The notes beneath the pieces were generated by a model, which worked only from the letters and a program-made list of their open reading frames with translations, did no database searches and was not told the origin of the DNA. Made by a program: the position numbers and the translations under genes. Shown here in pieces: positions 1 through 64,000 of a stretch of 64,000 bases of DNA. Positions within the stretch are counted from its first letter, which is position 1; the number at the start of each line of letters is the position of its first letter. Source of the DNA: Bradyrhizobium guangxiense (GTDB lineage Bacteria; Pseudomonadota; Alphaproteobacteria; Rhizobiales; Xanthobacteraceae); assembly GCF_004114915.1 (NCBI RefSeq), contig NZ_CP022220.1, forward strand, positions 310,001-374,000. Direction: 5' to 3'.

Positions 1-250
1 AACCTCCCGCGGCGGCACAGACGGCCGACTCTCGACCGGCACGAACGGCCGCTATACTCGCTTCACCGTGCTTACAAAGCTCTTTGCGCCACCGGAACAG
101 CTGGCTCACATGAAGGCCGGCCGTGCGAGCCACCTCGGAAACATTGGCTCCGGGCTCGAGCGATGCTGCAACTAGCCGTTCCTTCTCATCCCGCGACCAC
201 CGGCGCCGCCGCTCGACCGATGTGATCACCTCCGCCCTCGAAATCGTCAT
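1..250 (-). CDS. tnpA: IS66 transposase accessory protein TnpA, partial
   Basis: The first 83 codons of an IS66 OrfA-type protein, starting at the ATG at 250-248 and still open at the window edge. The translation begins MTISRAEVITSVERRRRWS, followed by the usual helix-turn-helix text (EPGANVSEVAR..G.....LFRWR). This resembles the TnpA at 54577, but the two are clearly different alleles. TnpA is one of three proteins needed for IS66 transposition. Intactness cannot be judged. Confidence 0.8.
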   Translation of the reverse strand, partial: MTISRAEVITSVERRRRWSRDEKERLVAASLEPGANVSEVARTAGLHVSQLFRWRKELCKHGEASIAAVRAGRESAVCAAAGG

Positions 251-328
251 AGCGCTTCTCCTAGGATTACCCCTAGGACCTGCAGCGTTCGCCTCCGTCA
301 AACAAGGCGGCCCTCAACGGAGGAATAC
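1..328 (-). mobile_element. IS66-family element, one end (rest lies outside the window)
   Basis: The element runs off the left edge. Its end is placed at 328 because the 30 bases before that point align closely with the proven right end of the complete IS66 element at 54664: both show a CGTCA..CAAG..CGG.CCTC..CGGAGG..TAC pattern at the same distance (about 80 bases) upstream of tnpA. The 8 bases after it (329-336) would be one copy of a target duplication, which cannot be checked here because the other end is missing. Confidence 0.65.
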
Positions 329-2293
329 TATGTAAGTGTTACGAGCGGCACACACTTTGCAATATCGTTCGGCACTATCAATCCGGCGAAAGGCGAAGGG
401 CAGCACGCGCACTAAACGACGAGGTCGATGATCTTCTATGTCAGCGCCAGGGGACTTACCTAATTCCGCATTGAAGATTAGCCTCTGCATCCGCGCTCGT
501 GCTTGACGCGAGACGATTCATGATCCCGTAAGTCGAGTAACGATACGGAGGTCAGCCGTCGTGCTCTCTTGATCCCTAAATTGCATCCTCTCGACACGAC
601 GCCCCACTAGACGCGGCAAGCTCAGAAGCGTGACATTGAGGACACTTGGCGCCACATCGCTCACCTCGTCCACGACATCCAGCCTCGCGAATGCACCTGA
701 ATGCATTTCGACAACGCTTGCGAACACCCAAGTGGTCCGGACATAAAGCGCTATGTGACAAACAGAAAGCCGGCCTTAGCGGCTGGGTTCTTGAAGGCGA
801 CTAACCAATTTGCATCCAGATTGCTTGTTCTTAGGGTCGCCAGCCCCGATGCTATCCGTTTCCGTTCGGAAGTCTAAAGCCTGGCGCATCTTGACATGGG
901 CACAGCGGACCTTGACGGCTTGATTAGACGAACGGCCACGGCGCTGGCCCCAAGCGCACTTGCGCGGGCCCACAAAAATGTTGGCCAAACCGTCTTCTCC
1001 CGCCTATTGCAAGGAGAATACAGCATATCAGTCCACTCGCCTGCTGCGCGCATTCAGCGTCATTAAAATCGGCCTTTGTGAACTTCAGCGCTTGGGCTCC
1101 GCCCCTTGCACGACGAACCCGCCCGGCTGCGACATGGCGACGAGGCGCGCCGCCGGCGGAGGAGCTGGCTAGTGACCTATTGTGGGTACCTTGGCTGATA
1201 GGCCTCGATCCGATCGAGGCAAGTTGAGAAAGCAGTGCCGCATCTGCGACTTCGCGACATCGCCAAGCCGCCAGCTTTCGCGGATAATGTCGAGGAGGTC
1301 TCCATCTTGACAGCGTCGGTCCATTTGCTGGCGCCCCCTTGCGCGAGGCCGTCGGCCGACCATTCTATGGCTCCCTTGGCGCCGACCGTTGGACGGACAA
1401 TAGCGGCACGTGCCAAGTCAAGCGGCTGGCGTCCAACGCTCGGCTACCCCTCCTGTGCAACTCGAGCTGTCTGCACGCGTACACATCTTAGAAACGTTGC
1501 CAGCTACCTTCCCAAAGGCAGCTACCAATCCCGAGAAGCTCCGGGGTATCGCCGATATAGGAAACGTGAATCAAATTCTGGCCCGAATGAGCGAGCCAAT
1601 TCAACAAAGGAATTGGACTTCAGTTGGTCGGAGGCATCTAGGCGGTTTGCCTTGAGCAGATCGACAAGACCGAATTAATCTCCATGGCGCTGCCTAAAAT
1701 TACGGCGAGCGTCAAGGCTTGCAGGTAGACAGCGAGCTATACGGAGAGCAGAAGGGGCGCTGTGGACGAGAACGTTAGGACAGCCACCAGCCTTACAATC
1801 GGATGGCTCGAGCACATGACAAACCTGAGGAGAGCGATCCGGATCGAACCGCCGGCACGCTCTCGCGATTGGCTCACACTAGCCCGTCCACCCTCTTCCT
1901 CTCCATCAGAAGGAGCCGCTCAAAAGGCTTTCGCCCCGCCCTTTCCGGAACGACACACGGCCTCCTCAAAATCCCTGAGACTCAGCAATGCCCCGCGGCC
2001 ATCCGTCCACCGTTTGGTTTTGCACTCCTCTGCCACTCGCCGCGGCAATCCAGATTGTAGCATTGCCGCCAACGAGGAGGACCGCTAAAAGCACGATACG
2101 CCATTGATTTACTATGTGAGCGTACGATTTCTACCATGTAAGAGAACTATACGAAGGTTTGTAATGCGCCTTTTTTTTTGGCTATGCTGATTTCGGCGGC
2201 CGACGTAGAAAGCGCTCAGGAGCGCTTGTCCGGCGGCTCGAACAAATTCCTGCATTTTAATCATCCCGCCAGAAGGGCCGGACGGATACAAGC
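329..2293. other. Two-kilobase stretch without a recognisable gene
   Basis: Several short open frames of 60-147 codons exist on both strands (for example 1235-1678 plus and 518-727 minus). None has a convincing ribosome binding site, a recognisable domain or a composition like the neighbouring genes. No tts box or nod box was seen. The stretch is probably decayed DNA between the IS66 end and the kinase gene. Confidence 0.5.
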
Positions 2294-4939
2294 ATGTTTA
2301 ATTGGCTCATCGCGTTTGGACGTTCATCGGCGCAATTTATTTTGGCTAGCATTACGCTCGCGGCATTGACGCTAGCTTCCTTGTATCTTCATAGCCCTTT
2401 CGCAGCCACAGCGCTTGTCTATTTGGTCGTGATTTTGGTGTTTTCGCTGATTGGCACTTTCGTCGCATCGTTGGCGCTTTCCATAGTCGCCGTCAGCGCT
2501 TTAATTTACGTCCTCACGTTCAATCCCCAGATCGACGCCCCTCACGAGCTTTTGGTGATTATCGCTTTCCTTACTGCGTCCATCATCGGAACGCGCCTGA
2601 TCGCAAAACTCCGCTACGAAAAGGAAGCAGCGCGTGAGGTCGCCGCCGAGCTAAGGCACAGCGCGGACGATCTGCGCAACCGAGAGAAACTCTGGCGCGA
2701 GATCTTTGAGCATAACCCGGCCATGTACTTCATGGTCAATGAAACCGGAACCGTCCTGAACGTCAATAGTTTCGGCGCGATCCACCTCGGCTATACGCCC
2801 GCGGAACTGATCGGCCAATCGGTGTTCAGAGTCTTTCTGAAAGACGATCGCGAGGTCGTTCGCAAATCCATCGAGCGATGCCTTACATATATCGGCCAAT
2901 CGCGTACATGGGAAATCCAGAAAGTCCGTAGGAACGGCTCGGTGCTGTGGGTGCGCGAGACTGCCAAGGCGATCTTGTGGGCCGACGATAAGCCCATCGT
3001 CCTCATTGCCTGCGAAGATATCACCGAACAGAAGCGGACGGTTCTTGCTCTTCAGCGGAGCGAAGCGCATTTGGCTCAGGCGCAAGAATTGAGCCACACA
3101 GGCAGCTTTGGCTGGAACGTGGCCACCGGCGAGGTCTTTTGGTCGAAGGAAAGCTTTCGGATATTCCAGTATGATCCAGAGACCAAAGTAACGGCGCAAC
3201 ACGTCATTGACCGCACTCACCCAGAAGACAAGACTTCTGTCCAAGACACTTTGAATCGGGCCCTTCGAGGCGAGCATTTCGAGCACGAATACCGATTGCT
3301 GATGCCCGACGGCTCGATAAAGTACATTCACGCGGTGGCACGTGCTACGAGAACCGCGTCCGGGAATATCGAGTTTGTCGGGGCGGCCACGGACGTCACG
3401 ACAGCAAAGCAGACGGAACAACAACTGCGCCGTAGCGAGGCCTATCTGGTCGACGCGCAGCAGCTCAGTCGCACGAGCACCTGGTCGTGGGACTGCAACC
3501 GTCGCTGTTTTGCTTATCGCTCCGCCGAAGTCAGTCGTCTATTTGGCTTTGACCCGGATGAGCCGGTGACCATTGAGGCCATCCGATCGCGGATTCATCC
3601 AGACGACTTGCCGCGGCAACAGGAAATCCAACGTCAGGCCATTGAACAAAAAACAGGGAATTTTGAATACGATTTCCGAATCTGTCTTCCCGACGGCGCG
3701 ATACGACACATACATGCTGTTGCGCACGCCGTGCTGGCAAGCGATGGCTCAACTGTCGAACTCGTCGGAACGCACATGGATGTCACTGAGCAGCACGCAG
3801 CCAAACAACAATTGGAAGACACTCTTGCTGCGCTACGCGAGAGCGAGCAGCGCTTTCGTGACTACGCCGCAACTGCTTCTGACTGGTTATGGGAGACCGG
3901 GCCGGATCACCGGTACACCTTGTCGGAGCACACCAACGCTACGGACCTCTTGGCAAGAGCGGTCATCGGCCTGCGTTGCTGGGAGATTGCGAGCGACGTT
4001 GAAGAAGAGCCCGAGAAGTGGCGGCAGCATGAAATAACGCTAAATGCCCATCTTCCATTTCGCGATCTGGTCTATCGTACCGTGGGGAGGACCAGGTCAC
4101 CAATCTACTTCCAGAGCAGCGGCAGGCCCTTATTTGATGTAAGCGGCCATTTTCTCGGCTACCGAGGCGTGGCCACTGATATCACGGCGAAAGTTCGCGC
4201 CGATCAGGCTGAACAAGGACTGCGAAAGGCACAGGCGGATCTTGCGCATGTGACGCGCCTGACGGCGCTGGGGGAACTAACAGCCTCTATCGCCCACGAA
4301 GTGAACCAACCGCTCACGGCCATAATCAGCAACGCCGATGCGTGCCTTGGCTGGCTACGTCGCGAAGCTCCCGACATTTCCGCCGTGCACAGATCCGTAG
4401 AGTGGATCATTGATGACGCTATGCGCGCAAGCGAAGTGATTCGCAGGGTCCGCACACTCGCGAGGAACGGTGATATCGAGATGGTAGCGCTAGACATTAA
4501 TGAGGTTGTGAACGACTCTATCGCGCTGGTAACGCGTGAGCTGATTAACCACCAAGTGACCTTGCGAACTGAGCTAGCACCATCACTTCCCAAAATTCTC
4601 GGTGACCGGGTTCAGCTGCAACAAGTAATCATCAATCTGGTGATGAACGGAGTAGAGGCCATGCAAGCTGTTGACGACAGAGCGCGCGAACTGATGATTC
4701 AGTCATCCAGAGACAATGAGAGCCGCGTGCAGCTCTCCGTGACTGATAGCGGCGTCGGCATCGCTGAGGGTGATAGGATCCGAGTCTTAGATCCGTTCTT
4801 CACCACCAAATCTACCGGCCTTGGAATGGGTCTGTCGATCTGCCGCTCGATCGTAGAAGCTCACGGAGGCCGCCTGTCGATCGTCCAGAAGCAAGAGCCG
4901 GGCGCATCCTTTCAATTTGTCCTGCCAGTCGTGTCATGA
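2294..4939 (+). CDS. Membrane-bound multi-PAS sensor histidine kinase
   Basis: An 881-residue hybrid-free sensor kinase. Residues 1-105 hold several hydrophobic membrane segments. Four PAS-type repeats follow at about 120-255, 262-375, 385-505 and 515-640, with the usual PAS/PAC endings (for example [15 protein letters not shown]). The dimerisation/phosphotransfer domain carries the phospho-acceptor His near residue 668 in [13 protein letters not shown], and the ATPase domain has the N box ([10 protein letters not shown]), the DSGVGI box and [13 protein letters not shown]. The HEVNQPL form is shared with FixL-like rhizobial kinases. No response regulator gene is adjacent. TtsI is 1.3 kb downstream but lacks the phospho-acceptor Asp, so it is an unlikely partner. 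Ligand and target are unknown. The start at 2294 is an ATG followed directly by the first membrane segment. Confidence 0.88.
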
Positions 4940-4984
4940 TTGGAATTTGACTAGCCGTGTGAAATCGGGTCGACAAGTACGATC

Positions 4985-5012
4985 GTGCTTATTGTCGAAA
5001 GCTAAACGGCTC
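4985..5012 (+). promoter_or_regulatory. Possible degenerate tts box
   Basis: The right half, TTGTCGAAAGCTAA at 4992-5005, is identical to the box in front of nopC (22031). The left half, which should read CGTCAGCTT, is poorly kept. Only short unrecognised frames lie downstream, so this may be the leftover promoter of a lost effector gene or a chance match. Confidence 0.35.
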
Positions 5013-5977
5013 GATGCCTCGACGAAACTTTCGCTCGGCATATCTGGATATCGCCGCATTCGGATCGGCTCACGGAATGCTGCAGGGCACACCTTCGGGT
5101 CGCATGGCCATCGGGTTCTTGACACCGACTGCTGGGACCGTGAGTTTGTATCTAACCTGGCGAAGTTGAATGTTCACCCCGCATGAACCTCAAACTGAGG
5201 AAGGCGAAGCGTTCGATCGGATCGCAACAGAATCGAAGCTGAGCAGACGATCACGACGCCTCGCTGGCAAGCAGCTTTGGCACTGGGCACCACCGGCTCC
5301 GATTCAGGGCGCTTTCGCGTGCTTCCCGCTCGACGGCCCGAATGCCGCTTCCGTCCGCAGAAGGATGCACGAGCTGAGCAGCAGACCACTCGTTAGATAG
5401 CGAAGCGCTGGCGATTAGCCGCAGTCTCAAGAGCTAACGCTGCGGGTTCCCTAGTCACACCGCCGGCGCCTTCAGGGCCTTGAGTGACGGCCTTAACCGC
5501 TTTCCGGCCAGATTCGCCACAAATTCCATCGGTACTTTTTGAAGGGGTCGATCCCTTTCGGGGTGTCAGCCCTAAGAAGCTGAGTTCCTTCAGCAAGCGC
5601 GTCGTGCCGCTTCGGCTTGACCGTACAAGCTGATCAGCTTGGACTTGCACGCGTTGCTGTACGAAATCCCCGGCGCCGCGATACGATTATTACGGCTCCT
5701 CGATCTGGCCGAAGCGGAAAGAGGACGAGACGTTCGAGGCCCCCTCCTTCAAAGCGTTGAGCCGATGGGACGTCCTGGGCCATAGCGGAACACATTGACG
5801 CACAATCGAGCGCCGGCACCCAACCTGCGCGTCAACAGCGACGCCCGATGCTCGCGGTTCTGTTTTTCGACGCGGCAAGCCAACGCATAAGAGCGTTGCT
5901 GCTTCCGCTTATTCATCGGCTCGCGGCGAGCTAGGCGCTGACTCTCCGCGCCGCTACGTGCATTCCCTTTGCAACCT
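5013..5977. other. No recognised gene between kinase and ttsI promoter
   Basis: The only open frames are short (for example 5170-5400 plus, 76 codons; 5393-5650 minus, 85 codons). They have no recognisable motif. If the tts-like half site at 4985 is real, decayed effector sequence might be expected here, but none could be identified. Confidence 0.4.
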
Positions 5978-6025
5978 ATTCGCGGCTTGGATGAACACTA
6001 TCAAGAAAATTGATTTTTCGATCCT
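5978..6025 (+). promoter_or_regulatory. nod box upstream of ttsI
   Basis: The segment fits the classical nod box: an ATG core at 5991, ATC six bases further on, then an AAACAATCRATTTT-like block (AAAATTGATTTTT at 6006-6018) and a closing ATC. The left arm (5978-5990) also matches most of the ATCCAY..YRYRR consensus. In rhizobia a nod box controls ttsI, so NodD plus plant flavonoids should drive this gene. The distance to the ttsI start is 185 bases. The match is imperfect in the left arm. Confidence 0.7.
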
Positions 6026-6210
6026 ACCTGAAGCCTCGTAAGTCGTATCCGTTCTTTACAAGGAGGACGCAGCTACTCGTGCGGTTCGATTTTCTCTTCA
6101 GTCAAATGCTCGACAATTGCAGCTGCTCGACCAGGCGGGGGGATCATCGTAGCTCCGTGCCGACAGTGATGCGCTCAGGCCTCGACACAATCGCACTATA
6201 GGCGACCACA

Positions 6211-6909
6211 ATGCGAATCCTACTGGTCGATCAGGACGCCGCCTTCGTGCGAGCCGCCAAGAAAACCCTGTTCGTTCGCGGTTTTGCCGTGGACCTCATC
6301 TCTACTCTTGACGAAGCGGAGACCGCGCTGAGTTGTGCCAGCTATCACATTCTCTTGCTCGAGTTGGCTCTGCCGGACGGAAATGGATTGGACTGGTTGA
6401 AACAGTTGAGACGTGAAGGATATTCAATGCCTGCCATGATGATGAGCAGCCTGAGCGATCTTGAGACCAGGATCGCGATATTCAATGGTGGCGCCGACGA
6501 TTTTCTTCCTAAGCCGGTGTCTATCGATGAGCTTATTGCTCGAATGCGCGCCATTTTGCGACGATCGACGCAATTGACGGCACCCGTGATCACCTTCGGG
6601 AACTTACATTTCGATCCTATTGGCCGGCAAGTCTCAGTTGACGGTCGGCCACTCAGAATTGCGCGCCGCGAAGTCTGCATTCTCGAACATCTGCTCAGCC
6701 GAGCAGGCCGCACCGTGCCGCGAGCGTTGCTAGAGGAAAGCCTCTATGCGTTTGACGATGAAGTCTCGACCAATGCCTTAGAAGTCGGGATCTATCGATT
6801 GCGCACACATTTGAGCAAGTCCGGCACAACGCTACGAATCAAAACCGCGCGCGGCGTCGGCTACGCGCTTGAACTGAAGAACGATCCGCTGCCTTGCCGC
6901 CACACTTGA
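6211..6909 (+). CDS. ttsI: TtsI, OmpR-type transcriptional activator of the type III secretion regulon
   Basis: A 232-residue response-regulator-like protein: receiver domain at 1-115 and winged-helix DNA-binding domain at about 128-222. The acidic pocket (D7, D9), S79 and K101 are present, but the phospho-acceptor position is Glu51 in HILLLELALPDG instead of Asp. This is the known hallmark of rhizobial TtsI, thought to make it active without phosphorylation. TtsI binds tts boxes; good ones lie in this window at 19237 and 22031, with a probable one at 29025. The gene follows a nod box and is 13 bases from rhcC2, suggesting one transcript with rhcC2 and the lipoprotein gene. Confidence 0.95.
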   Translation: MRILLVDQDAAFVRAAKKTLFVRGFAVDLISTLDEAETALSCASYHILLLELALPDGNGLDWLKQLRREGYSMPAMMMSSLSDLETRIAIFNGGADDFLPKPVSIDELIARMRAILRRSTQLTAPVITFGNLHFDPIGRQVSVDGRPLRIARREVCILEHLLSRAGRTVPRALLEESLYAFDDEVSTNALEVGIYRLRTHLSKSGTTLRIKTARGVGYALELKNDPLPCRHT

Positions 6910-6922
6910 AAACGACGCTCAG

Positions 6923-8380
6923 TTGAAGTTCCCCCTTGATGTTCGCAGCTGCCGATGGCCGACGGCGGTCACCTCAGCTATTCGCTCGCGCCTTCTGTAT
7001 GTCGTTTGCTCGCTTCCTCTCGTGCTGCCGCCCACTACCGCAGCTCAGATAAAGCGCGACCCTAATCAGGCGTCGCCACGGTCAACAACTGACAGCCTTA
7101 GCGGGGTCTTGAATCTTTCCTCCTCTCAGGGCCAGACGATTCATCTTCCGGCGCCGGCGGCCAGCATATTCGTTGCCGACCCAACGATAGCCGACTACCA
7201 GGCCCCATCGAATACAACCATCTTCGTCTTTGGAAAACAGTCGGGACGGACCAGCCTATTTGCTTTGAACGACAATGGAGAAGCGTTAGCCGAGTTACGT
7301 GTTGTCGTTACCCAGCCTATCGAGGATTTGCGTGCTGCACTAAAGGCTGAGCTCGGGGACCATCCGATCCAAGTCACCTATACGCCACGCGGCGCAATTC
7401 TGAGAGGGACAGCACCAAGTGTCGACGTCGTTGAGCGCGCCAAGAAGATTACCGAGCAATTTCTGGGCGCGGGCGCGCTGGTCGTCAACAACATCCAAGT
7501 GGCCGGCTCATTGCAAGTGACGCTTAGCGTGCGCGTGGCGGAAGTCTCGCGCAGCGCCGTGAAGGAGCTTGGCATCAACCTCTCTGCATCGGGCCAAAAC
7601 GGAGCGGTCATTTTCGGGTTTAGCAGTGGCAAGCCTGGCGGTTCCGGTGCGAGCCGGGGTGGCGGCACGGCAAGTGTCGGAGTCGGCGTTGGCAGCACGA
7701 ACATCAGTGCTGTACTTGACGCCCTCGCCAACGAGCATCTCGCGTCGGTATTGGCGGAGCCAACTCTTACCGCGATGTCCGGCGAATCAGCAAGCTTCCT
7801 GGCAGGCGGCGAATTTCCAATTCCGGTCATGCAGGACAATCGTCAACTCTCAGTTCAATTCCGTCAATTCGGAATCAGTCTGGAGTTCGTTCCGACCGTT
7901 CTCAGCAACAATCAGATCAATATCCACGTCAAGCCTGAAGTCAGTGAGTTATCCAAAGAAGGTGAAGTCAATATCAACGGAATGTCTCTGCCTGGCCTCT
8001 CCACGCGACGTGCCAGTACTGTTGTCGAGCTTGCCAGCGGTCAGAGCTTTGCAATCGGCGGGCTCATAAGACGCAATTTCAACACCGACATCAGCACGTT
8101 TCCCGGGTTAGGCGATGTCCCGATCCTTGGTGCACTGTTTCGGTCCTCCTCATTTCAGAAGCAGGAGACGGAGCTTGTCATCGTCGTTACCCCTTACATC
8201 GTGCGGCCAGCATCATCTGCCGCCAAGATAAGCGCGCCGACTGACCGCCTCCGGCCGCCATCAGACGGGGGGCGCATTTTAACGAATACGTTGGCGCGTC
8301 CCCCGCGAAGCCGCGAGGCTCCCGCACCGAACCAGACGCGACCGGCGGAGCCGGCTTTGTTATCGAATGAGGACCGCTAA
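6923..8380 (+). CDS. rhcC2: RhcC2, secretin of the outer-membrane ring (CpaC-like)
   Basis: A 485-residue outer-membrane secretin, starting at a TTG since no ATG lies near the signal peptide (hydrophobic stretch ending TTAAQ near residue 41). After a pilus-secretin N domain (about 60-190) comes the secretin barrel domain, with EPTLTAMSGESASFLAGGEF near residues 280-300 and a C-terminal VVTPYIVRP. This arrangement and wording is that of CpaC/RcpA secretins of Tad pili rather than YscC-type secretins. In rhizobia the T3SS secretin is divided into RhcC1 and RhcC2; the partner here is at 18072. The gene overlaps the next start by one base (TAATG), so they are cotranscribed. Confidence 0.9.
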   Translation: MKFPLDVRSCRWPTAVTSAIRSRLLYVVCSLPLVLPPTTAAQIKRDPNQASPRSTTDSLSGVLNLSSSQGQTIHLPAPAASIFVADPTIADYQAPSNTTIFVFGKQSGRTSLFALNDNGEALAELRVVVTQPIEDLRAALKAELGDHPIQVTYTPRGAILRGTAPSVDVVERAKKITEQFLGAGALVVNNIQVAGSLQVTLSVRVAEVSRSAVKELGINLSASGQNGAVIFGFSSGKPGGSGASRGGGTASVGVGVGSTNISAVLDALANEHLASVLAEPTLTAMSGESASFLAGGEFPIPVMQDNRQLSVQFRQFGISLEFVPTVLSNNQINIHVKPEVSELSKEGEVNINGMSLPGLSTRRASTVVELASGQSFAIGGLIRRNFNTDISTFPGLGDVPILGALFRSSSFQKQETELVIVVTPYIVRPASSAAKISAPTDRLRPPSDGGRILTNTLARPPRSREAPAPNQTRPAEPALLSNEDR

Positions 8381-9012
8381 TGACCTTGCGAAACCTGGGC
8401 CACTTGATTGCCGTAGCGGCAACCGTAGGCGGATGCACACATAATGCTGCGATCTATTCTGAGCCGACTGATCAAGCGATTCAAGTGGAGCAGAAGACCA
8501 GTATCTTGCGACTACAGAGCCTTCGTCGCGCCGAGAGGTATGGTCTGCGTAATTTCATTGCGAACGCCAGCCGCGGTCGGCGGGATGCACTCCATCTGGA
8601 CGTCAGTGGTTCGCCCCGGCTCATTACGCAGGTGGCTCATGAGGCCCGCGAGATGGGCGTTCCCGCCTATAATATTCGCCGGTCCGCTTCCCCCGTAGAT
8701 CTGCCCAGCCATTTCGGTGTCCAAATCGAGGCGATCATTTACGAAGCACGTCCTCCGCTCTGTCCATCCCTTTCAATCATCGGCCCTTCAGTAGACGACA
8801 ATTCTTTCAATCCAACGCTCGGCTGTTCGATCCGCAATAACCTCGCGGTCACGGTCAACGATCCCGGCGACTTGCTCGAGAACAGAGCTATCTTGCCAAC
8901 CAGTGGTGACCGTGCGGTGCTTCCGCTTACCGCACGGGGAGGTCTCGCCGCAGGCAACAAGAGCCACTTGGAAAGTGACACTCATAATCGCATTGCGTCA
9001 GAAGCCCAATGA
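8380..9012 (+). CDS. CpaD-like outer-membrane lipoprotein of the Rhc secretion system (y4xK type)
   Basis: A 210-residue lipoprotein. The signal peptide ends in a lipobox with Cys19 (AVAATVGGC). The body contains a CpaD-like block near residues 145-165 (LGCSIRNNLAVTVNDPGDLLENR), which matches the GC..NLA..V.DP.DL pattern of Tad pilus lipoprotein CpaD. It follows rhcC2 with a one-base overlap, as CpaD follows CpaC in Tad clusters, and corresponds in position to y4xK of Sinorhizobium NGR234. A pilotin or accessory role for the RhcC2 secretin is inferred. Confidence 0.8.
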   Translation: MTLRNLGHLIAVAATVGGCTHNAAIYSEPTDQAIQVEQKTSILRLQSLRRAERYGLRNFIANASRGRRDALHLDVSGSPRLITQVAHEAREMGVPAYNIRRSASPVDLPSHFGVQIEAIIYEARPPLCPSLSIIGPSVDDNSFNPTLGCSIRNNLAVTVNDPGDLLENRAILPTSGDRAVLPLTARGGLAAGNKSHLESDTHNRIASEAQ

Positions 9013-9178
9013 GCACTCTCAATGGCTGAGCGGCAAGAGCATTGGCGATACTCTGGCGGCCAACTTCCGCAGACGCCACGATCTGCTTCCGCCTTTCCAG
9101 ACGACGTGACTTACAGATCAAGTAGCGACTGGACGTCTTTGACTAACACGCCCGAATGCATCGCATTGCCGCGCCAAG

Positions 9179-10216
9179 CTAGACCAGGCCAGCGGCAAAG
9201 ACTGCCTTTGCAACCCCCTCGAAACAGTCCTTCGGAACGGCCTTGCCCATTATTCCCTTTCGGATCAGCTGACGCGCCAAAGCAGGTTCCTGAATAATGC
9301 TCAGATGCAGCGCCCTCGCCTGATCAAACAACTGTGAAGCAAGTTCGTCCTCACCGCGGCATACCAAAACCGGCACTCCGGTCTGTCCACGAACGTAGCG
9401 CAGTCCAACTAACATCGCGGGGCCCGTCAGTATCAATGTGGCCCGATTGACTCCGAGCGGCGGCTCACTCGCCGATTCCCGACGAAGCCGGCGGTGTTCG
9501 CCCTTTACATGTGGGTTGCCTTCCTGCTCCTTAGACTCGCGCTTCGCTTCACTCTCCGTCATGCGCATGTCACGCAAGAATAGCCAGCGCTGAATTAGCA
9601 GGTCGGTCAAGCCGCCGATCAGAAACGCCCCAGCAGCAATTTCAATTAAGAATTTGACCTCTTTGAATACAAAGCTGAAACAACCCAAACCGCAGACAGG
9701 CAGGTACACCAGCGCCTTCCAACTTGCGAGTGAGGTGAAAAACAGCGTTACGCCGAGAAGGAACACTTTGATCAACGACTTACCAAGCTCGACAAGCGAC
9801 TTCTGAGAGACAATCCGTTTGAGCCCTTTGATTGGATCCAATTTCTTAAGGCTTGGTTTCAGCGGCTCCACGGAGAACGTCAGCCCACCAGCAGCCAAGA
9901 CACTGGCTAGAATGCCTGCAGCCACGGCCGCTCCAATGATTGGGGCAACGCTCGTCAACGAAAGTTCGATCAATCCGACCAGTGCCTGCTGGACCGCACT
10001 GTTGAAGGGCTGCCCCTGCAGCTTGTCGACGAGCCGCACCCCCTCACGCCATACGCCCTCGATCGCGCCCGCTCGGAAACATAGACAGCCGAATGCGGCG
10101 CAAATGCTAAGCGCGCTCACAAAATCGGCGCTGCGCGGGATCTGTCCCTTCTTACGCGCCTGCCGTAGCTTCTTGGGAGTTGGCGGACGCTTCTTCTCTT
10201 CGCTCGAGTCGCTCAT
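9179..10216 (-). CDS. rhcU: RhcU, export apparatus switch protein (SctU/FlhB family)
   Basis: A 345-residue inner-membrane protein, with the ATG at 10216 overlapping the rhcT stop (ATGA). It has the usual basic N-terminus ([22 protein letters not shown], an FlhB-family signature), four hydrophobic segments, and a cytoplasmic domain from about residue 205. The family normally cleaves itself at an NPTH motif to switch substrates. Here the corresponding text, just before [14 protein letters not shown], reads TGPAML, so Asn and His are absent and the loop is about one residue shorter. The rest of the C-domain is well kept, so this is probably a real variant. It is the last gene of the operon. Confidence 0.9.
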
Positions 10217-11028
10217 TTTAGGAACTTCCCGAGCCACTCCAGCACTCCGTAGGACTGGATAATCTCCGTTCCCATGTATTCCATGAGGAAGACGGTGTAA
10301 CTCACCATGATGATGCCAAAGGCGGCGTTCTTGATGGTGGGGGAGAGGTCGTTCAGCTTAATTTGCGGCGCAAACCGCCCTAGCAACATGAGGGATATCT
10401 CAATCAGGAGCAGCAGAGCCAGCACGGGTCCGGAAAATAGCAGGGCCGTGTGCATGATATGATCGAGAAGCGCTACAACTTCCATTGCCCCTTGCATTGT
10501 CAGAGGAGGTAGTAGCCGGTACACGGGCCAGATCAGATAGCTGCCATACAGGCACCGAACCATCGTCTGTAGACCTCCAGACGCAACGAAAATAGTAACC
10601 CCAGCAGTTCCGAGAAAGAGACCCGTGGCGGAGGCCTGGCTGCGCGTCGCAGGATCGTCCAACTGGCTTGAAACGCTCCGTTGCGTGTCAATGATGTCGC
10701 CAACTGCCTGGATGCTCCATAGCGGTATACTTAGGAACATCCCGAACAGCAGGCCGACGAATATCTCTTTGAGACCGAGGAACGCGACCGCGGCCAGACG
10801 GGTGGCCGGATCTAGAGTCTGCAGACCGGCCTTGACATGCGCAAGGCATGGCAGTCCAATCACGATCGTCAAGCTTGTGCGGATCATCCCGCTAATCTGC
10901 GGCCGCGTGAATACGGGAAGCACCAACATAATGCCTAAGGCCCGCGCAGCGCTAAGGCCCGCTGCAACGACGAACTCGACAGCACTCTGAATTAGAGCTT
11001 GCGCCTCGGTGGGTGACAAAGCATGCAT
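10213..11028 (-). CDS. rhcT: RhcT, export apparatus membrane protein (SctT/FliR family)
   Basis: A 271-residue, strongly hydrophobic protein with about six membrane segments and the family-typical [17 protein letters not shown] near residue 40. Length is normal for SctT. It forms the export gate together with RhcR and RhcS. The ATG at 11028 is the only sensible start. The downstream end overlaps rhcU by four bases. Upstream there is an unusual 263-base gap to rhcS, whereas the other junctions of this operon overlap or nearly touch. Confidence 0.93.
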
Positions 11029-11291
11029 TCGCGGCGCTCGTTGTTCGCCTCAGCTAATCTAACCGGTTCCGCTCGCCGTGCCTTAATGTTTGACGCCAAG
11101 GCCGCAAATAGTCGGCGGTGTTCGTTCTAATAGCGCTCAACGAGAGCCCCAGCCGCACTGCGAGCCCGCAGGGTAGGCCGTCGATCCCCATACTCTCATG
11201 CTCGCTCGACAAACTGGCCAGCCACTTTGGTAATTCACCGGTGATGTCGATGGGCGGTTTTGTCCTCACAAACTCGGCCTTCGGTTCCTCA
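11029..11291 (-). other. Gap between rhcS and rhcT with a possible small frame
   Basis: A reading frame runs on the minus strand from inside rhcS to 11054. The part outside rhcS could start at the ATG at 11191, giving a 45-residue peptide (MGIDGLPCGLAV...). It has no recognised domain. It may be a Bradyrhizobium-specific small gene, a leader for rhcT, or leftover sequence. Confidence 0.3.
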
Positions 11292-11567
11292 CTAATACCT
11301 CGATGTGAGAGAGGGGAACTCCGTGAAGATATGTTTGGCCTGTTCGATAAGCGGCGCACTCAGCACCCGAGAAAACAGAACGAGCACGGCGACGACGACG
11401 AGGAGCCTCACGGTTAGGGGCAAGGTTTGATCCTGGAGCTGCGTTGCCGCCTGTATTATGCCAACACCCAAGCCGGCCACGAGAGCTGCTAGGAGCGGTG
11501 GCAGAACCCACATCATGAAGAGGACGAGCGATCGGGTCAAATGCGTGAGGATGCTGGTCTCGTCCAT
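11292..11567 (-). CDS. rhcS: RhcS, export apparatus membrane protein (SctS/FliQ family)
   Basis: A 91-residue protein with two membrane helices (around 14-38 and 50-72), the normal size and shape of SctS. It contains the FliQ-like LGVGIIQAATQLQDQTLPL segment near residues 27-46. It starts one base after the rhcR stop. It is a component of the export gate in the inner membrane. Confidence 0.94.
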   Translation of the reverse strand: MDETSILTHLTRSLVLFMMWVLPPLLAALVAGLGVGIIQAATQLQDQTLPLTVRLLVVVAVLVLFSRVLSAPLIEQAKHIFTEFPSLTSRY

Positions 11568-11568
11568 A

Positions 11569-12234
11569 TTAACCTCCGGCCGTGGCGTAACTTAACACCA
11601 ACCCGTGCATGAGCCGCGACCATCCGTCGATCGTGACGAACAGAAAGAGCTTAAAAGGAACAGATATCATTGTGGGCGATACCATTGACATGCCCATGGC
11701 CATCAGAATCGTCGTTACAATCAGATCAATCGTGATGAATGGAAGATAGAGAAGGAAGCCGATTTCAAAGGCACGCTTTAATTCCGAGATCAGAAAGGAC
11801 GGTACAAGAATCGCAAAATCATCCGCTGTAGCGTTTGCCCGCATCTCCTCTGACCAAACATGTTCTGTGGATGACAGGAAGAACGTGCGCTGCTCCTCAC
11901 TGCTGAACTTTTTCAGGTGAGCGCGCAGCGGCTCGCTTCCCTCCTTAGCGGCTGTCGCCCAGTCATCGAGCGTTTGGTAGTGAAGTTGCGGGGCGGTAAC
12001 GTGGTTGTAGATCTGCTCCAGCACTGGAGCACCAATGAAGACCGTAAGGATCAATGCAGCGCCATACAGAACGATGTTCGGGGGTATGGATTGGGTTCCG
12101 AGCGCGTTGCGCACGAGGAAGAGAACGACGGAAACTTTTATGAATGCCGTCGTCGTGACAACTGCGAACGCCAGCAGACCGAGACCGACCGTCGCTGCAA
12201 GAAGTGCAGGAATGCCTGGCTGAATGTCAGTCAT
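11569..12234 (-). CDS. rhcR: RhcR, export apparatus membrane protein (SctR/FliP family)
   Basis: A 221-residue protein starting at the ATG at 12234 (MTDIQPGIPALL), which overlaps the last 8 bases of rhcQ. The frame extends further upstream, but that part lies inside rhcQ. It shows the family text TTTAFIKVSVVLFLVRNALGT and IPPNIVLYG in the N-terminal half and the C-terminal helices PFITIDLIVTTILMAMGMSM and PFKLFLFVTIDGWS. Length agrees with other SctR proteins. Confidence 0.95.
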   Translation of the reverse strand: MTDIQPGIPALLAATVGLGLLAFAVVTTTAFIKVSVVLFLVRNALGTQSIPPNIVLYGAALILTVFIGAPVLEQIYNHVTAPQLHYQTLDDWATAAKEGSEPLRAHLKKFSSEEQRTFFLSSTEHVWSEEMRANATADDFAILVPSFLISELKRAFEIGFLLYLPFITIDLIVTTILMAMGMSMVSPTMISVPFKLFLFVTIDGWSRLMHGLVLSYATAGG

Positions 12235-13345
12235 TGACCGCCAACCCACCACGTAGCCTGATGGCCAGTTCCTCCCCGACACGCACGATGTCGCCGTGGC
12301 CGATCAATCGACCATTGGCAACAATGTCAACCGGACGGTCAACGGGACGGCCAAGTTCAAAGACATGCCCTTCGTTGACGCTCCTCAACGTACCCAGCGG
12401 GATAGGCCAACGGCCGCATTCGAACACGAGCGTAATCTCAATGCTGTCGATGTCGGTTTCCGAGGGCAGGGTCGATGGCTGGGTTTGGGGTCGTGTTGTC
12501 ATATATGCACTCTTGAGAGGGTGGGGTTGCAGGCGGAAGGGTCCCCGCAAGATTAGTCTGTCGCCAGCAATCTCCGCCGGCGCCCACAATTTGTCCGCAG
12601 TCAGGATGACCTGACCGCTCGCAAAGGGAATGACGTCCGGCAACAGCGCATCGCCAGTTTGTGCTTGGCGAAGAAGCCCGACGGACACGCGCAGCGAGCT
12701 AATCTCGCTGGCAACCATGATGGGCAACTCCGGGGAAAGCTTGCGCATTTCTCGGGGCAATTGGCCAAGCATCTCGCCTAACTTACAGAAGGCAGCCGGA
12801 ACCGGACCCTCAAGAGACGAGAATAGGAACAGCCGCGCCTTGCCCACGAGCGCCCCGTAGACGATGTCGAGTTCCAGATAAGGACCTTCCATCGTTGCTT
12901 CGTCGATGCGGATAATTTGCAAATCCTGCGCTAGCAGATGCTCTACTCGAGTGAACCATGGTTCAAGCGCAAGTTCGAGGACGAAAGAGCGGGCTGGGTC
13001 CGAAGGTAACGTAAGGCCATGCTGCACTGTCGAAATCAATGCCTCCGCCAACTGGCGCGGCACCGACAAGACGGCCATTTCGGCTCCGACGCGAAATACA
13101 CAATCAAGCATCGGCGCGGTCGATTGCTGCGCCTGCCACACAAGCCGGTTAATACATATCGAGACCGGCGTATCGCCAAGGCGGCTCTTCAGAACCGTTC
13201 GCCGGGGGGCCATCAAATTGAGGCACGAGACCGCGCTATGCGACAATCTTAGCCGCGGCACGAATCGTGCCGGTTCACCGACCGCATTTTCCGCGCTCAT
13301 GTTCACGGGGTCGGCAGTTCGCGCCGACATAAGAGAAGCAGCCAT
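12227..13345 (-). CDS. rhcQ: RhcQ, cytoplasmic sorting platform / C-ring protein (SctQ)
   Basis: A 372-residue protein. The C-terminal about 75 residues form a SpoA/FliN-type domain (VFECGRWPIPLGTLRSVNEG, then LGRPVDRPVDIVANGRLIGHGDIV and the end IRLRGGL), which defines SctQ proteins. The N-terminal part is poorly conserved, as is usual. It builds the cytoplasmic ring with RhcL and NolU. The start overlaps the rhcZ stop by one base (TAATG). Confidence 0.92.
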   Translation of the reverse strand: MAASLMSARTADPVNMSAENAVGEPARFVPRLRLSHSAVSCLNLMAPRRTVLKSRLGDTPVSICINRLVWQAQQSTAPMLDCVFRVGAEMAVLSVPRQLAEALISTVQHGLTLPSDPARSFVLELALEPWFTRVEHLLAQDLQIIRIDEATMEGPYLELDIVYGALVGKARLFLFSSLEGPVPAAFCKLGEMLGQLPREMRKLSPELPIMVASEISSLRVSVGLLRQAQTGDALLPDVIPFASGQVILTADKLWAPAEIAGDRLILRGPFRLQPHPLKSAYMTTRPQTQPSTLPSETDIDSIEITLVFECGRWPIPLGTLRSVNEGHVFELGRPVDRPVDIVANGRLIGHGDIVRVGEELAIRLRGGLAVND

Positions 13346-13881
13346 TAAATCAAAACGCCAATTGCCTGGCTTCGCGAGCCACTCTGATACCGGAGCAAGA
13401 CCTCATCGTCCGTTTCGATTTGAGCTGCACACTCCGAGCAAGCGTTGGTCGAGCGCTGCACATCGCACTCAATCTGCTGCCATTTCTGGCTCGCCGCCGA
13501 ACGCTTGGCCCACACGACCCGCGCCTCAACAACCGCCGCCTGGGCCTGCTGTTGAGCGATGCGCGCTTGCTCAAGCACCTGGCGTGCAGTTGCGATCTCA
13601 GCTGTGAGGCGTCCAATGACGAGATGAAGCCTACGGTCGAGTTCGGTGACGCACATCCTGTTAGACGATGCGAGTTCTAAATAAAGTTCAGCTTCGAGGC
13701 TTGCGCGGCGTTTCTCGGCGCTGGCGGCATTCTTGGAAGCTTTCTCCATCGCTTTAACCGCAATTTGGCGTTCGGCTTGCGTATTGGATAATTGACGAAG
13801 CGCACTTCGCTCCCTCATGTCCTTCCCCAGCCGCAATTTCGACGCTTGGCTGGGATTCAGTCGGTAAGACGCGACATCCAC
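13345..13881 (-). CDS. rhcZ: RhcZ, ATPase stalk protein (SctO-like)
   Basis: A 178-residue, highly charged, alpha-helical and probably coiled-coil protein rich in Ala, Arg, Glu and Gln, placed directly after the ATPase gene as SctO/FliJ-type stalk proteins are. It starts at a GTG at 13881, overlapping the rhcN end by 25 bases. It matches the position of y4yJ/rhcZ in other rhizobia. Sequence conservation in this family is weak, so the call rests on size, coil character and gene order. Confidence 0.8.
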   Translation of the reverse strand: MDVASYRLNPSQASKLRLGKDMRERSALRQLSNTQAERQIAVKAMEKASKNAASAEKRRASLEAELYLELASSNRMCVTELDRRLHLVIGRLTAEIATARQVLEQARIAQQQAQAAVVEARVVWAKRSAASQKWQQIECDVQRSTNACSECAAQIETDDEVLLRYQSGSRSQAIGVLI

Positions 13882-15212
13882 GTGATGGCCTCCTCAAAGC
13901 TGGACGGTTCATCCTGCCCCTGGCGCAAGAAATTCCGCAAGTCCTCGATCGACGCGATTGCTCGGTCGGTCAGCGGATCGCCCCCTGGCTTGTACTCACC
14001 GACCTTGATCAAAAATTCGGCCTCATCATAGCGCGAAAGAAGATCTCGAAAGAAAGAGGCGGCCTTTCGATGTGACACAGAGACGACCGCATCCATCACG
14101 CGACTTCGGCTCGACAACACGTCGATGGCCGGAAAATGCTCTCGCGATGCGAGCGCGCGTGAGAGAATGATATGACCATCGAGAATACCGCGCGACTCTT
14201 CGGCGATTGGATCGCCTGTCCCGTCACCTTCGACAAGTACGGTATAGAAGGCCGTGATCGAGCCCTGCTCGCCCATACCGGCACGTTCCAACAGAGCCGG
14301 CAGCAGCGCAAAGACGGAGGGAGGAAAGCCTCGCCGCGTCGGAGGTTCTCCCGCGGCTAGGCCGATTTCACGCATCGCGCGGCTGAAGCGCGTCAACGAA
14401 TCCATCATGAGAACGACCCGCTGTCCCTGATCACGAAAGTACTCGGCGAGTGCCGTCGCCGTATGAGCACATTGCGCGCGCTCCATTGCCGACCGGTCGG
14501 AGGTCTCAACGACAGCGATCGTCCGATCGATGGCATTGCCAATATGGCGCTCGATGAATTCACGCACCTCACGTCCGCGCTCTCCTATAAGCGCAACGAC
14601 GGTGACCTCAGCGTCCGCGCCTTTAACAATCTGCGACATCAGCGTCGACTTGCCGCAACCAGCGTCTCCATAGATTCCGATCCGTTGGCCTTCGCCACAC
14701 GTCAGAAGTCCGTCGAGCACGCGGACGCCGAGCGGAAAAGGCTGCTCGATCCCCCGCCGCCTCATTGGGTTGGGTGCCCTGCCGCGTAGGGGACGAGTGT
14801 GGGTCGTCTTTATTGGCCCCTTCCCGTCGAGCGGACGGCCGAAGCTATCGATGACGCGGCCCAGCAAATCGGCACCGACCGCAACTTCCTGCATTCGCCC
14901 GGTCGGAACCACTTCCGCACGGCTAGACATGCCTACCATGTCGCCGATTGGCGTGAGCAATACTCCATCCGGCAGCAGACCGACCACCTCCGCATCAAGT
15001 GACCATCCCGTACTGTGATCCTGCAATAGGCACAGCTCCCCAACGTGGGCCCCGGGCAGCACGGCATGGACCAAGGTGCCGACGGCTCGGGTGACTCGTC
15101 CGCGCACAGCACGCGTATCGACATGCTTTGCCGTAGATTTCAGAGATGATAATGCTGCGTGCACCGCGCCTTCAGCAGCCGCATTGCCATAGCTTGGCCT
15201 TTGGGAAGTCAT
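13857..15212 (-). CDS. rhcN: RhcN, type III secretion ATPase (SctN)
   Basis: A 451-residue F1-like ATPase that unfolds and feeds substrates into the export gate. Walker A is GDAGCGKST at about 182-190; Walker B lies in RVVLMMDSLTRFSRA. Family landmarks GERGREVREFIE and PPSVFALLPALLERAG are present. Length is typical. The ATG at 15212 overlaps the rhcL stop by four bases. Confidence 0.97.
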   Translation of the reverse strand: MTSQRPSYGNAAAEGAVHAALSSLKSTAKHVDTRAVRGRVTRAVGTLVHAVLPGAHVGELCLLQDHSTGWSLDAEVVGLLPDGVLLTPIGDMVGMSSRAEVVPTGRMQEVAVGADLLGRVIDSFGRPLDGKGPIKTTHTRPLRGRAPNPMRRRGIEQPFPLGVRVLDGLLTCGEGQRIGIYGDAGCGKSTLMSQIVKGADAEVTVVALIGERGREVREFIERHIGNAIDRTIAVVETSDRSAMERAQCAHTATALAEYFRDQGQRVVLMMDSLTRFSRAMREIGLAAGEPPTRRGFPPSVFALLPALLERAGMGEQGSITAFYTVLVEGDGTGDPIAEESRGILDGHIILSRALASREHFPAIDVLSSRSRVMDAVVSVSHRKAASFFRDLLSRYDEAEFLIKVGEYKPGGDPLTDRAIASIEDLRNFLRQGQDEPSSFEEAITWMSRLTD

Positions 15213-15832
15213 TGTTCGTCCTCCTGAACAGGCGGAGCAAGGGCGAGGCGCAGTGTGCGGAGCTGCGCGGCAAGTCCTAGATCGACATTACCAAACTCAC
15301 TCCACAAAACGCATTGGTCCGGCGTTAGAGCCGGGTCCGGATCAATTCTGACCTTCGGACGCCCATGCGTTCCATGGAATGACGCGAACTCGCATGTCAT
15401 GGCATCGACGTTCACAGGAGACACATGAAGGCGCAATTCCGCACCGCCATATCTTTGCTCGATAGCGTGACGAACCGACCTCACTAACATCTCGCCCGGA
15501 TCGAACGAGCCCACCAAGTCGTTCAGGACCTCAATGACAAGTTGTGGCAGCTCCTGTTCCAGCACGGCTTTTCGCCGCGCCAGCTCAGAAGCAGCTCGAG
15601 CAACCAGCCGCGCCATTTCGTCCGAGCCTGTCTTCAGGCCTTCGGAGTGCCCGCGCGCCTGCTCGCGATGATAAGCGTTCCTTGCCCAGTTGCGAACCTG
15701 CTGTAGATACCGCTGAGCTAGCGCGCGCGTCTGTACCACATCGCACCAGATCCCAAGTTCCGAGGCTGGTATGACTGGACCCACCGGACGTATCTGCGGG
15801 CGTTCTGGCAATGCTGGCTCACCCGCGGTCAT
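15209..15832 (-). CDS. rhcL: RhcL (NolV), ATPase regulator (SctL)
   Basis: A 207-residue FliH/SctL-type protein: a charged helical middle (about 45-110, YHREQARGHSEGLKTGSDEM...) and a C-terminal domain with the V.DP.L..DQCVLWSEFG.VDLGL pattern of this family. It binds and restrains RhcN at the sorting platform. Both ends overlap their neighbours by four bases. It is the counterpart of NolV in Sinorhizobium fredii. Confidence 0.92.
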   Translation of the reverse strand: MTAGEPALPERPQIRPVGPVIPASELGIWCDVVQTRALAQRYLQQVRNWARNAYHREQARGHSEGLKTGSDEMARLVARAASELARRKAVLEQELPQLVIEVLNDLVGSFDPGEMLVRSVRHAIEQRYGGAELRLHVSPVNVDAMTCEFASFHGTHGRPKVRIDPDPALTPDQCVLWSEFGNVDLGLAAQLRTLRLALAPPVQEDEQ

Positions 15833-16482
15833 GCCGGCCGTGTCTCTGCGGCCAAATGGGTCATCACCAAAGACATCAATTGGCCCGCGGCTTTGTGATG
15901 TTCGGCGGCTGGACTCTCCGCGGCAGTCCCGACAGGCAAGCAGAGAAGCACGCGCGTACGGTCGAGTTCTGAGGCTCGCTTGAGGAAAGCGCCAAGGCAG
16001 GCATATCCGTCATGTGCAATCCGCTGCGAAAGTTGCTCCGGATCGACAATCAATTGGGTTTCGACGGCGCTGGATACATGTCGGATAGCGAAAGCATGTG
16101 CTTCCGCACCAATATTTCCGATCAGTGGAGCAAGATCATGCTTTGACACCAGCTTCAGTACCGAACGGGCATGCCAAATGCCGCCAGCGAGCAATGCCGC
16201 ACGATGCGGATCATGCCCAAGCAAAGCGCCCCTTCCCCAGCTACTTCCCTTCAAGACCAGTTCACTGCCTAGGAGCAGTTCGACTAGTCTTTCCTGTAGT
16301 CTGGGAGTTTTCTGCAGTTGCAGCACTGTAGACGCCGCCAGCGACGCATCAAGACGTTCAGCAAAACGGCTTGGATGGATTATCGCAGCAAGCTCCCGCG
16401 GCCGACCGGAATGTTGGTTGAGCAAATGATTTGGTTCGTTGGATGTCATCGTTGCGGACATTGCATTCGGCCTATCTCGCAT
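15829..16482 (-). CDS. nolU: NolU, sorting platform protein (SctK-like)
   Basis: A 217-residue soluble protein with the SctK/OrgA-like central text LLGHDPHRAALLAGGIWHARSVLKLVS. It lies between rhcJ and rhcL as nolU does in S. fredii (order nolB-nolT-nolU-nolV). The first ATG (16482) overlaps the rhcJ end by 11 bases; a second ATG at 16461 is also possible. It connects the cytoplasmic platform with the membrane rings. Confidence 0.9.
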   Translation of the reverse strand: MRDRPNAMSATMTSNEPNHLLNQHSGRPRELAAIIHPSRFAERLDASLAASTVLQLQKTPRLQERLVELLLGSELVLKGSSWGRGALLGHDPHRAALLAGGIWHARSVLKLVSKHDLAPLIGNIGAEAHAFAIRHVSSAVETQLIVDPEQLSQRIAHDGYACLGAFLKRASELDRTRVLLCLPVGTAAESPAAEHHKAAGQLMSLVMTHLAAETRPA

Positions 16483-17338
16483 CGGAGTTCCGCTTTTTGC
16501 CAGCGGCTAGGACGGCGGGCATACTCGCCGCTGTGTCAATATTCGGCACTTTCCGCCAGAATTGACCTAGCTGGCGCACACGTGTGCTCAGCAGCACGTA
16601 AGATAGAATGCCGACCGCGGCGCCGACACCCCCGACCACGATCGCAAGAAAGGTGGCTGACGTGAACTTGGTCGGGTGGATCGAAGCAGCTGCTGGTGCA
16701 GAGAACATCTCATGCTGCGCTCGCTCAACCGGCACGAAAACGACGGCCACCTTGTCGTATGATAGTCCTTCAATGCCATTGGCGACGAGCATCTTGATTT
16801 GGGGCAACAAGGCTGAGAGGTTCGCATTGGAACCATGTCGAATGAAGACCGACGCCGAGGACGGGGTCGCATCCTGTCGCAAAAGGTCGTTCTTCGGCAA
16901 GACAACATGAACCCGGGCGGAGAGAACCCCATCGATATCATTGATTGTGCGCGACAATTCTTCGCTTAGGGCATAAACGTAACGAGCGCGCTCCTCAACT
17001 GGGGACGCAACCAGGCCGGATCCCTTGAACACCTCCCCAAGATTCTTAAACACCTGGCGCGGCAAGCCCTGGCCATTCAGCAGTTCTATCGAAACGGCCA
17101 ATTGCTTTTCTTCGACCTGAATCGTGCTGCTACCGTCCTTAGCGACAACACGGACTGCATCGACACCCTTACTAAGGAGAAGGGCAAGCATCTCGTTGGC
17201 TTCACGCTCCTGAACTTTCGTATAGAGATCGGCCTTGCAGCCGGCTAGCAACAGCACAAGCGGCAATAGGAGAACGGCATGCACCTGCCTTCCAGAAGTC
17301 GCGCCGCGACCGATCTTTCTTTGCGCGAAAAGAACCAT
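16472..17338 (-). CDS. rhcJ: RhcJ (NolT), inner-membrane ring lipoprotein (SctJ)
   Basis: A 288-residue lipoprotein. The signal peptide ends in LLLPLVLLLAGC (lipid-bearing Cys near residue 34). The two periplasmic ring-building motifs follow, with ALSEELSRTINDIDGVLSAR near the middle, and a C-terminal membrane helix (about 235-255). Length is normal for SctJ. The ATG at 17338 is preferred over the TTG three bases before it. It starts 10 bases after nopB. Confidence 0.95.
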   Translation of the reverse strand: MVLFAQRKIGRGATSGRQVHAVLLLPLVLLLAGCKADLYTKVQEREANEMLALLLSKGVDAVRVVAKDGSSTIQVEEKQLAVSIELLNGQGLPRQVFKNLGEVFKGSGLVASPVEERARYVYALSEELSRTINDIDGVLSARVHVVLPKNDLLRQDATPSSASVFIRHGSNANLSALLPQIKMLVANGIEGLSYDKVAVVFVPVERAQHEMFSAPAAASIHPTKFTSATFLAIVVGGVGAAVGILSYVLLSTRVRQLGQFWRKVPNIDTAASMPAVLAAGKKRNSDAR

Positions 17339-17348
17339 CAACCGCCGC

Positions 17349-17864
17349 TCAGCCCGCTGATAGCAGCTTATTCAGAGATGAACCGACGGCGCCAGCACTC
17401 TTGGAGATGAGCGAAACCTGAATGACGCCGTTGTAAACATCCCGCAGATTCTGCAACGTCGACTCGAAATTGTCGGCACCTTCTGGTTTTCCGATAACAT
17501 GGACATCGACTCCGTCCAAGCGCGAGATAGGCCGCGCGGCGGGCCCAAGCTGGACGCTCTTCGAAGGGCCCGGCTCGCCGATCGAAGGGAGTCCGGTCGA
17601 AGGATATGGTTTGCCTAAGTGCGCTCCAAAAAGATTCTGCAGAATGCGATCGCCCAGTGGACCTGTCTGCGCGACTGCACGCTGAACCTCCGGTACAGGT
17701 GGCGCCAACGCGCTGTCGGCCACCAAAGAGGCGGCGCCTTGTTTCGATGCCGCCTTTGCAAGATGCTCATGAAAGTTGCCCGGCGCCGATGAACACCCCT
17801 CGGTGAGACACTCGCCGAGGTTGGCAGAGATCGGCATCGCGCCAAACATCACGGAAGGAATCAT
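17349..17864 (-). CDS. nopB: NopB (NolB), secreted pilus/inner rod protein
   Basis: A 171-residue protein starting at the ATG at 17864 (MIPSVMFGAMPISANLGE). An upstream extension to a TTG exists but has no ribosome binding site and would run into the promoter region. NopB is a secreted component associated with the rhizobial T3SS pilus and related to inner-rod proteins. The C-terminal 45 residues (NLRDVYNGVIQVSLISKSAGAVGSSLNKLL) have the amphipathic helix typical of rod subunits. It is the first gene of the core operon. Confidence 0.88.
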   Translation of the reverse strand: MIPSVMFGAMPISANLGECLTEGCSSAPGNFHEHLAKAASKQGAASLVADSALAPPVPEVQRAVAQTGPLGDRILQNLFGAHLGKPYPSTGLPSIGEPGPSKSVQLGPAARPISRLDGVDVHVIGKPEGADNFESTLQNLRDVYNGVIQVSLISKSAGAVGSSLNKLLSAG

Positions 17865-17899
17865 TGCTCTCGCGTCTATTAGCTGTCGTTGCCGGGAAC

Positions 17900-17929
17900 G
17901 GCTCGGCACCCTAGCGAGCCGAGCTGACC
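17900..17929 (-). promoter_or_regulatory. nopB/rhcC1 divergent promoter region with hairpin and weak tts-like site
   Basis: The 207 bases between nopB and rhcC1 must carry both promoters. An inverted repeat GGCTCGG / CCGAGC lies at about 17900-17925. On the minus strand GGTCAGCT at 17929-17922 matches the left half of a tts box, but the right half does not fit. A tts box is expected here from other rhizobia, so the site is offered as a weak candidate only. Confidence 0.3.
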
Positions 17930-18071
17930 AAAACCTGACGTGGATCAAGAGCTACGTCATCCAAAAATCACGATTGGCTTCCAATTTGCGACGAAGTTCG
18001 TCTTCCAACTTTGGAAGAGTACCAGCGCATGACCGCCTGGAATACTCAACCACACCACGAGGCTGCACACG

Positions 18072-18743
18072 TTGAAGAACATTCTAATTGTTGGTGTTTT
18101 CATCTCCTTGAGCGCGGTTAGGGCGCTCGGCGCCACTCTAGAGCTGCCATCCACGCCTTATACTTACACAGTTCTGGATCAGGATCTCGCGGCCGCACTG
18201 CAGGAGTTCGGCAACAATTTGAATATTCGAATCAATGTCAGCACCCATGTAAAGGGGCGGATTCGCGGGCGCATGCCGGATCTCGCGCCGCGAGATTTCC
18301 TCGAACGCGTGACCACTCTTTATAATCTTCAGTGGTACTATGACGGGCTGGTGCTGTACGTATCCGACGCGCACGAGGCGGAAAGTCGCCTGCTTGTCTT
18401 AAACCCGGTCACTTTCGATGCATTCAAGGCGGCACTCGATGCACTCAAAATTTCCGATGAACGCTACGTCGTGAGAGCCGCACCGGAAGATGGACTGGTC
18501 TTCGCTTCTGGTCCGCCTCGCTTCATCGCGCTCGTCGACCAAATGCTCAACGGCCTAGTGGCGGAGGCCCAGGCGCGACGAACTCTTACGACAACCGCAA
18601 AGCCGGCGCCCGCGTCGGTCTTGATGTTGTTTCGGGGCTCCTCAAGTACGGTTATTCGTGATGGACGACCGGAGGGACCTGTTTTGCCCGAGGCGACGCA
18701 TCAAGATAACGTGGCTCACGCGCCCGGCCCAAGCCAGAGATGA
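18072..18743 (+). CDS. rhcC1: RhcC1 (NolW), N-terminal half of the type III secretin
   Basis: A 223-residue periplasmic protein with a signal peptide (cleavage after about residue 20, RALG-A). It then shows the N0-type domain of YscC/HrcC secretins (YTVLDQDLAAALQEFGNNL..., LAPRDFLERVTTLYNLQWYYDG). It has no secretin barrel, so it must act with RhcC2. Start is a TTG at 18072; no nearby ATG fits. It reads away from nopB, as nolW does from nolB in S. fredii. The last about 40 residues are low-complexity. Confidence 0.9.
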   Translation: MKNILIVGVFISLSAVRALGATLELPSTPYTYTVLDQDLAAALQEFGNNLNIRINVSTHVKGRIRGRMPDLAPRDFLERVTTLYNLQWYYDGLVLYVSDAHEAESRLLVLNPVTFDAFKAALDALKISDERYVVRAAPEDGLVFASGPPRFIALVDQMLNGLVAEAQARRTLTTTAKPAPASVLMLFRGSSSTVIRDGRPEGPVLPEATHQDNVAHAPGPSQR

Positions 18744-19236
18744 ATTGGACAGCAAAAGTCGCTTACAACGGCGCTCAATGCGGTCGCGGCTTTCTTTGTG
18801 AGCATGTTGAAAGCTGATGCTGTCGGCATGAGAGCCCGAGACCTAGACGGTGATGCCTTCAACTGGAAAGGTGGGCAGCATCATTCTTGCGCTGGCTACG
18901 GCTTTAGCTCCACTCAACGATCGACGATCTCAACCGTTTGAGTACATTTGCCGGCAAACGGTGACTGATCCCATAATGCTTCATGGCGCTGACGGAGCAG
19001 ACGCTAACCCTCTCGTAACGGGCCGTAAGCGCGCCCACTCGCCATCGCCAGACGACGCGGCAGTATCATTTAATTTTGTTGCACGAACCCGCGCCGATCT
19101 TCCGCGGATTGCAGGCCCGAGTTCCCATTTTTGCCATCTGCCGCGTGAGGACGCGACGGAGTGGCAGACACTTTTGGGGGGATGCGGGTATTGCGCAACA
19201 CCGCATTCATGTCCGTTCGCGCATTCCGCTGAGCGC
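18744..19236 (+). other. Spacer between rhcC1 and the nopX promoter
   Basis: A 135-codon frame (18850-19257) runs into the tts box of nopX, has no recognised domain and no good ribosome binding site, and is judged not to be a gene. No other signal was found. Confidence 0.4.
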
Positions 19237-19268
19237 CGTCAGCTTCTCGAAAGCTAACTCCCGCTACT
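19237..19268 (+). promoter_or_regulatory. tts box of nopX
   Basis: CGTCAGCTTCTCGAAAGC at 19237-19254, followed by TAACTCCCGCTACTA, is a near-perfect match to the tts-box consensus bound by TtsI. It lies about 190 bases upstream of the nopX start. Confidence 0.92.
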
Positions 19269-19458
19269 ATAAAAGGGGGTGAATATCTAGCAGGCAATGA
19301 GCCTGTTGATCGGGACCTGAGCACTGGACGCTCACTCAGCCGCCGGGAGCAGCCGCCAGGAGTTGTTGGATCTGCCCATCAACACTTGGTGTTCGTCGCG
19401 AACTCGGGCTGCACGGTGTGACAGGACGGTGGCGCAATCTCACAGCACAGGATGTATA

Positions 19459-21252
19459 ATGTCAGTCAACAACCTATCCCTCGCCGCCAACTCGAACGTG
19501 GCTTTGTCCGGGCTTGCCCCCGGGCTCACTCCGGCGCAAGAGCTGTCAAGTTTCGAGGCGGTGCTTGCGAGCTACGCCTTAAATGACACGACCGGCGATC
19601 ATTCCGCACCACAGGATTCGGCCTCGGAGTCGACTAAGAACCTGACGGAGGAGCTCATACAGCTGACGGGGAATATCGTGCCACCCGACGTTAGGGCTGC
19701 ATTGGACGCAGAAGCGTATAGCCAGCCCCCGCAGTCAACCTCTGCTGCGGCCTCCACTGCGATTGCAGCGGCGCCAGTACCCAGCTCACGGATTACATGG
19801 AACAGTGGCACTCTGACTGACACCGAGTTGCAGATTGTGTCGGTGCTGAACCGTCATAAAGATAAATGCCCCCTAGATTGGAAGTCGCTCGTAGATTTGG
19901 CGACGGACCCCTCCACACCGCCGGATCTGAAGACGGCGATCGAAGCATTGCAGCAGGATCCGGAGCTCTTCTATGCGATAGGCTCACAAGGCGATGGCCG
20001 CTGCGGGGGGACAATCAAGGCAGGAGATCTCTCCGGCTTCTCCGATCATCACTCACAAGTGGCTGCATTCCAGGAGCAGCAGGCGCGGCGCTACGAGCAT
20101 AACTACGTTCCGTCGGACGGCACCGGAAACGGCCAGCCCTGCGTTATGACCCAGACCGACGCACTGCGTGAGCTCTATCGCTATTCTGATAATTTGCCCA
20201 AGAACCTGAGCCTCGCGGATTTCAGGCAGATCGTTGATGGCGAGGCTAAAACGGGTAAATGCCCACCTCAGGTTCTCGCAGCCGCGAGATACTTCCTCAA
20301 TCATCCAGAGGAATGGAAACAGTTGTATGGCGGCTCGGTAGATAAGGTCCACAAAGAGGACTTCTTGCAGATGGCTTCGTCATCGATGAACCTCACGCAT
20401 GCCGAGTTGGATACGCTAGGTACGATCAATAAGAACCAAGCGGCTTTTTTCGGGAAGGGTGACCTGACCCGGGAGACGCTCACTAGTATGGTCGATGACA
20501 AGAGTCTCGCCCCGGACGTGCGAAAGGCGGCCTCCCAGCTGTTGTCGGATCCTCTCTTGTTCGGATTGCTGAACAACTCGATCACAGGCTACAAGACCCA
20601 CCACAAGTTCTTCGACTTCGGCGGCGGCCATACGGTCGATTCCGGCAACATCAGCAGTAACGATTTCACCCATTTCTTCAGCAACATGTCCGGCGCGAAC
20701 CGCACCGCTCACCAATTGAAGCAGCACGCTGTTCAGCCGGCTGCCGACCAGGCGGCCGTCAAGGACATGATGACGGGCGTGGCGGACCAGCCGGACGTCA
20801 AGTCACCCAAGAAAAACGGAGGTGCCTTCATGCACGCCTTTGATGAAGTGCTCAAGGTGGGCTCCAACGTGCTTGACTGGGCTGCGACGGCAGTTGGTGT
20901 ACTCGGCTTCATTCCAGGTTTGGGGGAATTGACCGATCTCGCGTCAATGATACTCGAGAGCGAGGCGCAAGCAGCAAATCTTCTGCACACAGCCATCACA
21001 GGCGGCAACATAAAGCAGGCGCTGGAAGAAGCGGGACTCAATCTTGCGGCACAGGCGGTGGGTTGTATCGGCGGCCCGGAGGTCAAACTAGCCATGCGCG
21101 AAGGCTTGACGAAGCAGGCAATTCAAGAAGCCGCGACGGCCGGCGTCAACCTTCCGGTCTCGATGGCACAATCTTACGCGGAGGACTATTTGAACTCCCT
21201 AAAGGAGCGGATTGAGTCCGCGGACATGCAAGCTGCAGGCGTTTACAGCTAG
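19459..21252 (+). CDS. nopX: NopX (NolX), secreted translocon protein
   Basis: A 597-residue secreted protein, the same length class as NopX of S. fredii/NGR234, and similar in kind to HrpF/XopX-type translocators of plant pathogens. It starts at the ATG at 19459 (MSVNNLSLAANSNVALSG), with AGGA 7 bases upstream. The N-terminus is Ser/Ala/Thr-rich as expected for a T3SS signal. EF-hand-like and repeated segments (for example SKMASSSMNL-like text, GDLTRETLTSMVDDKSLAPDVRKAA) fill the middle. Two hydrophobic stretches near residues 480-500 and 530-560 could insert in the host membrane. It is controlled by the tts box at 19237. Confidence 0.94.
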   Translation: MSVNNLSLAANSNVALSGLAPGLTPAQELSSFEAVLASYALNDTTGDHSAPQDSASESTKNLTEELIQLTGNIVPPDVRAALDAEAYSQPPQSTSAAASTAIAAAPVPSSRITWNSGTLTDTELQIVSVLNRHKDKCPLDWKSLVDLATDPSTPPDLKTAIEALQQDPELFYAIGSQGDGRCGGTIKAGDLSGFSDHHSQVAAFQEQQARRYEHNYVPSDGTGNGQPCVMTQTDALRELYRYSDNLPKNLSLADFRQIVDGEAKTGKCPPQVLAAARYFLNHPEEWKQLYGGSVDKVHKEDFLQMASSSMNLTHAELDTLGTINKNQAAFFGKGDLTRETLTSMVDDKSLAPDVRKAASQLLSDPLLFGLLNNSITGYKTHHKFFDFGGGHTVDSGNISSNDFTHFFSNMSGANRTAHQLKQHAVQPAADQAAVKDMMTGVADQPDVKSPKKNGGAFMHAFDEVLKVGSNVLDWAATAVGVLGFIPGLGELTDLASMILESEAQAANLLHTAITGGNIKQALEEAGLNLAAQAVGCIGGPEVKLAMREGLTKQAIQEAATAGVNLPVSMAQSYAEDYLNSLKERIESADMQAAGVYS

Positions 21253-22030
21253 TCAGAGTGACTTGGGGCTCTCGGCTCACAACTGCGTGGCTAGACGAGC
21301 TTGCGCAGCCCTCGTGCGGTTGGGTCTCCACTCCAAACCGGTAGGGGCTCGCAAGCTTTGCCAGCATGTTCGAGCTCCTTACCCACATCCGACGACTTTG
21401 CTTCGCCGGTTTTCACCATGGCCCGCTTTATGTTTGGCTGGACTCGACCGGTGCTTCGAGAGCAGCCCCAAATGCGGCACGTCGTCGCAACAGTTCGATA
21501 GGCGGCCGTCCGGTTCCAACAGCCGACGCTGAACTTGTCGACTTTCTTAACACCGGGACAGAACGAGATGATGTCGACGAGAAGGCACACGCCGCACTGA
21601 GATGCGCAATAGGGCAGAACGAATGAGACCAAGGGCGACCGCTCGAGGCTTGCCCTTTGCCCGCTCAGCGGGAAAGTGCTCGATGACGCTGAGGGCTTAG
21701 CAGACTTGGCGGATTTGCCTTGACGCTCTAATCGCTTCAGCACGCTTAACATTCCAGGTCGTGTTTGATCCGATCTAGGCACATCGCCGCCTGCGCTTGG
21801 CAGGGAGAAATGTCTTAATGCCTTACCTGATGGAGATGCCGCCGGCGACGGCGAGCGGGACGTTATAGCATCTCGGCCTCAAAGCCTGATGATCAACGAG
21901 ACCGCCCGATCAACCGGCTTCATAACATGATCGTCTTTCTTGGTGCCAACTGTCTGATCTCCACACGTGGCCGATGCACCAATCACGTCGAATTCGTTAA
22001 TCCGCCAAAACCGGTTGAATTTCTGAGATC
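21253..22030 (+). other. Spacer between nopX and the nopC promoter
   Basis: Only short overlapping frames in mixed orientation are present (for example 21291-21782 minus). None resembles a known protein. A sequence near 21509-21535 recalls a tts box but has wrong spacing. Probably decayed DNA. Confidence 0.4.
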
Positions 22031-22060
22031 CGTCAGCTTGTCGAAAGCTAATGCTCGCAC
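22031..22060 (+). promoter_or_regulatory. tts box of the nopC-nopA-rhcV operon
   Basis: CGTCAGCTTGTCGAAAGC at 22031-22048 followed by TAATGCTCGCACA matches the tts consensus almost perfectly. It lies 50-80 bases upstream of nopC and should drive nopC, nopA and the genes to rhcV. Confidence 0.92.
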
Positions 22061-22111
22061 AGTGAGGAAAGCCACGACGGCATGACCACCTTGACATAGG
22101 AGACGCCTTTA

Positions 22112-22390
22112 ATGCGCATTCCGAGTTCAAGCGCCACTGCGCGCGTTGCTCCTGACTTCCATGCTGCTCGTGGTGACAAGAACGGCTCCCGCACACCCGA
22201 CGACAATGACAATCATGGTCAATCGCCTGGTACAAGCAGCGCTGGAAATGGCACGTCAACTCCGGACAGTAGCTCGCAAGAGGCCGCGTTGCGCCAAGCA
22301 TTCAACGCCGCTCTCGGAGCCGCGGCTGTCCAAATGGCAAGTAATGCAATGGCTCGTTTCCATGAGGCCATTAGCGAGGAGGATTCCTGA
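22112..22390 (+). CDS. nopC: NopC, small secreted protein
   Basis: A 92-residue protein with a clear ribosome binding site (AGGAGA, 22099). The N-terminal half is polar and rich in Ser, Asp, Gly and Asn. The C-terminal half is one predicted amphipathic helix (QEAALRQAFNAALGAAAVQ...). Position in front of nopA and size fit NopC of other rhizobia, a secreted protein reported as a legume effector. It has little sequence signature of its own, so gene order carries much of the call. Confidence 0.8.
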   Translation: MRIPSSSATARVAPDFHAARGDKNGSRTPDDNDNHGQSPGTSSAGNGTSTPDSSSQEAALRQAFNAALGAAAVQMASNAMARFHEAISEEDS

Positions 22391-22461
22391 CGCCGGATGT
22401 TGCGGCGTCGGGAAATAGGAGCCGCCAGGAGCGGCGACACCCGAACACACAGGAGAACAAT

Positions 22462-22695
22462 ATGCCTTCTAAAATTGGTGCGACTACTGCCTCGGTCGCA
22501 GGGGGGGCCGCTGGCACCGCTACGGCCGCAGTTGGTGCTGCAGCTGCTGAAGTCACCGGAGACGCCGCTTGGCACGCCCAAATCGCCGCTCTGACTGCTG
22601 AAACCACCAAAGCGACTGAGAGGGATGTGCAACTTCGCATCGTTTCAACAGAGCTCACGACGATCAAGAAGGTCGCCGACGAGCGGGTGCAGTAA
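22462..22695 (+). CDS. nopA: NopA, major pilus/needle subunit
   Basis: A 77-residue Ala-rich protein with an AGGAGA ribosome binding site. It resembles bradyrhizobial NopA: a low-complexity Ala/Gly/Thr N-terminal half and a helical C-terminus (WHAQIAALTAETTKATERD...). NopA is the main subunit of the surface appendage of rhizobial T3SSs. A strong hairpin right behind the stop may make it the most abundant product of the operon. Confidence 0.87.
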   Translation: MPSKIGATTASVAGGAAGTATAAVGAAAAEVTGDAAWHAQIAALTAETTKATERDVQLRIVSTELTTIKKVADERVQ

Positions 22696-22702
22696 CGGAG
22701 GA

Positions 22703-22733
22703 GGTGGGACGACGTCGTCGTTCCACCTTTCTT
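22703..22733 (+). terminator. Hairpin with T-rich tail between nopA and sctD
   Basis: GGTGGGACGAC (22703-22713) pairs with GTCGTTCCACC (22717-22727) over 11 bases with one G-T pair and a 3-base loop, followed by TTTCTT. It lies 8 bases after the nopA stop. Partial termination or 3'-end protection would give more nopC/nopA message than downstream message. Confidence 0.7.
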
Positions 22734-22801
22734 CGCCTGCGTAAGCTGCAAAGCTCGCAACGAGCCGTACGGCTCTCTCGCTGTTCAGGAGACCGTCGAC
22801 C

Positions 22802-23695
22802 GTGAATGAACCACACTCCCTGCATTTCGAGGTGCTGTCGGGGCTTTACTCCGGGCTGACCGGCAAATTGGGCTTTGGATCGAGCCTGATTGGTAGCGAC
22901 CTGGATGCTGACTTGGTTTTCATCGAACAAGGGCTCGAACGTCATCACTTTCGTATCCCCCCCCATCACAATTCGATTGAAATCGAGCCTCTTGCGCCGC
23001 AAGTAAGGATAGAGGGACAACGGGCACTTCTCCCGAACGAGCGCGTTGCTGTTTCTCTTCCCGCCGTCATCCATGCGGGCGAGATGTCCATCCGTTGTTC
23101 CATAGAGGATTCCAAACAAGCTGGCTCCATCAGCCGCTGGCTCGGATCGACCGCGGTACTCGCCTCTGTCCTGATCAGTTCCGTCGCGGTCGGCGCCGTC
23201 TCAACGAGTTTCGTCGAGACGGACAGCGCTGTTGACGTGAACGCCGACTTGCACCGTAACGTCGACGTTGCACCTAAGCTGGCGCCCAACGCTCCTGATG
23301 CTCCGACCGCCGAAGCAGCTGCCACACGGCTGCAAGAGGAAGTTGATCGAGCGGGCCTTTTTGATATCAAAGTCCGATCTGAGCCGGGTGTTGTCGCTGC
23401 TGACGGTACCGTAACGCGCGCTTCTCTCCCAAAGTGGCGGGAAGTTCAAGAATGGTTCGATCGCGATCGAAAGGACGCATATGTTCTCGTCAATGCAGTC
23501 GCCATCAGGGAGGAGAAGACGCCGTCCTCGATTTCCGTCGAAGCCGTTTGGCGAGGAAGTGAGCCATATCTGGTCATCGCTGGTCAAAAGTATTTCGTGG
23601 GCGCGCTGTTGAATAACGGATGGACCGTCAATGGGATTGAGGAACGACGTCTGCTGCTGAGCAGGAACGGCCGGCTTGTTGCCCTCCCCTATTAG
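22802..23695 (+). CDS. sctD: SctD-like inner-membrane ring protein of the T3SS
   Basis: A 297-residue protein starting at a GTG (no ATG fits). The N-terminal about 100 residues look like the cytoplasmic FHA-type domain of SctD (LGFGSSLIGSDLDADLVF...). One membrane helix follows near 117-137, then a periplasmic part with ring-building-like text (EVDRAGLFDIKVRSEPGVV...) and a C-terminal domain with IAGQKYFVGALLNNGW. This order (FHA, one helix, periplasmic domain) defines SctD, which forms the outer of the two inner-membrane rings around RhcJ. It probably corresponds to y4yQ of NGR234. Confidence 0.72.
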   Translation: MNEPHSLHFEVLSGLYSGLTGKLGFGSSLIGSDLDADLVFIEQGLERHHFRIPPHHNSIEIEPLAPQVRIEGQRALLPNERVAVSLPAVIHAGEMSIRCSIEDSKQAGSISRWLGSTAVLASVLISSVAVGAVSTSFVETDSAVDVNADLHRNVDVAPKLAPNAPDAPTAEAAATRLQEEVDRAGLFDIKVRSEPGVVAADGTVTRASLPKWREVQEWFDRDRKDAYVLVNAVAIREEKTPSSISVEAVWRGSEPYLVIAGQKYFVGALLNNGWTVNGIEERRLLLSRNGRLVALPY

Positions 23696-23727
23696 AGTTT
23701 CAGCCCGCGAATAAGGAGGAAAGACTC

Positions 23728-24264
23728 ATGACTAGGCTGTCTGAGCATTCGCTTGAGCCCGGCGCCTCTTTTGAGGAGCTCAAGGTCGACGACAACCCAC
23801 CTGCTATTACGCCGGCGACTGCTAGAGCCACGGAATCCGCAATCGAGAGAACTCATGCAAATGGTGGCAAGAGCTTCGCGATTTTCCAGGATGATCCCCC
23901 GCAAGATCTGCCTGTTGTCTCCGCGATCGTAACCGCACTGGACCTTACCTCTATTGATCCCGTTTCGCGCGTCAATGTCAACGAGGCGCGCGGCGAGATT
24001 GGTGAGATCAAGCCAGGCTCAGAACTTGCTTGGCTTAATGGTCCCAGTCTCGCGGACAACCTGCTCTCCTTTGTCACGCCGCGCCTATTTCATTCGCATG
24101 TTTTGCGCCCAGAGAAGCAGGGCATTCTTCTCGAGCGTTTGGCCGATACGCTCTCGGCCGCGCCAGAGAGTTCGGTGTCTCGTGAAGACCTCGCGATTGT
24201 GCAGTTGGAGCTGCGACGGTTAATTCTGCTCCGGCAGAATGACAACGGTTTAATCAAAGGCTAG
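23728..24264 (+). CDS. Probable SctX (YscX-like) secreted export factor
   Basis: A 178-residue protein with a strong ribosome binding site (AAGGAGG). It carries no standard domain, but its C-terminal 75 residues (about 104-178: LLSFVTPRLFHSHVLR..., ending with a helix LELRRLILLRQN) recall the C-terminal half of YscX, including an F..P...H motif and a final leucine-rich helix. The gene order supports this: in Yersinia yscX, yscY and lcrD (sctV) are consecutive, and here the next two genes are a YscY-like TPR protein and rhcV. It would be an early substrate that binds RhcV with its chaperone. Longer than YscX (122 residues). Confidence 0.5.
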   Translation: MTRLSEHSLEPGASFEELKVDDNPPAITPATARATESAIERTHANGGKSFAIFQDDPPQDLPVVSAIVTALDLTSIDPVSRVNVNEARGEIGEIKPGSELAWLNGPSLADNLLSFVTPRLFHSHVLRPEKQGILLERLADTLSAAPESSVSREDLAIVQLELRRLILLRQNDNGLIKG

Positions 24265-24266
24265 CA

Positions 24267-24689
24267 ATGGCCGCGCCTGACGGAGAGCAACACCTCACAC
24301 CTGCTCCGCCGCCACACTTATCACGTGCCGGTGAGGTTTTGCACATCACAAGAAGGGAGCGTGATTTGCTCTGCGCGCTTTCGTATGTCCATCTTGCCTG
24401 CGGTCAGAGCGCACAGAGCCTGGCTCTGTTGCAAATCGTAGCTCACGAACATTCTTACGACGTCGAGCTGCTCCGCATTCTGGTCTACGCTCTGATCTCG
24501 GAGGGCCACGGTGACGACGCATTGGCGGCACTGGACAGGTTAGACAAGCTTGACGACGACCCGTCTTCGCGCCTGCCTTTGATGGTCTTGCGCAGTCATG
24601 CGCTTCGTCAGGCCGGCCGCATGGCCGAGGCACGCGCACTCTTCAAGAGCTATGTTTCATTGCGGAGCGCTGCTCCAATCAAACAATAA
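24267..24689 (+). CDS. Probable SctY (YscY-like) TPR chaperone
   Basis: A 140-residue tetratricopeptide-like protein. From residue 27 on it follows the YscY pattern well: IT..ER.LL..L.Y..L.CGQ...SL.LL, then a second repeat, ending A..L.SYVSL. YscY is the chaperone of YscX, and the YscX/YscY pair binds SctV. The gene starts 2 bases after its neighbour and ends 10 bases before rhcV, fitting an X-Y-V unit. A general TPR export chaperone is the alternative reading. Confidence 0.6.
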   Translation: MAAPDGEQHLTPAPPPHLSRAGEVLHITRRERDLLCALSYVHLACGQSAQSLALLQIVAHEHSYDVELLRILVYALISEGHGDDALAALDRLDKLDDDPSSRLPLMVLRSHALRQAGRMAEARALFKSYVSLRSAAPIKQ

Positions 24690-24699
24690 CAGGCTTCTC

Positions 24700-26817
24700 A
24701 TGGCCAATACCCTGCATAGTCTCATCGTGCGCGCACCAGCTAACCCAGATTTGATGGTCGCGTTGATGCTTCTTCTGGCGATCGGAATGATGATCATGCC
24801 GATCCCGATCGTATTGATCGACATGCTGATCGGCTTCAACCTCGGCTTTGCCATACTGCTGCTGATGGTGGCCCTGTATCTCAAGACGCCGCTTGACTTT
24901 TCGTCCTTGCCAGGCGTCATCCTGATCTCGACCGTCTTTCGCCTAGCGCTTACCGTCGCGACGACGCGGTTGATTCTTGCGGAGGGGGATGCCGGCAGCA
25001 TCATACATACATTCGGCGATTTCGTTATATCCGGCAATATCGCTGTTGGCATCGTCATATTCCTCATTGTGACCATGGTGCAATTCATGGTTCTCGCCAA
25101 AGGCGCAGAACGGGTCGCAGAAGTGTCGGCGCGTTTCACGCTCGACGCGCTTCCGGGCAAGCAGATGGCAATCGACGCGGAACTGCGCAACGGGCACATC
25201 GATCAGAACGAATCTCGCCGTCGGCGAGCGGCGCTGGAGCAAGAGAGCCAACTTCACGGCGCTATGGATGGCGCTATGAAATTTGTGAAGGGCGACGCCA
25301 TCGCCGGGCTCATAGTTATCTGCATTAACATGCTGGGCGGCATCACAATCGGCTTGCTCTCCAAGGGCATGCCCCTGGAGGAGACGCTGCATCAATATAC
25401 GATCCTCACCATAGGTGATGCGCTAATTTCGCAGATCCCGGCTCTGCTGCTGTCAATTACGGCTGCAACCATTGTCACTCGTGTCAATGGTCCTTTGCAG
25501 CTCAATCTGGGTGGCGATATTGTCAGCCAACTGACGGCCAGCACGCAAGCGCTGCGGTTGGCCGCCGGCGTCCTGATTGTGATGGGGCTCGTACCGGGTT
25601 TCCCTTTGCCTCCGTTCATCATGCTGGCCGTACTCTTCGGCGCGGCGAGCTTTGTCAATGTTGGCGTGCAGCGCGCCAAGAACGCCGCCAAGACGGAGGT
25701 CAGTAGCGCCGGTACGCCTCAAGCTCCATCGCAGGGTCAGAAACAGACCTTGCCTGCAGAGGCCCTTCCAATCGCGCTGTTCCTCGCACCAAACCTTGCA
25801 GGTGCAATCGACAAAGAGGAACTCGAGCAGGCAATCGTGCGAATATCGACACTGGTCTCATCTGATCTTGGTATCACAATTCCGCGCATACCAACCAAGA
25901 TAGACCAGCTTTTACCTGAATCGCAATTCAGGGTAGACGTTGAGGGAGTGCCCGTTGGGCGAGATTTTGTGGATCCGACGCAACTCATGCTCAACGACGA
26001 CGTAGCGAATATTGAATTGAGCGGTATCCCCTTTCGGCAAGACGTAGAGACAAATCGGATTTGGATCGAACAACTTCATGCGCCGGCTCTCAAAGCAGCC
26101 GGGATAGGGTATCACCGTCCGAGCGAAGTCGTCGCCTTGCGCGTCCAGTCGACATTGATGCGCTATGCACAGCGCCTGGTGGGCATTCAGGAGACCCGAC
26201 AATTGCTGGGCCGAATGGAGCAGGAATATGCCGATCTGGTGAAGGAGGTGCTGCGCACGATGCCGGTTCCCCGGATCGCCGATGTCCTGCGCCGCTTACT
26301 GGACGAGGGCATCCCAATTCGCAACACTCGCTTGGTCCTGGAGGTGTTGGCAGAATGGAGTGAGCGCGAACAAAATGTTGTGTTGCTTACCGAATATGTT
26401 CGCTCCGGTCTGAAACGGCAGATCTGTCATCGCTATGCCAACGCCCACCGTGTCGTGGCAGCCTTTATCGTAGAGCGCCACACCGAGGATATCGTGCGCG
26501 GTGCGGTGCGCGACACCGCCGTGGGTCCTTATCTCGTTTTGGACGATTGCGATAGCGAGATGCTGCTTTCGCAGTTTCGCAAGATCCATTCGAGCATCGC
26601 ACGCGGTCAGAGCCAACCCGTCATTCTGGGTTCGATGGATATCCGGCGTTTCGTCCGGGGTTTTCTCACCCGCAACGGGATCGACCTTCCTGTTCTTTCG
26701 TATCAGGATCTCGCTGCGGATTTTACGGTTCAGCCGATTGGATCCGTCAAGCTAGAGGCTTCACAACATAAGACTTCCCCAGGAGAGCGTCGTGACCCGA
26801 TCGCCGCAACCAGCTAA
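24700..26817 (+). CDS. rhcV: RhcV, export gate protein (SctV/FlhA family)
   Basis: A 705-residue protein starting at the ATG at 24700 (MANTLHSLIVRAPANPDLMV); the frame extends upstream only into the preceding gene. About eight membrane segments lie in the first 320 residues, with the family signature RVAEVSARFTLDALPGKQM near 145-165 in the FHIPEP loop. A large cytoplasmic domain follows (about 345-690) that forms the nonameric ring receiving substrates. Length is normal. Confidence 0.96.
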   Translation: MANTLHSLIVRAPANPDLMVALMLLLAIGMMIMPIPIVLIDMLIGFNLGFAILLLMVALYLKTPLDFSSLPGVILISTVFRLALTVATTRLILAEGDAGSIIHTFGDFVISGNIAVGIVIFLIVTMVQFMVLAKGAERVAEVSARFTLDALPGKQMAIDAELRNGHIDQNESRRRRAALEQESQLHGAMDGAMKFVKGDAIAGLIVICINMLGGITIGLLSKGMPLEETLHQYTILTIGDALISQIPALLLSITAATIVTRVNGPLQLNLGGDIVSQLTASTQALRLAAGVLIVMGLVPGFPLPPFIMLAVLFGAASFVNVGVQRAKNAAKTEVSSAGTPQAPSQGQKQTLPAEALPIALFLAPNLAGAIDKEELEQAIVRISTLVSSDLGITIPRIPTKIDQLLPESQFRVDVEGVPVGRDFVDPTQLMLNDDVANIELSGIPFRQDVETNRIWIEQLHAPALKAAGIGYHRPSEVVALRVQSTLMRYAQRLVGIQETRQLLGRMEQEYADLVKEVLRTMPVPRIADVLRRLLDEGIPIRNTRLVLEVLAEWSEREQNVVLLTEYVRSGLKRQICHRYANAHRVVAAFIVERHTEDIVRGAVRDTAVGPYLVLDDCDSEMLLSQFRKIHSSIARGQSQPVILGSMDIRRFVRGFLTRNGIDLPVLSYQDLAADFTVQPIGSVKLEASQHKTSPGERRDPIAATS

Positions 26818-26863
26818 CAAAGGCACAGCAGTGGTCGTGAGATAGCAGTTGAATTTATGTAAA

Positions 26864-27406
26864 ATGAATGTCTGGCGGCGGTTGTTCTCACTTGATCCGA
26901 AGTTATACTCAGCCATCCTCGCTCCGCTTGCCATTCTGCTACTCGGAGGCTGCGCGAGCTCGCCTAAGCCCAGTCCTTCATCGCAGCAAGAGACCGCTCC
27001 AGAACGCTAGGCGACAAGGATATCGATCCTGCTATGCGCGACCGCATTGCCTACGCTCTCCAAGCGGACGCTGACGAGGAGACTTTTCGCGAAACGTTGA
27101 AACAACAACCGGGCAAGGTCAATGCGGCGATTCCTCTGGCGCGTGCCCTGCTGGTGCGCAAGCGCCCGGATGAGGCGCTTGATGTCCTCGACAAGGTCTT
27201 GCTCGCGGTCCCTGCAGACCTGCGCGCCCTGAATTGCGAAGGGAGTTGTGCTTGACAGTGAAGGACGTCACCGTGAAGCACAAGCGCTATATCGGCAAGC
27301 TCTCGCAACGACCCTCGATAATCCGATGCTGCGCAACAACTTAAAGCTGTCGCTCGTACTTAATGAGAAGGCCAAAACAGGAAGCGCGAGCCTACAGCAG
27401 TTTTAG
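26864..27406 (+). pseudogene. Broken TadD-like TPR lipoprotein (y4yS-type)
   Basis: Three pieces in different frames make one protein. Piece 1 (26864-27010, 48 codons) is a lipoprotein signal peptide with lipobox LAILLLGGC. Piece 2 (in frame with 27034-27255) has TPR text (AAIPLARALLVRKRPDEALDVLDKVL). Piece 3 (about 27242-27406) continues GVVLDSEGRHREAQALYRQ...MLRNNLKLSL and ends at TAG 27404. Two frameshifts, near 27000 and 27240, break it. The reassembled product, about 180 residues, looks like TadD of Tad pili and fits the position of y4yS behind rhcV in NGR234. Sequencing errors are the alternative explanation. Confidence 0.75.
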
Positions 27407-27967
27407 CCGCCCATCAGGGGGCGCAATCTCGCTAGCGCCGTTGCTCGCTAACGATACATTTCCTGCAGGGTTTGGTAGGTTGAGCACGGCTCAGCCTGCA
27501 TCCGCTGGGGTCCTTTTTCGGCTAACGGGTTAGTCGCGAGTCAATGTGCAGATGCTCTCTTATCCCCGAGGCTTGGGATTGCGTGTGCTGGTTCTGACAC
27601 TCATGTCTGTCTTCCAGCGACCTAGTGTATGCGATGGAGAGAGCATTTGCTGGTTTTTCTCTACAGCAACGCCGAAGAAACATTACGCACGACGCAAGCA
27701 ATTCGCATTGCTTGTCGCACCGGCCGCCGACGAACAACTTGATGGTATGCTCAGCACGAGGTGGCTCGACATCTCTCCAGATTTGGCGTCTTCGATCGAA
27801 ACGGCCGAAGACACACCATCAGATTCGCTCCTCAAACGGAAATCACTTTGGACCGTTCTGATGGTGGACATTGGCGCACACCGCGACTGGGCTGGAAACC
27901 GGCACGATGACGCGTGGCCCCCATGGCGTCAATCCGCGAATGATTCCTCCTCTCCGGATGCAAATGG

Positions 27968-27998
27968 AAAGCCCCGGCTCGAAGCCGGGGCTTTTGTT
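27968..27998. terminator. Strong GC hairpin, probable transcription terminator
   Basis: AAAGCCCCGGCT pairs perfectly with AGCCGGGGCTTT (12 base pairs, loop CGA), followed by TTGTT on the plus strand and TTTCC on the minus strand. It can serve either strand. It lies 170 bases beyond the nopP stop (minus) and 560 bases after the last piece of the rhcV operon (plus). Confidence 0.75.
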
Positions 27999-28094
27999 GA
28001 GCTATCATCGCCGCGCAACTCTCATAGACCACGGTGCGGTTGTTACCAGGGATCTCATCCGGTCAAAGCGGTCGGCTTCGCCCCGCCGAGGACT

Positions 28095-28125
28095 CAACGT
28101 AAGCCGACAATGTCGACTTACGTTG
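28095..28125. repeat. Interrupted palindrome just downstream of nopP
   Basis: CAACGTAAG (28095-28103) and CTTACGTTG (28117-28125) are perfect inverted copies, with a second pair GACA/TGTC inside. No T-run follows. It could fold in the nopP message 40 bases after the stop, or be a protein binding site. Confidence 0.6.
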
Positions 28126-28165
28126 CTCCACCGCCCGCCGCGACACGAACGCTTGCAGATCCGCG

Positions 28166-28963
28166 CTACATAAAGTCACCGTCCTCGTCGGAATCTGCTG
28201 CAGCTTCAGTATCACTGTCCGCTTTGGAGAGATAGCGCCGAGAACTAGTTGCACGTTGCCATTCACCATCGCTGTTTAGCTCCCACTTTCCGGACTGGGT
28301 GGGATCGAGCACCATGTCGTCCTCATCCACTTCAACGAACCCCATTGCTTGCGCGCGGGCTTTCGCTTCTGGATTAGCAGGACGCCAATTCACCAACGGT
28401 CGTTCGCCGTCTTGCCGAAGTTGGTGCTCGAGCAGAATATCGCCAGCATTCGTGACAAGCGGATGAGCCACCTGAAAGTCGACAACTGAGGTGACTTCAC
28501 TTCTTCCGGGGAACTGGTCTCGCCACCTACCGCTTTCGAACTCAGTCATGCTGAATCCGCGTTCAGTCCTTTGCAGGCCGACGCTCATATTTCCTAACTG
28601 GTAGCTGTAGTATCGGGCGTCCTCGGAATCTCTTCTGACGGCGTACTTCTCGGCAACCTCTACCGTGCGCCTTGCTCTTTCAGATACAAGCTCAGAGTAT
28701 TCGTGAGGATTGTTGGCGATTCGATTGATAGCTTCCCCATGATAGTTCCGCGCCTCTCTCCTGAATGTCGCTTGATCGATCTCAACCACGGGTGGCCTTG
28801 CAAGGAGGGCATATTGCGGATGCGAAGATGAGCTGCCGGCCGAATCTTGCAACTGCATTCTAGCGAACGCGTCCGCGAAGTCTTGGCTTTCGCAATTCGA
28901 ATGCTCCGCATCTTGCCGATAATAAGTTTCGTTCTCGGAAAAATTGTTGATTCGACCGTACAT
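28166..28963 (-). CDS. nopP: NopP, type III effector
   Basis: A 265-residue secreted effector, starting at the ATG at 28963 (MYGRINNFSENETYYRQDAE) with AGGAGAG upstream. The frame extends upstream, but that start loses the ribosome binding site and would cover the promoter. The beginning MYGRINN and the general layout match NopP of Sinorhizobium and Bradyrhizobium. NopP is phosphorylated in plants and in some soybean strains decides Rj2-dependent incompatibility. The C-terminus is acidic (SDTEAAADSDEDGDFM). A tts box is 70 bases upstream. Confidence 0.9.
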   Translation of the reverse strand: MYGRINNFSENETYYRQDAEHSNCESQDFADAFARMQLQDSAGSSSSHPQYALLARPPVVEIDQATFRREARNYHGEAINRIANNPHEYSELVSERARRTVEVAEKYAVRRDSEDARYYSYQLGNMSVGLQRTERGFSMTEFESGRWRDQFPGRSEVTSVVDFQVAHPLVTNAGDILLEHQLRQDGERPLVNWRPANPEAKARAQAMGFVEVDEDDMVLDPTQSGKWELNSDGEWQRATSSRRYLSKADSDTEAAADSDEDGDFM

Positions 28964-29024
28964 GATGAGCACTCTCCTATGGTTCACATGTCTTGCATTG
29001 TGTCGGGCCGCTGACCAACCCACT

Positions 29025-29055
29025 CGTAGACCCCTAAGCTGTCCATACTCTGACA
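29025..29055 (-). promoter_or_regulatory. Probable tts box of nopP
   Basis: On the minus strand TGTCAGAGTATGGACAGCTTA (29055-29035), given here in two parts as TGTCAGAGTATGG and ACAGCTTA, matches 14 of 20 defined positions of the tts-box core; the CC-rich 3' extension is not kept. The spacing to the nopP ATG (about 70 bases) is right. Confidence 0.6.
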
Positions 29056-29321
29056 CCAGCCTATAAATGGAAGGGACCTGCTGCTGCGCGGTGCTGGTCA
29101 GCGAGTACAGTTTCGGCGCCATGCCTCGGAACCGGTTGATGAGCGCCGTAACGAACAGGCCTCGCCTCCGCTAGGGCGAGGACCTTCCGAATAGAGTTGC
29201 ATCATCCAAGCTCGCTCCTCCTCAGCATAGGATTAAATCAGACAATTCCCCTCTGACGATGTCGATTCGGGAGAAACAACAGGCTCTAGATCGAGATCTT
29301 ACTTGGCCTGTTTGGATCGTG

Positions 29322-30250
29322 GTCGAGTAGCTCAGCCATTTGGCTTTCGCCCTCACAGATCCGGGCAGGCGGCTTTCCCGCACCCGGCTCTTCCCGAGAG
29401 TAACCCGCGTCATATCCGCGCCTGCGCCCAAGTGCGAGTGATGCCCGGACCGGGCAGACGGAAGTGTGTCGTCAGGGTCTCGAACTCCGACCAGCCCATG
29501 CGCCGACTTTTCTGGCTACGCCGTCTCAGACAGCGCATCCACGTCCGACGCACTTCGCGGTAGAAGCCGTTGAGCGCTGGATAATTGTGCGGCCTGCCGT
29601 AGTAGCCGTAGTGTCCACGCAGAACAGCGGCGAACCACTGGTGCTGCGTGGCCAGTGACTCGTGCATGAGCCGCCAGGCGTCCTGGCGCAACGCCGTCAG
29701 CTTGCGCGTCAGGCGTTTCCCGTCCGTCTTGTGCTTCACCATGAACCGGCCGTCCCGGGTCCGCCCGCAGTAGTGGGTGAAGCCGAGGAAGGCGAAGGTC
29801 TCGGGCCGCCGCTCGCCGCGCCGCTGACGCGAGAGGGCCTCAAACCGGCCAAACTCGATCAGCCGCGTCTTGCCCTCATGAAGCATCAGGCCAAAGCTGG
29901 CCAGCCGCACCTTGAGGGCCAAGAGCATCTCCTGCGCATCCGCCTTACTCTCGAAGCCCATGACGAAGTCGTCGGGCATAGCGCACGGTGCGACCGCGTG
30001 CATGGCGACGGCGCCATTGGTGGGCCCAGAGATCGAGGACGTAGTGCAGGAAGACGTTGGCGAGGAGCGGGCTGATGCCCGCCCCTTGCGGAGTACCCCT
30101 GTCCGTTTCTTGCTTCTCGCTGCTCTCCAGAACACCGGCCCGCAGCCACAGCCCAATGAGCCGTAGAATGCGAGGATCGGCGATCCTGTGCGCCAGCATC
30201 CGCAACAGCCACTCGTGGTCGACCGAGTCGAAGGAAGCGGCCACACACTA
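29322..30250 (-). mobile_element. 5'-truncated group II intron
   Basis: The 3' end is at 29322. Domain V-like text GAGCCGGGTGCGGGA and its pairing arm GCCCGGAT lie at about 29340-29385 on the minus strand, followed by a domain VI stem and the terminal CTACTCGAC. The intron-encoded reverse transcriptase fills the interior but its first third, and the whole intron 5' part, are missing beyond about 30250, where a recombinase module begins in the opposite orientation. Confidence 0.75.
29410..30244 (-). pseudogene. Group II intron reverse transcriptase/maturase, truncated and frameshifted
   Basis: The first piece (30244-29945 frame) has FDSVDHEWLLRML and GTPQGAGISPLLANVFLHYVLD. The catalytic YADD region then breaks: one extra base turns RYADDF into MPDDF, so the rest (FVMGFESKADAQEMLLAL... 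to the maturase part GHYGYYGRPHNYPALNGF) is in another frame. The N-terminal fingers are gone. The protein cannot be active. Confidence 0.85.
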
Positions 30251-30276
30251 CCCATCGCCATGATATCCCAGCTTCG

Positions 30277-30729
30277 GTGACGATCACGCGCAAGCGTCAC
30301 GCATTCGAAGGTCAGGCGTTGGCCGTGATCGGCACCATTAGGCGGCGCGGCGTCCGCTATCTCCTCACAGTTCTGCCAGATGGCAGTCGGTCGTTGATTC
30401 CGGCGAGTTGGACCGATTGGAAGGTTGAGCCGCTTGGAGGCACGCCGCCGACCGATGACGCTGTCCACGATCTCGGCAGGCTCGGTGATTTGCTCCACTT
30501 GCGCAAGCTCGTCGACGCTCTTTGCATCGGGGGTGCCGAGTCGGCGCCGTGCAAGGAGAGTCGCCATGCAATTGAACCTGGAGTTTTTCGATCAGCCCGA
30601 TGTTCCACCAAGCGCGCCAGCAGCGTGGGACCAAATCGACGAAGCCGCCCGCATGGCGGCAATCGAGATTCTGGCGCGCCTCATTGCACGCCTGCTCCCG
30701 GACGACCTGGCGATGGAGGCAAGCGATGA
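30277..30729 (+). pseudogene. Small accessory protein of a serine recombinase module, 3' part out of frame
   Basis: The first 85 residues (from a GTG at 30277: MTITRKRHAFEGQALAVIG...) look like a real small protein of a kind often found in front of large serine recombinases (DUF5372-like, recalled from annotation practice). After about 30520 the frame loses sense and overlaps the next gene for 160 bases, which suggests a frameshift near the true end. Function unknown. Confidence 0.45.
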
Positions 30730-30733
30730 GTGA
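30566..30733 (+). CDS. Small acidic protein upstream of the serine recombinase
   Basis: A 55-residue frame starting at an ATG with AAGGAGAG 6 bases before it. It begins MQLNLEFFDQPDVPPSAP and ends in a helix LIARLLPDDLAMEASDE. It overlaps the recombinase start by 8 bases, so it is translationally coupled. No known function. Confidence 0.6.
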   Translation: MQLNLEFFDQPDVPPSAPAAWDQIDEAARMAAIEILARLIARLLPDDLAMEASDE

Positions 30734-31966
30734 GCGCGTCAAGATTACGTCAAGTCATCTCTCTCGACAGGCTTTCGTCTATCTGCGCCAATCCAGCGCC
30801 GCACAGGTCGAGCACAACCGCGAATCAACCGACCGGCAATATGCGCTTGCCGGCAAAGCGCGTGACCTCGGCTGGCCCGATGAACGCATCATCGTTATCG
30901 ACGAGGATCTTGGCCTCTCCGGTTTGGGCTCGGTGGCGCGTTCGGGCTTTGCCCGCCTCACCGCCGAAGTGGCGCTCGCGCGCGTGGGCCTGGTGCTCGG
31001 TCTCGAAGTCTCGCGGCTCGCGCGCAATAACGCCGAATGGTACCGCCTGATTGATCTGGCCGGATTTACCGACACGCTGATCGGCGATGCCGACGGCATC
31101 TATCATTCGGCCGTCTTCAACGATCGCCTCTTGTTGAGGCTCAAAGGCACGATGAGCGAAGCCGAACTGCACGTGCTGCGGGCTCGCCTCAACGGCGAAT
31201 CCGCAACAAGGCGGCGCGGGGTGAACTGCGCCGCGGGCTGCCGGTCGGCTTCGTCTGGGGCGAGGCTGATGGCGAGGTCCGCTTCCATCCTGACGAAGCT
31301 GTCGTCATCGCCATTCGCAGTGTTTTTGCACGCTTTGCCGAGATGGGATCGGCGCGTCGCGTTTGGCTCTGGTTTCGTTCCGAGGGGCTCACGTTCCCGC
31401 TGCAGCTGCACGCCCGTGCCCAGATCCGTTGGGTCGAGGCAAGCTACACCGCCATCCACCAGGTCTTGACCAATCCCGTCTATGTCGGCGCCTATATCTA
31501 TGGCAAAACGCGTCAAGAGACGATTCTCTTTAGCACTGGTGCCCGCAAGAGGCGGATTCGATTCTTGCCGCGTTCCCAATGGCAGGTTCTCATCCCCGAG
31601 CATCATCCAGGGTTCATCGACTGGCAGACCTATGAAGCAAATCAGCAACGTCTCGCCGCGAACACGCGACCCCAGCCGCACAAGGGCGGCGGCGCCGTGA
31701 GAGAGGGCAACGCCCTCCTGCAAGGTCTTGTCAGTTGCGGCCATTGCGGCCGCCGCCTGCACACCCACTATCGCGGACGCAATTCTTCGCCAGGTTATCA
31801 CTGTGCTGGCAAAGTGCTGGTCGAGAACCGAGGCGTTTACTGCCTCAATATCGGCGGCGTTCAGGTCGATGACGCCATCACCCGGGCGTTCATTGCCGCG
31901 TTGGAGCCCGCCAAACTGACCGCGACACTCACCGCCGAGAGGGAGGCGACGGGAAGTCTAGTGTAG
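30726..31966 (+). pseudogene. Large serine recombinase, frameshifted and truncated
   Basis: The N-terminal resolvase domain (FVYLRQSSAAQVEHNRES, with the catalytic Ser of YLRQSS; LEVSRLARNNAEW; GTMSEAEL) is in the frame from the ATG at 30726. After codon about 157 one base is missing (GGCGAATCC for GGCGGAATCC near 31197), and the recombinase/zinc-ribbon part (QVLTNPVYVGAYIYGKTRQ, LVSCGHCGRRLHTHY) continues in another frame. The C-terminal coiled region is cut off at 31958 by an IS630-like end. Confidence 0.85.
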
Positions 31967-31988
31967 TGAACACCTAACTTTCGTGCGC
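31958..31988 (+). repeat. Remnant terminal repeat, IS630-like
   Basis: CTAGTGTAGTGAACACC at 31958 and following AACTTTCG resemble the end of the intact IS630 element at 33400 (TAGTGTCTTGAACCAG...AAGTTCGC). It sits exactly where the recombinase stops matching its family. A second CTAGTGTC lies at 31988. Probably the scar of a lost element. Confidence 0.4.
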
Positions 31989-31989
31989 T

Positions 31990-33207
31990 AGTGTCGGGGG
32001 CCGCGTGAGCTGTCGTTGTGTGAGTGAGCAAACTGCTCGTAGATCGAGCTAATCAGCTCAACGGGGATGATATCGAAGCGGTATGGAAATAGCGAATGCT
32101 GCCCAGTCTCCGGGTCAATGGCTTCGAGAAAGTCCGCAACCGAACAAAGTGCTTATGGCGCAAGCGGCTCATTGGCATGGAGGCTGGAAACATGTCTCCG
32201 TTGAACGTGGCGCGAAGCCATGCAAATAACGCGTGCGAAGACGTCGTATTGCGTAAGGCGTCAGGCAACGTGTCTTCGCCGCAATGTTTTTTGAGCTTGC
32301 GCTTATCTACGATACCGCGGTCGACGAGATACTGGGTAAATATTACTCGGCCGATTAGACCTTGAGCGATGCCTCGCTCTAGGTCATCAGCGACGAGGTC
32401 CCGCTCGAGAGCGCTTAGATCGGACAGAAGCCTTTGATCGACGGTATTCTTCCGATTGATGGAATCGTTTCGAAGCCAGAATTGGCCGCTCTCCATTGCG
32501 AGGCGCCCGGCGAGTTCGTCCAGCGCGGTTAGCTCGCTAGCGATGATCTTGAACGTGTGGAGTCGGTTAGCTTCCGCATCGCCTTGTGCAAGCGGCCGGC
32601 CAAAGCCGTTGTAAAGCTCGATTGTGCTCGGGCTGACGATCCACAGGAGGGGCGTGTCGTGCCCATGGCGTCGCCAGCCTCTCAAGCTCGCTCGTCGATC
32701 ACGCGAAGTCAAAGGAACTTGCCGTTCGCACCAGGGACGTCGCGTTACCAACGGCCCCGAGTAGAGCAGTTGTTCAATCGGTTTCCTCTTAAGCACGCAA
32801 GATGCGCTGAAAGCGCCCTGGCGTTCACCACAAGTCGGCAGCCGACATTTATCGGAAATTGAACGGTGATGGGTTGCGCCGGCTCGCCGCGAACAGAAGC
32901 CCTGCGTCCATTCCGAAGCCGAGCTTTTGAGTGTCTGCCTTTCGCAAGAACCGTTAGTTGCGGGGATACGCAACACCCGATTGTTGCGTTTGGTAGAACA
33001 GGAAATTCCGAGAGCCTCTGCATAACTGATCAGAAATGGCGACTCTGCGCCCCAACGCCTTCTAAGCTGTTGATTTAAAAGGTAGTTCATCGCTGCGCAG
33101 GTTGCTCGACCTGCTTCGCGAGCGCTAACCGGATCTCTCGGCCGCTCGAGGGACGGAATGAGTGTCACTTCGCTGGGGACATCGCAAGGCGCGGTCGGTC
33201 GCCACAA
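31990..33207 (-). pseudogene. Decayed N-terminal part of a type IIG-like restriction-modification enzyme
   Basis: The central part (32250-32620) reads like a methylase-nuclease N-terminal region: LWIVSPSTIELYNGFGRP, ASELTALDELAGRLAMESGQFW, LERDLVADDLERGIAQGLIGRVIF. Near 32190 the frame breaks, and the expected continuation (DFLEAIDPETGQHSLFPYRF, DIIPVELISSIYEQFAH) is in another frame to 31993, where the gene is cut off. The N-terminal 100 codons also look scrambled. No methylase catalytic motif is left. Confidence 0.6.
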
Positions 33208-33396
33208 AGCGCTCGATCATGGGAGGAATCAATTTAGGGGGCTCTGTTGGCGTCGCGCTGCGGTTCCGTGTCAGAATTTCCGCGTTGTCCGGCCTCTAAC
33301 GGGGCTATTTCATGCCTGTGATGTCTGGTTGCTAAGACGGTCGCCGGACATCCACACGATGACGAGGTTGGCCGAAGCGTTGAAGGAGGTCTTATC

Positions 33397-34515
33397 CTAG
33401 TGTCTTGAACCAGAAGTTCGCAACATCGGGTCTTGTTTTTCCGGGGCGCTGTAACGACAGAAGCGCTCGATGGAAGCAAGGATGTCGTCGGCGGATTTGG
33501 TCCATCGGAACGGTTTCGGATCGGCGTTGTGTCGTTCGATGAATGAGGCGATGTCTGCCCTGAGGGCGGCTACGCTGCGATAGACGCCGCGCCTGATCTT
33601 CTTATCGGTAAGAAGCGCGAAGAAGCGCTCGACCTGATTGAGCCATGACGAACTGGTCGGGGTCAGGTGCACATGCCAGCGCGGCCGTTTAGCCAGCCAT
33701 TTCCGGATCAGCGGAGTCTTGTGGGTGGCATAGTTATCCATGACGAGATGGACGTCGAGTTGGCGGGGCACAGCGGCCTCGATCTCGTCCAAGAACTTGC
33801 GGAACTCGGCGGCACGGTGCCGTCCGTAGCACTTGCCGATAACCCGTCCGGTCGCAATGTCGAGGGCGGCGAACAGCGATGTGGTGCCGTGTCTTTTGTA
33901 ATCGTGGCTCCTTCGGGCCGGCTGGCCGGGACGCATTGGCAACATCGGCTGACTGCGGTCCAACGCCTGGATTTGCGACTTTTCGTCTACACACAGAACG
34001 ATGGCGTGTGCCGGCGGCGAGACGTAAAGGCCTACGACATCGCGCACCTTGGCCACGAAGTTCGGATCGGTCGAGAGCTTGAACGTCTCCATCCGGTGCG
34101 GCTGGAGGCCGAAGGCCCGTCAGATGCGTTGTACCGTCGATACGGATAGGCCGCTCGCCTTCGCCATGTCCCGGGAGCTCCAATGAGTGGCGTTCTCAGG
34201 GCAACTCTCCAACGTTCTCACGATCACGGCTTCGATGCGGGCGTCGTCAATCGTGCGAGGCGCGCCGGAGCGCGGCTCATCATGCAGCCCGGCCACGCGC
34301 TGCTCCACAAAACGTCGTCGCCACTTGCCTACTGTGCCCCGCTCCAGGCCTAGCTTGGCCGCCACGTCCTTGTTCTGACCACCTTCCGCGCAGGTCAGCA
34401 CGATCCGGGCTCTCAAAGCCAGCGCCTGCGCCGTCTTCCGCCGCTTCGTCAGCGACGTCAGTTCGGCGCGCTCGTCATCGCTCAATATCAGGGGGGCAAG
34501 TTGCTGGACCGCCAT
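33397..34515 (-). pseudogene. IS630 transposase interrupted by one in-frame stop
   Basis: The N-terminal helix-turn-helix part (34515 to about 34120, KRRKTAQALALRARIVL, AAKLGLERGTVGKWRRRF) runs into TGA where the family has Trp ([21 protein letters not shown]). After this stop the same frame continues to the end with DDE-domain text: [33 protein letters not shown], and [16 protein letters not shown] (catalytic D, D, E). One TGG to TGA change explains it. The final stop codon TAG uses the TA of the target site. Confidence 0.88.
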
Positions 34516-34605
34516 CGGAGACTCCGTCGCTGTTTGCCGCCATCTTTGGCACAGCGACGCGAATCTAATGCGAATCTACGATTGCGAACTTGTGACTCAG
34601 GACAC
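33400..34605 (-). mobile_element. IS630-family insertion sequence, complete ends
   Basis: Inverted terminal repeats GTGTCTTGAACCAG... (33400) and GTGTCCTGAGTCAC... (complement from 34605) both continue AAGTTCGCAA. The element is 1206 bp and is flanked by TA on both sides (33398-33399 and 34606-34607), the target duplication of the IS630/Tc1 superfamily. Confidence 0.92.
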
Positions 34606-34709
34606 TAGAGTTTTACTTCACCGATCTGGCGAACAGTCGTTGCAACGCGACTGCAAAAAAAGGGAGGCTGCCAACTGCGCGGGTGTGAATTGGCCGGATA
34701 GCTCTCGAC

Positions 34710-34994
34710 TTAAGCAATGGTTTCCACGATTTCATAGCGCCGGATCAGCGGTCCGATCCCCTCGTTGAGCAGGGTCAGGACGTTCTGCGTTGTCGGAGCG
34801 AGGAGTTCAATCCGCTCGATGCGAACTGGACTCCATGAAGGCTGCTTGTCCTCATCCGAGGCGATTTCCTCGCGGAGTTCGAGAACGATCTGTCGCACCT
34901 CTTCCAGCTCTGCAAAAAAGAAACTCTGGATTCCTGTGTCTTTCCAGCGATCTTCGTTCGGCTCAATCTCGCGTGAGTAGGTATATAAGATCAT
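34710..34994 (-). CDS. Conserved-looking hypothetical protein
   Basis: A 94-residue protein from the ATG at 34994 (MILYTYSREIEPNEDRWKD). It is acidic, with a helix EELEEVRQIVLELREEIAS-like in the middle and a Pro/Arg-rich strand region after it. The codon use and composition look coding. No domain recognised. It lies between IS630 and IS21 and seems to be a survivor of the original island DNA. Confidence 0.55.
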   Translation of the reverse strand: MILYTYSREIEPNEDRWKDTGIQSFFFAELEEVRQIVLELREEIASDEDKQPSWSPVRIERIELLAPTTQNVLTLLNEGIGPLIRRYEIVETIA

Positions 34995-35059
34995 GGTTCC
35001 TCGCCTGCATGGGCGGCGGCGATCAAGGTGAGACCTTAGCGACAATCAGGATGAGACTG

Positions 35060-35324
35060 CGCGGATGGGGACGGACCGAAGGGAGGGCGTAGCCCGACCG
35101 GAGGACCGTTCCCATCGGCGTCGCGTTTTTCGGACCGGTCTGGCGGCTGGGTGCGGCTGGTGCAAGCTGTTGATTCGTCTCGACAAGAGGGAATCGATGC
35201 CTTGCCTGGCCTTCACATCACCGACCACCAGATGAGATGGGATGGTTGCCGCCCTCCCCAGACGGCATCGTAATGTGCCAAGAACGCAGTGTTTGAACCC
35301 CGAAGCGAAGAGGACGGCAAATTG
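35060..35324 (+). other. Structured non-coding leader of the IS110-type element / IS21 left arm
   Basis: GATGGGGACGG (35065-35075) pairs with CCGTTCCCATC (35106-35116) around a second GC-rich stem region. IS110-type elements carry non-coding RNAs in the end regions next to the transposase. The exact IS110 border inside the IS21 arm cannot be set from this sequence alone. Confidence 0.4.
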
Positions 35325-36350
35325 ATGGATACGGTGATCGGAGTGGATCTAGCCAAGAATGTGTTTCAGCTCCACGGGGCGTCAATGGCGGGACACTTGA
35401 AATTTCGAAAGAAACTGTCGCGGCTTCAGTTTCGGAAGTTCATGGCGGGCCACCCATCGGCAGTGGTGGTGATGGAAGCCTGTGGCAGCGCCCACTATTG
35501 GGCACGGGAGATGGTCAAGCTCGGCCATGAAGTGAAACTGATCGCTCCGCAATATGTGAAGCCTTTTGTGAAACGCCAAAAGAACGACGCGGCTGATGCC
35601 GAAGCAATCGTGATCGCGGCACAGCGCCCCGAGATGCGCTTCGTCGAGCCGAAATCGGAAGAACAGCAGGCCAGGGCAGTGCTCTTTCGGGCTCGGAAGC
35701 GCCTTGTTCATCAGCGCACCGATCTGGTGAATGCGCTGCGTTCTGTTCTCTACGAATTCGGCCATATCATCCCGCAAGGAATCGAACAACTTAAACGCAT
35801 TGACGCAATCCTCGAAGATCCGAACAGCGATCTACCAGAACTGGTCCGCGAGGAATGTCGGAGTCTCATTGATCAGATCGCCTACAAGACGGAGCGGATC
35901 GATGCCAAGGCAGAGCAGCTCAAGAAGTTGGCGACGCGGACGGTCACGGCGCAGCGGCTGCAGACAATGCCGGGGGTCGGCCCGCTGACCGCACTCGCGA
36001 TCGAGGCTTTCGCGCCCGACATGGCGGCCTTTCGACGTGGCCGAGACTTCGCGGCTTGGCTCGGCTTGGTCCCACGGCAACATTCCTCAGGGGGAAAGGA
36101 AAGGCTCGGACGCGTTTCGAAGGAAGGACAGGCGGACATTCGCCAGTTGCTCATCGTTGGGGCGATGTCGCGGCTGAACTGGCTCGGGCGCAAGTCGATC
36201 CCTAGCGGATCCTGGCTGGCGCAGATGCTGGCGAGGAAGCCGCGCATGCTTGTGGCGATCGCCTTGGCGAACAAGATGGCTCGGACGATTTGGGCCATGC
36301 TCACCCGGAAGGAGGATTATCGGAACCCAGCGCAGGCAGTGACGGCATGA
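35325..36350 (+). CDS. IS110-family transposase (IS1111-like)
   Basis: A 341-residue protein from the ATG at 35325 (MDTVIGVDLAKNVFQLHG). The RuvC-like DEDD domain shows D8 in GVDLAKN, E in VMEACGSAHYW, and DAADAEAI. The C-terminal domain has LQTMPGVGPLTALAI and PRQHSSGGKERLGRVSK with the conserved Ser. The SSGGK..LG form is the one known from the IS1111 group, whose non-coding guide region lies on the 3' side. Appears intact. Confidence 0.93.
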   Translation: MDTVIGVDLAKNVFQLHGASMAGHLKFRKKLSRLQFRKFMAGHPSAVVVMEACGSAHYWAREMVKLGHEVKLIAPQYVKPFVKRQKNDAADAEAIVIAAQRPEMRFVEPKSEEQQARAVLFRARKRLVHQRTDLVNALRSVLYEFGHIIPQGIEQLKRIDAILEDPNSDLPELVREECRSLIDQIAYKTERIDAKAEQLKKLATRTVTAQRLQTMPGVGPLTALAIEAFAPDMAAFRRGRDFAAWLGLVPRQHSSGGKERLGRVSKEGQADIRQLLIVGAMSRLNWLGRKSIPSGSWLAQMLARKPRMLVAIALANKMARTIWAMLTRKEDYRNPAQAVTA

Positions 36351-38961
<2,611 letters not shown>

Positions 38962-39079
38962 TTGTCGCGCAGCGTCAATCAAGCCTTGCCAAGCCCGCAG
39001 CCAGCGTCAATTATCTTCTGACTCGGCCGCCTCGTCTCATCTTGATTGACGCGCCGCTCTCATCCTGATTGTCGCGCCA

Positions 39080-39667
39080 TCCCTGCATCCCTGCGATATC
39101 CCCGCCGGTCTTATACTTTCCAATTCTGCCATGGAAGATCAAATCCCTTGTTGAGGACGATGTAGTTGTCACTCTCCGGCTCGTGCGAGTCCGATGAAGT
39201 GCGTGCACTCCGGGCGGCAAACGGGCAATGGCGCGACACCTCCAGGCCTTCAGCCATCTCGTGAGGACTTGTCGACAAGATCGGACAGCTTCAGTTGGAA
39301 CTGTCGCCGTCGGAATCCCTGCAAACCGTCCCTGACGGCGAGTAAATGCGTCCAGCACTATGGCCGTATGGGCGGGGGCGATAGCCAACGACAGCTTCCG
39401 TGGCGTCGGGCGCTGCATGGTACCAATCGTTGCCCACGAGTAGTAAATTCAAATTGCAGGCTTGTGTGGCAAATATCCGGTTCAGGAGGCAGCCGCACTT
39501 GCGCTCACAGCGCCGGGGCGTCCATTCCTACGCGATTGGGTTCAAGGAACCTATTCTGTGAGTGCGTAGGGTGGACTGCCCCGGCCCAGTGAAGATCGGG
39601 CCAGTGACGCTATCAACCATCAAGATCGATAGCGAGCTAGTGCGGAGCCGATACAAAAACCCGACGC
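39080..39667. other. Region without recognised gene between IS21 and lrgB
   Basis: A minus-strand frame (39418-39011) overlaps the IS21 end and has no known motif. The lrgB frame is open further downstream only in other frames. Nothing else can be supported. Confidence 0.4.
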
Positions 39668-40390
39668 TCATCTCATTAGCACTGTGAGCGCTAGCGGTAC
39701 GAGGAAAGATGTGATTAGTGCGTTTAGGCTCATAGCAATTCCAGAAAACACGCCAGCCACCTCGTCCACCTGAAATGCTCGCGCGGTGCCGATCCCGTGC
39801 GCGGCGATTCCTGCCGCAAAGCCACGAGCCCGAAAATCGGTGATGCCGGTACGGTTCATCAATCGCGTGACAACGGTCGCTCCCATGATCCCGGTGAGGA
39901 TGACCGCGACTGCCGTCAGAGACGGATCCGCCTGCAGCGTTTCGCTGATGCCCATTGCGACCGCGGCCGTTACCGACTTCGGGGCAAGGGACAGGATCAC
40001 CTCGCGAGGCAGGCCGGCAGCCTCCGCAAGCAGCACAATCGAGAAGACGGCCGTGACCGAGCCCGCAACGAGCGCTGCCAGCATCGGCACGATCGAGGCA
40101 AGGACAATCTTGCGATTTTCGTATAGCGGGACCGCGAGCGCGACGGTTGCCGGGCCGAGCAGGAAATGCACGAACTGCGCTCCGCCGAAATAGATCGCAT
40201 ACGGCGTGCCAGTTGCGAATAGAAACGCGCCGATGATCCAGACCGCGTGCAGCACGGGATTGGCAAGGGCATGACGGCGAAGCGCAAGCGACACGGCATC
40301 CGCGATTGCATAGACCAGCAAGGTGACCGTCAACCAAAGCAACGGGGATTGCGAGAGATAGACCCAGAGGGAGAACGGATTGTCCTTCAC
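39668..40390 (-). CDS. lrgB: LrgB/CidB-family membrane protein
   Basis: A 240-residue protein with about seven membrane segments. The signature APKSVTAAVAMGISETLQADPSLTA and the C-terminal AHGIGTARAFQVDEVAGVFSG are characteristic of LrgB/CidB/YohK. With LrgA it forms a holin-like or carbon (pyruvate/glycolate) transport system. The start overlaps the lrgA stop by four bases. Confidence 0.93.
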   Translation of the reverse strand: MKDNPFSLWVYLSQSPLLWLTVTLLVYAIADAVSLALRRHALANPVLHAVWIIGAFLFATGTPYAIYFGGAQFVHFLLGPATVALAVPLYENRKIVLASIVPMLAALVAGSVTAVFSIVLLAEAAGLPREVILSLAPKSVTAAVAMGISETLQADPSLTAVAVILTGIMGATVVTRLMNRTGITDFRARGFAAGIAAHGIGTARAFQVDEVAGVFSGIAMSLNALITSFLVPLALTVLMR

Positions 40391-40764
40391 GGTGCCTCGC
40401 TGAACAGCCGACTGATAAGGCGGAACGTCAGAACCGTCGCAAGCAAAGTCACCATGACCGAGACAGCAAGGATCAATATTATAGCGAGCCCGTGCGTCGC
40501 GAGGAGATCGAGCTTTTCCACGACGCCAATGCCGGCTGGGACGAACAGGAGCGACAGATGCTTGAGCAGCCCCTTGCTTGCTGTTTCCACGCCGCTATTT
40601 CGTAGTGGGCCTCGAGCGATGCTTGAAAATCTGTCACGGGCAAGCAGCAGAATCAGCAAGAGCAGGAGCCCGAGCACGGGACCTGGCAGCGGTAGGCCGA
40701 GGCCCCGGGTGATGACTTCGCCGGCGAGTTGGCAGAGCAAGATAAGACTGAGACTTGCAAGCAT
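40387..40764 (-). CDS. lrgA: LrgA/CidA-family membrane protein
   Basis: A 125-residue protein from the ATG at 40764 (MLASLSLILLCQLAGEV). It has four membrane helices and the LrgA motif LPLPGPVLGLLLLL and LLFVPAGIGVV. It is translationally coupled to lrgB. A few more residues are possible with an upstream start at 40785. Upstream (40765-41037) no promoter element was recognised. Confidence 0.9.
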   Translation of the reverse strand: MLASLSLILLCQLAGEVITRGLGLPLPGPVLGLLLLLILLLARDRFSSIARGPLRNSGVETASKGLLKHLSLLFVPAGIGVVEKLDLLATHGLAIILILAVSVMVTLLATVLTFRLISRLFSEAP

Positions 40765-41037
40765 GAAACACCCTGAGCGGCACATTCATATCAGGAGGAG
40801 CTACCGAAAAATTGTCCATGGCCGCGTGGTCGAGAACCGACCGCCCCTTCTTCGATTTGCTCAAGTCCGAGACGGCTTCTGACCACATCAGGTGCTCGCC
40901 CGGATCACGAACTTAGTACTGAGATATCCCTCGATTGCTTCCACCCCGCCTTACGAACCGTAGCTGGAATCCCTGATGTTTCCGAACGGGACTTCTGAAA
41001 GCGCCAAGCTAGGTATTTGATGGACACCATACCGCTT

Positions 41038-41427
41038 TCAAGCGGTCGGCCCCGAAGGCACAAGCCGTCGATTGGCCTCCTCGGCGACCTCGTCGTAGCT
41101 CTTGAATGCAATGATCTGGCGCGAGCGGCCAAACGACTCTTCATTCATGATACACGCCTCGGGCGAGGTCCCCGTCAGGACCGTTGACTCGACGAAGAAC
41201 CCTTCGTTGCCAATGCGCTTGCCATCGGTCTGCAAGAATGCGCCGCGCTGGACTGACAGCGCCGGCAACGAAGCTCTCCATCGCATCGGCCAGCCGCGAA
41301 TTGGCGAGTTGTCCCCCATTCGCGTATCCTTCTCGAACACATTTCCGACCTTGATGCGCCAAGCTTCTATCGTAGTTCGCCAAGTCGGCCCTTCTCGCCA
41401 CATTTCAGACCTTTCTTGATAGGGCAT
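41038..41427 (-). pseudogene. Aldehyde dehydrogenase remnant
   Basis: The final 55 codons (GNEGFFVESTVLTGTSPEACIMNEESFG, FKSYDEVAEEANRRL) match the C-terminal third of NAD-dependent aldehyde dehydrogenases (FF.PTV......M..EE.FGP). The segment before it (ANSRLADAMESFVAGAVS) matches in a different frame, so at least one frameshift is present. The catalytic Cys/Glu part and the end are missing. Confidence 0.75.
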
Positions 41428-41587
41428 TGAATTCGAGCAGCAGGCAATCCGCTATGCCTTCACCATGGCTGCGACCACCAGGAAGGAATGAACGCGTTCT
41501 CTGAGAAGCGTTCGCCGAAGTTTCGGGGTAGCTAGACGAGAAAGAGAGCTGGGGAGTAGTCATCAGAGGCCGTTGGGTCTGCACCGG

Positions 41588-42595
41588 CTATCGCGGCCGG
41601 ACACCGGGCTTGCCAACCACAGGGAACGTAAATTCGATTCCCGCTTCAGAAAACGTCTTCCGCAACGTTTCCATCAGCTCATCAGACATCTGGGGAGTGT
41701 CATTGTACTCCTCCAGCCGCCGAATGACCGCGGAAGACACGCCCGCTCGCTCCGCTAGCTCCTTTACCGACCAGTTTAACATTCCACGCGCTGCACGCAG
41801 TTGCCTCCCCGTGACCTTTGAGGCCCCTCTTCGCTCCCGCGCGAGTATATCATGGTGTGCGTCGCTCCACGTGCCGAGCCATTCTCGAACGCCACCCTCG
41901 CTGTTCTTGAGGGGCACCGCCGCGCCCTGGTGCCAGCGATAGATGCCGTCCGGCCGGCGCAAGCGACATTCGACGTTATAAGGCTGCGCTGTCTCGACCG
42001 AGACCGCCCACTCTCTTAGAGCTGCCTCGCGGTCATCCTCATGGATGAGACCGATCCAGTCCTTGAAACGTGATCCATGATCTTCGGCAGTCTCTAGCGC
42101 ATTGGAAACTGCAGTGAGGCGACCATCGCTACTGCTTGTCCATGGGAAACCCCGACAGATCTCAGCCAATGCCCTGTAGCGCTCCGCTTCTACTTTGAGC
42201 GCGTCCAAGAGATTGCGCTGTTCAGTGATATCGCGCGCGAGCCCAAGAATGCACTCTGGTTTGCCGGCCTCATCGAGCAGCGGTTCGGCCCGGCCGTGGA
42301 TCCAGCGCAAAGTTCCGTTCGGACGGATGACACGAAATTCACCCTCGAGCAACGATCGATTGAGCTCCCGTGCGCCGAAACAGCGCATGCTGCTGCGGTC
42401 ATCGGGATGAATCCTTTTCTCGATTTCCGCGTATGCTGGCGTAGTTCGACGCGGATCCAGCCCAAATAGCTCATAAAGGCCACGGGACCATTGCATCTGG
42501 CCGTTGCCGTCGCTGCGCCACAGTCCGACAGAGAGCTTCTCTTCCAAGAATGGAAGGACATTTGCAAGGCTGAGGCCGCTCTCGAAGTCAGGCAA
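41588..42595 (-). CDS. PAS-PAS protein with C-terminal helix-turn-helix
   Basis: Up to 335 residues: a PAS domain with PAC tail (about 15-130, LWRSDGNGQMQWSRGLYELFGL, ILGLARDITEQRN), a second PAS (about 140-255), then an XRE-type helix-turn-helix at about 262-320 (GRQLRAARGMLNWSVKELAERAGVSSAVIRRLE). No kinase domain. It is probably a one-component regulator that senses a small ligand or redox state and binds DNA. The start is a TTG at 42595; the first internal ATG is only at residue 34, so the true start is uncertain. Confidence 0.75.
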   Translation of the reverse strand: MPDFESGLSLANVLPFLEEKLSVGLWRSDGNGQMQWSRGLYELFGLDPRRTTPAYAEIEKRIHPDDRSSMRCFGARELNRSLLEGEFRVIRPNGTLRWIHGRAEPLLDEAGKPECILGLARDITEQRNLLDALKVEAERYRALAEICRGFPWTSSSDGRLTAVSNALETAEDHGSRFKDWIGLIHEDDREAALREWAVSVETAQPYNVECRLRRPDGIYRWHQGAAVPLKNSEGGVREWLGTWSDAHHDILARERRGASKVTGRQLRAARGMLNWSVKELAERAGVSSAVIRRLEEYNDTPQMSDELMETLRKTFSEAGIEFTFPVVGKPGVRPR

Positions 42596-42727
42596 TGTGA
42601 GCTCCTGGCCGGACCTGGGGCCGAGTTCGGTGCATCTCGCGCGCGATCATCTTTGACGCCTCGCCCTCCTCCCGACCGCAACCAAGACGCCTCGCCCGAC
42701 GGTTCACGGCAAATGACCTTGTCCTTC

Positions 42728-44140
42728 TTAGCAGGCAGCCACGCGGAGATTGTTTGTCGCGCCTCTATGTCCGAATGGCAGGCCAAAAACCACCACCGCC
42801 AGGTCGCCCGACCGCGCATAACCTTCCCGCTGGGCCGCCACGGCGGCGATCTGGGTTATTTCCTCATAGCCAGAGGGATCGCTGGCCACCACACTGTGTA
42901 CGCCCCACAACAGGCACATGCGCCGCGCCACGTTTTCATCCTGCGTCAGAGCAAGGATCGGAACCGGCGGCCGCTTGCGCGAGATGCGGGCCGCGGTCGT
43001 CCCGCTGGCTGTGAAGCCGACGATGGCTTTGGCCTCGATGGTGGCTGCAAGATCTGCACCCGCGGCAGCGACCGCATGCGGAGGCGTATTCTCCTCGTCA
43101 ACTCGTGAGGCCTCAATCAGGGACCGGTAGAGACGATGCTGCTCTGTACTCCTGATGATGCGATCCATCATGGCGACGGCCTCGATGGGATAGGCGCCGC
43201 TTGCCGATTCGGCTGACAGCATCACGGCATCGGCGCCATCATAGATGGCGGTCGCAACATCTGAGGCTTCCGCGCGCGTTGGCGTCGGCGCCGCCACCAT
43301 AGAGTCGAGCATTTGGGTTGCGACGATCACGGGCTTTGCGGCCAGCCGGCAGGCGCGGACGAGTTCTTTTTGCCGGCCAGGCACGTCTTCTGGGGGGATT
43401 TCGACCCCGAGATCACCGCGCCCGACCATGAGAGCGTCTGACAACTGAATGATATCGTCGATGCGATCAAGCGCCATGGGCGTCTCGATTTTGGCGACGA
43501 GGCCCGCTGCTTCACCAATGAGGGCCCGCGCCTCGATCAGGTCTGAAGGCTTCTGAACAAATGACAGCGCAACCCAGTCGACACCGAGCTCCAGGCCGAA
43601 GGCGAGATCGGCGCGATCTTTCTTGGTGAGGGGCGAGATATCGAGCGACGCCCCCGGCAGGTTTACGCCCTTATGATCGCGGATCGGGCCGCCGACAATG
43701 ACGCGCGCGACCATTTCGCGATCGCCCGGTCTTTCGACGCTCAGGCGCACACGGCCGTCGTCGATGAGCAGCTTTTGGCCTGGATGCGCAGCTGCAAATA
43801 TTTCCGGATGCGGCAGAGGGATTGCCTGCTTTCCACCTCTTGCTCCGTCGAGGACAAAGCGGACGCTCTCTCCAGCATGCAGGCATAGCTTGCCCTCTTC
43901 AAGCAAGCCGATCCGGATTTTCGGGCCTTGCAGATCCTGTAGCACTCCGATGGGACGGCCGAACTCTTGCTCGAGCGCGCGGATCGCCGAAAACGCGCGC
44001 GCGTGGTCGTCTTGGCTGCCATGGCTGAAGTTCAGGCGAAAGGTATCTGTGCCTGCAAGATAGAGATCACGGATTTTGTTAGCCTCGGTTGTGGCCGGAC
44101 CGAGGGTTGCGACGATCTTGGCGTGGCGCGAACGACGCAT
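42728..44140 (-). CDS. pyk: Pyruvate kinase
   Basis: A 470-residue enzyme converting phosphoenolpyruvate and ADP to pyruvate and ATP. It starts MRRSRHAKIVATLGPAT at the ATG at 44140, with substrate loops FRLNFSHGSQDDH, GPKIRIG, the DWVALSFVQKPSDL segment, LMVGRGDLGVEIP and the VIVATQMLDSM motif with AEASDVATAIYDGADAVMLSAESASG. Length is normal. A second, island-borne copy of a central enzyme is likely. It sits downstream of the flavoprotein and PEP-hydrolase genes, all in the same direction. Confidence 0.96.
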   Translation of the reverse strand: MRRSRHAKIVATLGPATTEANKIRDLYLAGTDTFRLNFSHGSQDDHARAFSAIRALEQEFGRPIGVLQDLQGPKIRIGLLEEGKLCLHAGESVRFVLDGARGGKQAIPLPHPEIFAAAHPGQKLLIDDGRVRLSVERPGDREMVARVIVGGPIRDHKGVNLPGASLDISPLTKKDRADLAFGLELGVDWVALSFVQKPSDLIEARALIGEAAGLVAKIETPMALDRIDDIIQLSDALMVGRGDLGVEIPPEDVPGRQKELVRACRLAAKPVIVATQMLDSMVAAPTPTRAEASDVATAIYDGADAVMLSAESASGAYPIEAVAMMDRIIRSTEQHRLYRSLIEASRVDEENTPPHAVAAAGADLAATIEAKAIVGFTASGTTAARISRKRPPVPILALTQDENVARRMCLLWGVHSVVASDPSGYEEITQIAAVAAQREGYARSGDLAVVVFGLPFGHRGATNNLRVAAC

Positions 44141-44245
44141 CAAAATTGAATCCTGTGCAATGGGCTACGTTAGGGATCGGCGCTCATAGCTGTTGCCAAT
44201 ACCGGGTTTATCACGCGCCTCGCCCGCGCCATTCCCAAGTCGACA

Positions 44246-46024
44246 TCACGCTCCCGAAGCGGCAGCAGCTTTCTCTTGCTGCGTCGAGGAAACGATACTG
44301 TTGACGGCCCGGTACGCGAACACAATGGCTGGCCCAATGGTGATGCCTGCTCCGGGATAGATCCCACGCATCGGGGAGGTCATGTCATTGCCGCAAGCAT
44401 AGAGTCCTGGAATTGGCCTTTCCTGACCGTCCAATACCTGCCCGCAAGTGTCGGTTGCCAATCCGGTTGCAGTGCCGAGCGTTGCCGGAACGATTGGGAG
44501 TGCGACGAACGGGCCGGTTTTGATTGGCCCAAGGTTTGGGTTCTTCTTGCCCACGGCCGAATCGCCGAGCGTGCGATTGAAAGCCGATTCACCGCGATTG
44601 AACAGCGGATCGCGCCCCTCAGACGCATGCGCGTTGTGTTCTTCGACAGTCTTTTGAAGCGCGGCGGACTCCAATCCCAGCTGCTTCGCAAGCTCTGGAA
44701 TCGTCCGGGCGACCTTGATGTAGCCAAGGCGCGCATATTTCCCGATGCTCAAGGTCCATGGCCATGGCAGCAAATGCCCCATCCCTCTCAGCCGTACGAA
44801 GTCGTGGTCGCAGATGAAATAGAACCGCTTGTCTGCCGGATACCCACCGTTGAACATCGCCAAGCAGATGTCGTGATAGGAATTGGATTCGTTGACAAAA
44901 CGCTTTCCATCTGGCCCCACGGCAATGACGCCGGGACGGCCGCGGTCGAGCCAGCCGTAGGGAACGACTTGCGAGGAACTGCCGCTCTTCAGAATCGATA
45001 CGGGCGTCCAGAAGCCGGCAGAGGCAACATTGTTGTCGATTGCCGCTCCGAGCCTTGTCGCAAGAGAGATGCCGTCGCCTGTCGCATCGGGATGGGCGAG
45101 CGTGTCGTCGTGCTGGTGGGGGCCACTGAGCTCGGCTCTCAATTGCGCGTTACGCGCAAACCCGCCCGTTGCGAGGATCACCCCATGGGAAGCGCGCACG
45201 CGAATCTCGGAATCGGCCGACTTAACGACCGCGCCGGTGACGCGGCCTTCTTCCTTGATCAACTCTACGAGCGGGGATTCCGGCCATATCTCGACGCCGT
45301 ACTTGCGCAGGCTCACAAGCAAGCGCGCGATCAGGGCGTTGCCTCCGCTGAGCTCGGTGCCGCGCCTGTGGCCAAGCCGGTCACGCGCGTAGCGGCTGAC
45401 GCGGCGCAAGACGTGCCTGAGCGAGGCAAAGGATTGAAACGGATTGAGGAAGCTTCTCACCTCGCTCGATGAGATCATCATTCCGCCGAGCACAACGCGG
45501 ATGGGATTGCCTATCAGATCGAAGTCGCTGCCAAGAAGCCGTCCGTCATAAGGCGCGGGGCTCAGTGCCCGGCCCTTATCGACTCCGCCGACCTGGCTTG
45601 AATGGTAGTCGGGGGCCGAGGCCAGCGTGAACTTGACTTCAGTCCCGTTCTCAAGGGCGGCGAGCGCAGCCGGGCCGTCCTCGAGATAGGCATCAACAAA
45701 GCCTGACCGGTAATATGTGCCAAGTTCATGTTGCAGGTAGGTCTTCGACTTCGCAAGCGAGTCGTCGATCTTCGCCGAGCGCGCTTGGTTCGAGCAAGGA
45801 ACCCAGATCATTCCATTGGAGAGAGCTGTCGTGCCGCCAAGCCGCGCCGACTTTTCGCAGACAGTGACGCGCAGTCCTGCCTTTGCTGCATAGAGCGCAG
45901 CCGAAAGCCCGGCCGCACCACTACCGACCACGAGAACGTCGGTTGCCCAATTGTGCTCCGGCCTCCCCTCTCGGGCGAGTGCGACGGTCTTTCCCTTGCC
46001 TGATTGGCCCATCGGGTTATTCAT
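44246..46024 (-). CDS. FAD-dependent oxidoreductase of the fumarate reductase/3-ketosteroid dehydrogenase family
   Basis: A 592-residue flavoprotein. The FAD-binding GSGAAGLSAALYAAKAGL is at about 33-50, followed by KSARLGGTTALSNGMIWVP, a second nucleotide-binding region (ASHGVILATGGFARNAQLR) and the C-terminal GLYACGNDMTSPMRGIYPGAGITIGPA. This order is that of flavoprotein dehydrogenases such as KstD and urocanate/fumarate reductases. The substrate cannot be decided. It lies 36 bases behind the PEP-hydrolase-family gene and is probably in that operon. Confidence 0.85.
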   Translation of the reverse strand: MNNPMGQSGKGKTVALAREGRPEHNWATDVLVVGSGAAGLSAALYAAKAGLRVTVCEKSARLGGTTALSNGMIWVPCSNQARSAKIDDSLAKSKTYLQHELGTYYRSGFVDAYLEDGPAALAALENGTEVKFTLASAPDYHSSQVGGVDKGRALSPAPYDGRLLGSDFDLIGNPIRVVLGGMMISSSEVRSFLNPFQSFASLRHVLRRVSRYARDRLGHRRGTELSGGNALIARLLVSLRKYGVEIWPESPLVELIKEEGRVTGAVVKSADSEIRVRASHGVILATGGFARNAQLRAELSGPHQHDDTLAHPDATGDGISLATRLGAAIDNNVASAGFWTPVSILKSGSSSQVVPYGWLDRGRPGVIAVGPDGKRFVNESNSYHDICLAMFNGGYPADKRFYFICDHDFVRLRGMGHLLPWPWTLSIGKYARLGYIKVARTIPELAKQLGLESAALQKTVEEHNAHASEGRDPLFNRGESAFNRTLGDSAVGKKNPNLGPIKTGPFVALPIVPATLGTATGLATDTCGQVLDGQERPIPGLYACGNDMTSPMRGIYPGAGITIGPAIVFAYRAVNSIVSSTQQEKAAAASGA

Positions 46025-46060
46025 TCGAGCCTCGCTGCGAGTGTTCTCTTGGAGCTGACG

Positions 46061-46891
46061 TCAGTGATGCCGCGGAAGCGGGACGGCTTTGAACTCCTCA
46101 GCCGCCGCCTTCACTGCCCGTTCGATCGGGATTCTTTCGATGGACGAGGCGCCAACGAAACCCACGCATTGCGTTGATCGGTACACCACGATCGTATCCT
46201 CCGGCTCCGCGATTGCACCGCCATGGCAAAGCAGGATCACATCGGAGCGCACGCTCCTTGCGGCGTCGCTGATGTCGTTGATGCGCCTGATCGCCTCTTG
46301 GATGGGCTGTCCTTCCTCATGGCCGACGAGCCCGCCTCGGGTGGCTCCTACGTGAGGGACGATGCAGTCCGCACCTGCGCCCGCCATCGCTTTGGCGTCG
46401 TCAGGGCTCGCGACATAGGCAAGCGAGAAGATGTCCTTCTTGCGCGCAGCCGCGATCATCTCGACTTCGCGTTCGAAGCCTAGTCCGACGCGCCCGCGGC
46501 GATAGCGCCATTTGTCGCCCATCGTGGAGATGGTCGGATAGTTGATTACGCCGGAGAAACCGGCCGACCAGAATTTGTCGAGCAGGGCATCAAGATCGAG
46601 CCGGAGGGGATCCCATGCCTCAATGCCGCCGATCACGGGCACCGAAGAAACGACGTTGCGGACTTCCGAGGCAAGTTCGAGCGTGCGCGCATTGGAATCG
46701 CCGATCCGGCTGGTCGGAAGTCCCATTAGGCGCGACAGCCCGGTGCTGTAGACGACCAGCATGTCCGCGCCCCCGAGCACTGCACATTTCGCAACCAGAC
46801 CACAGCTGCTGCCCGCGGCAAGAATGGCTTTTCGCTCCGCCACCTGGTTTGCGATCTTGGCCAGGATTTCGGTTCGCTCAAACATTCGCAT
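46061..46891 (-). CDS. PEP-hydrolase-family TIM-barrel protein (Tm-1 C-terminal domain type)
   Basis: A 276-residue protein from the ATG at 46891 (AGAAGG 9 bases upstream; ATGs at 46897 and 46885 are alternatives). It is a TIM-barrel-like protein with AAGSSCGLVAKCAVLGGADMLVVYSTG, GFSGVINYPTISTMGD, SLAYVASPDDAKAMAGAGADCIV and FVGASSIERIP. It overlaps the Tm-1-like gene, and in the tomato protein Tm-1 both parts are one polypeptide. The catalytic activity is not firmly known. Confidence 0.85.
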   Translation of the reverse strand: MRMFERTEILAKIANQVAERKAILAAGSSCGLVAKCAVLGGADMLVVYSTGLSRLMGLPTSRIGDSNARTLELASEVRNVVSSVPVIGGIEAWDPLRLDLDALLDKFWSAGFSGVINYPTISTMGDKWRYRRGRVGLGFEREVEMIAAARKKDIFSLAYVASPDDAKAMAGAGADCIVPHVGATRGGLVGHEEGQPIQEAIRRINDISDAARSVRSDVILLCHGGAIAEPEDTIVVYRSTQCVGFVGASSIERIPIERAVKAAAEEFKAVPLPRHH

Positions 46892-48131
46892 CGCCATCAG
46901 CCTTCTTGCCCAATTGCTTGAGGATCCATCTCGCAGCCGCCTCCGCAAATTCGGGATCGTTGATGTGACAGTTCAATTCGCGGACCGTAACCTTGGGCGG
47001 CAGATTGTCCTTAAGCGCATCGAGCCACGCGCGGTCCGCATCAGGATCTCGAAAGATGCCGCCGTCGCGGTCATAGTCGGAGACGCCTTTTGCCGGCCAA
47101 AGGACCATGACAGGCCCTTCTGCCAACGACAGCCGCTGGGCCGTAAGCCGGCCGATGCTCGTATTCTCGGCGAGGGTTGTGCGCATCAGCGTCGTGTACG
47201 GTGTATGGGAGTAGAATAGCCGGCCGCGAAATTGATCAGGAACGCTGGATGGCGCACCAAAATTGACCATGTCCACCGCGCCAGGCGCGATAACATGCGG
47301 TATTGATTGCTCTGCCGCTCCCTTGAGCCGATCCGGCCCGGCGCTCGCGGTGCCACCCACGATTTCGTCGGCGAGTTCGGTTGTGGTCAGATCAATCACA
47401 GCATCGAATTCGCCGGCCGCGATCAGCTGCTCCATCTTGCGGCCGCCCGCCCCGTTTGCAGGAAAGACGATCGCGTCGACCCCGGCCTTGCCGAGGCGCC
47501 CAACGCACTGAGTTGCCGCCGGCGTCGTCACTCCGAAGGCCGTGATCGCAACGATCTTCGTCTTTCGCGCAGCTTTGGCGGGCGCATAGCGCATGGCGGC
47601 GATGGCCTGTCCTGCATTCTGCAAGACCCGCTCGGTAAACGCATTGATCCCGAAGAGATCGACCAATGTCGGATAGAGCATGATGTCGTTGTGGACCGCC
47701 AATTCGGCGAGAAGTGCTGGCCTTGCGCTGCTCACGAGCAGCTTGGGAAAGCCATAAGGCAAATCAGATACGACTTCGCCGAACACCGCACTCCCCTTCC
47801 CACCGGCGACCCCGACGATCGCGCCGATGGCCCCTGATGCCAGCAGATCGCGAACTTTCCCGCGTGTTGTTGCGGCGATTTCTTTCAAGAGCTCGGCGGG
47901 CGAGGCGACGCGAACGCTATGACCGCCTGCTTGATTCGTCCGGGGCGCAATCTTCGAGGTGCCGACGTCAATCAGGACGGTCTTGCGGCCACACTTACAG
48001 ATGATATCGGCCAAGTAGGAGACTTCGCGGCCCTTGGTATCGAGCGTAGCCACAATCGCGACTGCGTTCGAAAGCTCGGACAGGCTACCATCCCGGACCG
48101 CCCCCTGGCCGTCCGTGCAATGGTGAGACAC
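46878..48131 (-). CDS. Tm-1-like ATP-binding protein (UPF0261)
   Basis: A 417-residue protein starting at a GTG at 48131 with AGGAGAAAAATC before it. Features: IVATLDTKGREVSYLADII near the start, GAIGAIVGVAGGKGSAVFGEVVSDLPYGFPKLLVSS, FGVTTPAATQCV, VFPANGAGGRKMEQLI and HVIAPGAVDMVNFGA. This is the UPF0261/Tm-1 N-terminal domain. Its function in bacteria is unclear. A direct repeat shared with the amidase operon is found at 48211-48228, 80 bases upstream. Confidence 0.88.
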   Translation of the reverse strand: MSHHCTDGQGAVRDGSLSELSNAVAIVATLDTKGREVSYLADIICKCGRKTVLIDVGTSKIAPRTNQAGGHSVRVASPAELLKEIAATTRGKVRDLLASGAIGAIVGVAGGKGSAVFGEVVSDLPYGFPKLLVSSARPALLAELAVHNDIMLYPTLVDLFGINAFTERVLQNAGQAIAAMRYAPAKAARKTKIVAITAFGVTTPAATQCVGRLGKAGVDAIVFPANGAGGRKMEQLIAAGEFDAVIDLTTTELADEIVGGTASAGPDRLKGAAEQSIPHVIAPGAVDMVNFGAPSSVPDQFRGRLFYSHTPYTTLMRTTLAENTSIGRLTAQRLSLAEGPVMVLWPAKGVSDYDRDGGIFRDPDADRAWLDALKDNLPPKVTVRELNCHINDPEFAEAAARWILKQLGKKADGDANV

Positions 48132-48210
48132 GATTTTTCTCCTAGATCATTCTGACCAACGCGAGGTCTAGACCGAGCGGGATCGGCGTATAAGACCGCA
48201 AAGCGTCTAA

Positions 48211-48228
48211 GTGGGTAAGATTGGGTAG
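48211..48228 (-). promoter_or_regulatory. Direct-repeat operator candidate, Tm-1 operon copy
   Basis: GTGGGTAAGATTGGGTAG on the plus strand is two copies of (T/G)GGGTA spaced 10 bases, one helical turn. The same arrangement (TTGGGTAATATTGGGTAA) lies at 61162, about 97 bases before the amidase start; here it is 80 bases before the Tm-1-like gene. Confidence 0.6.
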
Positions 48229-48349
48229 CCTCCTCCCGAAGTTCGAGCTACGTGCGCGCGGGCTTTTCAAGTGTACGCATACGACGAAGGCCGCCTGATT
48301 GACGCATGCGCGCGAGCACGGCGAGTTCTACGATGGCGTTGCGTGAAGG

Positions 48350-49208
48350 TCAGGCGGCTTGCTGATCGGCGGACTTGCCGGCTTGGTGAAGGAGCTTCCA
48401 TTCCCAGGGCAGCAGTTCGCGCAGACGCGAGGTGGGAAGATCGGCGATCCGGGCGAGGACGTCGGCGAGCCAAGCCTTGGGATCGACGTCGTTGAGGCGA
48501 CAGGTCGTGATCATCGTCAGCATGATAGCGGCACGGTCGGCGCCACGTTGGCTGCCAGCGAAGGTCCAGTTGCGCCTTCCCAAGGCAATGCCTCTCAATG
48601 CACGCTCAGCGCAATTGTTGATCAAGCAGATCCTGCCATCGTCGAGGAAGCGGACGAAGCGTCCCAGCGCTTGAGCATGTAGTTCATGGGCTTCAGGACC
48701 TCGGCGGAGCGGGAGAGGCTTTCTCGCTCGCGGAGCAGCCAGGCGTGCATGTCGTCGAGCAGCGGCTTGCTCCGCTCCTGGCGCACAGCACGCCGCTCGT
48801 CGGCACCACGGCCGTTGATGGCGCGCTCGATCTCGAACAGGGCGTCAAGACGCCTGACCGCCTCCAGCGCGATCGGGGAGACCGGTTTGCCCTTGCCTTC
48901 CCGGGCGGCTTTCTCGATGTCAGCCAGCTCGAAGAATCCCCGCCGCGCATGGGCCAGGCAAAATGCCGGAGTGATCGGCATTGCTTTCCTTTTTGGATCG
49001 AACAACGGCTCGAAGCCGCCATAGCAATCCGCCTGCAGAATGCCGGCGAAGGCGGCCAGATGCCTCTGAGGATGTTCGCCCCGTCGGTTGCCCGAGGCAT
49101 AATAGACCGCCGCCGGCGGCGCAGGCCCGGCGAACGGCCGGTCATCCCGCACATACGTCCAGATCCGGCCGGTCGTGCATTTGCCCTTCGCCAGGATCCG
49201 GATGGTGG
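48350..49208 (-). pseudogene. tnpC: IS66 transposase TnpC, 3' exon with a frameshift
   Basis: This is the second exon of tnpC after intron 1. It begins in CC-ATC-CGG so that, joined to the first exon, the protein reads HGDDTTIRILAKGKC, as in intact TnpC proteins. The C-terminal half follows (GRIWTYVRDDRPFAGPAPPAA, CYGGFEPLF, CLAHARRGFFELAD). Near 48658 one base is missing: LKRWDA...continues in the next frame as the conserved NNCAERALRGIALGRRNWTFAGS to 48350. So TnpC is broken even after splicing, unless this base is a sequencing error. Confidence 0.85.
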
Positions 49209-50538
49209 GGTGAGTAGGCCGGAGGGATTTCACCTCCAGCCTCTCGCAGAACCGGGCGTGAGACTCTCGCCTCACCCGGCTCCCATCAGGCAAGCTTGCC
49301 GCCACGCCGAGTTGCCAATGCACAAAGAGCCTGCGGTTCTCACGCGCGATCTTCTCCAGGAAGAGACGCGCGCGTCCTAAACGGTGATGGAAGCGCTTGT
49401 ACTTTCGCTTCAACCAAATACCTAACGTCTGGTTGATGTAGCGCGCCAGCGGATAAAGCGCTGAGCGGGTGTATTGCCCATAATAAGCGATCCACCCCCT
49501 AACCATCGGGTTTAGCTCGCGAGCAATATCGTCCAGCGTCACCTCGGCTCGCCTGCGAAGTTTCAAGCCTCGGACCTTCGCCCGCATGGCGTTCAGCGCT
49601 GGTTTGCTGACCGCCGGGGTGAACCCACAGAACATCTTCTGCGAATGCGGCCCCAGGACCGATCGTGGCCGGAAGCAATAACCGAGAAAGTCAAACATGA
49701 CCGTCTCGCTTTTACCTCGGCGTCGATCATCCTTGCAGTAGACGATCCTCGTCTTCGTAGGATGCAATTCCAGATGGCACTCCGCCAGCCGAGCCTGGAG
49801 CGCTTCGCGAACGCTTTGCGCCTCCATCTCATTCCGATAATGTACCAACCCGTCATCCGCATACCGACACCACCTGAGATCGGGGAACGTCCGCGCCATC
49901 CAGAGATCAAATGCATAGTGCATGAAGAGGTTGGCGAGGATCGGGCTCACCACGCCCCCTTGTGGGGTGCCGCGGCTTCGCTCGATTATCGTTCCATCCT
50001 CTTGCACCATCGGCGCTGTCAGCCATCGTTCGATGTAGAGCAGCGCCCATGCGCACGTCACATGTTTCCGGACGGCCCGTAGCAACAACTCGTGGTCGAT
50101 ATTGTCGAACAATCCTTTGATGTCGAACTCTAGAAACCAATCATACTTCCAGCACCGCTGTCGCGTGACGCCTACGGCATCGAGAGCCGATTTTCCGGGT
50201 CTGTAGCCATAGGAATCCGCCAGAAAGATTGCGTCAAGAGCCGGCTCAATCAGTTGTTTAACAACTGTCTGTGCCACGCGGTCCGCCACGGTGGGCACCC
50301 CGAGGATCCTCTGGCCTCCACTCTTCTTTGGAATGGAGACAGCCCGAACAGGCGGCGGGAAGTAAGCGCCTGAACTCATTCGATTCCAAATCTTGTAGAG
50401 ATTTCCCTTCAAGTCGGACTCGAACTGCTCAATCGTCACTCCGTCGACACCGGCTGCGCCACCATTGGATCGCACCTGCAGATATGCTTCGTACACCTCT
50501 CTCTTGTCGATGTTGAACGGCTTGCTCGGCTGGTTCAT
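48622..50538 (-). CDS. ltrA: Group II intron reverse transcriptase/maturase reading on into TnpC
   Basis: The ATG at 50538 has AGGAGGAC upstream. Residues 1 to about 425 are a group II intron reverse transcriptase and maturase: GGQRILGVPTVADRVAQTVV, LEFDIKGLFDNIDHELL, RGTPQGGVVSPILANLF, RYADDGLVHY (catalytic YADD) and the X domain (GWIAYYGQYTRSALYPLARY). No endonuclease domain. There is no stop codon before the intron end at 49209, so the frame crosses domains V-VI and the splice site and continues in frame as 195 residues of TnpC. The sister intron at 52115 has its own stop. The unspliced message would encode an RT-TnpC fusion. Confidence 0.9.
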   Translation of the reverse strand: MNQPSKPFNIDKREVYEAYLQVRSNGGAAGVDGVTIEQFESDLKGNLYKIWNRMSSGAYFPPPVRAVSIPKKSGGQRILGVPTVADRVAQTVVKQLIEPALDAIFLADSYGYRPGKSALDAVGVTRQRCWKYDWFLEFDIKGLFDNIDHELLLRAVRKHVTCAWALLYIERWLTAPMVQEDGTIIERSRGTPQGGVVSPILANLFMHYAFDLWMARTFPDLRWCRYADDGLVHYRNEMEAQSVREALQARLAECHLELHPTKTRIVYCKDDRRRGKSETVMFDFLGYCFRPRSVLGPHSQKMFCGFTPAVSKPALNAMRAKVRGLKLRRRAEVTLDDIARELNPMVRGWIAYYGQYTRSALYPLARYINQTLGIWLKRKYKRFHHRLGRARLFLEKIARENRRLFVHWQLGVAASLPDGSRVRRESHARFCERLEVKSLRPTHPTIRILAKGKCTTGRIWTYVRDDRPFAGPAPPAAVYYASGNRRGEHPQRHLAAFAGILQADCYGGFEPLFDPKRKAMPITPAFCLAHARRGFFELADIEKAAREGKGKPVSPIALEAVRRLDALFEIERAINGRGADERRAVRQERSKPLLDDMHAWLLRERESLSRSAEVLKPMNYMLKRWDASSASSTMAGSA

Positions 50539-51097
50539 CGACGTCCTCCTGTTGCCAGTTGCGACGATGGCCAGCCCACCTGATCCGATCCCTTCGCTCC
50601 GGCCCCATTACGAGCCTTCGTCGCTAATACGGATCGGTCCGTCCCAGTGCTCCGCGTCGGTAATCTCGCCTCGCGGTCTTCTCCGCTTGTGCTTCTCCCT
50701 TTCCATCGGAGCGACTGGTTCCTGCAGTTCCGCGGCAGCGCCTGCATCCGATTCACGCCCCCTCAACGCCGGTCGCCGCCCGCCCGGTCATCAGGCTCCC
50801 GGCGGGCTCATCCCAGAGGGACGACACACCTCTGGTTTTGACGACGATTTCCACGTTACGACGGTTCATCGGCGGGTTCATTTTCATTCGTCTCTCGGAC
50901 GCGTATCCGTTCGGGTCTCCCCCGACCGTTAGCTTCAACGCTCACGACCGCGCCTCTTAAGCGAAGCCGCTTGAAGTGATTTGAGACCTACTCCTGAAAG
51001 TCGATCCCGAGGGGCCTACCCTCATCGCTGCCACAGCTTGCGCGCACAGATTTTCAGATCATTTTGATCATCCTTTCTGTGTGCTTCTGCAGAACAC
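49209..51097 (-). mobile_element. Group II intron 1, inserted in IS66 tnpC
   Basis: The intron begins GTGTTCTGCAG (51097) and ends CTACTCACC (49209), with domain V (GAGCCGGGTGAGGCG ... CGCCCGGTTC) and a domain VI stem just before the end. Borders are set by two facts: removal gives canonical HGDDTT in TnpC, and the 5' end matches that of intron 2. The uncertainty is one base. Length 1889 bp; sense orientation relative to tnpC, so splicing would restore the message. Confidence 0.88.
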
Positions 51098-51899
51098 TGT
51101 CATCGCCGTGCAGCCGCTCGGCGGCGAGGACATGGCGCTCAATCAGCTGGAACAACGGCATGACGGCGAAGGTTCCGTGGCCGACCTGGTCGGCCAGCGT
51201 CGACAGCGGCAGGGCGATCCGCTCAGCCTTGAAGCGCACGCTCTGGCGATTGAGCGGGATATGCATGCCGAACTTGTCGAACAGCATTGTCGCCAGCAAT
51301 TGCGGACCGATGAAGCCGCGCGGCGTGGCATGGAACGGTGCCGGCGGCTGGCTTATCTTCTCGCAATCACGGCAGGTGAACTTCTCGCGTACCGTCTCGA
51401 TGACCTTAAAGCGACGCGGAATCTCCTCCAGCGTCTTGGTCACATCCTCGCCTAGCTTCGCAAGGCGCGATCCACCGCAGCAGGCGCAGGTCGTTGGAGC
51501 CTCGATAACGACGCGCTCACGTTCGATGTCGTCCGGCCACGGCTTGCGCACCGGCCGCTTACGCGTGAAGGCGCTTACGCTCTGGGTTTTTGCGGCGGCA
51601 GCCTGCGCAGCCAGCTCATTCTCGGTCGCCGTGGTGGCGAGTTCTTCGAGCTCCAATTCCAACTGCTCGAGTAGCCGCGCCGTGCGCTCGGAGCGCAGCC
51701 CGTGCAGTTCGCGTTTGAGCTTCTCGATCCGTAGCTCAAGATGAGCGATCAGCACCTCGCTGTCCGACAGCTCCGCCCGCGCGTTGGCGGCATCCGCGAC
51801 TGCCACATCGCGTTCAGCCTGCAACGCCTCGCGCTCGGCCAGCAGCGCAAGGTAGGCGCTCGCGAGATCCGACGGAAGATCGTCCGGCTTCGATGTCAT
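51098..51899 (-). CDS. tnpC: IS66 transposase TnpC, 5' exon
   Basis: The first 267 codons of TnpC, from the ATG at 51899. It shows a Leu/Glu-rich coiled N-terminus (LLAEREALQAERDVAVADAA), the zinc-finger CACCGG...CRDC region, and SQPPAPFHATPRGFIGPQLLATML and ERLHGDD (start of the DDE core) at the exon end. The exon and the 3' exon at 49208 are in the same frame: 802 + 587 bases are divisible by 3 up to the frameshift. Without splicing the frame ends 15 codons into the intron. Confidence 0.9.
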
Positions 51900-51944
51900 G
51901 AAGCCATTGAATCAGATCAAGCCGCAGATTCAAACCAAAAACGG

Positions 51945-52114
51945 CTATCCGACACGCGTCGGACGATGAGTTTCTTGAGGGTTGCGCCAATCGATTCCGG
52001 ACAACAGGTAGCTCATCTGAGCCGATGAGATCGTCACCGCTTCGCCCGCAACCGATGGCCAGACGAACCTTCCTCTCTCAAGTCTCTTAGTGAACAGGCA
52101 TGCTCCCTGGCCAT
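51945..52114 (-). CDS. tnpB: IS66 TnpB, 3' exon
   Basis: The second exon of tnpB, after intron 2. It begins AT-GGC-CAG and continues GACLFTKRLERGRFVWPSVAG and ends ...SGIDWRNPQETHRPTRVG. Together with the first exon it has 348 bases (116 codons with stop), exactly the size of an IS66 TnpB (115 residues). Confidence 0.9.
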
Positions 52115-54001
52115 GGTGAGTCGGCCCCGGGAGTTGCACCCGGAGCCGCTCTCCGAACCGTACGTGACGCTCTCACGTCATACGGCTCTCAACAAGTAAC
52201 GAAGCAGAACCTAACATCGTCCAATGAGCGAACAGCTTCGGCCTACGGCAGCGGATCAGCCTGAGCCTGGTGGAGGCCCTGACTTTTCCATTCTTCAGCC
52301 CTTTGTATTTGCGTCGCGCCCAGCGGTTTAGAGATTCGTCGACGTATCGATACAGGTTATGCATTTCTGACCGCCCATATCTGCCGTAGTACTGCATCCA
52401 TCCACGAAGGACGGGGTTCAGTTCCAAGGCGATTGCGTCGATTTCCGTCTGCGAGCGAAGCCTGAGCCGGAGCTGCCGGATCGTCATCCGCATAGACTTC
52501 ATTGCCGCCCTGCTGACCGCTGGCGAGAACGTACAGAAGTTTTCTTTCTTCTGATGGTTTCTTGCCCTGCGCGGTCGAAAGGTAAATCCCAGAAAGTCAA
52601 ATGACTGACTGGCATGGCTACCCGGGCGATTGCTATCTTTGCAGTAGACGATCTTGGTCTTGTCGGGATGCATTTCGAGTTCGCATTCCCTGAACCTCGC
52701 CTGCAGCGCCGCCTTGATGGCTTCCGCTTCAGCCTTGGTTCGGCAATGTACGAGCCCGTCGTCCGCGTATCGACACCACGGTGACTGCGGGAAGTTTCGC
52801 GCCATCCATATATCGAACGCATAATGCAAGAACAAATTGGCAAGGACGGGACTGATCACGCCGCCTTGGGGTGTACCCCGGTCGCGAGCGGTGATCGCTC
52901 CGTCTTTGCCTTGCATCGGCGCTGTTAGCCAGCGTTCGATGTAGAGCAGAGCCCATTCGTCTTGCACATGCTTCCTGACGGCTTTCATAAGCAACTGGTG
53001 GCTGATATTGTCGAACAGGCCTTTGATGTCGAACTCCAGCACCCAGTCCATCTTCCAGCACCGTTGCCGGGTGATGCCGACGGCGTCCAGCGCGGCTTTT
53101 CCGGGCCGGTAGCCGTAGGAATCGGGAAGGAAGATTTTCTCGAGTACTTGTTCAATCTGAAGCTTGACGACCGTCTGCGCCACGCGATCTGCTACTGTCG
53201 GCACGCCTAGAATGCGTTGTCCGCCGTTCTTCTTGGGAATGGGGACAGCCCGAACGGCAGGTGGAAAGTAGCTGCCAGAAGACATTCGATTCCAGACCTT
53301 GTAAAGGTTGCCCTTGAAGTCCTTCTCAAAAGCTTCGAGCGATACCTTATCCACGCCGGCCGCGCCCGCATTGGCTTTGACCAGTTTGTAGGCCTTCATC
53401 ACTGTCTGCTTGTCGATATCGTACTGCTTACGTCCGGTTACACTCACATGTCCTCCTGCTCATCACAGTTGCATATGGGCGCAACCCACTTGTTTCGGCC
53501 CCTTCGCTCCAGTTCCATTACAGCCCCTTCATCACTACTACGAGCCGATCCGCCCCAGTGTTGTGCTTCGGTACTCTCGTCTCGCGGTGTGTGCCGCTTG
53601 AACTTCTCCCTTGGCATCACAACGACTGGTTCCTGCAGTTCTCTACAAGAGCCTGTATCCAGATCGCGTCCCCTAAACGCCGGTCGCCATCCGCGCAGTA
53701 ATCCAGGCGTCTCACGGATTGATCTCAGGGATGGCACGCGCCCCTGATTTTGGCGACGCCTTAGTAATTTTCGACGCGTCATCGGAAGATTTGCTTTCGC
53801 TCGCCTTCTGGATACTTACCTGCCCCGTAAACCCGGGACTTTTGCAACACTTGCTGATGACCGCGCCTTTTAAACGAAGCCACAGTGTCGTGGTTTTGCA
53901 CCTGCGCCTGGAACACCGATGCAGGAGGGCCGTCCTCCATCTCTCATAAAGCTGTACGCATCAAATTCGGTTATTCACCTCCTTCATGCTCTGCAGCACA
54001 C
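52115..54001 (-). mobile_element. Group II intron 2, inserted in IS66 tnpB
   Basis: The intron begins GTGTGCTGCAG (54001) and ends GACTCACC (52115). Domain V (GAGCCGTATGACGTGAGAGC... with ACGTACGGTTC) and domain VI are at the 3' end. Removal gives VIWHDGQGACLF in TnpB, the canonical text. Length 1887 bp. 5' and 3' ends resemble intron 1, but the sequence is clearly diverged (for example different loops in domain V), so these are two separate insertions of related introns. Confidence 0.9.
52173..53447 (-). CDS. ltrA: Group II intron reverse transcriptase/maturase
   Basis: A 424-residue intron-encoded protein, starting at a GTG with GGAGG 9 bases before it. It has all reverse transcriptase blocks: GGQRILGVPTVADRVAQTVV, LEFDIKGLFDNISHQLL, RGTPQGGVISPVLANLF, RYADDGLVHC (YADD) and a maturase domain (GWMQYYGRYGRSEMHNLYRY). 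There is no HNH endonuclease domain. It appears intact and is very similar in layout to the protein of intron 1. Confidence 0.95.
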   Translation of the reverse strand: MSVTGRKQYDIDKQTVMKAYKLVKANAGAAGVDKVSLEAFEKDFKGNLYKVWNRMSSGSYFPPAVRAVPIPKKNGGQRILGVPTVADRVAQTVVKLQIEQVLEKIFLPDSYGYRPGKAALDAVGITRQRCWKMDWVLEFDIKGLFDNISHQLLMKAVRKHVQDEWALLYIERWLTAPMQGKDGAITARDRGTPQGGVISPVLANLFLHYAFDIWMARNFPQSPWCRYADDGLVHCRTKAEAEAIKAALQARFRECELEMHPDKTKIVYCKDSNRPGSHASQSFDFLGFTFRPRRARNHQKKENFCTFSPAVSRAAMKSMRMTIRQLRLRLRSQTEIDAIALELNPVLRGWMQYYGRYGRSEMHNLYRYVDESLNRWARRKYKGLKNGKVRASTRLRLIRCRRPKLFAHWTMLGSASLLVESRMT

Positions 54002-54179
54002 CGTGCCAGATCACCTTCACAAGATCGCTGCGGCGACCGCGGAAGACGAACAAATGACCGCTGAGCGGTTCTTTGCGCAGCACCTCCTGAACTTGGAGGG
54101 CCAGCGACAGGAAGCCTCTGCGCATATCCGTGTAGCCTGTCGCCAGCCACACTCGCACATTCCCTGGTACAGCAATCAT
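54002..54179 (-). CDS. tnpB: IS66 TnpB, 5' exon
   Basis: The first 59 codons of TnpB from the ATG at 54179, overlapping the tnpA stop (ATGA): MIAVPGNVRVWLATGYTDMR, GFLSLALQVQEVL, LSGHLFVFRGRRSDLVKVIW-H. The exon ends inside the Asp codon (G at 54002), completed by AT of the 3' exon. In the unspliced frame it would run 13 codons into the intron and stop. Confidence 0.9.
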
Positions 54180-54577
54180 CGGCGTCCAAGCACATCGAGG
54201 ACCCGCGCCAGCGCCTCCGGATCGACGTGCGCATCCACCCGGATGCACCGTCGGTTGCCGAGATCGATCTCTATCAATCCAGTACGTGCGGCTGCCGCCG
54301 AGCGAACTCGGCCATCAACCGTAGGCAAAAGCTTCGCAGTTTCTTCAGCCGAGGCCGCTACGGCGGCGATCTGCACCGGCGTAAAAGATGGTGCAACTTG
54401 TTCCGATGTCCGTGCTTGTCGACGCCAGGTAAACACCAGGCTGGCCGCTACTCCGTTGCGCCGCGCGACTTCAGTTACCTTCGCGCCCGGTACTAGCGTC
54501 TCCTCGACAATCCGTGCCTTGTCGTCCTGCGACCAACGCCGCCGCCGCTCAAGCCCGCCCAAAACTTCGACCCGCAT
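54176..54577 (-). CDS. tnpA: IS66 accessory protein TnpA
   Basis: A 133-residue protein starting MRVEVLGGLERRRRWSQDDK, with a helix-turn-helix (VPGAKVTEVARRNGVAASLVFTWRRQAR) and the usual C-terminal VDAHVDPEALARVLDVLGRR. The stop overlaps tnpB. Intact. Confidence 0.93.
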   Translation of the reverse strand: MRVEVLGGLERRRRWSQDDKARIVEETLVPGAKVTEVARRNGVAASLVFTWRRQARTSEQVAPSFTPVQIAAVAASAEETAKLLPTVDGRVRSAAAARTGLIEIDLGNRRCIRVDAHVDPEALARVLDVLGRR

Positions 54578-54873
54578 CGCCTGATGACCTTAAAGCTAGA
54601 CTTAAGGTCACACGCTTCGCGAATTACCACCCGTCACGCAAGACGGTCCTCGTCGGAGGCGTACTTTCAAGTGGACGAGAATGTCGGCTCGCTTCGAACG
54701 CAGAATGGGGCCCAGCGCGCCTGTGAGCCCGTAGCGGGCGCGTCAAGTTGCTGAGGTCAAGTCAGCAAACTCCGCTGCTGGAGTTTTCCAAACAGCCGCT
54801 CAAATCTAGGGAGAAGTCAGCCGAACCGGTCTACGATTAGCGTCGGCCGTCAAAGCAATCTGGAACGCGCCAC

Positions 54874-55575
54874 TTAAGGCGCGAGGTAGCGCAGAAGTTC
54901 CGGATTCGTGCGGATATCGGCTGCAGCGCCTTGTAGTGCGATACGGCCGCGATCAAGGACATAGGCCTTGCTCGCCACGCGCAACGCGAGATCGAGGTGC
55001 TGTTCGACGATGATGACCGCGATTTCCTTGGCGAGTTCAATGAGACGTTCGGTAATCTCTTCGATGACGCCGATCCAGACGCCCTCGGTCGGCTCATCCA
55101 GCAGCAGCAGCTTTGGGTTCCCCAGGAGGGCGCGCCCGATCGCTAACATCTTACGCTCGCCACCAGAAAGCGTACCAGCCGCCTGGTCCAGGCGGTGGCC
55201 GAGCTTGGGAAAGATCGCCAGGACCCGATCGATCGCCGAAGCGTCGGTGTTGAAGAGGGAGCCCATTGCAAGATTATCCCGCACTGAAAGGCGTGAGAAC
55301 ACTGAGTGCTCTTGCGGCACATAGCCGATGCCGGCGCGCACGCGTTGCTCGGTCTGGAGCCGATTGAAATCGTGGCCATCGAAGACTACCTCGCCTCTCC
55401 AGCTTGGTAGCTCGCCAACGATAGCTTTCATAAGCGTGGTCTTGCCTGCACCGTTGCGCCCAAGCACGGCGGTACCACCACGCCACGGAATGTCGAGGCT
55501 CAGGTCAAACAGCACCTGGCTGCGACCATAACCGGCGTCGAGATGTCTTATGTCGAGAAAGCGTTGTTCAAGCAC
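54874..55575 (-). CDS. Branched-chain amino acid/urea-type ABC transporter ATP-binding protein (LivF/UrtE)
   Basis: A 233-residue ATPase from the GTG at 55575, overlapping the previous stop by 8 bases. Walker A GRNGAGKTT at 39-47, signature AAGTLSGGERKMLAIGRALL, Walker B LLLLDEPTEGV, and the switch His in IIVEQHLDLAL. The EGVWIG text after the Walker B recalls UrtE rather than LivF (EGLAP), which together with the amidase gene suggests amide or urea-like substrates. Confidence 0.9.
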   Translation of the reverse strand: MLEQRFLDIRHLDAGYGRSQVLFDLSLDIPWRGGTAVLGRNGAGKTTLMKAIVGELPSWRGEVVFDGHDFNRLQTEQRVRAGIGYVPQEHSVFSRLSVRDNLAMGSLFNTDASAIDRVLAIFPKLGHRLDQAAGTLSGGERKMLAIGRALLGNPKLLLLDEPTEGVWIGVIEEITERLIELAKEIAVIIVEQHLDLALRVASKAYVLDRGRIALQGAAADIRTNPELLRYLAP

Positions 55576-56302
55576 GGCGCAAATAGATCTCCTGGACACT
55601 TTTGTCAGCCTGGATCTCAGCGACGCTTCCTGTCGCCAGCACACGGCCCTGGTCGAGGACGGTGAGGCGGTCGCAAATGTCGCGGATGAAATCGAGATCG
55701 TGCTCGACGATAACGAGGGAGCAGTGCTCCTTTATTGGTCGCAACAGTTCGCCAGTGACGCGACGCTCCTCCAGGCTCATGCCTCCGGTAGGCTCGTCCA
55801 GCAGCAGGAGCCGGGGTTTTCCCGCGAGCGCCATCGCAATCTCCAGCCATTGCTGCTGGCCATGGGATAGCGCTGCTGCTGCATCGAACGCACGATCGGC
55901 AAGACGAAACTGGGTGAGCATCATCATGACCTGGTCGTGCAGCTGTCTGCGGCTGCGCGAGAACACAAGATCAAAAAGAGAGCAGTGCCCCTGCAGGGCA
56001 AGGAGGATGTTGTCGTAGAGGGTGAGGGATGGCAGAACCGATGTGATTTGGAACTTCAGGCTCATGCCAGCGCGCGCGCGCTCGGTGGGGGTGAATGTGG
56101 TAATATCAGTGTTGATGAATCGGACTTTGCCTTGCGTCGGTACCTCCGCCCCCGCGATGCACTTCATCAGCGTGCTTTTCCCCGAGCCGTTCGGCCCGAT
56201 CAACCCGTGGAACTCGTTCTCGCGGACGGTGAGCGCCGCACCGTCGACTGCCGTGAGCTTGCCGAAGATCTTTCGAATGCCTGCAGCTTCAAGAAGCGGC
56301 AT
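55568..56302 (-). CDS. Branched-chain amino acid/urea-type ABC transporter ATP-binding protein (LivG/UrtD)
   Basis: A 244-residue ATPase: Walker A GPNGSGKST at about 36-44, signature LSHGQQQWLEIAMALAGKP (UrtD-like QW in place of the usual QRRLEIARAL), Walker B LLLLDEPTGGM, and VIVEHDLDFIRDICDRLTVL. The ATG at 56302 overlaps the permease gene by 14 bases. Confidence 0.9.
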   Translation of the reverse strand: MPLLEAAGIRKIFGKLTAVDGAALTVRENEFHGLIGPNGSGKSTLMKCIAGAEVPTQGKVRFINTDITTFTPTERARAGMSLKFQITSVLPSLTLYDNILLALQGHCSLFDLVFSRSRRQLHDQVMMMLTQFRLADRAFDAAAALSHGQQQWLEIAMALAGKPRLLLLDEPTGGMSLEERRVTGELLRPIKEHCSLVIVEHDLDFIRDICDRLTVLDQGRVLATGSVAEIQADKSVQEIYLRRA

Positions 56303-57395
56303 GATGCTGCGCCCTCTTCTTGTCTTGCGCTTTGGCGGCGAAACTGCCTACCCGCTCGCGCTCCGTCAACACCAGGCTGATAAGCCCAAGCGGCCGAAAA
56401 AGGATTACCAGGAGCAGGAGCACGCCCAGGATGATCGGCCAGATATCGCGGTAATTGTCCGACAGCCAGAAGGAGAGACCTTCGACAATCGCCGTACCGA
56501 TCACCGCACCGATCAGCGTGCCGGAACCGCCGAACAGAACGTAGAGCACGACTTGCGTGGAGACGACAACGCCAATCATATTGGGCCACACAAAACCCTC
56601 GTGGAAGGCATAGAGGCTGCCGCTCAGGCCTGCGATGGCGCCACCGATCGCGAACACTATGGCTTTTAGATGCTGTGTCCGGTAGCCGAAAAAGGCAATG
56701 CGTTGCTCGTTCTCGCGGAGGCCTGCGAGTGCAAGACCGAACTGCGAGCGCACCAGGAAACGGCATGCAACGTAGACGATGACAAGAAGCCCTAGTGCCA
56801 GATAGTAAAAGTTCGACCCTTCCGATAATTCGTAGGAGCCGAGCGTCATCGGCGGAATCGAGGGAATGCCGTTCTGGCCGCCGAGATAGTACCAGCCACG
56901 CGCGAGGCGATCCGCCGCATAGGCACCGGTGAGCGTACCGAGCGAAACGAAGATCATGCTGGCCGGATGCCGTCCGAGTAGGAGGAACCCACCAAGTAGC
57001 AGCGCGAATACGAGGCCAATCAGCGTGCCCGCCGGCAGTACCAAAAGGATTGAGGTGATATCGAGGTCGCGCGCAAGCAGCGCAACGCCGTAGCCTGCGG
57101 AGCCGAAGAAGAGGGCCTGCCCAAAGCTCATGATTCCGGCATAGCCCCAGACCAGATCGAACGAGAGAGCGAAGAGCGCCAGGATCACAACGCGAGTGGC
57201 AAACACCGTAAGATAGTCGTGAAGCATCACCGGAAGGACTAGTGCTCCAATCAGCACTAGTCCTTCGATGATGAGCAGGACACGTCGTGCACGACTGACC
57301 TGTCCTGCAAAGGCGATTTCAGCCATGTCAGCCGTCGCACAATTCACTTCTAGCGTGGGCACCGATGGCCTCTCTACCGCGCTTGTCGCTTTCAC
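56289..57395 (-). CDS. ABC transporter inner-membrane permease (LivM/UrtC type)
   Basis: A permease of up to 368 residues with about 9-10 membrane segments, the LivM text LSFDLVWGYAGIMSFGQALFFGSAGYGVAL and the cytoplasmic EAA-like loop ALAGLRENEQRIAFFGYRT. The start is either the GTG at 57395 or the ATG at 57326 (MAEIAFAGQ). It is 10 bases after the binding-protein gene. Confidence 0.88.
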   Translation of the reverse strand: MKATSAVERPSVPTLEVNCATADMAEIAFAGQVSRARRVLLIIEGLVLIGALVLPVMLHDYLTVFATRVVILALFALSFDLVWGYAGIMSFGQALFFGSAGYGVALLARDLDITSILLVLPAGTLIGLVFALLLGGFLLLGRHPASMIFVSLGTLTGAYAADRLARGWYYLGGQNGIPSIPPMTLGSYELSEGSNFYYLALGLLVIVYVACRFLVRSQFGLALAGLRENEQRIAFFGYRTQHLKAIVFAIGGAIAGLSGSLYAFHEGFVWPNMIGVVVSTQVVLYVLFGGSGTLIGAVIGTAIVEGLSFWLSDNYRDIWPIILGVLLLLVILFRPLGLISLVLTERERVGSFAAKAQDKKRAQHHAAS

Positions 57396-57404
57396 AGTGA
57401 TTCG

Positions 57405-58625
57405 TCAACATTGCCCGGGATCGACAAGCCCATTGCTGCGTTGCACGACTTGAAAAACCCCGCTCTTGCACACGGCCGTGTACATGTTCATCTTACAGTG
57501 CCGCTTGCCCGGCACCATCTCGGCGGGGCCGCCCGGACCCTCCGCGATCTTTGCGTGATCGAGCGTCGCAGCAACCGACTCGCGATCGACCTTTCCGGCC
57601 TCTTTGACGGCAGCTTCCCAAAGTTTCAGCCCGCGATATGTACTGGGAGCGGCACTGCTCGCGGCAAATAGAGAATCGCCTGGATAGTCCTTATCATAGG
57701 CAGCCTGAATTCTGGCGGAGACCGGGTCATCTTTGGCGACGGCTTTGTAATAATCGAGACAACTCGCAAGCCCTTCCATCTCATTGACCGGATGGAGGCT
57801 GAGATAATTCTCGTCCTCGTTGACGGCAGCAAGCCGTCCGCCGTTCTTCAGATAGCCCGCTTCATAGAGCTGTTTGAACAAAGGACCGACGCCGGGTGGA
57901 ATAACGGTGTTAAAGACGGTGTCGGCCTTGTTGGACATGATCGCGTGGACAGTGGCGGAGAAATCCACTTGGTCTAAAGGATAATACTCCTCGAACACGA
58001 CCTCGCCGCCATTGGCTTCGATTAACTTGCGAGCATATGCATTCAGGTTACGCGGCCAAATGTAGTTGGAACCTGGAAGGGCAAATCTCTTGCCGCCGTT
58101 CTTGATCAGCCACGGGATAAATGTGTCGCATTGCTGCGCCGGTGTGGCGCCGCTGCAGAACAGGTATGGCGTGCATTCCCCCCCTTCATAAAATTGCGGA
58201 TAGATATAGAGCGTCTTGCCCCGAGAAACGATCACATCCTTGATCGCATTGCGCATTGAGCTCGCGAGGCCGCCTAGGACCATGTCCACCTTGTCCCGCT
58301 GGATCAGCTTGCGCACGTTGCCTACAGCGACCGATTCATTGGAGGCGGTGTCTTCGATGTACAGCTCGATCGGCCGGCCCAAAAGACCACCTGAATTGTT
58401 GATCTCCTTGATGACCATTTTGGCGACGTTGGCATCCGCCTTTCCGGCAAAGCCGATCGGGCCGGTCAGATCGATCGCGATGCCGACCTTGATGGGACCT
58501 TCGGCCGCATTGGCCCAGTCGGGACGGATCACCCAGCTACTCGCTCCTGTGGCGATTGCACCGGCCGTGAAGGCAAAGTTCGAAAGGAAACGACGGCGTG
58601 TGAAATTGAGTCGATCAACAGCCAT
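57405..58625 (-). CDS. ABC transporter substrate-binding protein with Tat signal
   Basis: A 406-residue periplasmic binding protein. The ATG at 58625 follows AAGGGGGAG and gives a twin-arginine signal (TRRRFLSNFAFTAGAIATGAS), so it is exported folded. The mature part starts about residue 42 with GPIKVGIAIDLTGPIGFAG, and shows ELYIEDTASNESVAVGNVRKLIQRD and the UrtA/AmiC-like C.P..F..G..PAQQC segment. Ligand is likely an amide, urea or amino acid. A frame extending upstream overlaps the permease and is not used. Confidence 0.9.
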   Translation of the reverse strand: MAVDRLNFTRRRFLSNFAFTAGAIATGASSWVIRPDWANAAEGPIKVGIAIDLTGPIGFAGKADANVAKMVIKEINNSGGLLGRPIELYIEDTASNESVAVGNVRKLIQRDKVDMVLGGLASSMRNAIKDVIVSRGKTLYIYPQFYEGGECTPYLFCSGATPAQQCDTFIPWLIKNGGKRFALPGSNYIWPRNLNAYARKLIEANGGEVVFEEYYPLDQVDFSATVHAIMSNKADTVFNTVIPPGVGPLFKQLYEAGYLKNGGRLAAVNEDENYLSLHPVNEMEGLASCLDYYKAVAKDDPVSARIQAAYDKDYPGDSLFAASSAAPSTYRGLKLWEAAVKEAGKVDRESVAATLDHAKIAEGPGGPAEMVPGKRHCKMNMYTAVCKSGVFQVVQRSNGLVDPGQC

Positions 58626-58629
58626 ATGA

Positions 58630-59487
58630 CTACACTCCCCCTTGCGCGATGAGGCCTTGCGGCCGACACTTGATGAAAACAATGGCAAGCAAGAAGACGA
58701 GCACATCGGCGAGGACCGGAGGGATAACCCAGGGCAGCGCCGCGCTGAGAGCGCCGATGATCCCGGCTCCTGCCACTGGGCCCATAAAGGAGCCGACACC
58801 GCCAAGCATGACGGCGACAAATCCCTGGATCAGAAAGCGAATTCCGAGATCTGCAAACAGATCGAACACCGGCACGATAAGCGCCCCGGCGAGCCCGGCC
58901 AAAGCTGCGCCGAAGGCAAAGGTGGTGCCATAGATGAAATTCGTCGAAACCCCGGAGGCGCGCGCTAGCGCCGGATTTTCCAGGGTCGCCCGAACGCGCA
59001 AGCCGAAGCTTGTGCGGGACAGGAGCAGAAAGCAGCCCCCCATCACCAAAGCCGTGATCACGAGAATCGTAAAGCGCCAAGCTGAGATGTGTATCGTGGC
59101 GATATCTATGGATCCACCGATAGGCTCCGGAACCGTCAGATAAAACCCGCCAATTAGGCCCCGCACAGACTCCCGGATGATAAGACCGAGCGCATAGGTG
59201 CCGAGCATTGCAACGATCGGTGCGGCATAGAAGCGGCGGATGATGAGCGCTTCGAGTACGAAACCCAGCAATCCGACTAAGATCGGTGCCGCCGCCATAC
59301 CGAGCCAAACCGGGAGACCATGACTATAGGCGAGATAAGTAATATAAGCGCCGAGCAGGACGAACTCACCCTGGGCAAAGTTGAAGATGCCCATCATGCT
59401 CGCGATGATTCCTAGCCCAAGCACGATCAACACGATAATCGCACCGAAGCTCAGGATCTCGAATGCCGCCATGAATGCACTAGTCAT
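58630..59487 (-). CDS. ABC transporter inner-membrane permease (LivH/UrtB type)
   Basis: A 285-residue permease with about eight membrane helices. Features: LGLGIIASMMGIFNFAQGEFVLLGAYITYL near residues 20-50 and RVRATLENPALARASGVST, the cytoplasmic loop that contacts the ATPase, near 180. It is placed between the amidase and the binding-protein genes; the 4-base gap to the latter indicates one message. Confidence 0.9.
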   Translation of the reverse strand: MTSAFMAAFEILSFGAIIVLIVLGLGIIASMMGIFNFAQGEFVLLGAYITYLAYSHGLPVWLGMAAAPILVGLLGFVLEALIIRRFYAAPIVAMLGTYALGLIIRESVRGLIGGFYLTVPEPIGGSIDIATIHISAWRFTILVITALVMGGCFLLLSRTSFGLRVRATLENPALARASGVSTNFIYGTTFAFGAALAGLAGALIVPVFDLFADLGIRFLIQGFVAVMLGGVGSFMGPVAGAGIIGALSAALPWVIPPVLADVLVFLLAIVFIKCRPQGLIAQGGV

Positions 59488-59520
59488 ATGCCGCGATCCA
59501 GTCGCACTATCGTCTCGGCC

Positions 59521-61065
59521 TCACATCTTCTTCCAGTCGCCTATCTGTTCGAAGGCATGGGCGGCGCGGTAGATGGTGGATTCCTCGAAGTGGCGACCGA
59601 CCAGCATTAGGCCCACTGGCAGGCCGTCGACCATTCCGCAGGGCAGCGACATAGCTGGATGATGCGTAATGTCGAATGGCGCGGTGTTGGTGAACATCTC
59701 AATCGCGCGCGTGAAGTAGTCCTCGCGACTGGCATTGGATGGCGGCAGCGGGGTTGCCTTCATCGGCGTCGTCGGCATGAGGAGGAGATCATAGCTCTCG
59801 AGAGCTTTGTCATATGCCGTAGCGAGGCGGCGGGAGATGTTGAGCGCCTTGCCGTAAAACCTGGACCCGAAGGTGTTGTTGATATAGGTCCCCCACAACA
59901 TAAACAGCTTGTTAGTCTCGGACAATGAGTCCGCCTTCTGCCGCCACCCGCGATGGAAATCCATCAGGGAGGTTGGATAAAGATCGCCTCGGCTGAGACC
60001 ATAGCCGTCACCGAACATCATGGTCTGGACAGCCCCCTCAGTTCCGATGGGGGTCCAGATCGCCGCGCCTAGAAGGTGCATCGGAATCGAGACGATCTCT
60101 ACGGTCGCGCCGAGATCTTTGAAGCGCTTTGCGGCCTCACGCACGCTTTCGTTCACGGCAGCTTCTGCGGACGGCTGCTCGAAGCCCTCCTTGAGGATAC
60201 CAATCTTCATCCCTTTGATGCCCGCACCCAAGGCCTTGGTGTATTCATCCACCTTCGGAGCCTTGATGCGCGAATCGTAGCCGTCGTCGCCGGCGATCAC
60301 CTCGAGTAGCAGGGCGTTGTCGGCCACCGTTGCCGTAATCGGCCCGGTGTGGTCGATAAAGATCTCAATCGGCATTATTCCTGTATAGGGAACGAGACCC
60401 CAAGTCGGCTTCATACCGTACGTGCCGCAGAATGAGGATGGCATTCGGATCGAACCGCCCTGATCGCCGCCGATCGCAATGTCGACCTCGCGTAGTGCGA
60501 CCACAACCCCGCTTCCGGAGGAAGAACCGCCGGCCGAATAGCCCATCTTGTGTGGATTGTGGACCGGGCCAGTCGCGTTGGTGTGGCTGCCGCCAGAGAG
60601 ACAGAAGGCTTCGCAGTGAACCTTGCCCACAATTTCGGCGCCAGCATCAAGCATGCGTGTAACGATGGTGGCGTCAAAATCGGGTACGTAGCCTTCGAGG
60701 GTGGCCGAGCCATTCATCATAGGCACTCCGGCCAACATAATGTTGTCCTTCAAGGCAACGGTCTTGCCTTTCAGTTTTCCGCTGCCGGCGCCTTTGATGT
60801 TGGTTTTGCGGTACCAAGCATTGCGAGTGTTTTCGTCTGGCGATGGCCGATAGCCGGGCGTCCGCGGATATTTGACCACGGGCAACTCGTCGGGCATCGC
60901 GGCAACGAGATTGTATGCGTCCAGCGAGCCCCGCATCAAACCGCGGAACGAGGCGACATCTTCGTCGGTCAACGAAAGACCACACTGCTTGGCAACTTCG
61001 AGAAGCTGGGTGGGAGTCGGAAGGGAAACTGACACGCGGCTCTCCTGAAAGGTTGATCCCGTCAT
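59521..61065 (-). CDS. Amidase (amidase signature family, Rhodococcus-type enantioselective amidase)
   Basis: A protein of about 514 residues that hydrolyses carboxamides to acids and ammonia. The catalytic triad is visible: Lys106 (TVALKDNIML), cis-Ser181 (YSAGGSSSGSG) and Ser205 (GGDQGGSIRMP). The text GVPMMNGSATLEGYVP, GPITATVADNALLLEVIAG and NTAPFDITHHPAMSLPCGM follows the amidases that work with nitrile hydratase in Rhodococcus; no nitrile hydratase gene is in this window. Start at the ATG at 61065 is preferred, with a GTG slightly downstream possible. It is the first gene of the transporter operon: uptake and hydrolysis of the same amide is likely. Confidence 0.92.
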   Translation of the reverse strand: MTGSTFQESRVSVSLPTPTQLLEVAKQCGLSLTDEDVASFRGLMRGSLDAYNLVAAMPDELPVVKYPRTPGYRPSPDENTRNAWYRKTNIKGAGSGKLKGKTVALKDNIMLAGVPMMNGSATLEGYVPDFDATIVTRMLDAGAEIVGKVHCEAFCLSGGSHTNATGPVHNPHKMGYSAGGSSSGSGVVVALREVDIAIGGDQGGSIRMPSSFCGTYGMKPTWGLVPYTGIMPIEIFIDHTGPITATVADNALLLEVIAGDDGYDSRIKAPKVDEYTKALGAGIKGMKIGILKEGFEQPSAEAAVNESVREAAKRFKDLGATVEIVSIPMHLLGAAIWTPIGTEGAVQTMMFGDGYGLSRGDLYPTSLMDFHRGWRQKADSLSETNKLFMLWGTYINNTFGSRFYGKALNISRRLATAYDKALESYDLLLMPTTPMKATPLPPSNASREDYFTRAIEMFTNTAPFDITHHPAMSLPCGMVDGLPVGLMLVGRHFEESTIYRAAHAFEQIGDWKKM

Positions 61066-61161
61066 TGGGACACGCGGCGTTCTTCTGTCGTGGCCGCTTA
61101 TCAGATTAGCCGTAGGTAAAGCGCAGCAGGGCGCTCGGCCCCAGAAGGTGCGCAACGCAAG

Positions 61162-61179
61162 TTGGGTAATATTGGGTAA
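61162..61179 (-). promoter_or_regulatory. Direct-repeat operator candidate, amidase operon copy
   Basis: TTGGGTAATATTGGGTAA: two TTGGGTAA copies spaced 10 bases, upstream of the amidase gene. It matches the site at 48211 in 15 of 18 bases, and the flanks also agree (AAGT before it in both). Direct repeats spaced one helical turn are typical of AraC-family sites, and an AraC-type gene is at 62284. Confidence 0.6.
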
Positions 61180-61477
61180 AACGACGCTGAATGCGTCTGC
61201 CAGTGCAGGCGTTTCGCCGATCTGTCCTGCCTCGCCGGCTTGTCTTTGAGCCCTTAGGTCTTTTTGACGGGCTGGTAAGGCGACAAGTGAACCGGTCTCG
61301 TCACCTTAGAGTTGAAATATGGCACGGATCTGACAATGCAGCGGATTACATCAGAGGCCTAAGCATTTCAAAGTAACAACCAGCCAATTTCGGCGATCAC
61401 GCGCTTCCCCTAACTGGCGCGAACTGCCGCGCGCCAAGCTCACGATCGTACGCGCATTCGCCACCACCTTAATCCAC
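61180..61477. other. Spacer upstream of the amidase repeat
   Basis: No gene. It includes the region downstream of the SnoaL-like gene. ACCACCTTAATCCACC...GGGGGGTGGTAG at about 61463-61493 has a short inverted repeat (CCACC/GGTGG) that may end that gene's transcript. Confidence 0.4.
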
Positions 61478-61855
61478 CTAAAGGGGGGTGGTAGATGAAT
61501 GATGGTGTAAAATCTTCCAGGAGGCATCATGACGGCGCAGCACAAACGTAAATCGGGCGGGTGTCGCCACTTGCAGATCATGCCGCGTTTCAGAAAAGAC
61601 ATAATTTCCGACGGCCATAACAATGTCAGCCGCCAAGCTGACGCAATGACATACGTCAAATTTTACCCTTGCGGTGCCATGGAAGTAGGTGCGTATTTCT
61701 GCGACACCGATGTAGAGCGTGGAACTAGACGTACCGTGAAGCAAGGCATCATCTGCGTATAACGCAACAAGATACTCCGGCTTGCCAGAGTTGAACGCTC
61801 GCGCCCAAGCTTCCAAGAAGGCACGCACATCCAGCACAACTTTGTCGTTGTTCAC
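61478..61855 (-). CDS. SnoaL-like (NTF2-fold) protein
   Basis: A 125-residue protein starting at a GTG at 61855. Pattern: FLEAWARAFNSGKPEYLVALYADDALLHGT, then ...FTFVLRRHDASWKILHHHSSTTP. This is the SnoaL-like/DUF4440 NTF2 fold with the usual WKI.HHHSS ending seen in calcium-kinase-associated and SgcJ-type proteins. These proteins bind small ligands or isomerise them. Role here unknown. Confidence 0.75.
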   Translation of the reverse strand: MNNDKVVLDVRAFLEAWARAFNSGKPEYLVALYADDALLHGTSSSTLYIGVAEIRTYFHGTARVKFDVCHCVSLAADIVMAVGNYVFSETRHDLQVATPARFTFVLRRHDASWKILHHHSSTTPL

Positions 61856-62283
61856 GATGAACGCCTCTTCAGCGGAGAAATGGCGACCGGAAGCGATAAG
61901 AGTGGGTTGGCCTTACCATCTGATATAAGGAAACCTCTTGCATATGCACTGCATTTTTGATCCGTTCGTTCATGCTTCCGACTGCGCGCTCATCCACGAT
62001 CTTGTTGAGGTCGCTGCTTGTCAGCGGAGCGCAACGTTTTTTGCAAGCTCGCCTCCTCTATGCAGCTTGTCGGTCATTATGTTCTCATTGCGAGCCAGCA
62101 GTACCTTCGCCACCCCGTCCGGGTCCACACCAAATTGGTGATGGGGCCGCAAAAGAATTGGCGCGAACTCAACAAGTACGGACCGAGTTCAGAAGTGTTC
62201 GCAGAGGATCAGGGGCAGCGACGTGAAGTCGCTGCTTCGAGCCCTTGATCGCCGCGTATACGACGCAGCCCTGATACACCGGC
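61856..62283. other. Spacer between SnoaL-like gene and AraC gene
   Basis: Short plus-strand frames (61957-62248) show nothing recognisable. TTGATCGCCGCGTATACG near 62247 follows a stop. No promoter element identified. Confidence 0.4.
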
Positions 62284-63192
62284 TTATCTTCCCTCAGCTC
62301 GCCGCCAGGTGCTGGGACTGGTGCCAGTGCTGCGCTTAAATTCACGGCTGAAGTGATAGACGTCACAAAAACCGCAGCGTTCGGCGATTGCGCCGAGCCC
62401 AGCGTCACTTTCCAAGAGCAGCTTTTGCGCCATCATGATCCGCTCTCGAATCAACAAGCGCCTTGGGCTGATCTGCAGATGCCCTTGAAATAGCCGCCGC
62501 GTCTGTGCGGCGCTGAGGCCAGTGACCGAGGCGAGTTCATCGGCGTGCCAGGATCGCTCCGGGGACTGCCGCATCTTTAAAATGATGGCTCGCAATGGGG
62601 CCGGGAGACGGGATTCACCGTGCTTCGAGGAAGGTGCTGCGATGAGGTGAAGCAGTTCCGCCACGAGGCAGTTAAGTGCCAAATCGACGTTATCATCCCT
62701 GGCGCGCAAGACATCAAATAGTCTTGCGAACCACCGTTCGATCTCGTTCGGCACTGATATCGTTGCTAGCGTTGCTCCGGTGCCGAACACCTTTCGCCGA
62801 ATGGCCGCACAGTCGGGCCCGTCGATCCGCACCCACAGAACAGTCCAGGGATCATTTTCATCCGGCCAGTGCGCATGCGACGTTTCGTTGGCAATCCAGA
62901 TCAACTGACCGCGCTCAACAGTCGATGTCCTGCCTTCGCTGACTACAAAGCCGCGCCCAGCGGAGCAGTATAGAATGTCCTGGCCCGGATAATTGTCTCG
63001 AGCGATGTGATGATCACGTGCGGTGATGGCCTTGCCCGCCCTAAGTACCGTAAAGGCGCATCGGGTCCAGGCAGCATCAGGGAGGACGTACTGATGGCTC
63101 TCAGGAAAAAGTGTGCGCTGCGGCAAGCCGGCCATGCGCGTTTTATATAAATTGAAGCGTGCTTTGTCCATTCCCGCTGGGGCTTTCTGCAT
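62284..63192 (-). CDS. AraC-family transcriptional regulator
   Basis: A 302-residue regulator. The N-terminal cupin-like sensing part (about 20-150, RDNYPGQDILYCSAGRGFVV, GQLIWIANETSHAHWP) is of the AraC arabinose-binding type. Two helix-turn-helix motifs form the C-terminal 100 residues (SWHADELASVTGLSAAQTRRLFQGHL and LGAIAERCGFCDVYHFSREFKRSTG). It is divergent from the ribokinase-like gene and a candidate regulator for the repeats at 48211 and 61162. Confidence 0.93.
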   Translation of the reverse strand: MQKAPAGMDKARFNLYKTRMAGLPQRTLFPESHQYVLPDAAWTRCAFTVLRAGKAITARDHHIARDNYPGQDILYCSAGRGFVVSEGRTSTVERGQLIWIANETSHAHWPDENDPWTVLWVRIDGPDCAAIRRKVFGTGATLATISVPNEIERWFARLFDVLRARDDNVDLALNCLVAELLHLIAAPSSKHGESRLPAPLRAIILKMRQSPERSWHADELASVTGLSAAQTRRLFQGHLQISPRRLLIRERIMMAQKLLLESDAGLGAIAERCGFCDVYHFSREFKRSTGTSPSTWRRAEGR

Positions 63193-63407
63193 CTAGGCTC
63201 GATGTCAATGACTAACAAATGAGCTCGTGATCAGGCTCCCGGATGCACGTTTTGTATCCATAGAGATCGCTGAGGGAGCTCAGGGAGGACCGGTGCCGAT
63301 GCTCACGGCCCACGAAACTGCGCCACCGCGCGCAGGGCCCTTGTGGCGACGTGGTGGAGGCATTCCACGCCACGCCTTGATCTCAGGCACTTTCAGGGGA
63401 GGAATTG

Positions 63408-64000
63408 ATGAGTAAACCGAGAATTACCGTCGTCGGCAGCTTCGCCGTAGGACTGACCATTCGCGCTCCGAACATCCCGGTCTTCGGGGTCACGATGTTA
63501 GGCAGCAGTTTCGATATGGGCCCGGGCGGAAAAGGTTCGAATCAGGCTGTTGCCACTGCGCGGCTCGGGGCGGACTCGTCGCTGGTTGCGATCATCGGCA
63601 AAGACCAATTCGCAGATATTGGCATTGATCTGTACAAGGCCGAGGGCGTCGATACGGCGCATGTCAAGCAGATCACCGAGAAGCCGACGGCGGTTGGCTT
63701 CATCATCCTCAATGAGCGAGGCGAGAACTTCATTATCATGGATTATGGCGCCACAAACGCCATGGATCCGGCTTTTGTCGATCGCGCCGAGAGCCGCATT
63801 CGCGAGAGCGACCTCGTCATGGCGGTCCTGGAGCCGCCGGTCGAGGTGGCTATGCGGGCGATGGAGCTCGGTCGCAAATACGGTAAGAAAACCATTCTCA
63901 ATCCGGCGCCGGCCGCACCGCTGCCGGATGAAATCTTCCCGTTGGTCGATTTCCTGACGCCGAATGAAAGCGAACTTCGCATCCTGCTCGGTCTGCGCCC
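63408..64000 (+). CDS. Ribokinase-like PfkB-family sugar kinase, partial
   Basis: The first 197 codons, with an AGGGGAGGAATTG ribosome binding site before the ATG at 63408; the gene runs off the right edge. It begins MSKPRITVVGSFAVGL, and has the first PfkB signature region GPGGKGSNQAVATARLGADSS and LNPAPAAPLPDEIFPLVDF, LTPNESEL. Closest in text to ribokinase; the catalytic DTxGAGD is outside the window, so substrate is not fixed. Confidence 0.85.
   Translation, partial: MSKPRITVVGSFAVGLTIRAPNIPVFGVTMLGSSFDMGPGGKGSNQAVATARLGADSSLVAIIGKDQFADIGIDLYKAEGVDTAHVKQITEKPTAVGFIILNERGENFIIMDYGATNAMDPAFVDRAESRIRESDLVMAVLEPPVEVAMRAMELGRKYGKKTILNPAPAAPLPDEIFPLVDFLTPNESELRILLGLR

What the first reader, a model, noticed from the sequence alone, without database searches (positions are those of the whole stretch)
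48273..54664. One IS66 element hosts two group II introns whose in-silico removal restores both transposase genes at the junctions
Ends and the 8-base duplication TTTCAAGT prove one IS66 insertion of 6392 bp. Two introns (51097-49209 in tnpC; 54001-52115 in tnpB), both in sense orientation, start GTGTKCTGCAG and end ACTCACC. Joining exons gives HGDDTT in TnpC and VIWHDGQG in TnpB with correct total length (TnpB 115 residues). So the selfish introns may be nearly silent passengers of the IS: splicing lets the IS work and the IS spreads the introns. Two related introns in two neighbouring genes of one element is uncommon.
Basis: partly seen in the sequence, partly recalled or inferred. Interest (0 to 1): 0.8.

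Follow-up and report, generated by a model that had tools for sequence, protein, structure and literature searches.

The report
Two IS66-homing introns in one transposon
A jumping gene on a peanut-nodule bacterium's plasmid has been invaded by two different introns of the self-splicing kind, each of which aims at one conserved spot in one of the jumping gene's own genes, so it is a double infection of one mobile element by two parasites that target it.

Summary
One IS66 element (48273-54664, 8-bp duplication TTTCAAGT) carries two sense-oriented group II introns, exactly 49209-51097 in tnpC and 52115-54001 in tnpB; an intronless relative (Bradyrhizobium sp. 62B) shows both empty sites to the base. 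(1) As assembled, tnpC exon 2 carries a frameshift that splicing cannot cure; the sister copy compared lacks it. Both one-base lesions lie in the 1.2 kb that is repeated in the genome, so assembly error is possible. (2) The introns belong to separate, fully supported clades of RmInt1-like, endonuclease-less introns, each with its own homing codon: IS66 tnpC HGDD|T and tnpB WH|D. Each recurs at that codon in different IS66 elements, the intron usually far more alike than the host exons; in one genome two introns 99.95% identical sit in two tnpC genes 55-60% identical. EBS1 in a domain-1 loop pairs with exon -7..-1, and G·U pairs fall only on third codon positions. Among fetched loci only this plasmid lineage had both introns. 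The RmInt1 precedent (<1% ligated exons) favours a brake on the IS over silent passengers; splicing is untested.

The parts
48265..48272 (.). left target duplication TTTCAAGT
48273..54664 (-). IS66 element, tnpA-tnpB-tnpC read on the minus strand; TIRs 19 of 24 positions
54665..54672 (.). right target duplication TTTCAAGT
54176..54577 (-). tnpA (133 aa, PF01527)
54002..54179 (-). tnpB exon 1 (59 codons plus first base of codon 60, Asp)
52115..54001 (-). group II intron I2 (1887 nt), homing site WH|D of tnpB
53732..53738 (-). I2 EBS1 CGTGCCA (intron nt 264-270), 7 of 7 Watson-Crick with TGGCACG at exon -7..-1
   Evidence: 29-nt hairpin -9.6 kcal/mol, z -1.2
52173..53447 (-). I2 reverse transcriptase/maturase, 424 aa, RVT_1 + GIIM, no endonuclease domain found
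52115..52190 (-). I2 domains 5/6
51945..52114 (-). tnpB exon 2
51098..51899 (-). tnpC exon 1 (267 codons plus first base of Thr268)
49209..51097 (-). group II intron I1 (1889 nt), homing site HGDD|T of tnpC; 5' end GTGTT instead of GTGTG
50820..50826 (-). I1 EBS1 TGTCGTC (intron nt 272-278), 6 Watson-Crick + 1 G-U with GATGACA at exon -7..-1
   Evidence: 29-nt hairpin -12.6 kcal/mol, z -3.1
48622..50538 (-). I1 RT/maturase frame, 638 aa as assembled, running into tnpC exon 2 after a one-base difference near 49.3 kb; 417 aa in sister L023
49209..49284 (-). I1 domains 5/6
48351..49208 (-). tnpC exon 2; frameshifted at about TnpC residue 451 (near 48.66 kb) in this assembly, open in sister L023

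Best explanation
Double infection of one IS66 by two separate, target-dedicated group II introns. Each is an RmInt1-like (class D-like) retroelement whose protein has RT and maturase domains but no endonuclease domain that could be found. Its RNA carries a 7-nt guide (EBS1) in a domain-1 hairpin loop that pairs with the last 7 nt of the 5' exon, a codon block of IS66: Asp-Asp-Thr of the transposase TnpC for I1, Trp-His-Asp of TnpB for I2. Because the intron sits after the first base of a codon, third codon positions fall at -2 and -5. There the I1 guide has G at both; the I2 guide has G at -2, and at -5 faces the single codon of Trp. Synonymous codons are thus still read through G·U pairs, and each intron can home into IS66 elements with different codons. 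I1 and I2 reached this element independently; a near-identical IS66 in strain 62B still has both sites empty. Shown: boundaries, empty sites, guide complementarity, separate clades, the same intron in diverged hosts. Inferred: retrohoming by reverse splicing (from RmInt1) and splicing of the transcripts. Consequence, inferred: splicing lets some transposase be made, probably little. In this copy tnpC could not be restored by splicing as assembled.
For: Exact empty sites. Of 63 insertions with different 24-nt 5' exons and a readable start, 54 have 7 of 7 EBS1-IBS1 pairs at the best of 40 offsets, against 393 of 3184 intron-exon pairings across target classes scored the same way (before this stricter de-duplication 64 of 73 and 582 of 4260). 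All 18 tnpC insertions bear the same EBS1 over four synonymous targets (GACGACA 7, GATGACA 4, GATGATA 4, GACGATA 3); 9 of 10 tnpB insertions bear CGTGCCA over TGGCACG 4 and TGGCATG 5, the tenth CGCGCCA. Over the 40 tnpC, tnpB and IS630 insertions all 28 G·U pairs are at -2 (16) or -5 (12); one mismatch, at -3. The tnpC, tnpB and IS630 classes each form one clade (100/100) in a tree of 50 intron proteins, and I1 and I2 are not sisters. Introns exceed both flanking exons in identity in 65 of 66 pairs of 12 tnpC hosts. In G448 two introns 99.95% identical sit in tnpC flanks 55-60% identical with different codons. RmInt1's published IBS1 GAUGAGA (PMC3123198 and PMC4238363, passages) equals the IS630-type target of S. 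meliloti locus L174.
Against: No splicing or mobility was measured. G opposite a third position is also the Watson-Crick partner of C, so the data show tolerance of synonymous codons, not selection for it; one IS630 subclade carries C at -2. That all G·U pairs fall on third positions follows in part from the conserved amino acids. Loci come from searches seeded with these introns; only two matches per genome were scored, and only the best 80 of 366 relatives were kept. 12 of 63 insertions have other or non-coding targets. EBS2 is not settled, and the I2 hairpin folds no better than many shuffles (z -1.2). The pair L035-L087 goes the other way (intron less alike than exons), which fits co-inheritance with the IS. 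'Class D' rests on similarity to RmInt1-like loci, not on a class model.
Confidence: 0.8

Rival explanations
1. Brake on the IS: the introns splice poorly, so they mainly silence the transposase genes they occupy, as reported for RmInt1 in ISRm2011-2. This concerns the effect, and is compatible with the homing account.
For: PMC4238363 (passages): <1% of RmInt1 exons correctly ligated in vivo, and a run of four C across the 3' splice site suggested as one cause. I1 has such a run (CACC|CCACC). I1 of this lineage has GTGTT where 58 of 63 distinct insertions have GTGTG. Each of the five closed sisters searched, and the window's genome, shows one full intron-bearing copy and one truncated copy of this IS at near 100%.
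Against: 7 of 13 distinct tnpC hosts with both ends readable keep long open frames (at least 249 codons) on both sides in the same phase. I2 has no such C run (CACC|ATGG). Splicing was not measured.
Confidence: 0.5
2. One reading: nearly silent passengers, spread by the IS.
For: Exons abut in phase. A second IS copy with intron-1 sequence starts exactly at the IS end in unrelated flank, and is present in 5 of 6 sisters.
Against: Where one genome holds two copies of an intron, hosts differ in G448, G011 and G219. G200's two copies align at 93% over intron and part of exon 1, and G175's at 81% over intron and exons, which may be same-kind hosts; G261 could not be told. Introns are more alike than hosts in 65 of 66 pairs. 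tnpC of the window copy is frameshifted as assembled.
Confidence: 0.15
3. The window copy is a decaying relic: intron 1 and tnpC are no longer functional here.
For: Frameshift in tnpC exon 2, lost stop of the intron-1 protein, intron base 5 differing from relatives. The tnpC shift is also in the second copy of the same genome.
Against: In 49,352 bases aligned to a sister the only 2 indels are these two, both within the 1.22 kb repeated elsewhere in the genome, which suggests mis-assembly or gene conversion. The sister lacks both. Intron 2 and the tnpB frames show no lesion.
Confidence: 0.35
4. One intron copied itself within the element, giving the second.
For: They share about 66% of nucleotides and 61% of protein residues.
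Against: They fall in different fully supported clades with different guides.
Confidence: 0.02

Closest known systems
RmInt1 of Sinorhizobium meliloti (class D / IIB3) in ISRm2011-2 (IS630 family)
   Same: RT-maturase without endonuclease domain; 7-nt EBS1-IBS1 at -7..-1; lives in an IS transposase gene; protein of the matching S. meliloti locus about 70% identical to I1; C run across the 3' splice site shared by I1
   Different: Targets IS630 (DE|T), not IS66; a separate clade; no double occupancy described in the passages read
E.c.I3 in IS679 (E. coli)
   Same: A group II intron that homes into a specific IS (PMC3522654, passages); IS679 is of the IS66 family (family recalled, not from a call)
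   Different: Enterobacterial; its site within IS679 and its intron class were not compared here
IStrons
   Same: IS and self-splicing intron in one element (abstract start of PMC4227781 in the listing)
   Different: Group I intron in a chimera that moves as a unit; here group II retroelements that invade the IS from outside

Membership tests
IS66 family element | tnpA, tnpB and tnpC (PF01527, PF05717, PF03050 + zf-IS66) side by side | tested here: met
IS66 family element | 8-bp target duplication and terminal inverted repeats | tested here: met
Group II intron | D5/D6 and D1-D4 structure at the ends claimed | tested here: met
   (RF01999 and RF00029 above gathering scores for both)
Group II intron | exact insertion relative to an empty site | tested here: met
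Group II intron | intron-encoded RT/maturase (TIGR04416) | tested here: met
   I1 tested on sister L023
Group II intron | 5' GUGYG consensus (usual, recalled as not strictly required), I2 | tested here: met
   GTGTG
Group II intron | 5' GUGYG consensus (usual, recalled as not strictly required), I1 of this lineage | tested here: not met
   GTGTT; close relatives of I1 in other hosts have GTGTG
Group II intron | splicing | not testable with these tools
   needs RNA
RmInt1-like class D (IIB3) | no endonuclease domain in the intron protein | tested here: met
RmInt1-like class D (IIB3) | 7-nt EBS1-IBS1 spanning -7..-1 | tested here: met
   PMC3123198 passages
RmInt1-like class D (IIB3) | phylogenetic place inside class D with reference introns | tested here: inconclusive
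   I1 lies on the side of the IS630/RmInt1-like clade; I2 lies on the other side of the midpoint root; no class reference set was used

The most novel reading that the evidence does not exclude
A clade of endonuclease-less group II introns reads protein motifs rather than DNA words. Its guides sit in coding phase 1, with G or U opposite synonymous third codon positions like an anticodon, and are aimed at the codons of the catalytic Asp/Glu of unrelated DDE transposases: IS66 DD|T, IS630 DE|T, ISAs1 VE|N, IS3 WD|. Their hosts cannot mutate away from such a guide without losing the transposase, so the introns are family-wide parasites or natural brakes of transposons. A double-hit IS66 is the expected end state.
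Probability: 0.35. Interest if true: 0.72.

Novelty: new variant of a known kind. Interest (0 to 1): 0.52.

Why it matters
Group II introns in IS elements are known, and one survey concluded that group II introns do not prefer conserved sites (PMC2814812, abstract and passages). Here two lineages each hold to a single codon of a transposon gene across many host elements, in phase, with a guide that tolerates synonymous change; the Asp-Asp of the tnpC site is invariant in the 12 hosts compared. That makes testable whether intron guides are tuned to protein motifs, and whether introns restrain transposons in symbiotic megaplasmids. The double-hit element, its single-hit relatives and an intronless relative form a natural comparison set for measuring the cost of each intron to the IS.

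Tried and rejected
Duplication of one intron into the other: the tree speaks against it. Chance insertion: each site recurs in diverged hosts. Intron 3' end one base earlier (canonical AY): the empty site fixes ...ACC|. EBS2: several partial matches, not settled. Selection for wobble in EBS1: not shown; in the IS630 class C-guides occur only with GAG hosts (6 of 6) and U-guides with GAG (3) and GAA (3), too few to decide. Phylum and order samples gave few relatives (6 of 398 and 4 of 397 genomes at the E-values asked, the own genome included in both). A protein search with the 62B TnpC listed only relatives of 80% or more and was not used for conservation. Whether the Asp of HGDDT is the catalytic one in IS66, and the like for the other families, is motif knowledge recalled, not tested. 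My first count of 'distinct' insertions (73) still held several rows of one insertion; the stricter count (63) is used here.
Full report
WHERE. The window is G000:C2:310001-374000 of an 8.2 Mb two-contig genome. Its nearest named records are megaplasmids of Bradyrhizobium from peanut; six hold the whole element with flanks at 99.9%. Against one of them (NZ_CP030054.1, L204) 49,352 bases align at 99.97% with 13 mismatches and 2 indels.

OBSERVATION. Bradyrhizobium sp. 62B (CP092842.1, L020) has the same IS66 without either intron, at a site of its own flanked by CATGGTGC. Its aligned pieces match the window at 97.4-99.4%, except a 118-base tnpB stretch at 82%. That fixes both introns to the base: 49209-51097 and 52115-54001. 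Neither end can slide, so both introns end in ACC. Both lie in coding phase 1: Thr268 of TnpC and Asp60 of TnpB are split after their first base. Rfam finds D1-D4 and D5/D6 of both above gathering scores, the D5/D6 match ending at the 3' ends found here. Both proteins show RT and maturase domains and no endonuclease domain.

tnpC exon 2 matches the 62B protein in one frame to residue 450 and in another from 452 on, so splicing would not restore TnpC of this copy as assembled. The same shift is in a second, truncated copy in the same genome (L002). The sister copy L023 matches 1-267 and 269-553 without a shift. A second one-base difference lets the intron-1 protein frame run on into the tnpC exon (638 aa against 417). 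These two are the only indels in 49 kb, and both fall in the 1.22 kb that exists twice in the genome, so true mutation, gene conversion and mis-assembly all remain open. Intron 1 begins GTGTT in this lineage. Of 63 insertions with different 5' exons 58 begin GTGTG, 3 GTGCG, 1 GTATG and 1 GTGTT, the last being this lineage.

THE SAME CODON, MANY HOSTS. In 265 Bradyrhizobium genomes, 67 had a match to I1 and 53 to I2 at E 1e-50 or better, cross-hits between related introns included, with at most two matches scored per genome. Among the loci fetched by those two calls (30 each, from the best matches), every I1 copy of 85% or more that shows an intron end lies at the same tnpC codon, and every I2 copy of 92% or more that shows one lies at the same tnpB codon. 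Five I1 hosts (L028, L030, L032, L033, L034) have tnpC exons only 60-69% identical to the window's with introns 94-97% identical; others (for example L035, L059, L060, L062) have mostly closer exons. Twelve tnpC hosts were compared pairwise: the intron is more alike than both flanks in 65 of 66 pairs. The exception, L035-L087, has intron 87.7% and exons 90.6 and 90.8%. In L087 against the window all three are 87-88%, which also allows co-inheritance. The strongest case is G448, where one genome holds two copies with 1 difference in 1891 nt in two tnpC genes whose flanks are 55-60% identical and whose target codons differ (GACGATA and GACGACA); both keep open frames on both sides (287+275 and 260+285 codons). 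Of 13 distinct tnpC hosts with both ends readable, 7 keep frames of at least 249 codons on both sides in phase 1 (L023, L028, L087, L090, L104, L163, L168) and 6 do not (L030, L032, L033, L034, L035, L114); the window copy itself is represented there by its sister L023.

GUIDE. In both introns a 7-nt stretch at the same place in domain 1 pairs with exon -7..-1: I1 TGTCGTC with GATGACA (6 Watson-Crick and 1 G·U), I2 CGTGCCA with TGGCACG (7 Watson-Crick). The stretch sits in a hairpin that folds at -12.6 kcal/mol (z -3.1) in I1 and -9.6 (z -1.2, so not remarkable) in I2. Over 63 insertions with different 24-nt 5' exons, 54 pair 7 of 7 at the best of 40 offsets; pairing each intron with exons of other target classes gives 393 of 3184, a control inflated by targets that resemble each other. 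All 18 tnpC insertions carry the same guide, and their targets are the four synonymous forms of Asp-Asp (7, 4, 4 and 3). Of 10 tnpB insertions 9 carry the I2 guide. In the 40 tnpC, tnpB and IS630 insertions there are 28 G·U pairs, 12 at -5 and 16 at -2, none elsewhere, and one mismatch at -3. This shows that the guide tolerates synonymous codons; it does not show that the guide was selected to do so, because G is also the partner of C and because the amino acids are conserved.

TWO CLADES. In a tree of 50 intron proteins (frames of at least 380 residues, from the 73 rows), the tnpC, tnpB and IS630 classes each form one side of a branch with 100/100 support, and I1 and I2 are not neighbours. 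The other classes do not: the Glu-Asn class needs 5 changes, the RT-gene class 3. Other members of the wider group sit after Asp or Glu codons of ISAs1 (L160, L161) and IS3-like (L152) transposases, identified by exon matches below the NCBIfam cut-offs, or inside what reads as another group II intron's RT gene (L048, L096). Twelve of 63 have other or non-coding targets (L152 is among these twelve by its letters). The group therefore leans to transposases without an absolute rule. That these Asp/Glu are the catalytic ones is recalled motif knowledge.

DOUBLE OCCUPANCY. Outside the peanut-plasmid lineage (G000, G046, G048, G147, G148, G149 and, cut at a contig end, G264) no element with both introns was seen among the fetched loci. 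Where both sites are visible, I1 hosts have a tnpB without I2 (L028, L030, L032, L033, L035, L036) and I2 hosts a tnpC without I1 (L021, L058, L059, L060, L063). The double-intron copies in the six sister plasmids are one and the same insertion, flanks included.

DOES THE IS CARRY THE INTRONS? One case fits: a fragment with 285 nt of the 3' part of I1 begins exactly at the IS end in unrelated flanking DNA, in the window's genome and in 5 of 6 sisters searched; the sixth is a draft in which it was not found. But where one genome holds two copies of an intron the hosts differ in G448, G011 and G219. G200's copies align at 93% over intron and part of an exon and G175's at 81% over intron and exons, so these may be same-kind hosts; G261 could not be told because its contigs break at the intron.

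MECHANISM AND EFFECT. By analogy with RmInt1 the introns would enter single-stranded DNA at the replication fork by reverse splicing (PMC5894124, passages). RmInt1's IBS1 is GAUGAGA at -7..-1 (PMC3123198 and PMC4238363, passages). S. meliloti locus L174 has exactly that target, preceded by letters that read FIDE, with guide TTTCGTC, so two of its seven pairs are G·U, at -2 and -5. I infer that L174 is RmInt1; the record carries no annotation there. RmInt1 is reported to ligate <1% of its exons in vivo, and a run of four C across the 3' splice site is suggested as one reason (PMC4238363, passages); I1 has that run and I2 does not. I therefore rate a braking effect on the IS above silent passage, without measurement.

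KNOWN OR NEW. Introns homing into IS elements are known: RmInt1 in ISRm2011-2, and E.c.I3 in IS679 (PMC3522654, passages). Nine full-text searches listed no paper that I recognised as being on group II introns in IS66 of Bradyrhizobium, on two introns in one IS, or on codon-tolerant guides. The library holds open-licence papers only; papers not opened were seen as titles and abstract starts, and of those opened I saw passages. I rate the finding a new variant of a known kind.

The recount lowered the number of distinct insertions from 73 to 63 and the counts that hang on it; proportions barely moved.

Noticed in passing
window 29322-29392 (-): A third group II intron D5/D6 (49.7 bits); the aligned sister record annotates a short 'maturase' beside it (record 131759-132328), so probably a truncated intron.
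   Followed up: partly
G000:C2:308737-309863 (just left of the window): An IS66 relic deleted from within tnpC into I2, keeping 420 nt of I2 at 99% with IS parts at 85% and (with the intron piece) 94%: I2 in another IS66 on the same plasmid.
   Followed up: partly
G000:C2:600696-601917: Second, truncated IS copy with the 3' part of intron 1, starting exactly at the IS end.
   Followed up: yes
L087 (Acidobacteriaceae metagenome bin): I1-type intron with intron and exons all 87-88% like the window element: possible cross-phylum transfer or mis-binning, and possible co-inheritance of IS and intron.
   Followed up: no
L048 3391-4098 and 866-1498 (-): A related intron inserted at FLGY|T inside what reads as the RT gene of another group II intron, with matching guide TGTAGCT.
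   Followed up: partly
L179, L180, L181, L183: More distant relatives whose 5' sides look like IS3 (L179, L181) and a different IS66 tnpC site near LPLYR (L180, L183), read by eye; boundaries not fixed.
   Followed up: no
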